Shown here: one piece after another, positions 1-64,000 of the stretch
How the letters are laid out: every line of letters starts with the position of its first letter
How positions within the stretch are numbered: the stretch's first letter is position 1
From: Akanthomyces muscarius
Lineage: Eukaryota > Ascomycota > Sordariomycetes > Hypocreales > Cordycipitaceae
Assembly (NCBI RefSeq): GCF_028009165.1
Contig: NC_079246.1
Span: 1,488,001-1,552,000 of the forward strand
Length of the DNA stretch: 64,000 bases
Direction of reading: 5' to 3'
Made by a program: the position numbers and the translations under genes
Notes under the pieces: model-generated
What the model was told of the DNA's origin: nothing
The model's input: the letters and a program-made list of their open reading frames with translations, nothing else
Databases searched by the model: none

Positions 1-74
1 CGCTCTTCATTTCCCAGCTTTCGCGCGCTGCGCCCCCTCGCAGTGTTGCCTCTTTACTAACATCTCTCCTCCAG

Positions 75-124
75 GTTACATTCCCGGTATCATCCACGCT
101 CTCTACATCATTCTCAAGTATTAA
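75..124 (+). CDS. PMP3: PMP3 family plasma-membrane proteolipid, last exon only
   Basis: Only the final exon is inside the window. It follows a TACTAAC branch site (55-61) and a CAG acceptor (72-74), and encodes YIPGIIHALYIILKY followed by TAA. This is the very conserved carboxyl end of the Pmp3/UPF0057 family, hydrophobic proteolipids of about 55-57 residues with two membrane helices. In yeasts they affect plasma-membrane potential and cation tolerance. The first base of the exon completes a split glycine codon (G|GT). The upstream exons lie before base 1. The gene is convergent with ATG7. Confidence is high because the match runs through every residue of the exon. Confidence 0.9.
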
Positions 125-1320
125 GTGCGCCCCCGCGCCTCGTGTGAGGGTCGCGACAAGAGCTTAGCCATTGCACCAATGACTTCCCCTGTGCAATCCG
201 CCAAGCCCCCCACGGCGGGCAGCGTCTGCCAAGGCCTTTCAAGCTCATCAGCTGCGCTTTCTCATCATGGCCTGAGCCTGCGAAAAGTGCTGTACTAGCT
301 TTCTTGAGTTGTTTCCGCCTCGGCTCTTGTCGCGAACGCTCACTCTATCGCTCATTTTGCGCCTCGGCGCATTTCTTCTCACTTGCCAATTTTTTTTTTT
401 TTACTGTCGCGACACTTCTTCGCACGCTCCCTCAATCTACACGACGGCCGACCGCGACTTGTTTCCTTTGCTTTACTTAGCTTCTTTGGTGTGATGAGCA
501 ACGGTCCACTACTGTTCTGCTCTTCTAATGACGAACTTGGAGATGCGGAGGGTCGCTGGGTTGCATAACACGGGCGATGTTTGGCCACGGTAATTTTCTC
601 TTCGATACCCATCAATCCAAAGATTTTCCCTTAATATATCTCTTGCTGCGAGCCCTCAATCGCGAAGCTGTGAATAAACTGTTCTACCAAATCGCCGTAG
701 TCGTGGTGGTGACGCTATCCGCCCATCATTACGTCAGGCTGCAGACGCCGCCACACCATTTCCACGCCAGTGGATCGAGCCACCGAACCACATTCCACCG
801 TACTGAGGATGTCCTGCACAACATCGTCCATGGCCTGAAATCGCTCCAGCTTGCCGATTGGTTTTCTCAACGCTGGTGGTGTGTGCCGTGAGACTGCAAC
901 GTTGGGTTTCATCTTGATCAGTCATTGTGCCGATGTGGCCCAGCCTCGCATGGGTTCCTCGCACCGCCACATTTGAACTACACCGACGCAAACACTGGCA
1001 TGAGCTAGCAACAACGCCCTTATTAGGCCGAATGGGAGACCGCAAACGGCTTCTTTCAAGACTCGTTTAAGAAGAATAAAGAATTGTCATTCTTGTATGA
1101 ATATCCATTATGAAAAACTCCAACAAAGAATCCTGCAAAAAAAAAAAAAAAAGGCAAGTAAGAATGTTCCTTGTATGCGCCATTGTCCACCTCTTTCTTG
1201 ATCCTGCTCGACAGCCCTGTCTATTCCCACACCCCAACCATCGCCCACGTCTAGATACCTCATACTTCTCGCTTCCCATCTCATTTGACCGACGTTAGTC
1301 TACCGTCCCGGTCGTTCCCG
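125..1320. other. Convergent intergenic region PMP3/ATG7
   Basis: Probable 3' untranslated sequence of PMP3 on the left and of ATG7 on the right. It contains homopolymers (T run near 390-402, A run near 1138-1152). The open frames here are short, have no recognisable product, and overlap one another on both strands. I see no gene. Confidence 0.6.
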
Positions 1321-3631
1321 TCACAGCAGCTCGCCCTCGCCATCGTCATTCCCCGCAACGCCCTCGTCCTCCTCGTCCCAGTCCAGCTCGCCCGACAGCT
1401 CCTCGGCGCGGCGCTGCACCTCGGCGAGCCCCGACAGCTCAGCGACGTAGTCCTTCTCCTGCAGGGCGCGCTTGAGGAACTGCCAGCCGTCATCGCGGTA
1501 CGCAGCCAGCACTTTGGGGCTGCACGCGCTGCAGCAGTCGTAGCTCTGCCCGCGGATCACGAGGTTCGAAAACGTAGACACGTACCCGCGGATCTGGTGC
1601 GGCACCAGGCCGAGCGGATGGTTGGGCGGATCGCGCTCAGCCGAGGAGACGGGCTGCTGCGGCGCCGGCGCGGCGTTCTTGAGCGGGTGCTGCAGCAGGC
1701 TGGTGAGCATCTCGACGAGGAGGGCCGACGCAATGCCGGCCACACCAGGGCGGGTCACCGTGCATTGTTGGTCGAGAGTCTGATCTTTCATAGACTAGAG
1801 AGAGCATTGGTTAGTTTGTAGTTCGCGTTGATACTAGCAAGGGCAGGCTTACATCTGCTGGCGCAACGACGTCATTGCAAAAGTAGCATCCCAGCGGTAA
1901 ATGGCCCTCTTGCATCGTCTCGGCGCCATGTCTCATGACCACGTATGAATCAAAGCCCAGCGCTGCGTTCATGACAATCTTGCCTGCGGCCTTGCCCATG
2001 ACTGTAGGCAGCCACCTCGACTCTCGCGTATCCATTAGGAGGAAAATCACATCATGCTCGTCAATCAGCGCCTTGAGCTTGTCCAGATCCGCCTTTGTGC
2101 GCACCTCGTCCGTGAACGGATGGCCCAGCATGGGCACCGACAGCGAGTGACCCTGAGCATCCACGCCCGGGTAGATGCGCTTGAGCATGGCAGCGGCCGC
2201 CTCGGCCTTTGGTTTCCCGCCGCCGACGCAGTCCTCGAATTCAAACAGCGGCTGCCGCACCGGGTTCGAGTACGAGACCCGGCCGTAGTCGACAAAGGTC
2301 ACTTTGCGGACGCCCCATCCGAGTAAGTTGCGCGACACGTAGCCGCCGAGCGTGCCGGCGCCCAGAAGCAAGCACTTTGTGTTCTTGATGCCGTCCAGGT
2401 CCAGGTCCGGCGCTACACGCCACTTCATGAGCTTGAGATTAAGATCGACGGACGAGTCGGCGAGGCGGGCGGGGTCCATGTACTCGCCCAGGTTAGCCTG
2501 CTGCGCCTGGAGCTTGCCGTTGCGCGAGCGCTCCCAGCCAGTGACTTTGGGCATCTCCGTCAGCTCCATGCTCCCGACCGCATCCATCTCCAACGGAAGG
2601 ATGATGCTCTTCGCCTCGTGCCGCCGTGCGCGCGTGTCTCGGTAGCATAGAATCTTGACCTTGGTCAGGCGGAATCGCTGGCGGATCAGCACGAGCAGAT
2701 TTCGCAGCGGCCAGGAGGGCCCTTCCGCATGTGTGGATGAGTCGACAAAGCAGATGTACTGATCCTCTTCGGAAACGTTGTTGAAGAAGCCGTCTTCGAA
2801 GCGTCGCAGCGAGCCCACGTTCCAGTGGTATGGCAGTTTGCTGGCGGCCGTCTCAGCCTCCGCGTCAGGCTCCATGTCTTCGCCTTCGTCTCTGTTTTCG
2901 TCATAATTGTCGCTCTCGGGACCATGGACCTTTTTCGCGAGGAAGAAGCCGTGCTCCCGGCCGTCGACCGAGTAGCGCCATGTACCGATCCTGTCGACCA
3001 AGGCTGTCGTCTCGTCTGATGTGAGGCGCTCGCTGGGGCCCGACCGGCGCCAGGAAGGGTCGGAATGAAGCGCCGGAAAGGCAAACCAATATGTGAATTT
3101 ATATTTCTTGAGGTCGGCATAGGATAGGATGACGAATGAGGAGAGGAGCGAAGGAACCGAGTATATTGTGCCGTCGTTGATGGCATCCCAGATCTTGCTT
3201 TGATCAGTAATGACTTATTACAGTGTCTCTTTTGCTCTCACCTGTCGTCCAGCCGTCTTGAGCATGGCAGTCTTGTCCATGTTCCTGAAATCCTCAAGTG
3301 TGTTTACGTTTCGTATGATACCTTCAGCTCTAGCTGTCCCCAGCGGCGCACTGCCTCAACTGTCAGTCGCGGAACCACGCGTCTCAAGGCTTGCACTGTG
3401 ACAAAACTTCAAATGCAGCGTTTTGGCATACTTTTTGCTTGTCAAGGCATTGCCCAGTATCTGCATCTTGCAGCTCGTTTCGGGCTGCTCCGCTCGCGGC
3501 TCATACAGTCCGAGAACGCCGCGCGCCGAATCGTCCAGCTTGTCATAGTCGAGCTTGGACGCAAAGAGCGCAGAGTAGAACGGTAGTTCAATCTCGGATG
3601 TGAAAGGGGCAAACTGCAAAGGAGTCGCCAT
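1321..3631 (-). CDS. ATG7: Autophagy E1-like activating enzyme Atg7
   Basis: Atg7 activates Atg8 and Atg12 with ATP and passes them to the E2 enzymes Atg3 and Atg10 for autophagosome formation in the cytosol. Four exons join to 707 residues: 3242-3350, 3432-3631, 1853-3193 and 1321-1794 in genomic terms, with introns 3351-3431, 3194-3241 and 1795-1852. The amino-terminal domain opens with [10 protein letters not shown] and includes GNALTS, RAEG and the [13 protein letters not shown] block. The ThiF/E1 nucleotide-binding loop [10 protein letters not shown] lies near residue 380. The catalytic cysteine is in [12 protein letters not shown] near residue 561, just after the last intron. An acidic tail (DWDEEDEG) ends the protein. 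The length is normal for fungal Atg7. The start at 3631 is the first ATG in frame and matches the family amino terminus. Downstream is PMP3, convergent; upstream is a tRNA-Glu gene. Confidence 0.96.
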
Positions 3632-4168
3632 GGTTGTTGCTGCGCTGTCGCGCGGTCGTCGCAAACGGTCGGTAGCTTGGTATAGGCTCCGTGCGCAGGT
3701 CGCTTGCGATTGCTGGTTTATAAATGCGGTATTGCGGAGAGCGGTTTAAATTTGCAGTCGAATATATGGTCAGTGGTTATTGATGATCAGTTCGGCGCTC
3801 AAAGCGTTGTGATGAATTGCGAGTCGTTTGTCATCTGACCGAGACGGTCATGACAGCTTGAGCAGGCAGGCAGATGATGCCCTGGTCGGCTGCCCCGCCG
3901 CGGGGCTTTTGTAGCGCCTCGAAAGGGCAGCCGCCACCGAAGATGGGAAAATGGCGACCGGAAACCCAAGAATAGTTGAGGAAATTAAGAAACCTCCAGC
4001 GCCATGTTTTCTGAGCCTTTATTTGGCGGCAGTCGTCAACCTTTTATTGAACAGACAGAAGGCACCTAAGACCTACATTGTCTGAAGACAGATCTGATTG
4101 GAATCGGCCACAGTTTCGAATGAGCCTTCATATACACAATTAAGCGACGCTTATTCAACAAGAAAACA
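3632..4168. other. ATG7 upstream region
   Basis: Probable promoter and leader of ATG7 (transcribed leftward) up to the tRNA-Glu gene. No coding region is recognisable and no specific site could be supported. Confidence 0.6.
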
Positions 4169-4248
4169 TCCGGTATGGTGTAGTGGCTAACATCGCTCGC
4201 TCTCAACATGGAACCGAGCAGCCCAGGGTTCGATTCCCTGTACCGGAG
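4169..4248 (+). tRNA. tRNA-Glu (anticodon CTC) with a short intron
   Basis: The acceptor stem is TCCGGTA (4169-4175) paired with TACCGGA (4241-4247), with discriminator G4248. The T arm is CAGGG-TTCGATT-CCCTG. The anticodon stem is GCTCG (4195-4199) paired with CGAGC (4214-4218). The anticodon CTC is at 4202-4204. The anticodon loop is 15 nt instead of 7, so an 8-nt intron (about 4206-4213) sits at the canonical position after base 37. The A box (TGGTGTAGTGG) and B box (GGTTCGATTCC) are intact. The D-loop has no insertion, unlike the two tRNA-Leu genes in this window. Confidence 0.93.
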
Positions 4249-4731
4249 AACATTCTCTTTTTGCACTTCATTCAAATGCAATCGCACTCGTACGCAAGGA
4301 AAAGCCTTTGAAAGACTATGCTTTTCGTAATGAGAATGCTTTTTTTCTCTTGCTGTAAGCTCTTGTTGCTTTCCCTTCGTCTCTATGACATTAATGCATG
4401 ACTACCAGAATAGCTCGTCGACGTAATAAACCGAGTCTCGTTTTTTGCAGCAGTCGCCAAGCTGCTTGAGTCTGTCAATATCTGCTGTTCTTGGATGCAT
4501 TCTTCCGTTGTTTCAGCTTCTCTGTCCCCGTCCACAATTATCCCGGGCGGGAAAGGGCCGTTGTCTCAATCTTGACAGCTGAGGGCGGAAAGCCATTACA
4601 CGCGCGAAGACCCACCTTGAACCGCGCCCGAGACACGTCCCTCATCAATCGTCAACCCTGTTCAACGTCGTCTTGCAGAATAAAATTAAAAGCCCACCTG
4701 CAGGTCTTTGACGGGTTGCATCCGGCTCAAA
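4249..4731. other. DCD1 upstream region
   Basis: Spacer between tRNA-Glu and DCD1, probably holding the DCD1 promoter and leader. A T run at 4340-4346 may serve pol III termination weakly. No gene is seen. Confidence 0.5.
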
Positions 4732-5963
4732 ATGCTTATTGGTATCTGCGGAAGTAAGATGAGTCGTGCTAAAGAAAAGCCGAGACTCAGCAAGGTGCTA
4801 ACGGCTGCGGAATAGGCATATGCTCGGGCAAGAAGACGGTGGCGCAATACCTGGTTGAGCACCATGGCTTCAAGCGACTGCACCTGCGCAGCGATTCCAA
4901 GGGGGCCAACGGCGTCAGATCCAGCCCTACAGAGGAAGCCGCCGTCTCTGACTCGGCCGCTCAAGGGAGCAACTCGTCCAAGTCGCTGGTCGTGAGAGGG
5001 CGGCATGAGAGCCACACCTTTGACACGGCCGAGGCGCTGCTGGATTTCGTCACGCTCAGCTGGCGCAGCCGCTTCGTGACGACCGACGTCCCCACAGAAA
5101 AGGTGCTCGACGTGTTCCTGCGCCGGCCCTTTGTCATGCTCATCTCGACGGACGCGCCGCTGCTCGTGCGCTGGCGGCGACACACGGCGCGAGCCGAGGC
5201 CGTGGGCGCCGGCGCGCTGTCGCTCGAGGACTTTGCCGCAGAAAACGACACGCACCTGTACTGCCCGCAAAGGGGCCTGCAGCCGCTCATTTCGCGCGCG
5301 ACGGTGCGGCTGCTCAACACGTCACCGTCGCTCGCGCACCTGTACGCGACGCTGGGCAAGCTCGACATTCCCAACCCGGAGCGGCTGCGCCCCGGCTGGG
5401 ACACGTACTTCATGTCGCTGGCCTCGCTGGCCGCGCACCGCTCCAACTGCATGAAGCGGCGCGTGGGCTGCGTGCTCGTGGGCGAGGGCAAGCGCGTGCT
5501 GTCGACCGGCTACAACGGCACGCCGCGCGGCTTGCGGAACTGCGCCGACGGCGGGTGCCCGCGCTGCAACAGCGGCAACTCGTCGGGCGTCGGCCTCTCG
5601 ACGTGCCTGTGCATCCACGCCGAGGAGAATGCGCTGCTCGAGGCCGGGCGCGAGCGAATCCGCGGCGGCTCCGTCCTGTACTGCGACACGTGCCCGTGCC
5701 TCACGTGCAGCATCAAGATCTGCCAGGTCGGCATCAGCGAGGTCGTCTACGCGCACGGCTACAGCATGGACACGGAGACGGCGGCCGTGTTTCGCCAGGC
5801 CGGCGTCAAGCTGAGGCAGTTTACACCGGTGAGTTGTTTTACTGTGGGATTTGTAGTCTGCAATGCCCATTCTCTATTCCGTAAGCTCGATCAATGGCTA
5901 ACTTTTTGCTCATGGCAGCCCCCTAACGGGTTGATTCATCTGGAAAATATGGAATTGTATTAG
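4732..5963 (+). CDS. DCD1: Deoxycytidylate (dCMP) deaminase
   Basis: Converts dCMP to dUMP, feeding thymidylate synthesis. Three exons (4732-4753, 4816-5828, 5919-5963) give 359 residues. The first exon is only 22 nt. Joined to exon 2 it gives MLIGICGSICSGKKT, a kinase-like P-loop at the amino terminus as in fungal Dcd1. The zinc deaminase domain is in the second half: CIHAEENALLEAG (His and catalytic Glu near residues 274-276) and CDTCPCLTC, whose PCxxC cysteines complete the zinc site. RPGWDTYFMSLASLAAHRSNC is the usual start of the catalytic domain. Intron 2 (5829-5918, GTGAGT...CAG) is 90 nt, in phase and free of stops, so retention would add 30 residues without breaking the frame. Coding GC is high. 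Confidence 0.93.
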
Positions 5964-8822
5964 CCGGGTTACGCAAGATGAGAAGTCTCAGTCGTATGAT
6001 GGTGTGTGAAACATGGCGAGGCGTTGTAGAGATGTGGAAGCATGTAGCGTTTTTTGTTTAATTAGTGTGAAGACAATTCTTCGCCTTTTGGCCAACCACG
6101 TCTGTGCTTGAATGTTGCTTCTGGTCGTGTGTGCGTATAGGAACATCCACGCTTGTTTCGGCTCGCCGTCGTCTCGGGAGAGCGTCGGTCGTGTAAGTCA
6201 GAGCTGAGTTGCGGTCCGTCGCAAGAAGTGCGCACTGCCAAGGATACATTTCGTCACCAGGATTACCAATACTCATGTACAATCGTACTATATAGCTTAG
6301 CAACCCAACAAAAACATTGTTTTTCATGCGCATAATAAACAATTCGCAAGACATTACGACATATTCATTAAATTTGGTCAGATATAGGGTAGTCCAAGAA
6401 TAAAACCATGACGGCTGCATCTTATCTCGGGCTCGCCTGTTAGGGCAAGCAAATCCACAGACATCCACCACGAACCTGGTCTCACGATGCACGACGCGTT
6501 GCCCTTGTTATTCGTCTGACCAGGGTATTTTCTTCCGGTCAGGATTCCCCGCCACCAGATAATTAAAAAGTGCGATAATTCATCCAGCCACCCGTCTAGT
6601 CTGCCGTTCATGCACTGTGCGTGAGGCGGTCAATGAGCGACCAGCACCCCATGCCCTTGCGCTCGCCTGTTCCCTTGCAGACCTGCCCTGGCAAGAAAGG
6701 AACCAGCAGGGTGCCGCATCGTGTCACGCCAGGTGCTCACCCAGCCTCGTAGTTTAGAATGCGGCAGTCGTAGCATGCCAGATGCGGTGAGCAACACAGA
6801 GAGAAGCCTCGAAAAAAATGTGGTTTTTTTTCTTTACCGCCTTGTGGTCTGCAGGGTGTTACCAGCGCTACCCAGAATAGGACAGGCTTCGCGCCGACTT
6901 CTACGCAGGGCGGTCAGAGACACAGACGCGCACATCGGTCTGCTCCACGAAGAGACACAGGAAAGAATCAGGGCTCCGCAGAAGGTCACCTTGTTACTCG
7001 CATAAAACAGCAAAGAAGGGGTCAATGGGCCACCAGAGGAAAGGCGTTGGCAAGACCTGGGCTGGTTAATTGCGAGACGACTCAAGGCGGCAATGAGAGG
7101 CCTCTGGCCGTGACAGAGGCCGAGTCGTTTGAGATTCGGGTCCCATGCTCGCGAATCAGTTATCGCTGCGCCCACCAGTTTGCGTGAGTACTAATAAATG
7201 ACAAGTATTTTTAGGGACAGGCATTCTGGAAGACGGGGTCCCTGGGCGGTTGGAAGCGCCAAGGGTTCGAGTAAAGGGTTGCGACTCTCCCCGTACCAAT
7301 AAATTCAGCATCATGCCAAAATAGAACGATGATAGTGCACCGAGTCCGAGTCCTTGGGGTGCCATGATGGGGAGCTACTGATACTGACCTGCTACGAGGA
7401 CCACGCGCTCCTCTCAAGAGCAGGAGTTCAGCCCAAGAGGGCAAGACGGAAACGACACGGTGGGCGGAACGGCCGGGTTCGACTCCGTCTCCTGCGGGTC
7501 GGCCCTGCTAGACCGCAGCTAGCGTGGGCTGGGCGGACGAGACGTCGACTGGGGTTATGGTCCAAGTATCGAATAAAGGGGTTGAAAAGTGCGATGGCAG
7601 AGGGGAACTTTGCACGGAGCAGATTTGCCCACGGCCTCGATGGACTTTCTCCTGAGCTGCAATTAATGATGCCAATGCCAACCTGGCCCCGTAGTGTGGA
7701 GAGAGGCCCGGGGATAGGGGTAAAATTGAATATGATAACAACAACAACAATGGCCTTTGTTTGTTTTGTCCCGATCTGGACAGTGACGAACCTCGCGACT
7801 TGTACGACGAGCATCTCAACCGCTGGTCCAACACAGGGCTGCGCCTTCGCAGTCGGACAAGCGGCAAGAGGAAGCAGGCAGCAATTGAAGAAAAAAAAGC
7901 CTGCGATGAGTGCCTGAAGTGGCAAACGTTGGGCATCGGCAGCGCAATACATGACGAGAGAGCATGACTGCTCGGCTGCCCCATCACGTCAACGACCCAC
8001 TACCGCTGAATGCCTACGTGGACTTGCAAGTCGGGACATGATGTAGGCGATGATGTGGACGACCCTGTGGTAGCTTGGGGCTTGGTAAGACTGCTCAAAG
8101 ACCAGTATTAGAGGCTGAGCAAGACCAAGGCAGAAGTTGTCTCTGGCATAAGTGGTGGCGAAAAGCAAAGAGCGCGGCTGATGGCCAGGCCGAGATTGGC
8201 CGATGTTGTTTTCTTGTACCAGCAGAGAAGAGACAAAAACACAGAGAAAAGACACTTTTTTCGGCAGAGAGAAACAAGGATGAAGAGATGGCTGCAGAGC
8301 GGCAGCCAGATGTCAGGGTCTTCTGATTGAGGCCCAAAGTTGGGCTTACAGGGTCCAAACAAGGCCAATGTGGACGGTACACGTTAGCACTTGGCATAGC
8401 CTGACGCATTACAGCGTGGCAAAAGTCTTATGGAGTAACTAGTTGTTCGGCAGGCGATTACTTGCTGCCAGATGTGCCTGGGATGTGCGCGTGCCGTCCG
8501 ACAGGTGTGGTCTCTTGAGGCTTGGAGCGTTGTTGTACCTGGCGCCAACAGTACCAGCCATCCAGCACTGGCAGAGAGAGCCTGAGACCTCACGACCGAC
8601 CTGCCTGAACGCTGATGCACAACGTGTTGTGGAACCGTGGAACAGTGGCACCAGAGACATTGTCGCAGAGTTTCTTTGGTTCGCAGAGGGCCATGGCGCT
8701 CCTCAACACCCCCCGGGGTTTCCAAAGGTCTTGGAGGGTCGGCTGAGGATTGGACAGGCTGGCTGCAAGTGGCTGGACACACATAAAGAAAAGAAGAAAG
8801 ACGCTGCAGGATGATGGAGTGG

Positions 8823-8940
8823 CACACACACACAGGAGAAGGAGGAGGAGGAGGAGGAGGCGGGGGAGAAAACAATAACAATAACAACAAACAGGACGCT
8901 GAGCTCGTACTGGCTGCAACTCTGCAGCAGCAGCAGCAGC
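8823..8940. repeat. Cluster of simple repeats (CA, GGA, AAC-like, CAG)
   Basis: A CA run (8823-8834), a GGA run (8835-8866), an AACAATAAC-like stretch (8871-8893) and a CAG run (8925-8940) follow one another within 120 bp. Frames reading through give only low-complexity peptides. They lie in the long region upstream of SWE1. Confidence 0.85.
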
Positions 8941-9255
8941 ACGCACCCTGTTGCCTGTCCGGCGAACGAAAAGGAGCGCCTGGTAATAGCAGGATTGGCA
9001 ATAGCATGGCAAACATGAGAAATGAAGGGTATTGGCAGTGGAAATTAGCATAGAATGCGTGCAATTTGGCATCCCTGAGAGAACGAGTGGTGAAGGTGGT
9101 GCTTCAAGCCATCAACGGTGCGGCGCGAGGCGAGGCGAGGAGAGACGAACCCTCCTCCGCTGGAGAGTGTTTACAGCAGCCTCTTGTCCCCCAAACAGCG
9201 CTGGCAACGCCCGCCCCAGCGGTTGAGAACGGCTGCGTCCGCCTGCCTTTGGGGG

Positions 9256-9312
9256 CAGTGGCTTTCAGTGGGCTCCAGTGGACTCCAGTGGGCGGGACAG
9301 TGGACTCAGTGG
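9256..9312. promoter_or_regulatory. Six-copy CAGTGG array upstream of SWE1
   Basis: CAGTGG begins at 9256, 9266, 9276, 9286, 9298 and 9307. The first four are spaced exactly 10 bp apart, close to one helical turn. It sits 1.26 kb upstream of the SWE1 ATG. The regular spacing suggests a transcription-factor binding array, but no factor is known to me for this motif. A local tandem repeat with no function would look the same. Confidence 0.45.
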
Positions 9313-10567
9313 ACTCGTCCCCCCCCTCCTGCCCCCTGTAAGCTCGCCGCTATCCCCTGTAGAAGCACCAGAAGCCCTGTGGCCTGGCCCCTCCCCGGCT
9401 GTGGGCCCAGAAGCAGCCTCTTTCTCGACGCGTCTCGGGCGCGACACGCTAGCCGATTCAGGAAAGACGGTAAACAAATGCGTCACCCGCCTTGTCGCGA
9501 CATCTTCTCTTGTGCGACTCGCCAGCCCAGCGCCCATCTCCACGCCCCCCGTCAAATAGCTAGTCAGTCCTACTGGTAGTCCCAGGACCCGACCCGGAGC
9601 AAACCCAGAAGGATTCCAACTTTTTGGCCTGTCAGAGTGGACTCAATCGACCTGCGCTAACTCCTTCTTGGTACCCATTTGCCCATCCTGCTGAGTCTAC
9701 CCAACTACTAGTACCAGCGTTCTTGTCTGGCGTGAATCCCTTGCGCCTACTTTTTTGCATTCCTCACATATCTGCCTGTCCGCACCATCGACAACCCCTT
9801 CGACTGAGAGTCTCGCCGCCCCATCCGCCTCGCTCGCCCTTGTTGTCGGAAATAGTCTACCCTTTTCTATATCGACGAAATTCGCCCTATTCTCAGACAC
9901 TGCGCCGCCATTGCCCGGGAGGTATGGTTGTTGGCTGAGCAGAGCGGGCTGTGGTGCGATATTCGACCGCCTGTGGACCATCGCATCGTTGAGGGCGTCC
10001 AGATACGACAGATTCTTTTGTGTGGCAAACGTGATAGCAAGTGGCCATCCCGTTGCAAACGAAACAGAAAGCGACACGGACTCGCTTCGCAGGAGCGACT
10101 TGCATGTGCCCGTCCCTTGTGACCCGCCATGCGCTAACACCCTCTCCTGACCCGACGACTCGACAACGCCGCATCACCATCGACGGTCTGCGCCGCTGAC
10201 CACCAGCTTCACTTTCTTGGCTGCTTCTGCTACCGCAATCGCCGAGTCATGGTGCCGACCTAACCAGTCCTGTTCTATTTTTGGGCTTCCTAGATCTGCT
10301 CTCACTCAGCAGCCAAAACTGCCGTCATCCATATAACGACCTCGACGCTCCGTTTGATACCTCGAAACACCATCGACACCTAGTTTTATATACCCAAACC
10401 CCAGAGTTTTTGCTTTCTTGTTTTAAAACCGTCCATTCGACTCGGTCTCTCCAGTTTCTGCCTCTCAAGTTTGCCTCTTGGGGCTAGCAACTGTTTCGTC
10501 GACATTCCTCGTCTGCTGCGCCCCGCTTGTCAAGGTACTCGCCGCGCATTCCTCACAAGACAACACA

Positions 10568-13500
10568 ATGTCATTCTCCAACTCGGGCGGGACGTTGGCT
10601 CTGCCATCTCCCACGCATGGCCATCAGATTGATGTTACCTCTGCTGTCCGCACCCTCCGCCGCTCTCTGTCGCGATCCCCCTCCAAATTTCTCTCTCGCA
10701 CAAGCTCACAAAGCTCCGACCATTCGTTGCCAGCCTCGCCCAGAACTCCTTCTAGACGCTTTGTGCTCACGCCGAAACACCAACACCGGCTTGCTTCTGC
10801 GCATCCCCAGTCTGCACCTCCTGCGCCGCCACCTGTGCAGTCTACTACGCCCTTGCAGCCGCCCGTGTTGACGCCGCTCCGTCCTAGCGTCCGCCTTTCG
10901 CTGCGCAGCGCGAAGTCAACAAAAACGCTCTCCCCCGCCCGCCAGCTGGCACGCCGCGCCTCGCCCAAGAGCCCGATCAAACGCAGCCTCAACAACACCT
11001 CGGATTCCATCAACTACGCGCGTCCCGCCACGTCGGCATCCCCTCGAGCTCGGTATTCGCCTGGCCAGGAAAACCCAAGGAGCTGCGCCGCCATTCTCAA
11101 GAGTCTCGATAAAAAACCGTCGCGCCACAGTCTTCATCTAGACGTTTCGGGCTCCTCCCAGTCGGCATTCCTCAAGGCTCTGGACCTTACTCCCGAATAC
11201 ATGGTCTCGACCACTGGTGCCCTCAAGCGCAGTGATGCGACTATGAACCTTGATCATCCCAATCAAGGCAGCCCGGTGGCCAAACGCCGCAGCATGCACG
11301 GCATCGCCACCTTGGGCACCCCAGAAGGCTTTAGCATTTTTGGCAGCAACACCACCTCGTCACAAAGTTTTGACATTCACGAGGACGCGCATCCTGAATA
11401 CGAGCTATCAGCGATGCCTGTAGCTTTTCACGGCGACGCTTTCTCTTCCCCCTCATCCTCATCTTCCGTTCCTAAGCGCTCATCTTCTCTCCGCAAATCA
11501 ACCCTGCAGCAGCGATCTTTGGGTAGACGCACTGGTGAGCGCCAACTCGCGCAGCTGGCCTCCGACCCCTCGACTCCCGGTAGAAGCAGGCCACGGCTAT
11601 CTACCGACCACTTTGTACCCCCGCAGGTGCCTAGAGATAGCCCATTCTCTAATGTGTCTCCTCTACCAAACGCATCCATCCACCCGATGGATAGCAAATC
11701 GCACCAACCCCATCCTCTCTCCAAGACTTTAACCACGTCTTCCTCTGGAAACAGCTTGACTGAAGAGGAGCCTGCTCTTTACGCACCAGTCAGGCCCAGC
11801 TTTGAACGACCAAAACCACACCCCTTCTCGCGCTCTCTTCCTCTTAACGCCACCCGTCCTACCGCGCGACCCACGCATGACCACACAAAGGCGGTTGCCA
11901 CGCCAAACCACACAAATCTATGGATTGGCGCCTTCAACTCGACTGGCCTGATTTCGAAGGTGAACCGAAATCCTGAGGAGGAGGCTGACAAGAAATTTGC
12001 GCCGCCTGACACGCCATGCAAGAAGCACAGCAACCCGTTTGCAACTTTCCCCCCTCAAGCGGGCAGCGGCCTGAGAAAGCGAGGCAACAGCAGGGGTTCC
12101 TTTGCTGGTATGCCATCTACACCATTTTCGGCTGCACCTATTCGTGCCCCCGACACATTTGGCAATACCGCAAAGGGAATGAACATTTTCCAGCGCGGCC
12201 CGTCTGGACTCGGTGCTCGTCGGGGCAGCGTCCTCAGTCTCGATGGCGAGGATCGCGCGCTGTTTGGCGAAAATACCGATCTTACCAGCACCTTGGACAC
12301 CGACATTCCGCCAACGCCTACCAAGAATCTATTGACCCCCAGTCTGAGCAACCTGAGTGAGCAGTCTCTCGAGAGTCCCAGTGCCAACCGTACGTTTGCG
12401 CTACCTCCGCTCTCTGCTGTCAAGCAGATCCCTCCGAGATCATCAACCGCGTCTCCTATTGAGAGACAACGTACTCCTCAGACTCCGCACGAGGGTATGC
12501 TACCGCTTGATACAAGCAGGCTCTCCCTCTCACAGATTCACGAATCCGCCGAGAACTCGATGCCACCTCCCGTCACACCCACCGCTGGCAGAGACTTTCG
12601 CTCTTCTACCAGCATCTTTGTGACTCCTGTCAACGACCGCACCAGTGACCTCGACATCGATGCCAGCCTGTACTCAAAGTTTGACAAGGTCGAGCAGGTG
12701 GGCAAGGGCGAATTTTCAACGGTCTACCGTGTCACCAAGACAAACCAGAACCTATTCTCTGGGTCGCTGTCTATGACGCCAGGTCAAAATCTTGGTCAAA
12801 GCCCGACGAAGAGCCAGGTGTACGCTGTGAAGAAGAGCAGACACTCTTACCACGGCCCCAAGGACCGTGAGCTCAAGCTACGTGAAGCCCGCATCCTTCA
12901 AGCCTTGTCCCATGCTGAGCATGTCGTCCACTACATTGATGACTGGGAGCACAACTTTCATCTTTACATCCAAACGGAGTATTGCGAGGAAGGTACGCTT
13001 GAGAAGTTTCTCGGCAATGTCGGCCGTGGTGGACGCTTGGACGATTTCCGCATCTTCAAGATCCTGCAGGATCTCTCTCTGGGCTTGAAGGAGATCCACG
13101 ACGCTGGCTTCATGCACTTGGATATGAAGCCCGCCAATATTCTCATCAACTTCGAGGGTGCTCTGAAGATCAGTGATTTTGGTCTGGCACAAGCCTGCTC
13201 CGCCACATCGAGTGTGGACACTGAAGGCGACAGAGAGTACATGGCCCCCGAAATGCTCAAGGGCCAGGTCGGTCAGCCTGCTGATGTCTTTTCTCTCGGA
13301 CTCATCACTCTGGAGGTTGCAGCCAATGTCGTGCTTCCGGACAACGGTCCTACCTGGATTGCACTCCGATCTGGAGATCTTTCAGAAGTTCCCAGTCTTA
13401 CTTGGACGCCCTCTAGCGAAGTACAGCGTGATGCCAGCGGTGTTCCCCTTGAAGTCGTGCACAGCAGCGAGCTGTTGGCCAACAAGCACAGCAGAGGAAA

Positions 13501-13780
13501 TGTGCCGGATGCCTTCAAGAACCGCGATTTTGGCCAGCAACCTACCTTCATGGTGGATGCCTTCCACCCAAGCTCTCTCGACTCCATTGTTCGATGGATG
13601 ACCGCTCAGGAACCCGGCGACAGACCCCGCATCGACCAAGTCTTGGAGTTTGAGGGCCTGCAGTGGGTTGCTGAACACCGCAATGCGCCTGCAACCGTCT
13701 ATGAAGGAAGCTGGGGACTAGAAGATATGCCTCCGGTCGCTATTGCCGTCGATAGCGATACCGAAATGACGGATGTCTAA
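10568..13780 (+). CDS. SWE1: Wee1-family mitosis inhibitor protein kinase
   Basis: Wee1/Swe1 phosphorylates the conserved tyrosine of Cdc28/Cdc2 and delays entry into mitosis. This is one uninterrupted frame of 1070 residues. The first 700 residues are a Ser/Pro-rich, low-complexity regulatory region with many SP and TP sites. The kinase domain runs from about residue 703 to 1045: glycine loop GKGEFSTV (about 711), AVKK lysine (about 752), catalytic HLDMKPAN (about 849), DFG (about 869) and GDREYMAPE (about 887). HLDxKPAN in place of HRDLKP, and EVAANVVLPDNG after subdomain VIII, are Wee1-family hallmarks. The start at 10568 is the first ATG; the open frame extends upstream only through a TTG. 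The leader is long and pyrimidine-rich, in a 4.6 kb gene-poor region, which suggests complex transcriptional control. Confidence 0.95.
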   Translation: MSFSNSGGTLALPSPTHGHQIDVTSAVRTLRRSLSRSPSKFLSRTSSQSSDHSLPASPRTPSRRFVLTPKHQHRLASAHPQSAPPAPPPVQSTTPLQPPVLTPLRPSVRLSLRSAKSTKTLSPARQLARRASPKSPIKRSLNNTSDSINYARPATSASPRARYSPGQENPRSCAAILKSLDKKPSRHSLHLDVSGSSQSAFLKALDLTPEYMVSTTGALKRSDATMNLDHPNQGSPVAKRRSMHGIATLGTPEGFSIFGSNTTSSQSFDIHEDAHPEYELSAMPVAFHGDAFSSPSSSSSVPKRSSSLRKSTLQQRSLGRRTGERQLAQLASDPSTPGRSRPRLSTDHFVPPQVPRDSPFSNVSPLPNASIHPMDSKSHQPHPLSKTLTTSSSGNSLTEEEPALYAPVRPSFERPKPHPFSRSLPLNATRPTARPTHDHTKAVATPNHTNLWIGAFNSTGLISKVNRNPEEEADKKFAPPDTPCKKHSNPFATFPPQAGSGLRKRGNSRGSFAGMPSTPFSAAPIRAPDTFGNTAKGMNIFQRGPSGLGARRGSVLSLDGEDRALFGENTDLTSTLDTDIPPTPTKNLLTPSLSNLSEQSLESPSANRTFALPPLSAVKQIPPRSSTASPIERQRTPQTPHEGMLPLDTSRLSLSQIHESAENSMPPPVTPTAGRDFRSSTSIFVTPVNDRTSDLDIDASLYSKFDKVEQVGKGEFSTVYRVTKTNQNLFSGSLSMTPGQNLGQSPTKSQVYAVKKSRHSYHGPKDRELKLREARILQALSHAEHVVHYIDDWEHNFHLYIQTEYCEEGTLEKFLGNVGRGGRLDDFRIFKILQDLSLGLKEIHDAGFMHLDMKPANILINFEGALKISDFGLAQACSATSSVDTEGDREYMAPEMLKGQVGQPADVFSLGLITLEVAANVVLPDNGPTWIALRSGDLSEVPSLTWTPSSEVQRDASGVPLEVVHSSELLANKHSRGNVPDAFKNRDFGQQPTFMVDAFHPSSLDSIVRWMTAQEPGDRPRIDQVLEFEGLQWVAEHRNAPATVYEGSWGLEDMPPVAIAVDSDTEMTDV

Positions 13781-14854
13781 GGTCCCAGGCAAGCATCGCA
13801 TCTAGCCTAAGGGCAATGCTGGATACATTCGAGAGAATACACCTCTAGCTTCGATTGGATTGGAAGCAGTACTGGGAAATGTACGAGAAGATAGCGCTCG
13901 GTTGTTGGAAACATGGCATGAATCCTATGGCTTAGCAACAAAATTTGCAAGTCGCTGCCAACGAAAAAAGGACAGCCATAAGCAGTACAGAGTTACACTA
14001 CGACATGATTTACTGGGAGTTATTTGGCTTTACAACACATACCACGCGCACGCGTCTGCAGCACCGCTACAGAAATAATGGCGGGCCGAAACGGCGACGC
14101 TGCTTAACGAATTATACTTGCAATATTAGATATATGGCCGGTGGATACAGAGCTCAAGGGCCAGCTCGGAACTATATATATATGGGGAAGGATATCATGC
14201 TTTGGAAGCAGACAAAAGGAAAGGTTACACAGAATCTGGCTTATATTGCCACAGAACAGGGAGATGCTTACTACTCGGATGATTTGGCGTTTAAGGATCA
14301 TGTAAATATAGACGTATCATAGTAGATGGGAGGACATCGATAGGACCTGGAAGGGATATGGAACTCAGCAAGGGGAGTTGCAAACATATTAGTGGTGGTT
14401 TATTTGTTGCGCATGAGTCTAACGATCAAATGGTATGAACATATTATGGCTTACAACAACTCCTTGTTGCTTCGTGACTTTCGATGACGCCATTGGTCAA
14501 GGGCGGCTCAATAGGCCAATGCACTCTTGAGCGAACTGTTGGGCTGGCGCGTAGAGGACATGCATCAAACAGGGCAATTTCCTTGGCTGGCCAAGCGGCC
14601 AATATATCCGGCGTTTGCAACGATTGGTAATCGACGCGCCGTGACAGTCGTCATCAGGCTGCGTAGGGCGCGCCGTTGTTAGAAGGATCTCCATGTCGCC
14701 TGCAGGCGCTTCGCCCGCCTGATAAGAGCCGAGCACCCCCACCTCAGCTACTCTCGACTCTCAACATCACCAGGCTGTTGATTCATCAAGGCGGCCATCA
14801 GAAAAAGCGAAGAAACATTTTGTGTTGGTGATTTTACCATGCTTGTCTTTCATC
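13781..14854. other. Intergenic region SWE1 to FAD oxidoreductase
   Basis: SWE1 3' untranslated sequence followed by the promoter of the oxidoreductase gene. An AT-richer open frame (13945-14322) has no recognisable motif. A 10-codon upstream frame at its right end is listed separately. Confidence 0.5.
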
Positions 14855-14868
14855 ATGACGCAGATTAA
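14839..14868 (+). promoter_or_regulatory. Upstream ORF overlapping the oxidoreductase start codon
   Basis: ATG at 14839 opens a nine-residue frame (MLVFHHDAD) that ends with TAA at 14866-14868, 14 bases after the first base of the main ATG at 14855. It is in a different frame (+1 relative to the main start). If the transcript starts upstream of 14839, ribosomes would have to leak past or reinitiate to make the main protein. This is an inference from position only. Confidence 0.4.
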
Positions 14869-16332
14869 ATTTCAAGAGGGCCAGGCAGAGCTGCCGACGC
14901 CCGAGAGTACACATTCCTACTGGCACCATGACCCATCGCCGGAGCTGCTGGGCCACCGCACGACAGACAAACTTCCCGATCATGCCGACGTTGTCGTCGT
15001 GGGCAGCGGCATTACAGGCACTTTTGCCGCGAGAGAGCTCGTGGAGGGAGGGCGCAATGTTCTCATGCTCGAGGCGCGAGAGGCTTGCTGGGGAGCTACG
15101 GGCCGCGTACGTCACATACCGTGGTTTCATACATGCTACTCTATGTCTGTTTGACTAACCACGGTGTGGCTCTATAGAATGGCGGCCACTGCCACCCAAT
15201 GGTATTCACCAGCAAGCCAAACATTGCGCAGTTTGAGCTCGACAATTACTTCTTCATGCGTGACTTTGTCAGCGCCAACAAGGTGCCGTGCGACTGGCAG
15301 TCTGTCGGCGCCGTCTGCCGCCTCGCCACCGAGGAGGAGGCTCAGACCGCCGAGGACAATGTGCGGCTGCTGCGCCGGCACCACCCGTCGCTCGCGGACA
15401 AGGCCATTTACGTGGAAGACGCGCAGGAGCTGAAGAAGCTGCGCGTGCCTGACGCCCGCGCCGCCGTGGTGCACCCTCACGCGGCCAAGGTGTGGCCGTA
15501 CAAGCTCGTGGCCTGGGTTCTGGAGATGCTGCTGCGCAAGAATGACACGACGAAGAAGCCGCCGCGGTTCAACCTGCAGACCACGACGCCCGTGACGCAC
15601 CTCCAAAGGCACGGCGCCTCTTGGGTGCTGCACACCCCCCGAGGTCAGGTCGTCGCCAAGCAGGTCCTACTCGCCACCAACGGCTATACGTCGCACCTGC
15701 TGCCCAAGATGACGGGCCTGATCCGCCCGACGCGCGGCCAGGTGTCGGCGCTACTGCCGCCCAAGGGGTACACGCCGCTGGCGCACACGCACATCTGGGG
15801 TACCGCCGCCGGTGGCGAGGACTATCTGGCGCAGCGTGACGGCGGCAGCGGCGTGCTAATTCTCGGCGGCGAGCGGTCCGGCGATGCTGCCGCGCGCAGC
15901 CGCACGTCGCGCGACGACGTCACGGACCCGGACATCAGCGCGCGTCTACGCACGGCCTCGTATAACGTGCTCGAGCTGCGCCCTGGCCAGGAGGGCGGCG
16001 AGGCGGAAGAGCTGCAGGCCACGTACGAATGGACGGGTATCATGGGGTACTCGCGTGACAGGCACCCGTGGGTCGGCGAGGTGCCCGAGGGGTTGGGCGG
16101 CGGGAAAGGTCTGTATATAAGTGCGGGATATACGGGCCACGGCATGCCGGCGGCGTCGAGGAGCGGCGTGGCGGCGGCGAACATGATACTGGGCAAGGGC
16201 ACCGGGGACGTGAAGCTGCCGCCCGAGTTTGTGATTAGTGAAGAGAGGGCGAGCCAGGCGGAGAAGACGGTGCTGCCGAGCTCGCTGGAGGATGAAATTC
16301 GTATGAATGCGTTTTGGATCCAGCAGCAGTGA
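14855..16332 (+). CDS. FAD-dependent oxidoreductase, DAO family
   Basis: Two exons (14855-15106, 15178-16332; intron GTACGT...TATAG) encode 468 residues. The amino-terminal Rossmann fold has VVVVGSGITGTFAARELVE with GxGxxG, ending in LMLEA, near residues 47-76. ATGRNGGH follows across the intron. The carboxyl end has the DAO-family flavin-binding block GIMGYSRDRHPWVGEVP and GLYISAGYTGHGMP. This layout matches fungal relatives of amino-acid/amine oxidases such as the gamma-glutamylputrescine oxidase type. The exact substrate cannot be told. No peroxisomal or secretion signal stands out. A short overlapping upstream frame may limit translation. The gene runs in the same direction as the complex I gene downstream, and nothing links them functionally. 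Confidence 0.88.
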
Positions 16333-16994
16333 AGATGAGCATCAAGAGAATATTTTATATGTGGATGATGCAGGAAGGCATTGCCAGTGGCTATGGTAGT
16401 CGAACTATCAATGGAAGGCCGATGTATTCGACCAGGCCGATTTACAACTCGCACTGCCAGCAAAAGTCGAAACCAATAAGACTTCAAGGTTAAACTCAGT
16501 CAAGTACATGCCGGAATCTTTTGCCTTCAATTTGTCTGCGAGCTCGTCATTGAGTGTGATTGGCAGAGGAGCCAAAGTAGTAGGCTGTTGTGGCTAATTT
16601 GCTCCCGGCAGACTTTGTCCCTTGGGTGGAAATTAGTGCCTATAAGCCGTGAATTTGAAGATATCTTTCAATTAAAATAAAAAAGAGAGAAAAGAGAAGT
16701 TTTCAATCTGTTCAGGTTGAAAAATGGTCACCATGATCAATGGTAGTGAAAAGTACGTACCTCAGCCAATGTGCTTAGCCGACATTCATCCGCCTACAGC
16801 CACGCCCAGCCAATCACAGCAACGTATTTTGCAAGCAGCTTCCAATTGGTGTCGGGAGAAGGACATTTGCCAAAAGCTCCAATTGACTCTCACCCTCCTT
16901 CATCCCATCGCACGGCCAACACGCCCCCAATTGACAGCCCATCTCTGCTTCGCTCGGCGGACAATCGGAGGACCTTGATTTTCAAAACGTCACA
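16333..16994. other. Intergenic region upstream of the complex I 24 kDa gene
   Basis: Oxidoreductase 3' end and promoter of the complex I gene, which contains CCAAT-like sequences (for example 16810-16815 and 16843-16848). No gene is seen. Confidence 0.5.
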
Positions 16995-18199
16995 ATGGCC
17001 AGCAAGCTCGCCCCCCTCTTCCGGTCGTGCGTCCGCGCCTCTTCGCGTGTCGCCGTCCGTCCCCAGACCAGCCGCGCCTTTTCCGTCTCAGCGACCCGAC
17101 CGAGCGATTCCCTCAACGTGGTAAGGATTGGACAATTGATGTTTTTTTCCCTTTCGATGCGCTCTCTCGTGGAGAAGGATTCTTCAAAGCATGCAGGCAA
17201 AGGCGGCTGTTGAATGCCGAAATCGCCGAGTAGAGGCGTTTTGGTCAGCAGATGTGCCGGACGGGGGCGAAAGGAACCCAAAAGGCTGTGGCAGGCGGCG
17301 AGAACAACTTCTTTGCCGCGGCACGAGTCTTGCCTGCGTGTTGATGAAGAAAACCGGGAGACGCAAAGAAACTACGGTTCAGACGAGCAGATACGCTGAC
17401 AATGGATTTTCCCAAAGCACCGCAACACGCCCGACAACAACCCCGACATCCCGTTCAAGTTCAGCGCCGAGAACGAAAAGGTCATTGCCGAAATCCTGAA
17501 GCGCTACCCTCCCCAGTACAAAAAGGCCGCCGTCATGCCGATTCTTGACGTTGGCCAGCGCCAGCACGGATTCACCAGCATCAGCGTCATGAACGAGGTC
17601 GCCCGTATGCTCGACATGCCCCCCATGCGCGTCTACGAGGTCGCCTCCTTTTATACCATGTACAACCGCACTCCTGTCGGCAAGTTCTTTGTCCAGGCCT
17701 GCACTACTGTACGTTTTTGCAAAACTCTAGGGTTTTCACGGGCGGCAGCCGAGAAAGGGCTTCTAAAACTGGGCAACTTCTCGCAGGCCACCATGGAAAC
17801 TTCGACTCACCCCCCTCGATGATTGGCTAACTCCTGTCTCTGTAGACTCCCTGCCAGCTCGGCGGCTGCGGCTCCGACGTCATCGTCAAGGCCATCAAGG
17901 AGCAGCTCGGCATCAAGCAGGGCGAGACCACCGCCGACGGCCTCTTCACCTTTATCGAGGTCGAGTGCCTGGGCGCCTGCGTCAACGCCCCCATGATCCA
18001 GATCAACGACGACTACTACGAGGACCTGACGCCCGAGTCGGTCACCCAGCTGCTCAAGGACCTCAAGGACGGCGCCGCCACCAGCAAGGCCCCCAAGGCT
18101 GGGCCCCTCAGCGGCCGCCAAACCTGCGAGAACAGCGCGGGCCAAACGAACCTGACATCCGAGCCCTGGGGCGCCGAGACGACGCGGGCCGATTTGTAA
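16995..18199 (+). CDS. nuo-24: NADH:ubiquinone oxidoreductase 24 kDa subunit (NDUFV2/NuoE type)
   Basis: Peripheral-arm subunit of mitochondrial complex I that carries a 2Fe-2S cluster next to the NADH/FMN site. Three exons (16995-17120, 17418-17708, 17846-18199) give 256 residues. The start is a basic, Ser-rich mitochondrial presequence ending in RAFSVSATR. The mature part shows [48 protein letters not shown] and the cluster ligands: CTTTPCQ (split by intron 2) and [11 protein letters not shown]. The carboxyl end is [10 protein letters not shown]. Intron 1 is long for this window (297 nt) and ends in AAAG; intron 2 is 137 nt. The gene is convergent with the kelch gene. Confidence 0.95.
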
Positions 18200-18756
18200 A
18201 TTTAGAAGAGAAAAGAGTGGGAGAGAAAGATGACGACGGGAAAGCCGGGCACACCAGTGCGGGCTCCAATTGAGCTGTCGGTTGCATGGCTCAGGCCCGA
18301 GAAAAGCCTCTTGTAGCCACACCTTTTATGTCTTGTTTGTTTTTTACTTTGTCGGATTGCCATTTTTATGAGTCTTTTGTTCTCCGTCGGTCAAGGAGGG
18401 GAATAGACGTCAGATGGTGCATATTACTGCGTGGGGAAGATTTAGAGGTTCGCATGGACTTGTACATACAAATAAAACAATGACCAACTAAAGTCAACAT
18501 GGTGCATAGAGTCACTGCGTGTGTGAAGGATGTGATGCGCTTTTGATAACATTGCCGAGATGTACAAGTTCATATTCATAACCGCCATTTGGTCGGATGA
18601 TGTGCTGCCAAATGCCAGATGGTCGATTCCCAATATCCAATTTGCGAGCAAAAGATGTCCGCTCTACGAAAGCAAAAAAAACAACACAACATCATACTTT
18701 CAGACATGTGCGCAGCCGTCAATTTTTTTTTCTCTCCCCCCTTTTTCCTTTTGCAT
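18200..18756. other. Convergent 3' region
   Basis: 3' ends of the complex I gene and the kelch gene face each other here. No coding signal is seen. Confidence 0.6.
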
Positions 18757-20601
18757 CTACAATCTCAGAACCCAGCCGTCGCCGAGGCGCTTGCCGTCCT
18801 CGCCGAGACCGCCCCAGACCAAGAGACCGCTGTCCTCGAGGTTCGTCATCGGCGCGCTCGCGAGCCCGGCGCGGGCCCGGGGCAGGCTCGCCCAGTCTTG
18901 CTCCTCATCGTCGTGCGGGCGCGTGGCGACGCGCGTCCAGCGGCCCTCGCCCGTCTTGCGCCCGACGGCCTGCATGAGGGCGGCCGTGACGCTGGCGGCC
19001 GACATGCCCTGCGGCGGGACCTGGAACAGCCACACGTCGTCGAGGGGAAGCTGCTGCTGGTCGGCGCTGGTGGCTCCAAAGGCCAGGACGAGGACCTCGC
19101 GGCCGCCGCCCATGGTCATGGCCTCGAAGGAGGCGGCGCTGCGCGGGCACGGCCACTCCTGCACCACACCCGTTGCGGGGATCTCGGGGGGCCCGCTGAT
19201 GCTACTCACGCGCGGCGAGGCCAGCGGCTCCAAGGGCGTCGCGGTGCTGCTGTAGGTGCTTGTCGGGTGCTGCAGGACAGTCTGCCAGCCGTCGCGGGCG
19301 CGCACCGCGACCTCGGTCTTGCCGCCGCTGTTGCCGGGGCGCCGCTTGTCGTCCATCGTCTCGACCTCGAGGTGCAGGTAGTCGAGCTGCCCGCCGACGG
19401 CCGAGGTGCCATCGAAGCCGCCGAAGCGGAAAAGGCGGCTCTTGCTGATGCAGATGCCAGCGCCGTCGCGCGCGGGGCCCGGCGCGGACGGCAGCTCGGA
19501 CCACATGCGGGAGCGGACGTCAAACGCCCATATGTCGTTGCTGCGGTCGCCGCTGGCGAGGGAGCCTGCGTGGATAAATAAGGTGCCGTAGCCGCGCGAC
19601 TCCTCGTCGACGGCGCTCTCGGCGACGTACCCGACGATGGGGTCCTGCGGAGTGCCCGTCTTGGAGATGTCGCCGACGGCCCAGTCGCGCCAGCTCTCCG
19701 CCCTGCTGCGCAGGGTCGTTGGGCTGGGCGGGGGAGGAAGCCCGGGAGTCGTGGTGCTGGTGCTGGTGGTGTTGTTGTCGGTGGTTGAGGAGCCAAAGTC
19801 CTGGGGTTTGTCGGTCGCGGTGGCGCAGTGGTTGCTACGCGCGCCGGGGTGGATGGTGATGGCGCCGCCCATGACGGCCGGCGCGGGGTCGAGATGGCTC
19901 CAGGCGCGGGTGCGCGTGTCAAAGACCCAGACGCGGCCAGCCTCTTCGAGGGGCTTCGATTCGGGGCCGATGCCGCGGCCGCCAAAGAGCAAGATGCGCG
20001 AGCCAACGACGGCCGTGGCGTGGCCGGCACGCGACGCAGGGACGTCGCCGAGGTCTGGCTTGGCAATGTCAATGGCGCGTTCCTTGCCCTTGTTCTTGAT
20101 CCTGGGGCTGCTGATGATGCTGCCGCTTCCGGCCTCGGACCCTGCACCACCGTCTGAAGGCTCCTGTTCGTCGGCATCGTCGGTGCTGGTGGGATCCGCG
20201 TCGTCGGGCTTCTCGGGCATGGCCGTGATGCGGTAGTAGTCGGCGCTGGCGCCGCTGACGGGCAGGCGCACGACGTGCATGTCATTGTCGTCGCTGCCCT
20301 CGCCGCCAAAGATGTACGCGCTGTCGGCGACGATGTCGAGCGAGTGCCCGGAGCGCTGGAGGGCGGGGATGTCGTCGATGCGCTCCCAGGTGCCCTTGGG
20401 TCCGTGGTCAGTGCTGGTAGGGGACTGGCCGAGGCCGCGCAGGCTAAATTGCGGCATCGAGAGGGCGGGGAGGTTCTGCTGGGCGTTGGCAATGTTCTGC
20501 TGGGCGCTGCTGAGGAAGCTCTGCTGCGTGCTGGCCATGTTTTGCTGTGCGTTGGCGAGCAGGTCCGTTGTGCGGCGCCTGAGGAGCTTGACTTGCTCCA
20601 T
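18757..20601 (-). CDS. Kelch-repeat (galactose-oxidase-like beta-propeller) protein
   Basis: A single intron-free frame of 614 residues. After a Gln/Asn/Ala-rich amino terminus with repeated AQQN units (coiled-coil-like, residues about 16-46), several kelch motifs follow: WERIDDIPALQRSGHSLDIV with YIFGGEG, RAGHATAVVGSRILLFGGRG with VWVFDTRTRAW, DIWAFDVRSRMWSELPSAPGPARDGAGIC with LFRFGGFDG, and a last block GLLVWGGLGEDGKRLGDGWVL. Low-complexity Thr/Ser/Pro inserts separate the blades. Such cytosolic fungal kelch proteins serve as interaction scaffolds, but the partner cannot be told. There is no signal peptide. The ATG at 20601 is the first in frame. Coding GC is very high, so long shadow frames appear on the other strand. 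Confidence 0.85.
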   Translation of the reverse strand: MEQVKLLRRRTTDLLANAQQNMASTQQSFLSSAQQNIANAQQNLPALSMPQFSLRGLGQSPTSTDHGPKGTWERIDDIPALQRSGHSLDIVADSAYIFGGEGSDDNDMHVVRLPVSGASADYYRITAMPEKPDDADPTSTDDADEQEPSDGGAGSEAGSGSIISSPRIKNKGKERAIDIAKPDLGDVPASRAGHATAVVGSRILLFGGRGIGPESKPLEEAGRVWVFDTRTRAWSHLDPAPAVMGGAITIHPGARSNHCATATDKPQDFGSSTTDNNTTSTSTTTPGLPPPPSPTTLRSRAESWRDWAVGDISKTGTPQDPIVGYVAESAVDEESRGYGTLFIHAGSLASGDRSNDIWAFDVRSRMWSELPSAPGPARDGAGICISKSRLFRFGGFDGTSAVGGQLDYLHLEVETMDDKRRPGNSGGKTEVAVRARDGWQTVLQHPTSTYSSTATPLEPLASPRVSSISGPPEIPATGVVQEWPCPRSAASFEAMTMGGGREVLVLAFGATSADQQQLPLDDVWLFQVPPQGMSAASVTAALMQAVGRKTGEGRWTRVATRPHDDEEQDWASLPRARAGLASAPMTNLEDSGLLVWGGLGEDGKRLGDGWVLRL

Positions 20602-22051
20602 GGTGATGGGGTATGTGTGTGTGTCAAGCTTAGGCTATCAGCATTCGATGTCGGTGGGCGAGAAAAAGTTATCGACGAGGGGAAGCAAACGCCGGTGACG
20701 ATAGCTTGGCTGTGAAGGAGTGGTTGAGGTTGGATGCCGTTGTACGATGACGTACTAGCTCGTCAAATGATGGTCAAGAGCTGCGCTGAAAGGTAAAGGC
20801 GAGAGCTCAGGCGATGGCAAGTTGGGAGCTATAGCCTTCACGCGCGATGCTGGACGCAGTGTTTGAAATGCAAGATGCAGAATGCTTATGCTTGTCCAAC
20901 AGCAATGCAAGTACCGAACGAATTGCGTATGCATATGGCCGTGGCCTTGGAAGAGCCTCGTCCGTTGTCTGGCAGACGAATGACTGGTGACTGGTCGGTC
21001 TGGCACAGCCCGCTCTGTACTCTGGGGAGGAGTGGGTACGCTCGTCAGCGGGCAGTGGCTGATCCAGCGTCTGTTTCATACAGCAATCATGGCCATGGAC
21101 GAGATGGTCGTGCGTATCACGTTTATAAAAATGAGGCCATCGCATAAAACTCGTCGAGTTTTGTCCTCGAGTCTCATTTTCGCATTCCGCCTCTTGAGAG
21201 TTGCCGGAGAAGATGATGAATGGCTCAAAGCTTTGGTGTGCCAGACCCTGTCAGTGAGCTTGCGACTCCGCTGCGCTATTCTTAGCAGCACTCAGCCAAA
21301 GAGCCAGCCATGTCTTCAACTAGCGGCGGCCGCTGCCACTGCCCCTGTGCGGATGGCTGGAACGGTAGAATGCCAAGACGCTCACTCGAAGGAGACTCTG
21401 GCTCTGGGGAGGAGGAGTGTGCTTAAAATGTGTTGCTGTCCGAAACTGGATGCCGTCAACGTTGACTATGGCAGCATCACGAAAGTCGGCCGCCAACGCA
21501 CTTTAACTCCCCCGTGTGTCGCGAGTGCAATATATTTCTCGTAATTTTGTCGCAAAAAGAGACACTCCGACGATCACAGTGGGTGCCACAACGCCAATCT
21601 ACCCAAGCTGGTTGCTTTCGTCAACCTTGCTCGGATCTCATGTCCAGCCAGGCCATATTCACTCAATGCTTGAGACTTGACATCACGGCGAATGTCGAGA
21701 AAAGGCGCTTCACGCAATCGAGTCTGAGCAGCAGGCTCTTTAAATCGCCCTCTGCCTTCGCGAAAATGAGAGCCCCAAAATCCACACTGCAACCTTGGGC
21801 GCGCTGGCCCCCATGTGGCTCCTGAGCTAGAACAATTTGCCCACCACACCAGTGGAGAAAGTCCAATGCAACACAGCGCTTATTACTGCACCGCTCGGTG
21901 CTGAAGGAAATTGTAGAGTGGTGCCAACCATTGGCTCCCTGGTCTTATTTGGCGTCGTGTGGTGGGCAGTGGCAAGGCTGATCTAGCAATGGCATTGCTG
22001 ACGGGCTTGAGTCCTAGGCCGCCCACTGTACAGGGGCCTGTTTCTCTTCCT

Positions 22052-22080
22052 ATTTTCTTTTTCTTTTTCTTTTTCTTTTC
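22052..22080. repeat. TTTTC microsatellite
   Basis: About five units of CTTTTT in a row, upstream of the Ser/Thr-rich membrane protein gene. Confidence 0.85.
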
Positions 22081-22196
22081 TGAACCTCGTGGCTTCCGAC
22101 GGAGGGGGCGCTTTCAGCGAACCAACCGCAGAATTTGGAATTTACCATACGCTGCGCTGATAAGAAAAGGTCCGCCGTCGTGTGTTGTTCTTGCAG

Positions 22197-22213
22197 ACAC
22201 ACACACACACACA
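22197..22213. repeat. AC dinucleotide microsatellite
   Basis: Uninterrupted AC repeat of 17 bases. Confidence 0.85.
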
Positions 22214-22855
22214 GGGTAGACGCTTCCCGCGCCGCAGGCAACGGCAGGAACGTGTTCTAACCTGCTTATAGATCTGGAGAGCATGAGCTAAAGAAACGGG
22301 TTCCCAGCACTAGTCAGAACCACGATGGCGCGCCCTGACCTCTTCCCTCCCATATCTGGACAGTAGGGCAGCCCCAGCAATTTAATGACAATAGCAGGGC
22401 CGCAGCTTTATTAGTACGGCTGTTGAGCGAGACGATTGGCCCAAGTGGCCTCTGTAGCCCTCTGTGCTGGTGAAGTCGTCGTTTATTTAGTCCCTACAGG
22501 GAATGGCCAAGCAACAAGCTCCTCTGATCGGCACCCATGCCTCCTATTCTGCCTCAATGGCCTGGGGGGGCGGTAGTTCTCGTCCACACCATCATGCAGA
22601 CACCCCTGCCAGCTGTACTTCTGTGAATCAGGCTCTGGCTGAGCGATCCAGGTAGCTGCAGCAGCCCCCCCGCCAGCTCTATTTTCCCAGTCGGTAATAC
22701 AAAACTCCCGTAGTCCTTCGGCTCCTGCTCCTCTTGCCCAAGTTCTCGATCTTGTGTCTGTGACGCGTAATCTTTTCCTGGTACATCTACCAGAAGCTGG
22801 TAGACAGTGTCCTCTTGCCTTGTCCATCCCAAGCGTCGCACTCATTTCAAGCATC

Positions 22856-23714
22856 ATGGCTCAGATCACAGCCTCCCCCAACTTTGAGGGCTGGTACATT
22901 CATCCAGATGGCACCAGTATGCATTACTCCTAATGACCAGCACTTGTCAAATCGAGTCTCCTCTAACGCCATCACCACAGCCGAAGCTCTCACATGTCCT
23001 CAGGGCACCTTTACAACATCAGGCACGTATGCCGTATGCTGCGACAAGAGCAAGTGCCCGATGCCCACAGCCTGCCACGACAACATCATCAGCTACGACA
23101 ACCATGCCGTGGGATCATGCCAGGGTTCCGCCGTGTGCCAGACCATGTCCATCATGTCGGCCCCCGGCGCCAAGGCCGACGTCACCTCGAGCATCTTTTG
23201 CGCCCAGTACTGGTTCGCCATCCAGGCGTACCGCGACACCGTCCCCGTCACCTCGACGTCCGCGACCAAGACCAAGACATCCGCCTCGACCGGCAGCACG
23301 CCCACGAGCAACTCGGCCAGCATGACGACGTCGCTGAGCAGCAGCAGCACCACGCCGAGCACCGCGGGATCGTCCGGCGCGACATCCCCGACTTCGACCC
23401 CCGAGTCGTCGTCCGGAAGCTCCAGCAAGGCCTGGGTTGCCGGCGCGGTCGTGGGGCCCGTCGCCGGCCTTGCGCTGATCGGATTCGCCTTTTGGTTCCT
23501 GCGTCGACGCAGCGCCAAGAAGAAGGCCAGCGCCGCCGACGCGCCGCAAGAGATTGGCGGCTACGAGCGGCCTGCCGACTACGGTGATGGAAACTACAAC
23601 AACAAGGGGTACTACGGCGCCGCGCACCCCAAGGCGGAAAATACCTCTGCGGGCTACTATGCGCCGGTGGAGCAGAACCAGGTTCACGAGCTCCCCAGCG
23701 GCGAGCAGAGATGA
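22856..23714 (+). CDS. Single-pass Ser/Thr-rich membrane protein (Mid2/WSC-sensor-like layout)
   Basis: Two exons (22856-22916, 22981-23714; intron GTATGC...CACAG) encode 264 residues. The joined amino end is MAQITASPNFEGWYIHPDGT followed by TEALTCPQG. A cysteine-rich ectodomain (CPQG, CCDKSKCP, CHDN, CQGSAVC, FCAQYW) comes next, then a Ser/Thr stretch likely O-glycosylated (residues about 125-190). One membrane helix (VAGAVVGPVAGLALIGFAFW) follows, with a basic stop-transfer RRRSAKKK and a short Gly/Tyr-rich cytosolic tail. This is the layout of many fungal surface proteins. A role as a wall-stress sensor is only inferred. There is no classical signal peptide at this start, which is odd for the topology. 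Confidence 0.8.
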
Positions 23715-24562
23715 AGACCGCAAAGTGATGGTTAGATGAGCGAGTCGGAACAAAATGGACGGAGGCTGTGCCAGAGTTGACTACACGGCGCAGGAGCTGG
23801 ATTTATATATATTTTTTTTTTACCAAGAAGCCGGGCGTTTCACATACAAGAGCAATTTCATGCATATAATGTATCTGTATATAGTTTTGATGAGCGGATT
23901 TTATGAGGCGAGCAACTTCTAATTTTATCACAAAGATTTCCCTTCATCTGCAGTTAAGCGCCCATGATGAGTTGGCGTCGCGTGGTTGGACTGTTGTAGC
24001 TGAAAACACCGGAGCCAGAAAAGCTTCAGCCACCGTGTCAGATCCATCAGTGCGGACCGGCCCGCGGGCTTCATTTACATCGCCACTGTAGCCGACTTAG
24101 TTCACTGAAACACAACTTGAGTTTTTAGGTAGTTGTTTAATATTTGTAGTGCTGAGGTCAGGCTGCCTCGCACCCGCACCATCCTAGTCCTGCCTGAAAC
24201 GTCGATGGATTGTCTAAGAGCAATGTAGCAAATGCGTGTTGTCGCGCTTTTCCCTCATCGACGGTCAGCGACAACGAAACCAGTTGAACCAGAATGCGAC
24301 CCATTGGACGGTAACCGCCGCAATTGCATTGCCTTCACGCTGCAGCAAGGTTGCATTGCAGTGGGCTGCAGCACTCAGCCTCACCACTGAGCGGCTGGCC
24401 ACAGCAGGCGGCCGCCTCGAGGCTGTGCGTGTGGTCAGCGGCCAACCCTTAAGCAAGGCAGCCCCCGACGTTTTTTCTCGTTGGCGACTTGCTCTGACTC
24501 CTCCTATATTGTGCCTTGCCGCAGGACTAACTTCATGTTCTGGCAGTGTCTAGCGACAAATC
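23715..24562. other. Intergenic region upstream of the CorA-like gene
   Basis: 3' untranslated sequence of the membrane protein gene and promoter of the CorA-like gene. No gene is seen. Confidence 0.55.
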
Positions 24563-26111
24563 ATGGATGAGATATACAAAAAGCTGGCCGAAGCAGGTCA
24601 GCTCGCGACCAACGCTGGTGAGCTGGCGCTTGAATTCGATAACAGCGCTCGTGCCTGCGATACGTACGAGGTCTGGGCCCACAACGACAGCGGAAAGGTT
24701 GTGCAGCGCTTTCCCAAGATCGAGTCTGCCAAGGTGCCAGATTGGCTGGAAAATGGCGGCGGCACGGACGCCAACCCGGGCCACACGCTGCTCCTTCGGC
24801 TTGTGCTAGTCACCATCCAGACGGCGTGCAACACAAAGAAAAAGACTGTGAGCATCGCCAAAGAAACCCACAGTCAGCTCCTCAAGGCTTTCGGGTTGAA
24901 GCTTGCCAATGAGTTCTTGAAGGGTACCATCACGAGCGTCACCGCGTTTCCCAACGTCAAAGTGGCACCAGACGCAGAACTTCGCTGCTATTCCTTTAAC
25001 CATGCGCCCAAACTGGCTGCCATCTGGTCGCAGGTGCGCTACACGGGCGACGCGGCACATGGCAAGCAGGCGCCGACCCAAGGCATCATATACATGACGG
25101 AAGATCGTGGAACGAGAGACACGGCCACCCACAGACCCGTCGAGAAACCTGCCACGGCGGGCTTCACGCCAGGCAACATGCTCCGAAAGCTGCTGGATTC
25201 GCCCTTTTGCGCCAATCTATACTTGAACAGCATGGCCCCCGCGTTACTCTTGGCCATGCAGCTCGGATTTGAAATTGATGTGACGCAAAGCCGCATCAAA
25301 ATCGCCATCAGCGACATCGAAACGAAAACAGGCTACCACACGTTCCGAAGCAGGGCGACAGGGTCCACGACGGCTGACCAGCTCGGCCTGTTGGCTGTCC
25401 AAGCTAGCGGGTCAGCCAGCAAGCTCGCCAGCGTCGACAGAAAGAGCACTTCTATCCAAAAGGTCTTACACTTCATCACCAAGGAGCTGGATAAGCAAGG
25501 CTTCGCCAAGACTGGCGGTGCAGCGCTCAATGCCCAGGAGCTGCTGCGGCATCACGTTGACGTGCTCGAACAGAGGCTTGAGATGCAGGTTCTGAATACG
25601 CGGTACACCATGAAGCGCGTGGATATCCAAATCAATGCCGTATGTGAGCTTCAGTTCCATTGTTTTGCCTACAACAAGCTAAAACGTTCAGATTTTCAAC
25701 ATTATAACGCAGGAGGACAGCCTGAACAGTCAACAAATCGCCCACGCGAGCTACCGCGACTCGTCGTCCATGAAGACACTCGCCATTGTCACCATGTTCT
25801 TCCTCCCTGGAAGCTTTGTCTCGGCCATGTTTTCCATGCCCATGTTTGAATGGACCAAGGCGGACCCTGATTCTCCATCCATCGGTGTCGGCACGCTGCC
25901 GCAGTTTAGCCTCTACTGGGTCATCACGCTGCCACTCACGATGGTCACGTTTTGTCTCTACTTTATGTGGCTGCTGTACTTGAAGCGTGGAAGAGATCGC
26001 GAGTTCATTACCATCCTCCGCAAGGGCAGGGATAGTAGCGACGGCGAGGAAGGGGCGGAAGTTATCGACGAGCGCCGCCTAGCGTGGAAGAGACGCCAAA
26101 CCACGCTGTAG
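24563..26111 (+). CDS. CorA-like divalent-cation-transporter-related membrane protein
   Basis: Two exons (24563-25639, 25692-26111; intron GTATGT...TTCAG) encode 498 residues. A long cytosolic amino-terminal domain ends in a predicted coiled helix (RLEMQVLNTRYTMKRVDIQ). Two membrane helices follow: TLAIVTMFFLPGSFVSAMFS and FSLYWVITLPLTMVTFCLYF. The block SYRDSSSMKTLAIVTMFFLPGSF between helix and pore is typical of the fungal CorA-like family. The CorA GMN signature expected after the first helix is absent, replaced by SMPMFEW. So magnesium transport should not be assumed. The tail is charged (KRGRDREF). The start at 24563 is the first ATG. The gene is tandem with CCZ1. Confidence 0.85.
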
Positions 26112-26676
26112 GGCAGCGTGGTTGCGCATCTCGGGTCTTTGCGATGTGATTTCCAGATACCATTTTCTTATGAAGCCTAGCATATTGATTTTTGTTACGT
26201 CTAATGTTTTGACCTTTTGCAGACACTGCTGCGCCGACTAACATGGCGGTCTTTGGTTAGCTCCATAGAGCCAAATACGTCATCCTGGAGCAGATCTATG
26301 CCAGCCTTTGAAAACGTAAAGAAAATATATTAAAAAAAAATTGCAGCGAGCATCAAATTTGAGTCTTCAGATAAGATCAGATGCCTGTGTATAAACCAGC
26401 AATTTCAGTGCAGTCTTGGTTGGCAAGCAGGGCCGTCATGCAGATCAAACTTGGGGCTGGTGGTTAACTTTCGTCACCACGACGTAGCTGCCTCTCTGCC
26501 CCGCCAAACACGCGACCTCGCCATCTTCACAAACAAGCGGCCACGCCCCAGGTTGGACCTGGGATACTGGGACTTGCAGAGAGATGACAATCAGTTAAAG
26601 CTATCTCAAGCCATCACAATCGATAACTTTTACTTCAAGAAAGGCTATTCTGGTCCGCACCTTGGGACAGCCTGGC
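26112..26676. other. Intergenic region upstream of CCZ1
   Basis: 3' region of the CorA-like gene and CCZ1 promoter, with an A run at 26331-26340. No gene is seen. Confidence 0.55.
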
Positions 26677-29218
26677 ATGGCGGTCCCCGCGTCCGGCAGC
26701 CCTGTGCCCGCGCGGCTTGGCTTCCTCGCCATCTACAACCCGTCCCTGGGCATGACGGATGATACAATCGACGACCAGATTGTTTACTATGCCTCAGTCA
26801 CGTTACAGACCGCCGCTCCCTCGAAGCGCCGCCGCGCGCGTACCAGAGGCCGCCCGACCGAGGGCATCTCACCCGAGGAGCGCAACGAGCGCCTGCGCCA
26901 GATTGGCCTGGCGCAGGGCATGGTCAGCTTCGGACAGGGCTTCACCGATGGCGCTTCTGTGGACAGCATCGAGACAGAGACAACAAGAGTCATAGTGCAT
27001 GAGCTCGAGTCTGGCTGGTGGATCCTGGCTGTAAGTCGACGAGAACAGACGCTCGCTTGTTTGGTCAGGAGAAGCCCTAAATCACTAACTCGTGACCAAG
27101 AGCATTGACCTTAACAAGACACCGTTGCCACCACGGCTCTTGACTAAGAGTACTGAACCGCAAGAGGAGAAATACGACTACAACACCAAAGAAATGAAAC
27201 CTGCCTCTCTCATCTTGCGCGATCTTCAACGTGCACACCGCATCTTTTTGATGCACCACGACGTTTCGCTGAGCTCCTTATTCTTGCGCCTATCACGGCC
27301 CAAGTTTGTTGCCGTTCTCAGTCGCTACTGGGATCTTTTCCTATCCACGTGGAACGTCTCACTTCATGGAAATCCCGCTCGAGACATTTACCAGGGCATT
27401 AATATCGCAGCATCGGGTGAGCTTGGCGTCGGCGTCGGTGAGGAAGATCGCGGCAGCGGCGAGCGCGAGGTTCTTGAGGGCTTAGTTGGGAGGACCGAGG
27501 GTCTTGTGGACCTGGTGGTTTCCAAGTTTGGCAGCGAGGATGATGACGGAACAGAAGCAAAAGGCAACGCTGTTCCACCCTGGCTGGGCAGCGGGAGAGA
27601 GCCTTCAATCGACGATGGAGCCATATTTCTAGGCATAGGTGCACTGTCTAGGAAGTCCCTGAGAGACGTGACGCACTGGGTGGAGGACCTGTATACTTGG
27701 GGGGAGCATGCTTATGGCATTATTGAGAGCCCAGTCTCAACACGCAAGGCTCGAGCGAAGAAGGCTGGACCTGAAGACGACACCCCCAAGACGTCTGAAA
27801 TGGCTTCGAAAGGTACAGGCCAAACAAGGCCTCCGCTAGTCTCCGTGCAAAGCAGCGAATCGACAATCAAAGCCCTAGCAGCCCAGAAGTCTGACCCTCC
27901 GGCCCCTAACGCAGCCGGCAGTAAACCGACTCCTCGGAAGACTGGAGAAGCGGACGGTGGTCAAGCTTCAGAACCACAAGCCACTGAAGCTGATGATGGC
28001 AAACTGGATAAGATGGTGAGCTATCTGAAACTCGGTTACGGTCAATACTGGACCATTCCCGGTGTATCGGGTCTTTCTGGGTCTTCCACCGAACAAACTG
28101 GCGATCCCAAAGAACGTCCTGCCTCGAAAATTGCAGATCCAGCGGCCCCCAAACGTCCCCCGATGCCGAAGCAGACCCCATCGCAGGAAGCAGCGGGTCA
28201 CTATCTCATCGGCCTCATGGGTGAGATCGAGGAAGCGCACGACGGCGGGTACGATGATGGTGGTGCTGCGTCTGATGAATCAGAATCTGAGCACGACTCT
28301 CGCACCGTTTTGCGAACCATACACGTCGAGCTCGAAGACAACGACATCAGTGGCCAGCCAAGCCAAGAAGCAACAGATACCAGCGGCGCCACGCTCACGG
28401 AATTGCAGATGCGTGGAAACCTTCGTCCCGGGGCGGGCGCGCTAGAAAATAGCAAGTCGGAGAAGCTGCGTGTAGTAGTCTACGTCAACCGGCCCTTTGT
28501 CTTTATCTTTCTGTTCCGCCTGCGAACGGACTCGTTGGCATGGGACGCGCTCTATCGATCGCTGCACTACCAGCTCTCGCCCTTGCGCAGGCCGCTGCTT
28601 GCGTCTACCCAATATCGTCCAGAGCGGCCAGACACCAGTCGTGGCGGCGGCGGCGCATCTGGGATCTACGACTTGGTCTGGAACCCGATCGATCTCACCG
28701 TCCACACCACTGTGCCCAACATCCCCGACCATCTATATCCAGCCGACGACCATGCGTCCGCGCAGCGGTGGTCCCGCGCCGACGCCGTCAACACGCACCT
28801 GCATGTGCTTAACCTGTACAGCGGGACGCGGTCGCCGCGTGTCACGGACCTGGAGCGCACGCAAAAGACGAGCCGCGGATGGTGGGTGGTCTGGACCAGG
28901 CTCGTGCAGCGCGAGGCTGGGTCCAGAGCCACACAGCAGCAACAGCAGCCGAGAGCGCGAGACTCGCCAGCCACATCGGCGCCGCCCTCACCTCGGCCAG
29001 GCTCGGAGGCGGGGGGCTCGGAGGCAGGACTAGCGATGCTGGGCCTAGCAACAACGAGCAAGGAAATCTTTCTGATACGCCGCGCCAGTGACCACGTCTC
29101 GTCGGGGAGCGGTGTTTTGGGGGGCGGAGGTGGAGGCGCGGACGCCGTGGGGAGGCTTGCGCAAGGGATCGGTGTCGACACGAGGAGATATGTGGAAGAC
29201 TTGCTCAGCATGCTGTGA
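26677..29218 (+). CDS. CCZ1: Vacuolar fusion protein Ccz1
   Basis: Ccz1 pairs with Mon1 as the guanine-nucleotide exchange factor for Ypt7/Rab7 on late endosomes, vacuoles and autophagosomes. Two exons (26677-27030, 27101-29218; intron GTAAGT...CCAAG) encode 823 residues. The amino end holds the first longin domain: LGFLAIYNPSLGMTDDTIDD, QIVYYAS, and HELESGWWILAS-IDL spanning the intron. The middle is a long disordered Ser/Pro/Glu-rich insert (residues about 255-470). A second longin-like part begins at LRVVVYVNRPFVFIFLFRLRT, and the end contains GIYDLVWNPIDLTVHT and GWWVVWTRL. A Gln run (QQQQQ) and a Gly-rich run lie near the carboxyl end. With ATG7, the window thus holds two autophagy-related genes, but they are not adjacent. 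Confidence 0.92.
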
Positions 29219-29784
29219 AATTTTGTTGTGACTTTCGTGGTTGCGAAGCGCTCCTTGGGCAGTGGCTTCCGACCTTGGCTGTTTTTTTAGCTTCAGCGGC
29301 ATTGACGAGTTTTAGCTCACGGTACGGATATAGGCGCCGATTTGAAATACAATAGTTTAATTACAATGCAGGGGGTTTGTGAATAATCTTTAGCTGTGAG
29401 GAGCTTTAAATAAGCCGATCGAGTTGGCACGATGAAAACTCGGGACACGAAATCGGCCGTTTCTTGTCCGTAGCCTGGAACGAGTCTTCCATTCGGCGGA
29501 ATGGATGCCCAGTGCAAACATTTTCCAGGGCACTCGTTTGCCACATATATACGTACAAAACTCAAATCAGAGTTCGAAGGCGTACAGCTGCAGAACCGCA
29601 GGGTCAGTGTATGGCACTTTATGGCGGGCAATCGTGCGAAATTTTGCATGGCATATCTAAAAGGGCGAGCTTGAAGCAGCCTGTTCCCTCACCGCGCGAG
29701 GCAGCATTGACGAGATGGAGCAAAAAAGGAATAGCGTACAGTATGCCTGACTTGATACAAGAAACGGCAAAAAAAGAAGATCTC
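29219..29784. other. Spacer between CCZ1 and the minus-strand tRNA-Leu
   Basis: CCZ1 3' region and the downstream flank of the tRNA-Leu gene, including its T-run terminator at 29769-29775. No gene is seen. Confidence 0.6.
29769..29775 (-). terminator. Pol III terminator of tRNA-Leu copy 1
   Basis: Seven Ts on the minus strand, 10 bases after the tRNA 3' end. The flank GAGAT-TTCTTTTTTTGCC is shared with the other copy except for one base. Confidence 0.8.
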
Positions 29785-29934
29785 TGATGAGAATGGGATT
29801 CGAACCCATGAGGATTGCTCCACCAGGAAACATATTAAGGTGACCTTAACCTGGCGCCATAACCTGATATTTGTTAGACGTGGGTCGGCTAGTGATGAGC
29901 TGTGGATATAACATACCAACTCGGCCATCTCACC
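29785..29934 (-). tRNA. tRNA-Leu(AAG), copy 1, with anticodon-loop and D-loop introns
   Basis: Acceptor GGTGAGA pairs with TCTCATC, with discriminator A at 29785. The D stem is GCC/GGC. The anticodon stem is CCAGG/CCTGG with loop TTAAGG...T, giving anticodon AAG. A 15-nt intron follows base 37, and its CCTTAA can pair with TTAAGG as usual for tRNA-splicing endonuclease substrates. The variable arm is GGA-GCAA-TCC and the T arm is ATGGG-TTCGAAT-CCCAT. A second, 53-nt insertion (29864-29916) splits the D-loop between G18 and G19. Without both insertions the tRNA is 82 nt and fits class II tRNA-Leu fully. The A box survives in DNA because the insertion starts with G. Standard tRNA finders may miss it. 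Confidence 0.9.
29864..29916 (-). other. GT-AG intron-like insertion in the D-loop of tRNA-Leu copy 1
   Basis: Read on the minus strand, it starts GTATGT, has GTCTAACAA with the branch-type CTAAC about 10 nt before the end, and ends ATATCAG. These are textbook fungal spliceosomal signals, in a 53-nt piece like the shorter mRNA introns here. Excision restores the standard D-loop GAGTTG-GTTAT. That it is spliced is an inference. Confidence 0.75.
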
Positions 29935-30176
29935 AACTGATGGTAAGCAAGGTTTTGTTTTGTATTATAAGCCTTGCATACTACCATTCTGTGTTTGAAA
30001 AGCTAGGTCACGTCTGCTGTTTCCAATCACGTCGCGTACACCTCACCCACCTCTACGCTGTTTTCACCTCTACTCTACGATGTATTTTATTTCTCTTCTG
30101 ATGGCCCTTCCTCTCTATTTTCTATCCTATAGAAAACTGCAAACTTTGAAAACATACTTTCCTCCCAAACGACCAC

Positions 30177-33100
30177 ATGTCAGCGCTGAGGCCTGCGCGC
30201 GACGCATTTCTCCAACAAGAGTCAACACCAGCTCGGCCTGCGCTATCACGACGATTTAGTGCAGAAAATCATGTCGGCTTGACGAAAACCTGGACAGAGA
30301 ATAAGCGGCGGAGAAGCAGCGAGGGCAGCTTTAGCTTACTACAGTCGCCTGGTCAAACGATTCTCCGCGAGCTGAAACGACGCATGACGACCCAAATGAG
30401 CGCGAGATCCCAGCAGTTCGCCCAGTTTATCTCGGCCCGATGTATCCCGGTGCACGCTCCTGAGGGCTGTATTGAAATACTCCGGGCATGGCTTTATGCT
30501 CCAATATTCGTGACGGACGAGGAGCTCGCCCGCATTCTCGATATTCAGCCCTCAACATCTGCCTCGCCTAAACTTTCGTCTAGCTCGATATGCTATTTTA
30601 GATCCTGGACAATGGCCGCATGGCAACTTCAAGTCGTGATTCAAGATCTAATTTCTCAGGGGTTCTGCAATGACATCCTTCCCAGCTGGACAACGCTCTT
30701 GCAAACATGTTCTCCTAACAGCATCGTCACACCCAGGTATGTGGGCACCACTTCTTCGCCTTCCAACCCTTGGCAACGCACTCAGGCCCAACCAAAAAGG
30801 CCCAACTCGATAAAAGGCGCCTTTATCGACTCTTTGACTTTCTTTTTCCCCGAAATCGCAAACTCGCACAAGATCTATTCTATTCAGAATACAAAGACGT
30901 ACGACATTGTGTGTCACATGGCTTTCGAGGCAGATAAAGTTTCTTTGAAAGCCACTGAGGCACTTGTAGATCAAGTTGAGAAAGCCATGATTGGCTTTTT
31001 CCAGCCGAGAACACTGCTCAATTGCCAAGCTGGTGGAAAGCGACCAACTGCAAGTCCACATGCGCAAGATGAATATGCATTTATCCGCTGTGGTTCATCT
31101 CTGCTTGCTAACCTTGGTAGCTTACATGCGGTGCAAAACAAGCTTATCTCTAAGGAAGTGGCGGAGCTTTTCGAAGTATGGTAGGAAAACAACTTCAAAC
31201 TCGACCAGACCTGTATGCAGAATGTGCCATTTCCCACGTCGAGGGCGTACTTACGGAGCTGTATCGTGCAAGCTGTACCTCTGCAGATTGCTAGCACCAC
31301 TCTAGGGGTAATATGTGCTGAAGAGGTGCCATTGAGAACTACCAAAGACACCAGTGCTTTTTGGGATGCGAAACGAACTTCCTCTGAGTTCGTCTCTAAC
31401 ATTATCCAGTCCATAGCAGAAATGGAACCCGGTACAACAGGCAAAGGCGTCGGCCAGCTAGTACGCCGCCTGAAAGACTCAATTGGTGTTAACCAACTCT
31501 ATAATTGGCCCGGAAGCAATGCCGCTCAGCGTGAGCTGTCTGCAGTGAGTAATGGGCTGCCGCTATTGACTCATCTCTAATGACATCATAGAAGGTGCTT
31601 TCATCTTGGCTTCGCCTTACATGTCCGATTGTGTCTATAACATTTGGAAAAATCACCTCGGGTTGGGTTTGCAATGGACAAAGAACCCCCATGGCACAGT
31701 ACATATGTGGTTGTGCCCTTACTTCGTCATTATGAAGCTAATATGAACTGCAGCTTGTTGAAAGAATGCGGGGTGGCTAGAATCGCCAGTCTTGACCGGA
31801 ACATTCTTGTTCCTACCATTGCAATTCCTCACATACATCCGGGTTTTTTTGTCCGCACTCATCAGACTGAGGGAATACAACGAGTAGTCTGGCTTTCATG
31901 GGCAATCACTTGGATCTATTGGGACTCAACAATAAAGATACTCAGTACCGGCGCAAATGGTCAAGTAGACCGAGCGAACATTTGCGATAGAGTTCAAGAG
32001 CACGCGAAGGGTGTGCTAGAACAAAGTGGACTACAGTATCGTCTCCAGCACGCCAAAGCCTCGCTGGAAACAACATGGGCTGGGAATCGCATGAAGAGGA
32101 ATGAGAACTGGGCTACCGAAGCAAATAAGCGACTACGGCACACAGTGTTTGAGTCGCATAATGAAAAGCGACAAGATATTCTCGACAAACATGATGCGAA
32201 ACGCAGGCGACTACTCGACAAGAGCAGTTGCGGATCAGACAAACTGGTGGAAAACGACGACATAGCTCCAATTACGGGTTCTGAACTACTCAATTTGCCC
32301 GTCGGTGTAGAAAAGAAGCCCTCCTTCAGCGACTTCGAATATTTGACTCGCCTTGAGCGCTTTGGGCATCTGTATGGACAGCCACATACCGCAGAGAGGC
32401 TACAACAAGCGGAACAGCTATTTGGTTCCTGGTTGTGGCTTCATTATGGTAAGATGGACAAAAATGAATGGATGGAATTCTTGGTCGAGCAGCCAAACAA
32501 TTATTATTTGGCCGCCTGTCTTGAATCGACGGAAGGTCCCGAAACGATACCCCACAGCAAGCGCTGCTGGCTGCAAGACAGCATGCTTGAAGGCAAGAAT
32601 GTGACTATGATTAATGACTTCGACTCGCGACGCTGCTTGATACAGGAAATATCCGAGGGTATGATGAATAAGCAAGCAAATTGGTTGCAAGACTCGCACA
32701 AACGTGGACAAAAACTGAAAGCACACGCTCCCCCAGTCAACGAACTAAATGGATCCAGAATCCACGTCAACCAGCATGGACTTATCACAATTAAATATCT
32801 CCAGCAAATGAAGACGGCTACTATCCAGATTAAGTTTGGTTCATCTATCACTCCGCTCAATTATCTTGATCTACGAACGATACATTTCACTGAGAGCGGC
32901 ATTGACATCCGGAACAACTTGAATCAAATTTTGCACGGAAAATGTTCAACCAAAGTAACGACAATTCCGGTCGATACCTTCCCCATGTACGGAAACGGCA
33001 GGGAAATCATCTCCATATGGAGTGAAGCAACTGGTTTATGCTATCCTGAGTCGCCCCGTTTCGAGGTTGACTCACCAGGAACTATCAATCCTGGTCAGCC

Positions 33101-33563
33101 GATCCCCAGCAAATTACCCACCAAAACCTCCATTGCTCGACCCTCAGAAAATGATGCACTGTGGCTGCTGAATCGATTTCTGACCGAGAATTTGCCGGGC
33201 GGTGGTGAATTTTGGACGGGAGGCAGAGACCTGTACCCAATGCGGGCAGATGATGCAGTTGGCACCGACGATTTTCTTCGGTAAGTTTAGATATATTATA
33301 CCACTTGTCTCTGACCAGGCAGTCGCTCATAGATTACGAATAGGTTTCTTCACTTGCCGGCACATGCAATGCATCCATATGCGTCGGATTGGTCGAATTT
33401 GTTGACATCTTCAAAAAATTGCAACGCTCTGCGCACGTCGTTGCAGCTTCTTCGCTCCACTGTAGTGCGGCGACAGAATGCTCCACGAAGCAAAGTACCC
33501 GCAGGACAGAAGACGTTGCGGTGCATTGTCTACGACTTAGGGCCTCAAAGCGAGCATAATTGA
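30177..33563 (+). CDS. Unrecognised multi-exon protein between the two inverted tRNA-Leu genes
   Basis: I do not recognise the family. My model has five exons: 30177-31175, 31221-31544, 31592-31698, 31754-33280 and 33344-33563, giving 1058 residues. The introns are GTATGG...GCAG (45 nt), GTGAGT...ATAG (47), GTACAT...GCAG (55) and GTAAGT...ATAG (63). Intron 1 removes an in-frame TAG, and intron 3 makes the frame change needed to reach the long fourth exon. Visible parts are a basic Ser/Arg-rich amino terminus, a helical middle, a charged stretch (about residues 565-620) with KRLRHT and KRRRLLDK as possible nuclear signals, and a Cys-poor carboxyl end. Base composition is about half GC, lower than neighbouring genes near 60 percent. 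No membrane segment or signal peptide is seen. Exon 4 to 5 in the +1 frame would encode a Cys/His cluster, so the end of the model is uncertain. Confidence 0.6.
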
Positions 33564-33792
33564 CCGCGCATAATTTCGTTGATCACTTAAGAAGAGGAGT
33601 GAACCTTTCCTGGGCTTGCGATAGACATAGAGCTTACTTTACTACAACACATTACTTCATTCATTATTATAGCTCACATCCGCGTGGCCGCTTTGTGCAT
33701 TGTCTCGTATCCGTAGTTCTTGTCCCACTGTTTACGCATGCGAGAAACATGAGCATATATATATTCAAATAAAGTGTCAGGCATTCACCATT

Positions 33793-33945
33793 GGTGAGAT
33801 GGCCGAGTTGGTAAGCATCCCTGAACAACCGCCCAGTCAGTCAACTAGTGTTAACAACCCTCAAAGGTTATGGCGCCAGGTTAAGGTCACCTTAACGTGT
33901 TTCCTGGTGGAGCAATCCTCATGGGTTCGAATCCCATTCTCATCA
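33793..33945 (+). tRNA. tRNA-Leu(AAG), copy 2, with anticodon-loop and D-loop introns
   Basis: Same tRNA as copy 1 in opposite orientation, 3.86 kb away. Acceptor GGTGAGA (33793-33799) pairs with TCTCATC (33938-33944), discriminator A33945. The anticodon AAG is at 33883-33885. The anticodon-loop intron is 15 nt (33887-33901) and differs from copy 1 at two bases. The D-loop insertion is 56 nt (33811-33866). Removal of both gives the same 82-nt tRNA as copy 1. The B box GGTTCGAATCC is intact, and the A box is intact up to GG. Confidence 0.9.
33811..33866 (+). other. GT-AG intron-like insertion in the D-loop of tRNA-Leu copy 2
   Basis: Starts GTAAGC, carries GTTAACAA with the adenosine about 12 nt before the end, and ends CTCAAAG. 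It lies at exactly the same D-loop position as in copy 1. The sequence in between differs strongly from copy 1, while the 5' GT, a central CTAG, TAACAA and the terminal AG are shared. Confidence 0.75.
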
Positions 33946-33954
33946 GAGATGTTC

Positions 33955-33961
33955 TTTTTTT
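33955..33961 (+). terminator. Pol III terminator of tRNA-Leu copy 2
   Basis: A run of seven Ts, about 10 bases after the tRNA end, in a flank shared with copy 1. Confidence 0.8.
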
Positions 33962-35124
33962 GCCAACTCTTTCTAATTTTGCTCATGTTGGCCAAATGGG
34001 AAGACGAGTTCCTTTTACATTCCTTTTATTTCTCTTCATTGTCTGCACGAATAAGTCTTTTTTTTTCCGATGGGCCGTGGTTCTGTCAATGGGCAGCTAG
34101 CCCACTGTGGTCCATAGTCTTCCTGTAAGGCTTTTCACCGGTGCTGTCGAGAAAAGGACAAAACCTCGGCTACAGGAGAATTCAGCAACGAATGACGTTC
34201 CCACAGCAAGCCGCAACAGACCTGTCAGTCATTTTGTATGACGAATTATTACAGAACACGCGCTGCATACATATTTGCATCAAAGAAACGAGCACAGTCT
34301 TCCAAACGTCGGTGTCGTCCCATGATGCTGTCCCTCCCGGGTAGGCCTTTTCGTCTGGACCAAAATGCGGCACCGCATCGGCCCACAAGCGCTGTGGCCG
34401 CATTCCAATCTAGATGCAGCCGTGCACTTGATCTCCCAAACTTAAAGTTCTCTTTCTTCTTGGCAAAGAGAGACGGTGGCCAGCTGGAATGCCTTTTTGG
34501 CCTTTGCATGAGGGGAGCCCTGCGAGAGCCGTCGAGTACTCAGTACTGCTCGTTACTTGGCGCCGTCTCCACGCCCGTCGCACGCTGGCGCATAGGCCAT
34601 TGCAAAGTAGTTCCAACGACGGCCGGTTGGCTCACAAAGACAGCAACTACAATGGCACGTGAATGGTAGCCAGGCGGCACATTCTTCAGGCACTGAGACA
34701 GCACCGTAAACCAACACCAAGATTGTCCCAGAGATGATCGATTTATATTATCCTCACAAGCATATTTTACAGAAGTAGTTTTATGTTTTGTTTTTAGGAA
34801 TCCATTCATTTGGCTACATACAGTGATATGGTCGTAAATGGTTTCATGCGTATCCGAGCACATGCATTCTATTTTGAAAATTTGTTTGTTTGTTGGCGTA
34901 TCTCATGACGTACACTCAATCTCAGACCAGGCCGAGAAAGAGTGCAGAAAAAAAAGGGTATATACCAGAAGAGAAAGAAAGAAAGGTCTTGCCGTTTCTA
35001 AATGGAGATGTGTGTGTGAGCGTCTCTGCAGGTCTCGTCCTGACAAGCTTGAGAGAGCGACTCGTATGCGCAAGGCGCCAGCCTCGCAGCGCACATCATT
35101 GTGTGAATTGCAAAAACGGGGGGT
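33962..35124. other. Spacer between tRNA-Leu copy 2 and the RlpA-like gene
   Basis: Open frames on both strands (34238-34669 +, 34249-34509 -, 34540-34863 -) overlap and carry no motif. The right end is the 3' region of the RlpA-like gene. No gene is seen. Confidence 0.5.
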
Positions 35125-35928
35125 TTAGTTGAAAGACCAAGTAATCTCCTGTCGGCCAGCGGTGAGGTCGCCATAGAGGTCCTTGAAGACCTTTTTGCTG
35201 ACGTCAATGCTGCCGATGGCGCAGCTGGGGCACTTGTCGCGGACAGTGGCCTGGACGGACTTGCCGTTGCCGTAGATGGTGATTGTCTTGTCGCACTTTG
35301 GGTTGCCGTTGGACTGGGCACCCATGAGTTCGCTGGAGAGGGCGACAATGTTCTGCGTGTCGTCCTTGCCGCTGTCGTCCAGACCACAAGCACCCATGCC
35401 GACGTCGTAGTAGGTGATGTCGCCGGAATGCTCACCGGAGCCGGAGCTGCCACCGCTGCTGCTCTGGGGGCTGGTCTTGGCCTCGGCGGGAGCAGAGGGC
35501 TGGGCAGCCGAGGAGGACGAGGAGACGGCCGGGGGAGGAGGAGGAGGGGCAGCGGTGGTGGTGGGCGAAGGAGGGGGAGGGGGAGGGGCAGCAGAGCTGG
35601 TAGTAGTCGTGGTGGTAGGCGCAGGAGGAGGAGGAGGGGGAGGAGGGGGAGCGGCGGTAGAGGTCTGCTTGGGCTGCTCGACCGAGGACGAAGCAGTCTC
35701 AAAGAACTGGGCGTTGGATGGCGCAGGGACGATCTGGTCACCGGTGTCGGTAGGGGCAGACTGGCCGGGGGTGACAAAGAGAGTGGTGCTAATGTCGACA
35801 ATCTCGGTGACGGTCTCGGTCTGGGTCACCCATTCCACCTCGGTGACGGTGACGAGGTCGCGGCGGTGGAGAGGCTTGGCCAAGACGGCGGCGAAGAGGG
35901 CGGCGGAGGCGAGAGTAAAGGACTTCAT
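35125..35928 (-). CDS. Secreted RlpA-like double-psi beta-barrel protein
   Basis: One frame of 267 residues. A signal peptide ([17 protein letters not shown]) is followed by KPLHRR, a likely Kex2 site. Then come a Thr/Val-rich stretch ([18 protein letters not shown]) and a long low-complexity region of Pro, Ser and Thr runs (residues about 85-165), probably O-glycosylated. The carboxyl third (about 172-267) is the double-psi barrel: [49 protein letters not shown] and [11 protein letters not shown]. This fold is shared with expansins, barwin and RlpA. The fungal proteins are wall-associated or secreted and some bind carbohydrate. Enzymatic activity should not be assumed. Confidence 0.9.
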
Positions 35929-38900
35929 GGTGAATGGCGTTGGGTGAGTGTCTCTGCTTTCAAAGCGAGTTGGTAGTTGTCGTTGCTGACGATGTCTGTA
36001 TGTTGATGGACGCTAGGCACAGCAAAGCAGTTGAAATGACTGAGAAAGTAGTTGTTGGTGCTTGTAGTTGGCGCTGCCAGTGCAAGGAGTGTGAGTTTAT
36101 GGGCGCGTAGAGCGTGTGGTTGTCGCGAGACGACAGAGGTTGGCGTTTTTATATATGTGTTTTCTGGCGTAAAAGGAACGTTGCTAGAAGCAGGACTCGA
36201 GCGAGCTTGAAGGAGGGAAGCACGACGAGTAGAAAAGGAAAGTCGGGTAGGGAAGGGACAGAGAATAAAAAAAGGCGCAAAAGAAGGAAAAAATCAAAAG
36301 AGAGAGAGAAGAGAGCGTCTTTTGTGTGTGAGTGTGTGCGATGCAGGTCGAAGCAGGAGGGTGGAGTGGAAGCTGAGAATGTGGAGGGTACTACTGGCGG
36401 AAGGGGGGGAGGGGGGGAGGGGGATACCGGGGCGCGGGCCTGTTTGTCTGTGGAAGTCGCAGCGTGCCTGAGTTTGGGTTTGGGCCGGTGTGCGCCCGTG
36501 TGCTGTGCCTGGCGACTGGGTACCTGACTAGCTGGCGGGAACGAATGCCAGGGGAGACAAGGGGGAGGGGGGACCAGCACACCAGGTGCAGGGCCACACA
36601 ACAGACTTCAGGCCTGGGCAAGCGGCCTGTGAGCCCGCAGGTACGGATACAGGCGGCAGGCCAAGACTCTGCCCGTCCGCGAATAGAAGGACCGGGGTTG
36701 ATCTGCCCTCGTCCGCCTGTCGCATCGGCTCGGTGGACACTGACAACAGCTTTTGCAGGCACTAAAACCGCCGCGAACCCGCTAAAAGGGTCGACAAGTC
36801 CACTGTGGACAGGCTCTGCTGGAGCCTGCTGGCGGTCTAGAATCATTCTGCCAGCATGGCGTGCGTGGTTTTATTTTCCGTTTTTTTCTAACCGAAGTAC
36901 GGATAGAAGAGAAAGAGGACATGGAGGGACATTCACTTCTGTGGTCATGGTAATGAGAACCAACGCTGTCGCTGGCTTCCATCTAATAGGTACAGCCGCC
37001 AACGAAACCAAGCGTCAACAGGTCTCCCGAACAATCCACCAGCAGGCGTCAGACCATTGTCAATAAATAAAGCTGCAACAATGACAATGCAGGAGCAGTA
37101 CTTGTTATCTACTGACCTTGCAGCCAACACCGCACAGAGAGACGAGGCATGCACAACATGTACCTCTGGTGCTCTGTACTGGCGCTATCCACGGTTGCAC
37201 GGCTCAACGGGAGACGCTCCCATGTGGCGTCAGCCAGGGGGCCTGGACGCCATTGGCACAGCCCTTGCACCCGACGCGCACCACAGCATTCGCCAAGTAC
37301 CTCGACAGGTAGAGTACCTGCAGCTTGGTGATGTTTCCGCCTTGTCGCATGTACCCGGTACGCAGGCAAAAATACAGGCCAGGGAGCCTGCTTTTTCTAT
37401 TTACAGGCCCGCGTTACAGAAGCCCCCGTGCTGGTACCTGCGCTGTAATAAATATAAATAAAACTCGGGCCTGGGCTGGGTTGCTGGGCTTGTGTGTCCT
37501 GCCACCGCCCGGTCTCCACCCGTTTTGCTCTCCAGGCACTCCCAGGCCCTGATTGGCCGTGTACCTTGCGCTATCCTGCTTCTGGTGCCATTTCCTCGGC
37601 TTTCCTTTTCACTTTTTTTCTCTTCCAATTCTTCCTCGGCCTGTCTTGTTTGCCCTGAATGGCTGCCTCCCCCCCTGTCCTGTACGGAGTACCTACTGAG
37701 TGATGCTACGATCTCACCACGCGCCAGCTCATGCAACCACTTTGTATCTGCGCTCTCACGAGCCAAAATGCACACAGTGACACATGCGATTCGCTTTTCT
37801 CGCGCGTCTGCTGTGCAGCAAGCTTTGCTTTGCTGGCAAGAGAGAGACATGCTTTTCTGCATGTTCGACGCCGTCACTCGTGTCTCAGACAAAACCAGCG
37901 CGGGCGCCTTCTTCTCCGCGACACTTGACTACCAAAGCTCTCTAGTTTCTTTGTTTGCTGCTACTGAGTAAGCGCTCTTTGACTTTGTCTCTCATGCAAT
38001 GTTTGAGCCAGAGACATGCTGCTACAGAATTGCAGAGACATGAAGAAAGAAAAGAAACGTTTGTAAAAGCGGAACTGTGCTGAATCAGTCAAAAACGCGC
38101 AACACAACACGGCCTACTGGTACCAACCCATCTCTTCCCTCCCTGCAGCCGCCCAATGACAGGCGTCGCCGCTCACACCTCGAAAAGGTACCGTACGCGC
38201 ACCACTGAGTAGAATGTGACCGGACGATTCGCACTGCACACTGTTCGGTCTGGCCTCTCCTCTCCTCCCCGCACCGCTCACCTTGAACCGTCGTCAGTGC
38301 GGCCGTGGACCAGACGAACACGATGAGCGCTTGCATCGATCAACAGCCTTTTCTGCCCCTTTGGACGCTGTTGCAGCCTCATGTCTTTTTTTTCCGCCTG
38401 AAGTGCAGTACGGCACGCTGAGACATGCGTGCAGCTGGTGCATCAGCTCGGATGACTCGCACCAGTCTTGAATCCATGCGGCGTGGTCGCCGTCGTCGAC
38501 CACGCCTGCAGCTGTTTCTTGCAGCTCCTCGGCAGACTGCCAGTACTTGGGCCTGGCACTTCAAACCACCGACATCGGAAAGATGCAGCGGCCGCAATTT
38601 ATCAAGCCGACATGCAGCTGTCGATTTTCTGCTCCCAACACATTCATGTCGCTGCCGACCAGGCGTCGTCAGGAGAAGCATAGTTTCGTCTTGTCGCTGT
38701 GTGGCAAACCGCGGCCCATTTCCGACTTGTATTCGTTACGATTTCACGTTCACGAACTTGCATCAAATCATTCAAATCGTATAATCCGCCGTGTAACTTG
38801 TTATAATTCGCCGTCACCCGACCACTCTATATCTACGTGCAGGCCGTCGGGAAACACACTTGACCTGCGACCGTCGCAGCAACAGCCATGCACCCAGACC

Positions 38901-39982
38901 AAAATTAACCGTCCAAAATCAACCGTCCAAAATCAATATGCTCAATGAATTTCAGACCTGCATGCCGCCATCGTCACACAACCTTTCCCCCCAACTCTTG
39001 GCGGCTTGAGGATGCGCCATTAGCAGTTGTGCTTACGCTGCGAGGCTCGGCACTGGTACGCCGTATTAGGAAGGGAACGGTGCAAGCTCTACCTACACAC
39101 TCGCCGCCGCCGAGCCGCCACTTTCCGTTCCGTCTCCTCCTGCTGACCTCGTAGAATGGTGACATTGCCATAGTTTAAATATAACCATGACTGTTTTCGG
39201 CTAATACTGGGCACACAGCGACCGGCAAGGCGTTTTCTTATCCCGCCTTCGCGCCACTCGGAATCGACCAGCACGAAACCCGACAGCCGGCCACACTAAC
39301 AGCAGGGGGTACGGACTCGGGAGTGAGTTGGCCAACCCCAGTCATCACGGACCATGATCTAGTTTCCTCGGAAGTTGCCCTATTGATGTATTACTGTGGA
39401 AATGCTCTTTAATTTTCGTGTTGGTGCATGGCAAGTTCCGTTGCCCGCGCAAATAATTGCCAGTTCTGTTCTGGCGGGTGGTCACGCGGCACTGCGCATT
39501 TACACTGCGTCATGTAAGAGAGGACTGCGCTGGCCAGCAGTTTGTTCAAGGTCCGTGCCTGAATCGTGATTTTCGTGAACCAGCTGCAAAGCACGACATT
39601 TTGATTTGGTTGTGCAGACATGAACTGACATGTGTAGACACGTGGTTGGCAGAGAAGGTCCTGCATGAACGCACCTCTTGCATGAACGAACCATATGCCA
39701 ATCTCAAACGTTTCGTTCTGCGCAAGGACCCAGTGACCCCGATTGTGGTAAAACAAACATCAGTAATGAAATGTGTCGCTATATATGCAATGAATGTGCT
39801 GGTGTAGTATGTACATGGTTCTGTTTGATCCTGCAAGCCCTCCCAATTATTACACCGGCCAGCCGAGCAAGTACACGGGCGTCCAGGCCAAGTCTCGTAT
39901 GTACAGCAGGCCGTTTCTCCCACCCCGAGGCCAAAATTGATAAGAAAAAAGTAGTCGTAAAAAGGGAAAGAAAAAGAATGAA
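35929..39982. other. Long gene-poor region between RlpA-like and 2EXR genes
   Basis: About 4 kb. The left part (35929 to about 36420) is the leader and promoter of the RlpA-like gene, with a purine-rich tract and a G-run block at 36403-36423. The rest contains only overlapping short frames with no motif. No tRNA arm pattern or mobile-element end was recognised. Confidence 0.5.
36403..36423 (+). repeat. G-run block (G7-A-G7-A-G5)
   Basis: Three G runs separated by single A bases on the plus strand. It lies 475 bp upstream of the RlpA-like start codon, and could fold as a G-quadruplex. Confidence 0.7.
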
Positions 39983-41005
39983 TCAGTGCCCCCTCGCAAG
40001 AACCACAGCTTCCAGCGTAAACGGCAGGCTGTCGTCGCCCTCGACGGCATCGCGCGCCTCACTCTCCACCTCGCACCGCTTGACCTCTCTCAGGAGCATC
40101 TTTTCCACATCATCCACGTGCTTGAGCAGCCCCTCGCCCAGCAGCGGCGCCTCGTCCGCGCGCGCCGCGTACCGCCCGCCCCCCATCGGCGCGTCCGTGA
40201 AGTGAAACGGCCGCACGCCGGCGGCCTCGTCGTGCGCGCTCGCCAGCGCCCAGCGCCGGGGCACGAGCGCCTCGTCCTCGCGCTCGTGCGGCTGCGGCAG
40301 CGGCCCGTACACGAGCTGCAGCCGCTCGAGGTTCGGCAGGCAGTGCAGCAGCCCCGCGAGCGCCGCGCCGGGCACGTCGGCCGCGGGGATGGCGAGCGTG
40401 CGGATCTCGACGCTGCGCGGCGCGGGCCGGCCGAAGAGCCCGCCCGACGACGCCGCCGCCGCGGCGCACGGCGAGGTGCTGCTCAGCGCCGCGTACCCGC
40501 AGTCGACGGTGCCGTAGTAGACGGCCGCCTGCCCGTCAAAGGGAAACGTGCACGGCCGCTGGCAAAAGTCGTCCCAGCGGTCGCGGCCGACGTAGACGGC
40601 GTCGCCCCGGCGCGGCTGCCAGGGCCGCACGACGACGCGCCCGCCGGCGTCGTGCTCCTCGTCCCACGCGCGCTCGTGCAGCTGCAGCGTCAGGTTCTCG
40701 CGCGCGGCCCACCGCAGCGCCACCTCGCGCGCCTCGTAGTTTACCGAAATGTGCGGCAGGCAGACGGGGACGTGCGGGTTGACGACGTCCTCCCCGAGCT
40801 CGTCGTCGGTCTCGAGGAGCGGGCGAGGTGGTGCGTCGGCGGCCGTCTCGGGCGCGTAAGGCTTCCACTTCCAGTCGCGGAAGAAATAGACGGCGCTGCC
40901 TTCGGACTCGGGGAGGGCGTCGTGCCAGATCTTGAGGCGCAGCTCGCAGGGCAGCTGGCCGAAGAGCGGGAACGATGGAGATGGTGTCACGCCATTGGGC
41001 CGCAT
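39983..41005 (-). CDS. 2EXR-domain protein of unknown function
   Basis: 340 residues in one frame. The amino end has the 2EXR motif PLFGQLPCELRLKIWHDALP, an F-box-like helix pair common in filamentous ascomycetes. PHISVNYEAREVALRW follows, another conserved element of this family. A later Leu-rich part (LAGLLHCLPNLERLQLVYGP) also fits. The biochemical role of the family is not known to me. The start is the first ATG (41003-41005); a longer frame exists only through a TTG. Coding GC is extremely high, so the opposite strand shows a long Arg-rich shadow frame. There is no signal peptide. Confidence 0.8.
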   Translation of the reverse strand: MRPNGVTPSPSFPLFGQLPCELRLKIWHDALPESEGSAVYFFRDWKWKPYAPETAADAPPRPLLETDDELGEDVVNPHVPVCLPHISVNYEAREVALRWAARENLTLQLHERAWDEEHDAGGRVVVRPWQPRRGDAVYVGRDRWDDFCQRPCTFPFDGQAAVYYGTVDCGYAALSSTSPCAAAAASSGGLFGRPAPRSVEIRTLAIPAADVPGAALAGLLHCLPNLERLQLVYGPLPQPHEREDEALVPRRWALASAHDEAAGVRPFHFTDAPMGGGRYAARADEAPLLGEGLLKHVDDVEKMLLREVKRCEVESEARDAVEGDDSLPFTLEAVVLARGH

Positions 41006-42336
41006 TGTTTGGAGAGAAGACAGAGACTGCAAGAAAGGAGAGGAAGAGAAATATGATATTGTTTCAAGGAATGATGTGACAAGGAAAGAGTTGTGTTAGT
41101 GACAAAGTGGAAGAGTTGAGTGCTTCGTATATCGTCCTATTTTACCAATACATGAATACTGACTGGACCGAAAAGTCAACGCGGCCGGCGCAACGTGGAA
41201 TACATATATGTATTTTCATGAAATTTACTCACTAGTAAACGAGGCTCCTTTTATAACCGGCCCCTGCATTCTCCACGTTTGTAAATTTGACATGGCCTGG
41301 GTGCAGGCATTCAACATTGGACAAGGCGTCCCATGCGCTGCTCAGTTGCCTATTCGGGGATTATTTCCCTTTACCTTGTTGATGCTCCAAGCGCCTAGCC
41401 CGCGCGCCCGGTTCCTATCTGACCTGGGGCTGGAATCAAGGCTTGCCAGGGCTTGGCGAGCTGGACTGGACGAAGCCGGGGCATGTCAGATTTTAATCCG
41501 ACCTTGCAGCACGGCGCCATGCAAGCTGGAATAAGCTTGAACCTGGTTTAAAGTGGGATCCCGGTGGCTTGCCCATGGCTAGGCGAGGTGAGACGATTGG
41601 GTTTGGCGTCACGTTGCAACACCGTTTTTTGTGTTGTTCTCAGATGATTTCAAGTTTGAAAGTCTTGCCATGGTTTTTACTTTTTTTCTTTGCTCTATTA
41701 TGCTTGTATATACATCTTCTTTAGTCTATCAACTCATGCCGTCGTGTTCGCATCGTGAGCGGAAGGCCCAGCTATATGTCAGCCGGTGTATAATATGTGA
41801 TTGTAAATATATGCCCCATTCATGTACTGTCCACGGATAAAGCCGAGAATCAAAGGCGGAGGTTGAAAAAAAAAAGCTACTGACAAGGGTAGCGGAGAGG
41901 TTGCGAAGAAAAGGGCTGCTACAGCACGTGGCGGCATGCTGACATGCAGCCAGATTTGCTTCGAGAAGCTGTGTGGGTTCCTACTGGTCCTGCTTGTACC
42001 CATGTATCCATCTTTTGGCATGGTGGTATGCCATACTTTTTGCTCTGATGGTCATGCCGGATTCGATATATCGGGTTTGCCATTGAGCATCCCCGTCTTT
42101 TGCGGATTGTGGGGGGCTTGCAGCCAGATTTGCTGGTGCATTCCGCGTGCTGCTCCCCACGGCGGCGCATTCCAGACCCCAACCGTCCACCGACATCAGC
42201 CTCAAAAAAAGAGGCTGGCTGTGGAAAAATCAATTCGCTGCACGGCTCGGATAACAAAAAGAAAAAAAAAAGCCGAGCCTCGTGATATGACATGTGCGCG
42301 GAGGCGTTCCTTTTCCAGGCCGCCGCTCCTGGATAA
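41006..42336. other. Intergenic region upstream of the 2EXR gene
   Basis: Promoter region of the 2EXR gene and 3' region of the methyltransferase gene. Frames here (41208-41534, 41936-42556) show no motif. No gene is seen. Confidence 0.5.
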
Positions 42337-43416
42337 CTACGAGAAGGGTGCTGTCACCTCGTCTGCAGGTTTCCTCTGCGTTTTGCTGCCCGCGGGAACA
42401 GCCTTGCTGTGCTTGGCCGTAAAGGCAAAGAGGAACAGGGACTGTCGCGAAAAGTCTGGACGGTCCTCGTCGAAGACCTCTTCCACCGCAAACGCCTTGC
42501 GGGCCATCTTGACAAACTGCATGTCGGCGCGGCGGCGCTTCTTGAAGCAAAAGTAGATGACGGCGTCTGGGTTGAGCGCGAGCAGGTCCCGGAGCGTCTG
42601 CATGAGCAGGGGAAAGGCGGGCTCAAAGTAGACGCATTCGCCGGCGAGAATCACGTTGGGTTTGTAGTCGACAACCTCTTGAGGCAGCGGTTCTCCCCTA
42701 AAACGTGAAAGACACATTTGGTGTTAGTCACGATCAAAACCGTTTCACTCTGGTGCGTATCGCTGTAGGAGATCCAGGTTTTTGAAAAAAAAAAAACACG
42801 TACCAGTTCAATATCGATGCGGTAGCCTTGTTCTCGACTTGGTTTAGGTCAATATTGTGCTTCATGAGCTCCAGCATCTCGTTCTGGTCCGTCAGCATGA
42901 GGCGGCTCTCCACGCCACAGCCTAGCGCAACAGCCAGACCGACGAGACCCCCGCCGGCACCGAGTTCTAGTCTGCACCTCTCTGGTCAGCTTTTTTTTCT
43001 TTCCATTTCGGCCTGCAAGTTTCGTTTGTCTAACTCTGCTAGGGGGCGTGTAAGGAGAGTTATTCTGCCTCGCATCTTCCACCTCCCTTGCATTGTCTGC
43101 TTGGGGGGGGGGGGGGGGGGGGGGGGCAAAAAAACACAGGAAAAGGAAAAAAAAAGACTTGCATTCTCGCATCCTGCAGTTCATGGCGGTGGTAGCGGAG
43201 CATATGCTTGCCGAGCACCATGCCCGCGGGCCATGTCTGGCCGCCGCAGCCGGTGCGCAGGTCCTCGCGCAGACGCAGCGGCCGCGAGAGCTGGCCGTCA
43301 AAGGTAATGTCTGTGTTGCCGGCAGGCTTCAGCTCGGGCAAGGGTGTGAGGTCCTCGCTGATGTGGATGGCGCCGAGGGGTGGCGAGTGCGACGGCGAGG
43401 CGGCAAAGTCGCCCAT
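42337..43416 (-). CDS. METTL21-type protein lysine methyltransferase (Efm6-like, tentative)
   Basis: Three exons (43163-43416, 42804-42971, 42337-42697) give 260 residues. Methyltransferase motif I is formed across intron 1: QDAR-ILELGAGGGLVGLA near residues 81-98. LTDQNEML follows, and then LNWGEPLP across intron 2. CVYFEPAFPLLMQTL matches the D/E-x-x-Y/F-E-P block of family-16 lysine methyltransferases. Proteins of this group methylate elongation factors and other translation proteins; the Efm6 assignment rests mainly on the YFEPAFPLL block. Intron 1 (42972-43162) begins with GC, not GT (AT|GCAAGT), and ends GTGCAG. Only this GC-AG splice gives the correct motif I frame. It also contains a C24 tract. 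Intron 2 is GTACGT...TTTTAG. The start is the first ATG of the aligned frame. Confidence 0.85.
43103..43126 (+). repeat. G24 homopolymer (C24 in the transcript) inside the GC-AG intron
   Basis: Twenty-four Gs in a row on the plus strand, followed by C and seven As. It lies within the first intron of the methyltransferase gene, 37 nt from the GC donor in the sense of transcription. Length errors in assembly are possible. Confidence 0.9.
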
Positions 43417-45462
43417 GGTTGGCTGGCGGTCGGTTCCCTCGTGACTGGGGAGGACGGGATTAGACTGATTGATAATGAGGCGGGCTGCGAGAGAAATCCC
43501 GTGGATGAAGGGCTCCGGGTCGTGGCTTGAAGGAACGGGCGACTGGCTTGACAAAAATTTCTCTTGTTTCCAGATTTTAACTTGGGATGATCGTCGCCTT
43601 GCGTTATTTCGCTAATGGAATTGTGAGGGCCCTTGTGGCGGCCTCGGCCAGCCTTTGCCAAATGCCGTCTTTGTGCAATACTGCCTATATGATTATTTCG
43701 ACCCTCAGACGGCGTTCTGGACCCTGAGTCTGATGGAGCGGCTCAAGGCCCGCTGCAGGTCCGATAAGGCTGCTTATCTACGTGCAGGAAGCAAGGGCAA
43801 GTGCATCAGTAAGTGCGTGCAGCCTGCGAGGCATTGCGAAATATTTCGTACGTCTTGAGGCGTCTTTTTACCATGCGTGTATTGGTTCGAGCAGCCTTGT
43901 CATTTTAGTTTACTTGAAAGACCGGTGGTGTTTTAATGGCTGCCACACACCCACCCAGCCGGTAGCGAGTTTGCGGTACGTACCCAGGTAGTGCACAAAG
44001 TGTGGTGTATTGATGCGCATCCCTCGTCGACACGGGCAACTTTTGCGGTTTGATGAGATACATCACTCTACTATGCAGGTCTGATTATTGCGTCGCATAT
44101 CCCAGTGATTCAAAAGGCCGTTTTCATGGCTCAAGATATATACCGCATTTGCTTTGCAGCTGGTACATACGACCACAGGCAATAGAAAATACCGCGTCCC
44201 GTCTGCTCCGCGTTCGTCAAGCTGTTGACCGGCAGATTAGTAGTTGGGTCGGTGACGACCAGCGAACACCGGCTGTTGTATGTCTTTATTTTTTCTTTTT
44301 GCTGCCATCATTTTTAACATTTTTAATTGAATTTCTCATCGTGTTGGACCGACAAGCATCGCAAGGTGTGTAGTGCTGGTTCGACGCCACCTAGAAACCG
44401 CAGATCGTGTCGAGATGGCGTCTTGGCGCTAACGCTAGCTGTGAGTGGTAGTTACAGATACATCTCCCAACCACCAATCGTGGGCCAAATTCCAAGTACT
44501 GCTTCTGGGTGGCTGCAGCCTGCAGCCTGCAGGTGGCTTTGGCTGCGTTTGCCTGCGTCAGGTATGTGAAGCCCCAAAATAGTACAGGGGCAGACCGTCT
44601 GTACTTGGGCGTACTGGGACATTGCGGTTTCCCATTCATCTTTTTGTCTTTGCCATTTTCTTCCGTGTCGTTTTTCCTTTTTCGGTACTCACCAGCTCGA
44701 CACGGATCCGATCTGTAGCGTCAATGCGCAGACGCGACTCACAGTCTGCGCAGACGCGCGCTGCTGGATCGATAGCCTCACAGCCATGCCCAGCGTCCAG
44801 CTCCAACGCGGTCGTTGGCTCCCAGCAGCCAGCGCCGCTCCCGTATACGCTCTCTCAATTCAATGAAATAAACTCAAATCCTGGTAAACTTCCAATCATC
44901 GTCACTCGCATTTCTCAAAAGTCAAGTTATCGATCCTGCCCCGTTCGATAGTGCGGCCCCACGTCTCACCCTCCGACAGATGGCAAGCTGGTCAGGCGTG
45001 TCACCACCGCGCTCTGGAATGCACACCTCTCAATGCCCAGCCCTCGTTCCTCATCCTTCTGCGCGCCCCCTCCCCGCCAAGATGCTTTACGCGTTCCCAG
45101 GTCCTGCCAGACACGAGACAGTCCGCCTCTGCCCGTAATGGAAATGTGCTTTTTTGCTACCTGCTGGGACCCTCCCGCTCCCCCATCCTCGCTTTCCGCA
45201 CAATGCGCCGTGGGGCGATTGTGTAGGAATGAAGGGGGCGGTATCGACAAAATGTGGCCAGCAATCAGGTGCAGACAGTTTGAAGACATTGATACACCCC
45301 CTCGTCGCCTGCACTCTTGCATGACTTTTCTTTTTTTTTTCTCCTTCTCCTTCCTCTCGTCACCATTGCCCTTACAGTGTCTCTTCAACACATCGTGACC
45401 AGCTGCTCCCTGGAGTATCACGATCATCTTAGCGCTCGTCCACCCGGCGCTGCAGAGTCATC
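43417..45462. other. Divergent promoter region methyltransferase/AXL2
   Basis: Two kb between divergent genes. The right part is pyrimidine-rich and probably the AXL2 leader. Open frames here (for example 44622-44951 and 45033-45398) have no motif. No gene is seen. Confidence 0.5.
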
Positions 45463-48057
45463 ATGGCTGCGCTCACGATAATTCTCGTGGCTCTGCAACT
45501 GGCCAGCCTTGTCTGCGGTAAACCGAACCTCGCGTTCCCGCTCAACGCACAGCTGCCTCTTGCAGCCCGACTAGACACATTCTTTACTTACTCATTCTCG
45601 CCACAAACGTTCACATCAGCCTCCAACATTACATACTCGTTCGGTCAAAATCACCCTTCTTGGCTTTCGATCGAGAGTGCGAACCGCAGACTTTATGGGA
45701 CTCCCAAAGATGGCGATGTTGCCGACGGCGAGGTTGTTGGCCAAAAGGTCGACATTGTGGCCACCGACGACAGCGGCTCGACTACCATGGACTCGACTCT
45801 CGTCGTCTCGAGAAAGCCGGCGCCAGCTGTACAGATTCCCCTAGAAGACCAAATAAAGACGTTTGGAAACTTCTCGGCGCCCTCGTCGGTCCTGTCGTAC
45901 CCGGCCACCGCGTTTCGGTACAGCTTCAACCAAGACACATTCGGCAAGAACAGTGGCCTCAATTACTACGCCGTCTCGTCCAACAACAGCCCGCTCCCTG
46001 CCTGGATCAAATTCGATGCTGGATCAATGACCTTTTCTGGGAAAACGCCACCTTTTGAGTCCCTAGTTCAGCCGCCCCAGACCTTCGGGCTCAGCTTGGT
46101 CGCATCCGACATTGTTGGTTTCGCTGCCACCTCACTCACCTTCAACATTGTCGTCGGCAGTCATAGACTTACTACTGAGAACCCCATTGTTACGCTCAAT
46201 GCCACAAGAGGAACTGCGGTTGACTATGACGGCCTAGAAAATGCCATTGACCTGGATGGCAAGCCGGTGAAATCGAGCGATCTCGATGTCACTACCGAAG
46301 ACATGCCGAGGTGGCTTGACTACGACAAGGATACCGGCAAGTTGAGTGGTACTCCTCGAGATGGCGACCATTCCAGCAACTTCACCATCACTTATAGCAA
46401 CAAACTTTCCGCCACGTTGGACATTCTGGTTGTTGTCAATGTCGCCACCAGTCTCTTCAAGTCTACATTTGAGAACATGGAAGCTCGACCCGGCGGCAAA
46501 TTCGACATTGACCTTAGTCAGTACTTTAGGGATCCAGACGACATCAAATTGGACGTCAATGTCAGTCCAACCGAGAAATGGCTCAATGTTGATGGCTTCA
46601 AGCTTTCAGGAGACGTCCCAAAGGATTCCTCGGGCAACTTTGACATCACCGTCAATGCCAGCTCCAAATCTTCGAGCCTTTCCGAGAGCGAGAAACTTCA
46701 TGTCACCTTCTTGGCCCCGGATGGTACGCCAACAAGCACTTCGGTGACAACGAGCAGCCCGAGCTCGACGACCACGTCCACAAATAAAGCTTCCGAATCG
46801 CCTTCGCCAGCAACTGGTGGCGGTCGACTCAGCACCGGCGATATTCTGCTCGCCACCATTATCCCGATTTTGTTTATCGCTCTTATCCTCATGCTCTTTG
46901 TCTGTTTTCTGCGACGCCGCAAGGCTAGCCGCAGTTACCTATCAAGCAAGACTCGATCAAAGGCCTCGAACCCCATTGGCGGCTTACTCAACGGCTCCAG
47001 CTCTTCAATGCGACGCGGCGAAAAGATGACTGCTGTGCCAAACAATGAGAAGCATATGCTGAAACCTACAGCGGCCGCCTATATGGAGGCGGTTCCTCGC
47101 GTCTCGACGGCGAGACGATCGTCAGAAACCCTCGGCGGAAGCGAAAACTACGAGGCAATGCCGGCGCGATCGCCCATCAGGAGGCAAGCAACCACGATAA
47201 GAAGCATCAGCTCTCACGGAAGCAACGATGGAAGGCGTTCCTGGGAAACCGTCGAAGGAGAAGCTCCCTTTATGAGTGGCGCCAAGTCGATGCACAACGA
47301 AAATGATCCATCTACGAGCCCAAGCATCCCTGACTCTACACATCAGGTGTTTCCCACCGGCAGCTATATCCATGACAACGGCCCGAGTGGATACAAAAAG
47401 GACATGGATGGCATCACCAGGCTCAAGGACCCTTCGTCCAAGAAGGCCTCGCGCATTGCTTATTCATCTATATACGGACGACGAGACCACAATAGCATCG
47501 ACACCTATTCCACCAAGACCACTAGTTCCGTCGCTCTCCCGATCAATGAGCGAGGCCGCAACCACAGACCATCGGCGCCAACAATCGCGGAAAGCGAGGG
47601 ATCAGATCCGAACTGGGAAACCATTACTGTCTCTGATGTTAGCAACGCGGATGTGCGCCAGCCGGAACAAGCCTACTTGTCTGGAGGCAACACTGCAGAC
47701 CTCCACCCGTGGGCTGACGCCACCTCCAACGGTAGCAAAAGCTTCATGACGGAGCCTTCGTTTGGCTCTGCAGAGAACTGGCGCGTCATTAGCAAGCGCG
47801 ACCCAACTACCATGAGCTTCAAGGAAATCGTCGACGAGGCTCCGTTCAACCCGCTGGCGGAGGATCGCGAAGGAGCCATGCCTGGCGAGCGCTCGAGCCC
47901 CATGCCCGCGCCAAAAAGCAAATGGGGCGAGGTCGGCGCGGAGAAGAAGGCAACGATACACGAGAGCACGAGCGTCCTGTCCACAGCCGTGAGCGCGTGG
48001 CGAAAGGAAGATTCAGGCAAGCTGTCTGAAGGCAGCAGCTTCAAAGTGTTCATATAA
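45463..48057 (+). CDS. AXL2: Axl2-like polarity landmark membrane protein
   Basis: Axl2/Bud10 marks axial growth sites at the plasma membrane and interacts with septins and Bud4; in filamentous fungi it helps septation and conidiation. One intron-free frame encodes 864 residues. The signal peptide (ALTIILVALQLASLVCG) is followed by dystroglycan-type cadherin-like domains: FTYSFSPQTFTSASNITYSF, PSWLSIESANRRLYGTP, PLPAWIKFDAGSMTFSGKTP and MPRWLDYDKDTGKLSGTP. A Ser/Thr stretch (residues about 425-450) leads to one membrane helix (ATIIPILFIALILMLFVCFL, about 464-483) and a basic RRRK stop. The cytosolic tail is about 380 residues, rich in Ser/Thr-Pro and basic sites. The ATG at 45463 directly precedes the signal peptide. 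Confidence 0.93.
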   Translation: MAALTIILVALQLASLVCGKPNLAFPLNAQLPLAARLDTFFTYSFSPQTFTSASNITYSFGQNHPSWLSIESANRRLYGTPKDGDVADGEVVGQKVDIVATDDSGSTTMDSTLVVSRKPAPAVQIPLEDQIKTFGNFSAPSSVLSYPATAFRYSFNQDTFGKNSGLNYYAVSSNNSPLPAWIKFDAGSMTFSGKTPPFESLVQPPQTFGLSLVASDIVGFAATSLTFNIVVGSHRLTTENPIVTLNATRGTAVDYDGLENAIDLDGKPVKSSDLDVTTEDMPRWLDYDKDTGKLSGTPRDGDHSSNFTITYSNKLSATLDILVVVNVATSLFKSTFENMEARPGGKFDIDLSQYFRDPDDIKLDVNVSPTEKWLNVDGFKLSGDVPKDSSGNFDITVNASSKSSSLSESEKLHVTFLAPDGTPTSTSVTTSSPSSTTTSTNKASESPSPATGGGRLSTGDILLATIIPILFIALILMLFVCFLRRRKASRSYLSSKTRSKASNPIGGLLNGSSSSMRRGEKMTAVPNNEKHMLKPTAAAYMEAVPRVSTARRSSETLGGSENYEAMPARSPIRRQATTIRSISSHGSNDGRRSWETVEGEAPFMSGAKSMHNENDPSTSPSIPDSTHQVFPTGSYIHDNGPSGYKKDMDGITRLKDPSSKKASRIAYSSIYGRRDHNSIDTYSTKTTSSVALPINERGRNHRPSAPTIAESEGSDPNWETITVSDVSNADVRQPEQAYLSGGNTADLHPWADATSNGSKSFMTEPSFGSAENWRVISKRDPTTMSFKEIVDEAPFNPLAEDREGAMPGERSSPMPAPKSKWGEVGAEKKATIHESTSVLSTAVSAWRKEDSGKLSEGSSFKVFI

Positions 48058-48594
48058 GTTTGGAGCGCCGAGTAAAAAAAGCGATGGTTTATTATGACGA
48101 CGTGTTGATGATTTCAATACTTTTTTTTCTTTTGTTTCATGCGATTGATACCAGAATATCCATAACAGTTGAGCATGGGGAATTAGGAAGGACTATGGGT
48201 GGACATGATGTATGAGTACCGGCGCATTCGAGACAACGGTGCGTTTGTCTGGCATATTTTGGGGGTATATTTTGGATTCTATTGTGCTTTGTGTACCAGG
48301 AATATAGAAATGGCGTTTAGCATTAATTTTTTTCAACTGCTGTATACCAATGAAATTGCCACAGGTGCAAGACAGTCAGGGTGAAGTGAGCAGCATGTCA
48401 TGCCACAGGTGAATAATGACCCTGCAAACACCGGCATGCCGCACTGGCCGTTCGCAGTTTCCCGCTCTTCCTTTAAGTACGCTCCCACAGCTCGAATAAA
48501 TTCGCCCTTCTTCACACATTCCGCACTTCTACATATCTTACCAGCCATTACATACATTGACCTTGCCCCCCTCTCGTCGTCGCCATACCCAACG
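48058..48594. other. Intergenic region AXL2 to Gag-like gene A
   Basis: AXL2 3' region and promoter of Gag-like gene A. An in-frame upstream ATG at 48400 would extend gene A by 65 residues. No long terminal repeat is recognised. Confidence 0.5.
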
Positions 48595-49566
48595 ATGCCG
48601 CCTCTCACGCCACCCCAGGAGCCATGTCCCGCCTCGAGAGATGTTGGAAAGCTCAGCGGTTTCGACAATTGGCATACCTGGCACATAAAAGGTCGCATGG
48701 CTCTTCAAAATCTAGGCCTTCGACACCTACTCACCGACGACGGCGTCAAGGACGCGGACGACCCTGAAGCAGCCAGCCAATACGACTCTGACCGAACCGC
48801 CGGTGTGCGTTTCCTGGTCGATAGCATCTCCGAGGATATTCTGGCCAGCGCGTACGGCCGAGGCTGGAAGCCCGAGGACGCCACGGTGCAGAGCACCCTC
48901 AACACACTCGAGACAATTGTTAGAGACGCACAACGACAGCGACACGATGAGGAGGAGAGGACGACGGTGGCCAGCAAGTGCTTGGCTGGCCTGACGCGCA
49001 TGGATCTCGCCGCCGGGGCGCAGACGATCAAGGAATACATACTGACGGCCAAGCACTGCCACGACGGCCTGCTTGCGCAGTACGGCGACGGCGCGAGCCC
49101 TGTGGAAGACGTTCTAGAGCAACTGTTTGTGGTGTCGCTCCTGGAAGGCCTCCAGACGAGCCAGCCCGAGTGGTACTGCGAGTGGATGGAGAAGCTCAAG
49201 GAAGGCACTCTGGGGCACGCGAGCACGCGGGATGGCGTTACAGAGTGGCTACTGGCCAAAGACACGGCCACTCCCCAGACAGGGCAGGACAATGATGCCA
49301 CCATTGCCGCGCCACGAGGTCGGCCCTCGGGAAAGAGAGCTAGACTCGGCCGTGTTGATAGAAGACGCCAACGCTGCCGCTATTGTACCGACCACCATCC
49401 GCAGTCAACTCCCCACGAAGAGACAGACTGTTGGTTCCTTAACCCGCATAGGGCGTCGCGCAAGTGGCAGGGCATTTACAAGGACGAGGTGGCGGCCCTG
49501 AGGGACCATCTGGGGTACAACGGCAAGAGGAAGAGGTCCGTATCGACGTCTTCGCATCGTGCCTAG
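48595..49566 (+). CDS. Gag-like protein A (Ty1/copia-type Gag fold, no polymerase)
   Basis: 323 residues without introns. The amino part has the Gag/UBN2-type opening FDNWHTWHIKGRMALQNLGL, then helical regions with LTRMDLAAGAQTIKEYILTA and LEQLFVVSLLEGLQ. Near the carboxyl end is a Cys/His cluster (CRYC...H....CW) reminiscent of a retroelement zinc knuckle, followed by a basic tail. No protease, integrase, reverse transcriptase or RNase H frame follows, and no long terminal repeats are seen. The gene is therefore best read as a captured or residual Gag. It is paralogous to gene B 580 bp downstream in the same direction. The start at 48595 aligns with gene B; an in-frame ATG at 48400 is an alternative. 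Confidence 0.75.
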   Translation: MPPLTPPQEPCPASRDVGKLSGFDNWHTWHIKGRMALQNLGLRHLLTDDGVKDADDPEAASQYDSDRTAGVRFLVDSISEDILASAYGRGWKPEDATVQSTLNTLETIVRDAQRQRHDEEERTTVASKCLAGLTRMDLAAGAQTIKEYILTAKHCHDGLLAQYGDGASPVEDVLEQLFVVSLLEGLQTSQPEWYCEWMEKLKEGTLGHASTRDGVTEWLLAKDTATPQTGQDNDATIAAPRGRPSGKRARLGRVDRRRQRCRYCTDHHPQSTPHEETDCWFLNPHRASRKWQGIYKDEVAALRDHLGYNGKRKRSVSTSSHRA

Positions 49567-50143
49567 ACGCGATGGGGATGGGATGCCGCACAGGAAGTTC
49601 CAGGTACGAATTGATGATGGAGTTGAGGCTGAATTTGGGGAATTGATATGACTAGGCTACGCTTTAGACATGGTTCTCGGATATGCGGCTGATTATGACG
49701 GGGAAGGTTGCTATTGACGGGCAAGGTAAGAAAGGATGGAGTACAGCCATTTCAGTATTCAGATTCGCTCTGGCTCTAGCTGGACTCACTAAAGCCTGGC
49801 CGCTTTGCTTCGGTAGTTGAGATGAGCAGATTAATAAATGGGTGTCCGCACCGTCCATTCACTATGAATCCTGGATGAGCTGCATGCAACTGCCCCAGGT
49901 AGTAACGATCCTGCTCGAGCGATTACTAGAACACGTTTCTGTGGTTACTGTGTGGAAACTCATTGTGCGTTTGCAGCTGGCAGCTGGCAGCGGACGGGTT
50001 CGCGCGAGTTGCTGCCTGCCACCCCGGCGGTGTTTGTCCTTTCCCCTTCCTCTAAAATGTCTCTTTTGTTTATCTCCTCGCAGGACAGCATTTTCACAGA
50101 AACAAAAACAAAGACGTTCAGAGGACTAACGATAGGCTCCAAA
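49567..50143. other. Spacer between the two Gag-like genes
   Basis: No coding signal beyond the upstream extension of gene B's frame, which has an ATG at 50057. No terminal repeat is recognised. Confidence 0.5.
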
Positions 50144-51052
50144 ATGACGCGATACTATCACGATTCGAGTCGAAAATTCAAGGAACTCCGCGGCCATAGC
50201 TCATGGAACAAGTGGCACAAGGCTGTGCTCGTGCAGCTCGACATGATGGGTCTTCGACATCTGCTACAGGCCAATCTCCGGCCGCTGAGCGTCGTGGAGC
50301 AGTATACGTACGCCGCAGACCAGCAGCGGGCCGTGCAGCTCCTCGTGACCAACATGTCGGAACAGGTTCTGCAGAAGCTCTGGAACTGCGGGTGGGAGAT
50401 CACCGGCGCCACGCTCAAGAACACTCTCGCGCTGCTGACTGATCTGCTGGCCGAACCAGAGCGGCATCTGCAGCAGAGCTACGAAACACACCGCGACATT
50501 GTAGACCTGGCACGCATCGACCTGGCGCTGGGGACCAAGGGGTTTGACCAGTTCCTCGCGGACGCGCAGCAGTGCCACCTGCGGCTGCTCGCGCGCTACG
50601 GCGGCGGCAACGGGAGCGTCGAGGAGCTGCTCGAGCACCTGTTCACCTCGTCGATCATGGAAGGGCTCAGGGCCGCCAAGCCGACGGACTACACGGAATG
50701 GATGCGGGCGCTGGAGCGGGAGACGTGGCACCACCACCCGTTTGTGGAGCAGATAATCTCGCTGGTTAAGGGACCTCGTCTGGGCGGCAGTGGCAGGACA
50801 GCAGAAGACGCTGCGTTGGCGTTGGCGGGCGCGCCGCGAGGGCCGAGGGAGTGGGAGCGAAAGGAATGGGAGAGACGCCGCGCTCGACGGCTTGCGAAGC
50901 GAAGCCGCACGGCATGGCGACTGCCGCCTTACGTGACCTATCAAAAGAGGTATCGGGGAAAAGACTATCCCGATTGTTATCGGCCGAGTCATGAGGGCGA
51001 TGCGGAAGAGACGAGGAATGATCGTTTGTGTTCGTTGGATGAGATACTATGA
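50144..51052 (+). CDS. Gag-like protein B, paralogue of protein A
   Basis: 302 residues without introns. The opening (SSWNKWHKAVLVQLDMMGLR) and the middle (LARIDLALGTKGFDQFLADA, SVEELLEHLFTSSIMEGLR) align with protein A over most of the length, while the spacer and tails differ. The carboxyl tail is Arg-rich (RRRARRLAKRSR), and the Cys/His cluster of A is lost, leaving isolated Cys. Both frames are open and full length, which argues for selection and not for dead retroelement debris. An in-frame ATG at 50057 would add 29 residues. Function is unknown; RNA binding or a capsid-like role is only inferred. Confidence 0.72.
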   Translation: MTRYYHDSSRKFKELRGHSSWNKWHKAVLVQLDMMGLRHLLQANLRPLSVVEQYTYAADQQRAVQLLVTNMSEQVLQKLWNCGWEITGATLKNTLALLTDLLAEPERHLQQSYETHRDIVDLARIDLALGTKGFDQFLADAQQCHLRLLARYGGGNGSVEELLEHLFTSSIMEGLRAAKPTDYTEWMRALERETWHHHPFVEQIISLVKGPRLGGSGRTAEDAALALAGAPRGPREWERKEWERRRARRLAKRSRTAWRLPPYVTYQKRYRGKDYPDCYRPSHEGDAEETRNDRLCSLDEIL

Positions 51053-53784
51053 TGACAAAGACATGATAACAGGGATGTTTGGACTAGCTTTGGTTTTTTG
51101 GGAAACAAGAAGTCAAACCTGGCTATGCATGGGTTGACATGCTATGATTATGAATGAAATGACGCTGTTGTATCACGGGCTGAGAGGAATGATGTATTGA
51201 TATTTGCAAGATCACTGCTTGGGGGTTCATTCACAGGAATCACTAAACTTTTTTGTTGGCACTCTCATGTTCCGTACTGCTAATGTATCGTGCTTGTCAA
51301 GCTAATGCAAGGTTTTATTGAGAGGCATTGCCGTCTTTGGTGATGGCATTGACACATGGCCACACTGCACTCTTGGCATATCCGAGGGCGCTGTTGGCAC
51401 ATGTGCTGATTTTTTTCAAAGACGCGCCAATTCATCTTGCACTATTCAGCCTCGGAGGCGATGTGACTAGCATGGATATTCCAATTGGCTTAATGTGCGT
51501 ACTTGAGGCTGTTTATTATAGACATTTTACATCCAGATCTGAGGGTGATGCTAACCTTGTAGAGCTTCACAGCCTTGCAAGGAGCCGGGACGTTTCTTAG
51601 GGTCATGGTTACGCCACAAGACAAAGCCGTACCAGCAACGGTCGATATGCGCCGCGCTAGAGACAGTTCATGCTATAATAACCCATAAATATATATGGCA
51701 TGTCTCTTTTTCATGTTTCTCTCTACCCTCTTTGACATCAATGTCGCTGCTCGACGCAGGCAGTTTGGGGTGGTGAGACCTGAGCACGGCAAAAACTTGG
51801 AGAAGCGGGAAGAGGGGTGCTCAATAGATTTGGAACACGCGACACGCAAGAAAATCGGCTGAAAAAGGGTTTTCCTTTGACCAGTTTTGGAGGGTTGGAG
51901 GGGTCGCGCATTCTAGTGGCTTGTCCTGAATGAGGGGAAGATGGTGTGGCGTGACCATTTCTTGCCATTGTATGCCACCCATTTTGGACGAGCGATGGCG
52001 GCGATTAATCTGCGGGCGGATGTTGAAGAAAACCGAGGCGAGAGACAATTGAACCTGACGTTCTGTCGCTAGTGAACATGCTTATTACAAGTGGTTGGCT
52101 GTATCGAAATGCAGGGGTTTTCTTCTCCAAGTTTCTGCCTTGGTACAGAATAACAACGACAATGCGGCCTACAGTCTTCTACGTGGGAGCAGCCGTGTCG
52201 GCCAGGCCTTGGCCTGCAGCTGGAGGGTCTGGAACTGCTCGGAAACCCTGCCCCAACTTGTGTATATTTAGATTTCGCCATTCCCCACGTTCCGAGTCCT
52301 GATGCTATCTTCTGCTTACCGGGACGTGCGATGCTGTTTTCTTTTTTGCCCGCTCTTTGCTCGTCCAAAACTGATGTTGGGCGGTAACGGCAGCCGACTG
52401 GCGGTTAGGCGGCGTGCGTGGTACAGGCTGCCTGTTGGGTGGCGGAAGAAGAAAAGCTTGATTTGCGGCACATGATGCACTAGCATTGCATGCGGGCAGG
52501 CAGTTTTGGTGGGCGAGGGAGGCTTTTTTCCGCCGATATTGGTTGGTGCTTTGCTTTGGTCCTTTTCGCAGATTTACATTATGCGGCATCGGTGCTTACA
52601 GGCGTTGCATTGGTCAGCGGGAGGTAGATTCGATGTGGTTTGTGCAGTAGTTTGGGCAGCCCCCCCAGGCTCACATCTGATTCCCAGGCGGTTTTTCTCA
52701 TTTTCAAGTGGCGATTTCCTCAGCCAGTTCTTCGCCCTGTTCGAGAAAAGTCAGCTGGCAGCTTGGGGTAGGACAAGCAAGCAAGCCAAGCCAGAAACAA
52801 TCCGTCAACCAGCCAGCTGCGACTATCCGAGGCCGCAGAGGTTTTGCCCCTCCGCCGCCTCACCAATTTTTAGCGGCGAGAGAAGATAAAAGAGGGAGGG
52901 AAAAGGCGAGCCCGGATCACAACGAAGCGGGGGAAGCTTGTAGCGTGCCTTTCTTGTATTTTTAGCGGCAGAATAGCTTTGCGGGGACCCTGAAGATTGC
53001 CCGCACCAGCAAAGGCGACCGTCAATCGCTGAATTTTCAGCTCCATGACTATTGGCTACTGCCCACGGCTGTTGGGAAAACCAGCTGCATGGGTGACGAT
53101 GCGATACATGACAGTGTTTACCTGAATCTCGGTACATACTGTTGCTGGTGAGACTGTACCTATAGCCAGGCACCACCATCGAGGTGACACCCTCCCAGTA
53201 GCTCCATGGAACTCACTGGTATTACGAGCAGGGCAAGCTTCAGAAGTAGATCCCCCTCCAGTTAGCGCCAGCACTGCCTGCCTACAGCGCTGTTGTCTGG
53301 GTTTTCTCTGCCCCCAAAGCCCCGTTTCTTCCTAATCCCGCCCCCCAATCAGTCAGTCTGCGTCGTCGTCCCCCTCGCCCTGCCCGTACAGCCCGGCCCC
53401 CTTGTCCTTCTCGACAGCGCGCCAGCCCAGATCTTCCTCGCCCTGCCTTGAAACCTACCTAGGTACCTAGCGACTCACCACCACCCCGAAACCCTTTTTC
53501 TCTCTACATCGTTTGCGAAGCAATCTTCCTCTTCCCACGGAGCGAGCGAGACGACCCTTGGCATCGCAATCCTATCCTTTCGACAATTTGTCGACTGCCC
53601 GCACCAGCCGGCAGCATCCAATACAACGTCCCCCCCCCCCCCCCCCCCCCCCGGCCGCCAGCCCCGCGCACGGTTTCGTCCACCATCCCACCTCCCCACG
53701 AACAAACCGCAGAACCGCACAATCCCATAATCTCGCGGTAGCTGCCCTCGCGCCGCTCCCCGACAAACAGCCCCTTCCGTCAAC
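51053..53784. other. Gene-poor region upstream of PTC2
   Basis: About 2.7 kb. The left part follows Gag-like gene B. The right part from about 53300 is C-rich and is probably the PTC2 promoter and leader, with a C23 tract. The frame at 51328-51600 and others have no motif. No gene is seen. Confidence 0.5.
53630..53652 (+). repeat. C23 homopolymer in the likely PTC2 leader
   Basis: Twenty-three Cs in a row, ending 132 bp before the PTC2 ATG. Its length may vary between isolates or be mis-assembled. Confidence 0.9.
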
Positions 53785-55837
53785 ATGGGTCAAACCCTTT
53801 CGGAGCCGGTGGTCGACAAGGTGTGTTTCTTTTTTCTATCTCGACATATTTGAGCTTTGCATTTCCCGCTGCGGGTGGTTTCCGGGTCGACGTGGCGGCG
53901 CTGTTGTGCTGCTGTCTGCGAACCCCTCATAGCTAGGGTCTGTCGCCGGGCAGAGCGCTTTCCACTGTGCTGCGCCAAAGCGTGCGGAGAGGCCTGGGAA
54001 TGACTTTGGGGTCGTTTCTTCATACTTCAATCACGAATATTTGTCGCGGCCATGCTCTCTACGGCTCTCAGAGACGCCGATGCTGCGCATTCACGACTTG
54101 TTGAGCATGGAAATCCCTTCCTCCACGTGCCCCGCACTCAGTCGCACACCACCACAAAGCACTCTTGATACGTTTTACCCGATCACAATTTGTGAAGCCA
54201 TGGACTCGAAACTCTTGAAAACTTGAATTGTGACCAAGCTAATTATTTTTATTTGCTTTCCCGCAGCACTCATCCAAGGGCGAAGATGACCGCCTCCTCT
54301 ATGGCGTCTCCTCCATGCAAGGATGGCGCATCAGCATGGAAGACGCCGATACCACCGTTCTCGACCTGATGCCCACTCCTACCGCCCAAGAGTCCGAAGT
54401 CCACAAGAACGCGCGACTGTCATTCTTCGGTGTATACGACGGACACGGCGGCGAAAAAGTAGCGACCTACTGCGGTGCCAACATGCACAGCATCATCACT
54501 AGACAAGAGTCCTTTAAAAAGGGCGACTACATCCAGGGTCTCAAGGACGGGTTCCTCGCAGCTGATAGAGCCATGCTTGGTGGTATGCTGCCGCCACTAC
54601 CGCACTTATAACTACCCTTCATGACAACTGACACCCATCCTTAGACCCCAAATTTGAGGATGAAGTTTCCGGCTGCACCGCTTGCGTCAGCTTGATTGTT
54701 GGCAACAAAATCTTTGTGGTACGTCTGCAATTCCAGCCAGTGCGGCCTTACCAGAGTATCACAAGCGGTTAACACGCGAAACAGGCCAATGCTGGTGACT
54801 CCCGAGGTGTTCTGGGCATCAAGGGCCGCGCTAAGCCCATGTCCGAAGATCACAAGCCCCAACTTGAGGCCGAGAAGAACCGCATCACTGCTGCCGGTGG
54901 TTTCGTTGACTTTGGCCGTGTCAATGGCAACTTGGCCTTGTCCCGCGCCATCGGTGATTTCGAGTTCAAGAAGGTTGCTGAGCTGCCCCCTGAGTCACAG
55001 ATTGTCACTGCCTTCCCTGATGTTGAGCAGCACGATTTGACCGACGAGGATGAGTTCCTTGTTCTTGCTTGCGACGGTATGTTTTGAATGATCCTCGCCA
55101 CCACATTTACGCCAGTCGACTTGTCCGCGATACTGACTCATCTATAGGTATCTGGGACTGCCAATCGTCTCAGGCTGTTGTTGAGTTTGTGCGTCGCGGC
55201 ATTGCTGCTAAGCAGGACCTCGAGAAGATTTGCGAAAACATGATGGACAACTGTCTGGCTTCCAACTCCGAGACTGGCGGTGTCGGTTGCGACAACATGA
55301 CCATGATCATTATTGCGTTCCTCAACGGCAAGACCAGGGAGCAATGGTACGACGAGATCGCCAAGCGTGTTGCCAACGGCGACGGTCCTTGCGCTCCTCC
55401 CGAATACGGTATGCATACATCACACCCAGTCGACTACTTGCGTTTGGACAATCAGAACTAATCTTCGCTCAGCCGAGTTCCGTGGCCCCGGCGTACACCA
55501 CAACTACGAGGACAGCGACAGCGGATATGAAATGGATGCCGATGGCAAGAACAAGGGCTTTGGTGTTGGTGCGTCTCGCGGTCGAATTATCTTTCTCGGC
55601 GATGGTACAGAGGTTCTTACGGGTTCAGATGATACCGAAATGTTCGATAACGCCGACGAAGACAAGGACCTCGAGAGCCAAGTCTCGAAATCCACGACGA
55701 CCGAAAAGGACGCCAAGGCAGAGCCCTCTGCCCCCGAATCAAAGTCCAACGAGTCCGCCGAATCCAAGCCCGCTCCCGCTTCCGACAGCCAAGAAAAGAA
55801 AGATACGCCTGCCTCGGAAGAGACCAAGAAGGACTAG
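53785..55837 (+). CDS. PTC2: PP2C-type protein phosphatase Ptc2/Ptc3
   Basis: Mn/Mg-dependent Ser/Thr phosphatase of stress-MAPK and DNA-damage checkpoint signalling. Six exons (53785-53820, 54267-54582, 54645-54718, 54785-55076, 55148-55408, 55473-55837) give 447 residues. The start MGQTLSEPV is a family-typical, potentially myristoylated end. PP2C motifs are in order: [19 protein letters not shown] (metal-binding Asp near residue 69), [21 protein letters not shown] (about 143-151), [25 protein letters not shown] (about 228-241) and [12 protein letters not shown]. The tail after residue 330 is acidic and Ser/Glu/Lys-rich. The first intron is 446 nt, the rest are 60-75 nt. The first exon of only 36 nt is conserved in this family. 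Confidence 0.95.
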
Positions 55838-56941
55838 GCGGCCATCTTGACCCGCCAGGATGATGATGCAACGGCCGATCTGGGTGAAAATGTGAAAATT
55901 GAACCCCACGACTGAATGCGTCCATAGCCGCTGTCCCGCCGCATACTTTCTTTGCTTTAATCCACCTTGTCTCGCGCTTCAACAATCTCCATTTCTGGCG
56001 ATGATATCCTCTTGTACCTCTTTTCTTCGATGCTCCTAATGCCTCTTCGAATAGCTGCCAGTAACACAGACCCTGGGATTTGTTGGAAGGAGCAGTGTCG
56101 GTTTTTCGTTAGACATGACATATATATATTTTCCGTGGCACCCCTCCAACTGCAGCACACGCCAATCAGGAATCGAGGAAGACGCAATGTGATTTCGGGA
56201 AAACGAGCAAATTTTTATGCTAAAGGACGGCGGCGGTTTTTTTTATTTTTCTCTTGAGACGATGATATGACCTTTAGAAGAGGAGAGAGATGACGACCTG
56301 CAAAGATCTCATCCCTGCCCCTCAGAAAGCAAACGAAGACGGAGAGGGGGAGGTAAACAGAGTTAGGAACGAAAGATATCTTTATTATTGCCTTTTTTGT
56401 TGTAAAGAGAGAAGGAAGGATTCCTGGGATTTGTATTTTCCAAGTGCGAAGAAGAAAAAAGCAAAGAACCAACGATTCATCTTTTTCTGGTCACGGGATG
56501 GGATGCTTTCCAATATACGCAATTCTTTTCACTGCACACGACTTTTTCCAAAGTATCCTCGGAAAGGCCCGGTTGTCTACGTTTGGCGTGGATACACAGA
56601 ACCGGAGGAGTGCCTTGATGGCGGTTCGAGGCATCACGCTTCTCAAACGATAAATATCATTGTACTGTTCAAGGGTGCCACACCCCTGCTTAGTTGCACT
56701 CCTTCTATAGCGGGCGTCGTCGCTGTCTCTCCTCTTCTCAACACTTCTCTTTCGCCTTTGAGACGGGACCAAGCTTCCAACCCTGGCTGCAACGTTCCCA
56801 GTCACAAACTCCGTGCTCAAACGCTCGACGCGAAAAGGACTGCGTCGACATCACAACAGAGCGAAAGTACTGTCGTGTTGACGGTTCCTATGTCAAGCGC
56901 AGCCTGCGCCCTCAGAATGGCAGCACAGCGCCGCGTTCCAG
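55838..56941. other. Intergenic region between PTC2 and an APH-like fragment
   Basis: PTC2 3' region and AT-richer sequence leading to the phosphotransferase fragment. The frame at 56290-57057 shows no motif. No intact gene is seen. Confidence 0.5.
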
Positions 56942-57244
56942 GGCTCACTGTGCGTACCGCGCCTTGGCAACGAGCGTATGCTGAACGAGGCTGCTGCCCT
57001 GCGATTCATCGCCAAGAATACAGATATTCCGGTGCCAAAGGTGCATGCATGCTTTGAGGATGAAGAGGCATTGCTGAAGATGTTGTACGAGAATGAGGCC
57101 CTGGAGGGCTGCGACGTACGGCAATGCAGGCGTGACAAGAAAAGCAGCATGTCCAATCGCGCATTGGTACAGTGCATGACCCCCAGTCCACAAGTTTCCC
57201 CTGCACGACCTGGTGCGTGCATGGTGCGAGGCCACCGAATCTGA
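56942..57244 (+). pseudogene. Fragment of an APH-like phosphotransferase gene
   Basis: The frame reads GNERMLNEAAALRFIAKNTD followed by IPVPKVHACFEDEEALL. It matches the start of fungal aminoglycoside-phosphotransferase-like kinases (EAxxLRFIxxNTxIPVPxVxxxF). The block then degrades. The expected lobe-linker, catalytic HGD/N motif and DxD are missing, and no continuation is seen in other frames before the PPR gene 270 bp away. The upstream ATP-binding strands are not recognisable either. A missed intron could hide a few residues, but the rest of the roughly 300-residue domain has no room. The edges are approximate. Confidence 0.6.
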
Positions 57245-57514
57245 CCGTGTCAAGTCGGGTTGAGAGTTTCTCTTTGTCACTCTCCGTGTACCGAGCGCCT
57301 ACACTGGGCATGACTACCAATCTAGAGATGCACCTCTTTCACTGCTGAAGGTATATATAACTTCACTCTCAAGTGAGCTCTCAATGTAGAGGGGGTATCT
57401 AGATTTCTTCCTATTTTTAAATATCCTGGCCTTCTATACAACTATATTACAATGATGCCGTTGCGCTTTCCTTTACATGGTAAAAAAAAAAGTCCCTTTC
57501 TGCTCCTTGGTTCT

Positions 57515-60031
57515 TCAATGCAATGAGTTAAGATATTGTACAAGCGGATGATTTCCGCTACGCTTCTCGCCGGCTTCTTGCCCGGCGGGTGGCTCTTTGG
57601 CAGCCTCGTTCTTGGATGCTGTCTGAGTGGAAGATGAAGGTGGTGGTGGTGATGATGATGTCGATTCTTCAGTGTGGCTGGCTGGTGTAGTCACTGATTC
57701 GCTCTTTGGAGTGCCGTTTTTCTTGAGCCAGGGTGGCTTTACATGCTGGTTGTAAACCACCATGCGGCGCGTATCAAAGGCGCAGTCTAGGCGCACTTCT
57801 ATCCGCCCTTCTGGGCCATCCCCCGTGACGTCCGCGAGCGAAATCGTCACCGCCGGCTCATCGATGCCGGTTTCCTGCGCATCCCCCTTTTCTGCCGCAA
57901 CTGCAGCAGAGGTAGCCGCCTCGTGCTGGCGGTCCAGTGCGAGCGCGGCACGGAGCACGTCGACAAGCTTGTCCGCCGGCATGTAGCCCTCCGTGGCATC
58001 GCGCATCGCCGCCTCGACGGCCCGGACGGCATGGGCCTTGGCCTCGACGGGAGTCTTTTTAAGAGCGCTCGCCATGCTACGCGACAGTAGCCGCGGGCCG
58101 CGCGTCCGCCAAAAGGCGTCGTCGTCGACTTTGCCGAGCATAGCTTTGGAGACGGATGTACGGGCAGCGCGGACAAGAAGCGCCCGCTCTTTGACAGCGT
58201 AGAAGACGACGGCGCCAAGCGCGGCGGCGCTGCGCGTGCCGAGGCAGAGGTTGACGAGGTTGTGGTAGATGGCCCCAGATATGGCACGTTCGCCAAAGGC
58301 ATCGTGTGGCGCGACAGGCATGCGGTCCAACGCCCACAACACCGTGTCCCAATCGCGGACGTGTGGCTGCGCGCAGTGCTCCAAGATGAGGCTGAGCGTG
58401 CCGCTGCTCATAGTCTTCCCGTGCTCTGCCAAGCGGTCGATCAATATTCGGTAGTCGTGGTAGCGTTTGCTGGCGGCGGGCGTTTGGTGGAATGAGAAGA
58501 ACTCGCGCAGTACAGCGTCTGTGGAGGCGTCAGTCAGCCATGTCGGGCCGAAGCGCACGAGTTGCTTGTTGAGAAAGACTGGCAGCGTCTCGCCGGCGCG
58601 GAAGGCCTGATAGGCGAGGGTGCCGGCGGTGATGACGCTGACGCCGCGTCGCGTGCCCGGGTCCTCGAAAAAGCCCAGGTCGAACATGGCGGCTTCAACC
58701 TGCAGCCGCGTGTCGTCGCGCTGCACGAGCTGTAGGAAATGGAGCCATGTACGCGTGTTGGGGTAGAAGCAGCGTTCTCTCATTTTGATGAGCACTCTGT
58801 GGAAGAAGCGCACGTCATGCTTATAGACGTAGCAGTCAAAAAGGATGTTGAAGGCGTCCGTGTCCAGCGGCACACCCCATTTCTCTGCTTGTGACAAGAG
58901 ACGCTCGGCACTGGCCCGGTGGCCGCCATGCGTAGACATGAATTGCAGGGCCATTTTGAGAACCGGTGTTGTGATGTAGCTGCGTGCCGACGGATCTTCA
59001 AATGCATCCATGATCATCCGTACACGGATCCCGTCTGTGTGAATTCCGTAGTGGTAAATGGGTAGCGTCGACCCAGGCTTCAGGCGTCCATAGACCAACG
59101 ATTTGATGAATACATCAAATGCTTCCTGCGTCCAGTGCTCCGGCCGCGGCGTCTTTTCATACGCAGAATCAATCCAGTAATGCTGCTCTTTGTGGACCCA
59201 GATATTGTCCAGCTGGTCAGGAGGTACAAAAGAGCCTCCGTCTTGGGCGTTCTCGATGACAGGCCAGAGGCGCTGGGCCGCATAGTCAAAGCTGGTCACC
59301 TCGCCCAGCTTGAAAATCTCCACGTCCTTGCACACGGCGATGAGTTCGTCTGCCGCCTTGGCGAGCACCGGGCCCTGCCCTCGTAGCACAATGGCCGTCG
59401 AATTTTCCCTGTCGCCCGTCATGCGCAGCCGGGCTGCCAGTCCGGTACGCGCCTCTACGTAATCGACGCTCTTGCTGCTTGACACATCAAAGTCCCATGC
59501 CTTTGGAAGCACAATGCGCATGGCGTGCATGGCGGGCTTGTTGCCTCGCGGCTGCGTCATGTGCTTCAGGAGGCCAAAGGTATCGGCCGCGTCGCGGCGG
59601 CGGGCCTTGCCTCCCTTGCGCGCGAGGATCTCTTCGCCAACTCGAATGCGTGCGATGCGTCGGGCTCGTCTCAGACTCAAATTTGTGGCCTCGGCCGTGG
59701 GATACCGTCGAGAGGGCGGGATGTAGGCTGTGCCAAGCATTTCATTGATGGCCTCCTCGATCTCGGGGCTTCTGTCTCGATACGCATAGCGGATTTCGTT
59801 GTTTCGGGCCAAATTCGAGTGCGCTACTTCGGCCGTGACAATGTTGCTCGCTTCCGTGTCTTTCCGGTCGGCAGAGGCTGCTGTGCTGTGCGCTGTCGAG
59901 GAGCTCAGGTGTAGAGAGCGTTGAACGTTTTGCTGTCTTCTGCTGTTCGGGCTCAATGCGGCTGCACTAAACCGAGGTGCACCGAGCCGGATGGCTCGCG
60001 CCCTCAATAGTGCCGTGACTCCCGCATACAT
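57515..60031 (-). CDS. Large mitochondrial PPR-type protein
   Basis: One frame of 838 residues without introns. The amino end (MYAGVTALLRARAIRLGAPR, then Ser/Arg-rich) is a good mitochondrial presequence. Helical-repeat sequence fills the middle, with PPR-like units such as WGVPLDTDAFNILFDCYVYK and RCFYPNTRTWLHFLQLVQRD. Fungal proteins of this layout act in mitochondrial RNA processing or translation; the target RNA cannot be told. A low-complexity Ser/Pro/Thr tail precedes the end GNHPLVQYLNSLH. Its start at 60031 is divergent from the aminotransferase gene, 1.04 kb away. The family is large and diverse, so the assignment is at family level only. Confidence 0.78.
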   Translation of the reverse strand: MYAGVTALLRARAIRLGAPRFSAAALSPNSRRQQNVQRSLHLSSSTAHSTAASADRKDTEASNIVTAEVAHSNLARNNEIRYAYRDRSPEIEEAINEMLGTAYIPPSRRYPTAEATNLSLRRARRIARIRVGEEILARKGGKARRRDAADTFGLLKHMTQPRGNKPAMHAMRIVLPKAWDFDVSSSKSVDYVEARTGLAARLRMTGDRENSTAIVLRGQGPVLAKAADELIAVCKDVEIFKLGEVTSFDYAAQRLWPVIENAQDGGSFVPPDQLDNIWVHKEQHYWIDSAYEKTPRPEHWTQEAFDVFIKSLVYGRLKPGSTLPIYHYGIHTDGIRVRMIMDAFEDPSARSYITTPVLKMALQFMSTHGGHRASAERLLSQAEKWGVPLDTDAFNILFDCYVYKHDVRFFHRVLIKMRERCFYPNTRTWLHFLQLVQRDDTRLQVEAAMFDLGFFEDPGTRRGVSVITAGTLAYQAFRAGETLPVFLNKQLVRFGPTWLTDASTDAVLREFFSFHQTPAASKRYHDYRILIDRLAEHGKTMSSGTLSLILEHCAQPHVRDWDTVLWALDRMPVAPHDAFGERAISGAIYHNLVNLCLGTRSAAALGAVVFYAVKERALLVRAARTSVSKAMLGKVDDDAFWRTRGPRLLSRSMASALKKTPVEAKAHAVRAVEAAMRDATEGYMPADKLVDVLRAALALDRQHEAATSAAVAAEKGDAQETGIDEPAVTISLADVTGDGPEGRIEVRLDCAFDTRRMVVYNQHVKPPWLKKNGTPKSESVTTPASHTEESTSSSPPPPSSSTQTASKNEAAKEPPAGQEAGEKRSGNHPLVQYLNSLH

Positions 60032-61075
60032 GGGCGTGCTACGCCGGGTTTATGTGACTTGCGATATTCATGAGTGTGGTGCCGCTGGAAAGCTTGGCAT
60101 CCGAAAGTTTCGCGATCCCAGTACCGCCGGGGCGTCACGTGCAGCCTCTGGATGTAAGAGAAAATGCGACCGCTGCGGGTTTAACAGTACTATTTTGCAA
60201 GGACTTGATCATGTAAACGGTGTCTCGAGATTGAATTAATTTGCATCCGTCTTTTCATTTTTTTTTTGCTCAGCGTGTTTCATATGTGTGCATAATCGAT
60301 CATCGGTACAGCGCTTGTTTCGGGGCTCAGACTGAGCAAATAACCGTTTTTTTTCGCACGCATTCCAGCAATTAATCTACGAGGTGTAAGAAGTAAATAA
60401 ACCAACAGAAACATAAGCATCAACTTGGGCTAAATGGAATGATAATTATCCTTGTCAATACAGTTTACGGAAAGCTTGAGAGGTACTCAGTAGCACCATT
60501 GTCCTGGACGGTAGGGGGTGTGTCTACACAGACTGGCGTGAGAGCCTCGTTTCTGGCAGACCGCAACTTTGTTTGTTTGTTCGCACATAGGTATGCAGGC
60601 AAACAGGGGATGTCACTGTCATCATGTACTTGCCTGACGCTTCTTGGGACCAGCGATGGCCATCATAAACGATCCCTGTGGTGGGGATAACTCTCCACGT
60701 TTGAAGAAAGAAAGTTTGGCTGGTCAGGAAGCACCGTCCCTCGGTGGATGTAGATAGGTAGTTAGATATGCTTGTTTTGGAATAGGGCTCTCGGAGGGCG
60801 CATTCCGAATGTGAGCCCGATACAACGCCATGCCCCCGCCTTGCAAGCCAATCGCACTACACCAAGCCCCCGAGGGACAACAGCCCAACCTGCCTTCACG
60901 CCTGTACGAATGACCAGATCCCCAACCTTGGCGTCCGGGGTCTGACCGATATCGCAAGATAGTGTTACGAGGATGGCAAACGTGGGGAATGATATCAACC
61001 CCTCTTTCGCCATTACCTGCCATGGCCGTGGCTGCCAGTAGTCTGTCAGTTCCAACAATTGAGTGAGCCGGCAAA
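60032..61075. other. Divergent promoter region PPR protein/aminotransferase
   Basis: Shared upstream region of two genes with mitochondrial presequences. A GTCACGTG box (60134-60141) lies 103 bp upstream of the PPR start codon. AT-rich sequence is found at 60230-60440. No gene is seen. Confidence 0.55.
60134..60141. promoter_or_regulatory. GTCACGTG E-box (Cbf1-type)
   Basis: GTCACGTG matches the known binding core of Cbf1-like bHLH factors, which control respiratory and methionine genes in yeasts. It lies close to the PPR gene start. Binding is inferred from the motif only. Confidence 0.4.
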
Positions 61076-62858
61076 ATGGCAGTTTCCCGACCGCTTCTAT
61101 CCCTGCGATATCAAGCCACGACCAATAGCTTGAGATTGCCATGCCAAAGAGCGACGAGGTTGGTGGCGTCATCCCCACGGTGGGTTGCTCCTCGTTCTGT
61201 CTCGACTGTTACAGCTGCTGTGCCCGTAGACAATGAGCCGATCCCCGTCGCAAAAAGTGCGGTGCTGCACAGGAGCATCAAAGCAAACCCGATGCAAGTA
61301 GTGGCAGCAAAAGGAACACGCATGCGTTTTTCCAACGGGCATGAAATGGAAGACACTACCTGCGGGGCTTCGGTGGCCTGTCTGGGTCACGGAAACGAAA
61401 GAGTTCGGCAGGCCATGATCGACCAGATGGACAAGTTTTATTATTGCAACTCAATGTTCTTCGGTCATCAAGTGGGGGAAGATCTTGCGGACGAGCTTGT
61501 CAACGGCACAGGCGGCGCCATGGCCAAGGCCTATATCATGTCATCTGGTCTGTCCTGTCCCCGACGTGCGACGAACATGACCAACTGACGTCATTGCAGG
61601 GTCCGAAGCTATGGATGCAGCTATGAAAATGGCACGGCAGTACTTCGTGGAATCGAGTCCTAAGCAGTCCAAGCGTATTAATTTCATTGCGCGAGAGGGC
61701 TCGTATCATGGCACAACCCTTGGCGGACTGTCAATGAGCGGTCATGTTGGCAGGCGAAGCTTGTTTCTGGACATGCTGCTGCCCAACGTGCATCGAGTGT
61801 CCGCATGCAATGCTTACAGAGGTATGAAGCCGGGCCAAACGACCGAGGAATATGTCGAGCAATTGGCGGATGAGCTTGACAAGAAGTTTCAACAAGTCGG
61901 TCCTGATACAGTTTGTGCGTTTGTTGCCGAACCAGTTGTCGGAGCGGTAAGTCTTGATTGTTCGGCAGTTTGAAGATGCATACTGACAGGCCTTTTGCGC
62001 TGACAGACACTGGGATGTGTCCCCGCCGTGCCTGGCTACTTCAAGGCCATGAGACGGGTATGCGATAAATACGGCGCGCTCCTGATTTTGGATGGTTCGT
62101 GTTCTCCGCATTCAGAAAGTGCAGATATCTAACTACTTCACAGAGGTCATGTCTGGCATGGGTCGTTGCGGATCATTGCACGTATGGCAGCAGGAAGGCG
62201 TGGTGCCTGATATACAGACCATGGCAAAAGGGCTGGGAGGCGGATTTGCTCCAGTGGCGGGGATGATGATCAATCACCGCGTCGCAGATGCTCTGATGGC
62301 AGGAACCGGGTTCGTTCACGCGCAATAGTTTGTTTCCAAAAGACTGCTAACAGGTTGTCAGGGCCTTTTCACATGGCCACACATATCAGGGCCATCCGAT
62401 TGCCTGTGCTGCTGCATTGGAGGTGCAGCGCATCATCCGCGAGGGTAGTCTTGTCGAAAATGTCAAGCGAACAGGAGGGATCTTGGGGGGCCTTTTACAC
62501 AAGGAGCTTGACGGCCATCCAAACGTCGGCAATGTACGAGGAAAAGGCCTCTTTTGGGGTGTAAGTGCAACTGCCAGCCTACGCATGACAAATATGCTGA
62601 CGAACATTCAAGATTGAGTTTGTGAAAGACAAGGAGAATAAAACGCCGTTCCCAGTGACGGCCGGCATAGCCAATGCAGTGCATACGACAGGTCTGATGG
62701 ACATGGGCATCATGCTGTATCCTGGGACGGGCACGATGGACGGCGTTGACGGTGACCATGTGCTGGTGTCTCCCGTTTACACGAGCACGGAGGAAGATGC
62801 CTCGAGAATTGTGAAGAAGATAAAGGAGACTGTGGACATGACGTTTTCTAGGGTATGA
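61076..62858 (+). CDS. Class III (PLP) aminotransferase, mitochondrial
   Basis: PLP-dependent transaminase of the acetylornithine/ornithine/GABA fold. Six exons (61076-61547, 61600-61946, 62007-62094, 62144-62309, 62362-62560, 62613-62858) give 505 residues. A long basic presequence with RSVSTVTAAV comes first. Then GHEMEDTTCGASVACLGHG, YIMSSG-SEAMDAAMKMARQY, FIAREGSYHGTTLGGLSMSG, LLILD-EVMSGMGRCGSLHVW and MAKGLGGGFAPVAG follow. The Schiff-base lysine is near residue 330 and the PLP-binding Asp near 302. HTYQGHPIACAAALEV and VRGKGLFWG complete the fold. The substrate is not clear. Three of five introns begin GTCTGT or GTTCGT, unlike the GTAAGT/GTATGT type elsewhere in the window. Confidence 0.92.
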
Positions 62859-64000
62859 ACCAGACTCGGAGTTGTCTACTCCGAAAATGTCCGGTTTAGC
62901 CACGGTGACGGTCAAGTGCGACGAGGCACCAACAGTGCGATAATGGTAATATGGGTGTTTCAGCAAGAATTGACCAAATTGTGGCAGGAATTCCAAAGAA
63001 GGATGTCGGATTTCTCATATGGCAACGCTTAATCGACAATAAAATTTAGATTTAAGAGAAATTGTACAACGAGAAACTTGCCGTGCTTGTTGTTGTACAG
63101 GGTGGCTGGATGACAGAAAGCTGGCCTGGCCTTGCCTCAGCTCAGCCACAGGTGACCTTTACAGTGCTGCGAAAGCCGTTCCAGCGATGGAATACAAGAT
63201 GCCAAAGATGCGTTTTGTAATAATGCCGGTGCAGCATGCTTGCATGCTAGTTAGGTATGTAACTTCCACTTCCAAGGCCACCCCCCCTGCAGCTCAGCCG
63301 CTAAGACTGTGTACCTGAGCGTGCCGAGCTGACAACTGAGAAGCTGAACTTGCAGGCATTCATTAATTACATCATGACTGGCTCTGCACCGCCGCGCTGC
63401 TGCCCCACTTGGCCACTTCACTTTCAGTGCACTAGTCGACCGCTTTCAGTGGGGTCTCACAGCCTTTGGCGACCTGTCTCGGCGGTCTTTCAGTGCTCCA
63501 TCCACTGTAAACGTACCACTGACAGCTCCAACCAGACCACCTGCACCGGCGCACTTGGCATTGGCACCCGCCACCATCGTCCGCTCCACGACTGACGACT
63601 TCCTTGTTTGTGCTTGTTGCAACTTTTCTGCTTCTCAACCCTGACGATCCAAAATCTTGGTTCGACTGGTGTCGAGTTTCCCTTCTTCTATTCATCGTTT
63701 TCATTTCCTACTGCCGGTGTAAAGCGTCAGCGCCGATTTTCTTTTTCTTGCGCTGGTTTCTGCTTCCTAGCCAAAGTCGATCGGGTACCCCTCTGTCTTT
63801 GAGACTGATCGGCCACTGAAAACTGCGGTTCCCCGATCGCTGAAAGCGTCATTGTCCGACATCAAACCGCACGGCAGCTTCTCACGCCGCGGCGTCCTTG
63901 CTACCTCTGCAGACGCAATCTTGCCGACTCCAACCGCGATTGATCTTATTTTCGTTTTTGACAAGCCCGATATTGCTAGCAGAACAACGACTCGACTGCA
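62859..64000. other. Right-edge region, likely upstream of a gene outside the window
   Basis: Aminotransferase 3' region, then a pyrimidine-rich stretch from about 63600 that looks like a promoter/leader for a plus-strand gene beyond 64000. A cluster of CAGTG elements lies at 63425-63521. No gene start was found with confidence. Confidence 0.5.
63425..63521. promoter_or_regulatory. Cluster of CAGTG/CCACTG elements at the right edge
   Basis: CAGTG begins at 63425, 63447 and 63491, each preceded by TTT, and its reverse complement CCACTG at 63502 and 63516. GCTTTCAGTGGG at 63442 also occurs at 9262 in the array upstream of SWE1. A shared regulator is possible but not shown. Confidence 0.35.

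Follow-up and report, generated by a model that had tools for sequence, protein, structure and literature searches.

Putative spliceosomal introns in tRNA genes of the fungus Akanthomyces muscarius

The window considered here, a stretch of 64,000 nucleotides on contig NC_079246.1 of Akanthomyces muscarius, contains a tRNA-Leu(AAG) gene with two introns on its minus strand, read from 29934 down to 29785 (gene A, 29785..29934). The first exon (29917..29934) comprises the 5' acceptor strand and the D-arm up to G18, and is followed by a D-loop intron of 53 nt (29864..29916) that begins with GTATGT and ends with CAG (5' end GTATGTTATATCC, 3' end GTCTAACAAATATCAG), with a branch-point-like CTAAC (29873..29877) 9 nt from its end. 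The second exon (29844..29863) extends from G19 of the D-loop to anticodon-loop position 37, after which lies a canonical, Sen-type anticodon-loop intron of 15 nt (29829..29843), and the third exon (29785..29828) carries position 38, the remaining anticodon stem, the variable arm, the T-arm, and the 3' acceptor strand. The sequence TGGCCGAGTTGG (29916..29927), which is taken to be the A box, closes with a G that is also the opening base of the D-loop intron, and GGTTCGAATCC (29796..29806) is presumably the B box. A run of seven T residues resembling a Pol III terminator lies 3' of the gene (29769..29775); all of these features are on the minus strand.

Removal of both introns leaves 82 nt that ARAGORN identifies as tRNA-Leu(AAG), with an acceptor stem of 7 bp and a variable arm of class II. 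The D-loop insert can be taken out in four registers with an identical product, just one of which has GT-AG ends. The preliminary description of this locus had given the same gene boundaries, a 53-nt GTATGT...CTAAC...CAG insert between G18 and G19, and a complete 82-nt class II tRNA-Leu upon removal of the insert and the 15-nt intron, all of which agrees with the sequence and with ARAGORN; the CTAAC that it placed about 10 nt before the insert end lies at 9 nt. The whole gene receives no ARAGORN call without an intron model, and because it was absent from the initial ARAGORN and Rfam scans of the window, ordinary annotation could miss it. Elsewhere in the window, a tRNA-Glu gene (4169-4248, plus strand; anticodon CTC by eye) with an 8-nt canonical intron is reported as tRNA-??? 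by ARAGORN without introns.

Searching the genome with gene A recovered a full-length relative within the window, at a distance of 4 kb, and two relatives on contig C10 that aligned only from base 77. The former, gene B (33793..33945, plus strand), is an inverted paralogue with an identical mature sequence. Its D-loop intron of 56 nt (33811..33866; GTAAGC...GTTAACAACCCTCAAAG, ending in AAG) occupies the same site as that of gene A and has a diverged interior, with a branch-point-like TTAAC (33851..33855) 11 nt from its end, and is accompanied by a canonical 15-nt anticodon-loop intron (33887..33901) and a T7 run 3' of the gene (33955..33961), all on the plus strand. The canonical introns of the two genes differ at 2 of 15 bases. 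When the first 6 and last 19 insert bases are left out, as in both interior comparisons reported here (the Leu and Trp pairs), the two D-loop inserts are identical at 16 of 34 positions versus a shuffled mean of 15.5, with identical exons and retained splice signals. Between the inverted genes lie two open reading frames of 335 and 546 aa (30177-33284, plus strand), and a Pfam search of these and two other ORFs gave no match at E <= 0.001 for the former pair and no match for the others. Two ORFs at 48400-51052 (plus strand) share by eye a short W-x-x-W-H-like stretch and might be related; the one that was searched had no Pfam match.

The two C10 relatives are tRNA-Leu(AAG) genes without a D-loop insert, so that gene A is not the sole source of this tRNA, and because of these copies the Leu family alone would not prove excision. 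They form a tandem cluster (L035 3694-4173; C10:691693 onward) with a third Leu gene, whose anticodon is CAG by eye and which ARAGORN without introns names Pro. Gene A by itself is likewise no proof that its insert is excised, and the weight of the argument rests on the Trp genes, on the anticodon of the Thr gene, and on the comparison of paralogues.

Beyond the window, nine further interrupted genes were found, namely two for Trp(CCA), one for initiator Met, one for Thr(TGT), three for Ser(AGA), one for Ser(TGA), and one for Arg(TCT), which brings the interrupted genes to 11 of the 73 tRNA genes examined in an incomplete inventory. An Rfam tRNA search, in which 63 of 781 candidates were scored, listed 51 places, the longest being a tRNA-Trp(CCA) gene on contig C3. 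The Ser and Arg genes came from a B-box sample consisting of the first 100 of 512 genome places, all on contig C1: nine were already Rfam matches, one lay in L058 (no tRNA by ARAGORN), and the remaining 90 included 13 tRNA genes, recognised from their T-stem, acceptor, and A-box by script in eight cases and by eye in five. GT-AG inserts are present in five of these 13 new genes (three for Ser(AGA) and one each for Ser(TGA) and Arg(TCT)), or in 5 of 22 when the nine known ones are added.

The bare B-box pattern is not specific alone, since its 512 places compare with 717 in the control. An A-box plus GTANGY pattern matched 11 places (control 18), two of them the Leu genes, and a branch-site plus B-box pattern matched 13 (control 26), including both Trp genes; at the remaining 9 and 11 places, respectively, ARAGORN reported no tRNA. 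A strict tRNA-frame scan of the examined DNA, whose A-box rule leaves out the four Ser genes, returned seven frames longer than 110 bases, all seven belonging to the 11 interrupted genes. When introns were allowed, ARAGORN made 68 distinct calls; six of the interrupted genes (both Leu, both Trp, Thr, and Arg) were among them, and the other five (Met and four Ser) were missed. With introns of up to 200 nt it took the two Trp genes for Thr and Cys, those for Leu in the window for Gly and Arg, and the Arg(TCT) gene for Pro. In addition, a query of nine tRNAs gave seven matches, five of them to its Val segment, and a pattern scan of a general collection of genome contigs retrieved two bacterial MAG records. 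The Trp and Met exon patterns had no matches in viral contigs; the Leu exon pattern matched a single viral record (L114), which was rejected as a match lying, by eye, inside coding sequence and yielding nothing in Rfam.

The 11 inserts span seven isoacceptor groups and six sites and share one architecture. Their lengths are 53, 56, 56, 55, 51, 60, 53, 53, 54, 51, and 54 nt (range 51-60). Every insert opens with a GT[A/G/T]NG[C/T] donor (GTNNGY), closes with HAG (CAG in six, TAG in three, AAG in two), and contains YTAAY 9-11 nt from its end (CTAAC in nine, TTAAC and CTAAT in one each). The sites are D-loop 18/19, the D-loop after GGTT (all three Ser(AGA) genes and Ser(TGA)), 31/32 (Arg(TCT)), 35/36 within the anticodon (Thr), and variable loop 46/47 and 47/48; no GT-AG insert lies at the canonical Sen position 37/38 (0 of 11). 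The variable loop of the initiator-type tRNA-Met gene, one of the places matched by a D-arm pattern, is split between AGG and TC by GTACGT...CTAACAACTACTAG, and a further two initiator-like Met genes have no interruption. Two initiator-type tRNA-Met sequences (A1-T72) are represented among these loci (L002, L003, L078), one intact in two copies and the other single-copy with the variable-loop intron.

In seven of the 11 inserts the register that restores the tRNA is unique and always GT-AG, and in each of the remaining four, where two to four registers are equivalent, a single one of them is GT-AG. With no intron allowed, ARAGORN returned the expected tRNA type for none of the 11 genes before removal of the insert and for all 11 after it, the canonical intron also being taken out for Leu and Trp. 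Of the 11 genes, six combine the GT-AG insert with a canonical anticodon-loop intron (the Leu pair, the Trp pair, Ser(TGA), and, by the author's reading, Arg), which exceeds the usual one intron per gene invoked in the preliminary description. Splice signatures of this kind are rare in shuffled sequence: for a signature chosen post hoc, after the data had been seen, shuffles of the gene A insert gave GT[AGT]NG[CT] together with a final [ACT]AG and a YTAAC lying 5-16 nt from the end in 2 of 200,000 cases and, with YTAAY permitted, in 0 of 100,000, and among 1,100,000 shuffles of all 11 inserts the complete signature appeared in 7. At 51-60 nt the inserts are too short for self-splicing group I or II introns, whose catalytic core takes up some hundred nucleotides, and that candidate was rejected.

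The inserts also resemble, in signals and in length, three coding introns of the ATG7 gene in the same window, namely GTATGC..CTGAC..CAG (81 nt), GTGAGA..CTGAT..AAG (48 nt), and GTAAGC..CTAAC..TAG (58 nt). The ATG7 product is 96% and about 90% identical to Beauveria bassiana entries over two stretches of about 150 residues, the rest being blurred by differing gene models, and 81% identical to a Torrubiella entry across two aligned parts, which would place the fungus probably in the Cordycipitaceae, close to Beauveria. Marks of U2-type introns were found in the GTNNGY..AG ends and the fixed-distance branch motif of all 11 inserts and in their likeness to coding introns, and a further mark, a freely diverging interior, was found for the Leu and Trp pairs.

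Of the two Trp genes, the first, on contig C3, has a canonical intron and a variable-loop insert GTACGT...GTCTAACCCCATAACAG; the second, 256 bases further on, is identical to it in mature sequence and carries another insert, GTACGT...ATCTAACTCCTTAACAG. Their exons are identical, and the insert interiors agree at 11 of 33 positions versus 13.9 in shuffled sequence. In both the Leu and the Trp pair the signals are kept and the interior is lost, which is the outcome expected from selection on exons and splice sites. A point against the spliceosomal reading is that the anticodon stem of the mature Trp tRNA would end in an A31.C39 mismatch in both copies (L055/L057, C3:3658226-3658620). A 25-mer from the 5' half of the gene, with up to 3 mismatches, occurs at only two places in 36.2 Mb, both of them the interrupted genes, and a DNA search with the joined exons found the same two genes only, each as two pieces. 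A looser D-arm pattern matched 71 places (control 59), 40 of which were examined without a further Trp gene. No uninterrupted tRNA-Trp gene was found by these three approaches within the incomplete tRNA inventory, and an uninterrupted Trp gene of other sequence could still lie among the 31 remaining D-arm places or elsewhere.

An alternative reading is that the interrupted genes are pseudogenes in decay, from which the inserts are not excised at all. Insertions in the D- or T-arm of eukaryotic tRNA genes are described, in excerpts of PMC4090602, as affecting mostly one of many synonymous copies and as supposed pseudogenes, and here Leu(AAG) and initiator Met do have insert-free copies in the genome, because of which their interrupted genes could be dispensable. 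The Trp genes, however, do not fit the pattern of one copy among many given in those excerpts, and in both pairs the exons have stayed identical despite saturated insert interiors. No decayed tRNA body was seen, all 11 genes giving the expected tRNA type after removal; acceptor and T-stem pairing is retained, and T-runs follow all six genes whose 3' flank was read (those for Leu, Trp, Met, and Thr). Decay of this kind is accordingly considered very unlikely.

A different question, that of which machinery would act, is addressed by the tRNA-Thr gene in L001, the single Thr(TGT) gene recovered by DNA search. It is split inside the anticodon at position 35/36, where an exon ending in CTTG is followed by the insert GTTAGT...CTAACATCTCAAAAAG and by an exon starting with TAA. 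Excision at the GT-AG boundaries would give the anticodon TGT (UGU) with A37, whereas a cut at 37/38 would leave TGG, a Pro anticodon (UGG), with T37 (U37) in a Thr body. Cleavage by the Sen endonuclease at non-canonical positions, guided by a bulge-helix-bulge-like (BHB) fold as in archaea, nucleomorphs, and Cyanidioschyzon, has a precedent in the non-canonical D- and T-arm introns that parts of PMC4090602 describe for nucleomorphs and a red alga. With three registers allowed per side, two of the 11 inserts, both in Ser genes, reach the four central BHB pairs and nine miss them, although this is a weak test that does not discriminate and is given no weight here, as canonical control introns reach four in 4 of 8 cases. 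A Sen/BHB mechanism would, however, leave unexplained the GTNNGY, the YTAAY at 9-11 nt, and the HAG in all 11 inserts, as well as the free divergence of their interiors, and in the Thr gene a cut at 37/38 would produce the wrong anticodon; this explanation is judged highly improbable.

The occurrence of inserts in several genes and at several sites of one genome would also suit recent copies of a single mobile, introner-like element bearing splice sites, and introner elements can carry splice signals. Repeat searches with five of the 11 inserts (Leu A, queried as part of its whole gene, and Trp1, Trp2, Met, and Thr) returned only the inserts themselves and tRNA paralogues, which makes such an origin extremely unlikely; it would in any case concern where the inserts came from and would leave the manner of their removal unaffected.

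With high probability, the 11 inserts are spliceosomal introns of the U2 type that interrupt tRNA genes of Pol III, a reading drawn from their signals in the sequence. For gene A, splicing of the pre-tRNA by the spliceosome had already been proposed from its letters, and that proposal is now strengthened by 11 genes from seven groups with six insertion sites and one architecture, and by the failure to find an uninterrupted Trp gene. In the proposed pathway, Pol III would transcribe each gene from intact A and B boxes, as the gene anatomy suggests. Each of the 11 inserts begins no earlier than the end of the A box and stops short of the B box, so that the internal promoter survives; in the Leu(AAG) genes, the first intron G would supply the A box with its final G. 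The spliceosome would then read GTNNGY, YTAAY, and the nearby HAG and join the exons through a lariat. In the six genes with a canonical intron, the Sen endonuclease and tRNA ligase would remove it, probably after the spliceosome step, since the inserts disrupt the tRNA body, which Sen presumably gauges; a ruler mechanism of this kind is described in excerpts of PMC4090602. The presence of the canonical intron in these six genes also means that two machineries would act on one precursor.

In a further-reaching reading, which is fairly likely, the spliceosome would serve as an obligatory tRNA-processing enzyme in this lineage. Decoding of UGG, and perhaps of the UCN serine codons, would then require spliceosomal excision from Pol III tRNA precursors, the anticodon of tRNA-Thr(UGU) would be built by the spliceosome, two unrelated machineries would process each precursor of six genes, and introns would have been gained by tRNA genes at least six times, only between the A and B boxes. 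Pol III genes as a class do not carry such inserts, since both listed U6 genes (2 of 2) and all listed 5S genes (29 of 29) of the same genome are insert-free. One full-length 5S rRNA gene lies in the window (44165-44284, plus strand); it is among the 29 dispersed copies listed, all of which are 120-121 nt long.

The preliminary description knew of no described example, and a search of the open PMC literature, covering titles and the starts of abstracts, with most subscription papers outside its scope, likewise found no report of spliceosomal introns in tRNA genes. A 2026 review, in the parts consulted, presents tRNA splicing as spliceosome-independent and reliant on structure rather than on GT-AG signals (PMC13149111). 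If the inserts are spliced as their signals look, nuclear tRNA maturation would be spliceosome-dependent in at least one fungal lineage. Such genes are missed or misnamed by a tRNA annotation program, ARAGORN. They would also offer a system for studying how short Pol III transcripts enter the spliceosome and how internal promoters limit intron gain, and for testing whether splicing faults feed back on decoding.

Several known systems invite comparison. The U6 snRNA gene of fission yeast carries an mRNA-type intron in a Pol III transcript (PMC10484740, in part), an instance of the fungal U6 introns that the preliminary description had mentioned in general terms. The inserts described here would resemble it as spliceosomal-type introns inside Pol III transcripts. 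Unlike U6, which is a component of the spliceosome and for whose intron reverse splicing is the suggested origin, the hosts here are several tRNA families with several insertion sites, and the two listed U6 genes of this genome are intronless, in contrast to that of fission yeast. Introns exist in other fungal U6 genes as well. With the canonical Sen introns at 37/38, which six of the 11 genes also carry, the inserts share the interruption of a tRNA gene and the need for removal; they differ from them in position, length, sequence signals, and presumed machinery. Like the introns of nucleomorphs, Cyanidioschyzon, and archaea, which according to excerpts of PMC4090602 occupy D-, T-, and anticodon-arm sites, sometimes two or three per gene, they lie in various parts of the tRNA body. 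The same excerpts give a length of 3-24 nt for Guillardia nucleomorph tRNA introns and reliance on BHB folds for those of Cyanidioschyzon and archaea, and describe for none of these introns the GT-AG or branch-site signals of the inserts reported here. The closest likeness in signals is to fungal pre-mRNA introns, with a GTNNGN donor, CTRAY shortly before HAG, and a length of about 50-80 nt, a form matched by the three ATG7 introns. Unlike those of pre-mRNAs, the introns proposed here would reside in a short tRNA precursor that, judging from gene anatomy, is made by Pol III and presumably uncapped.
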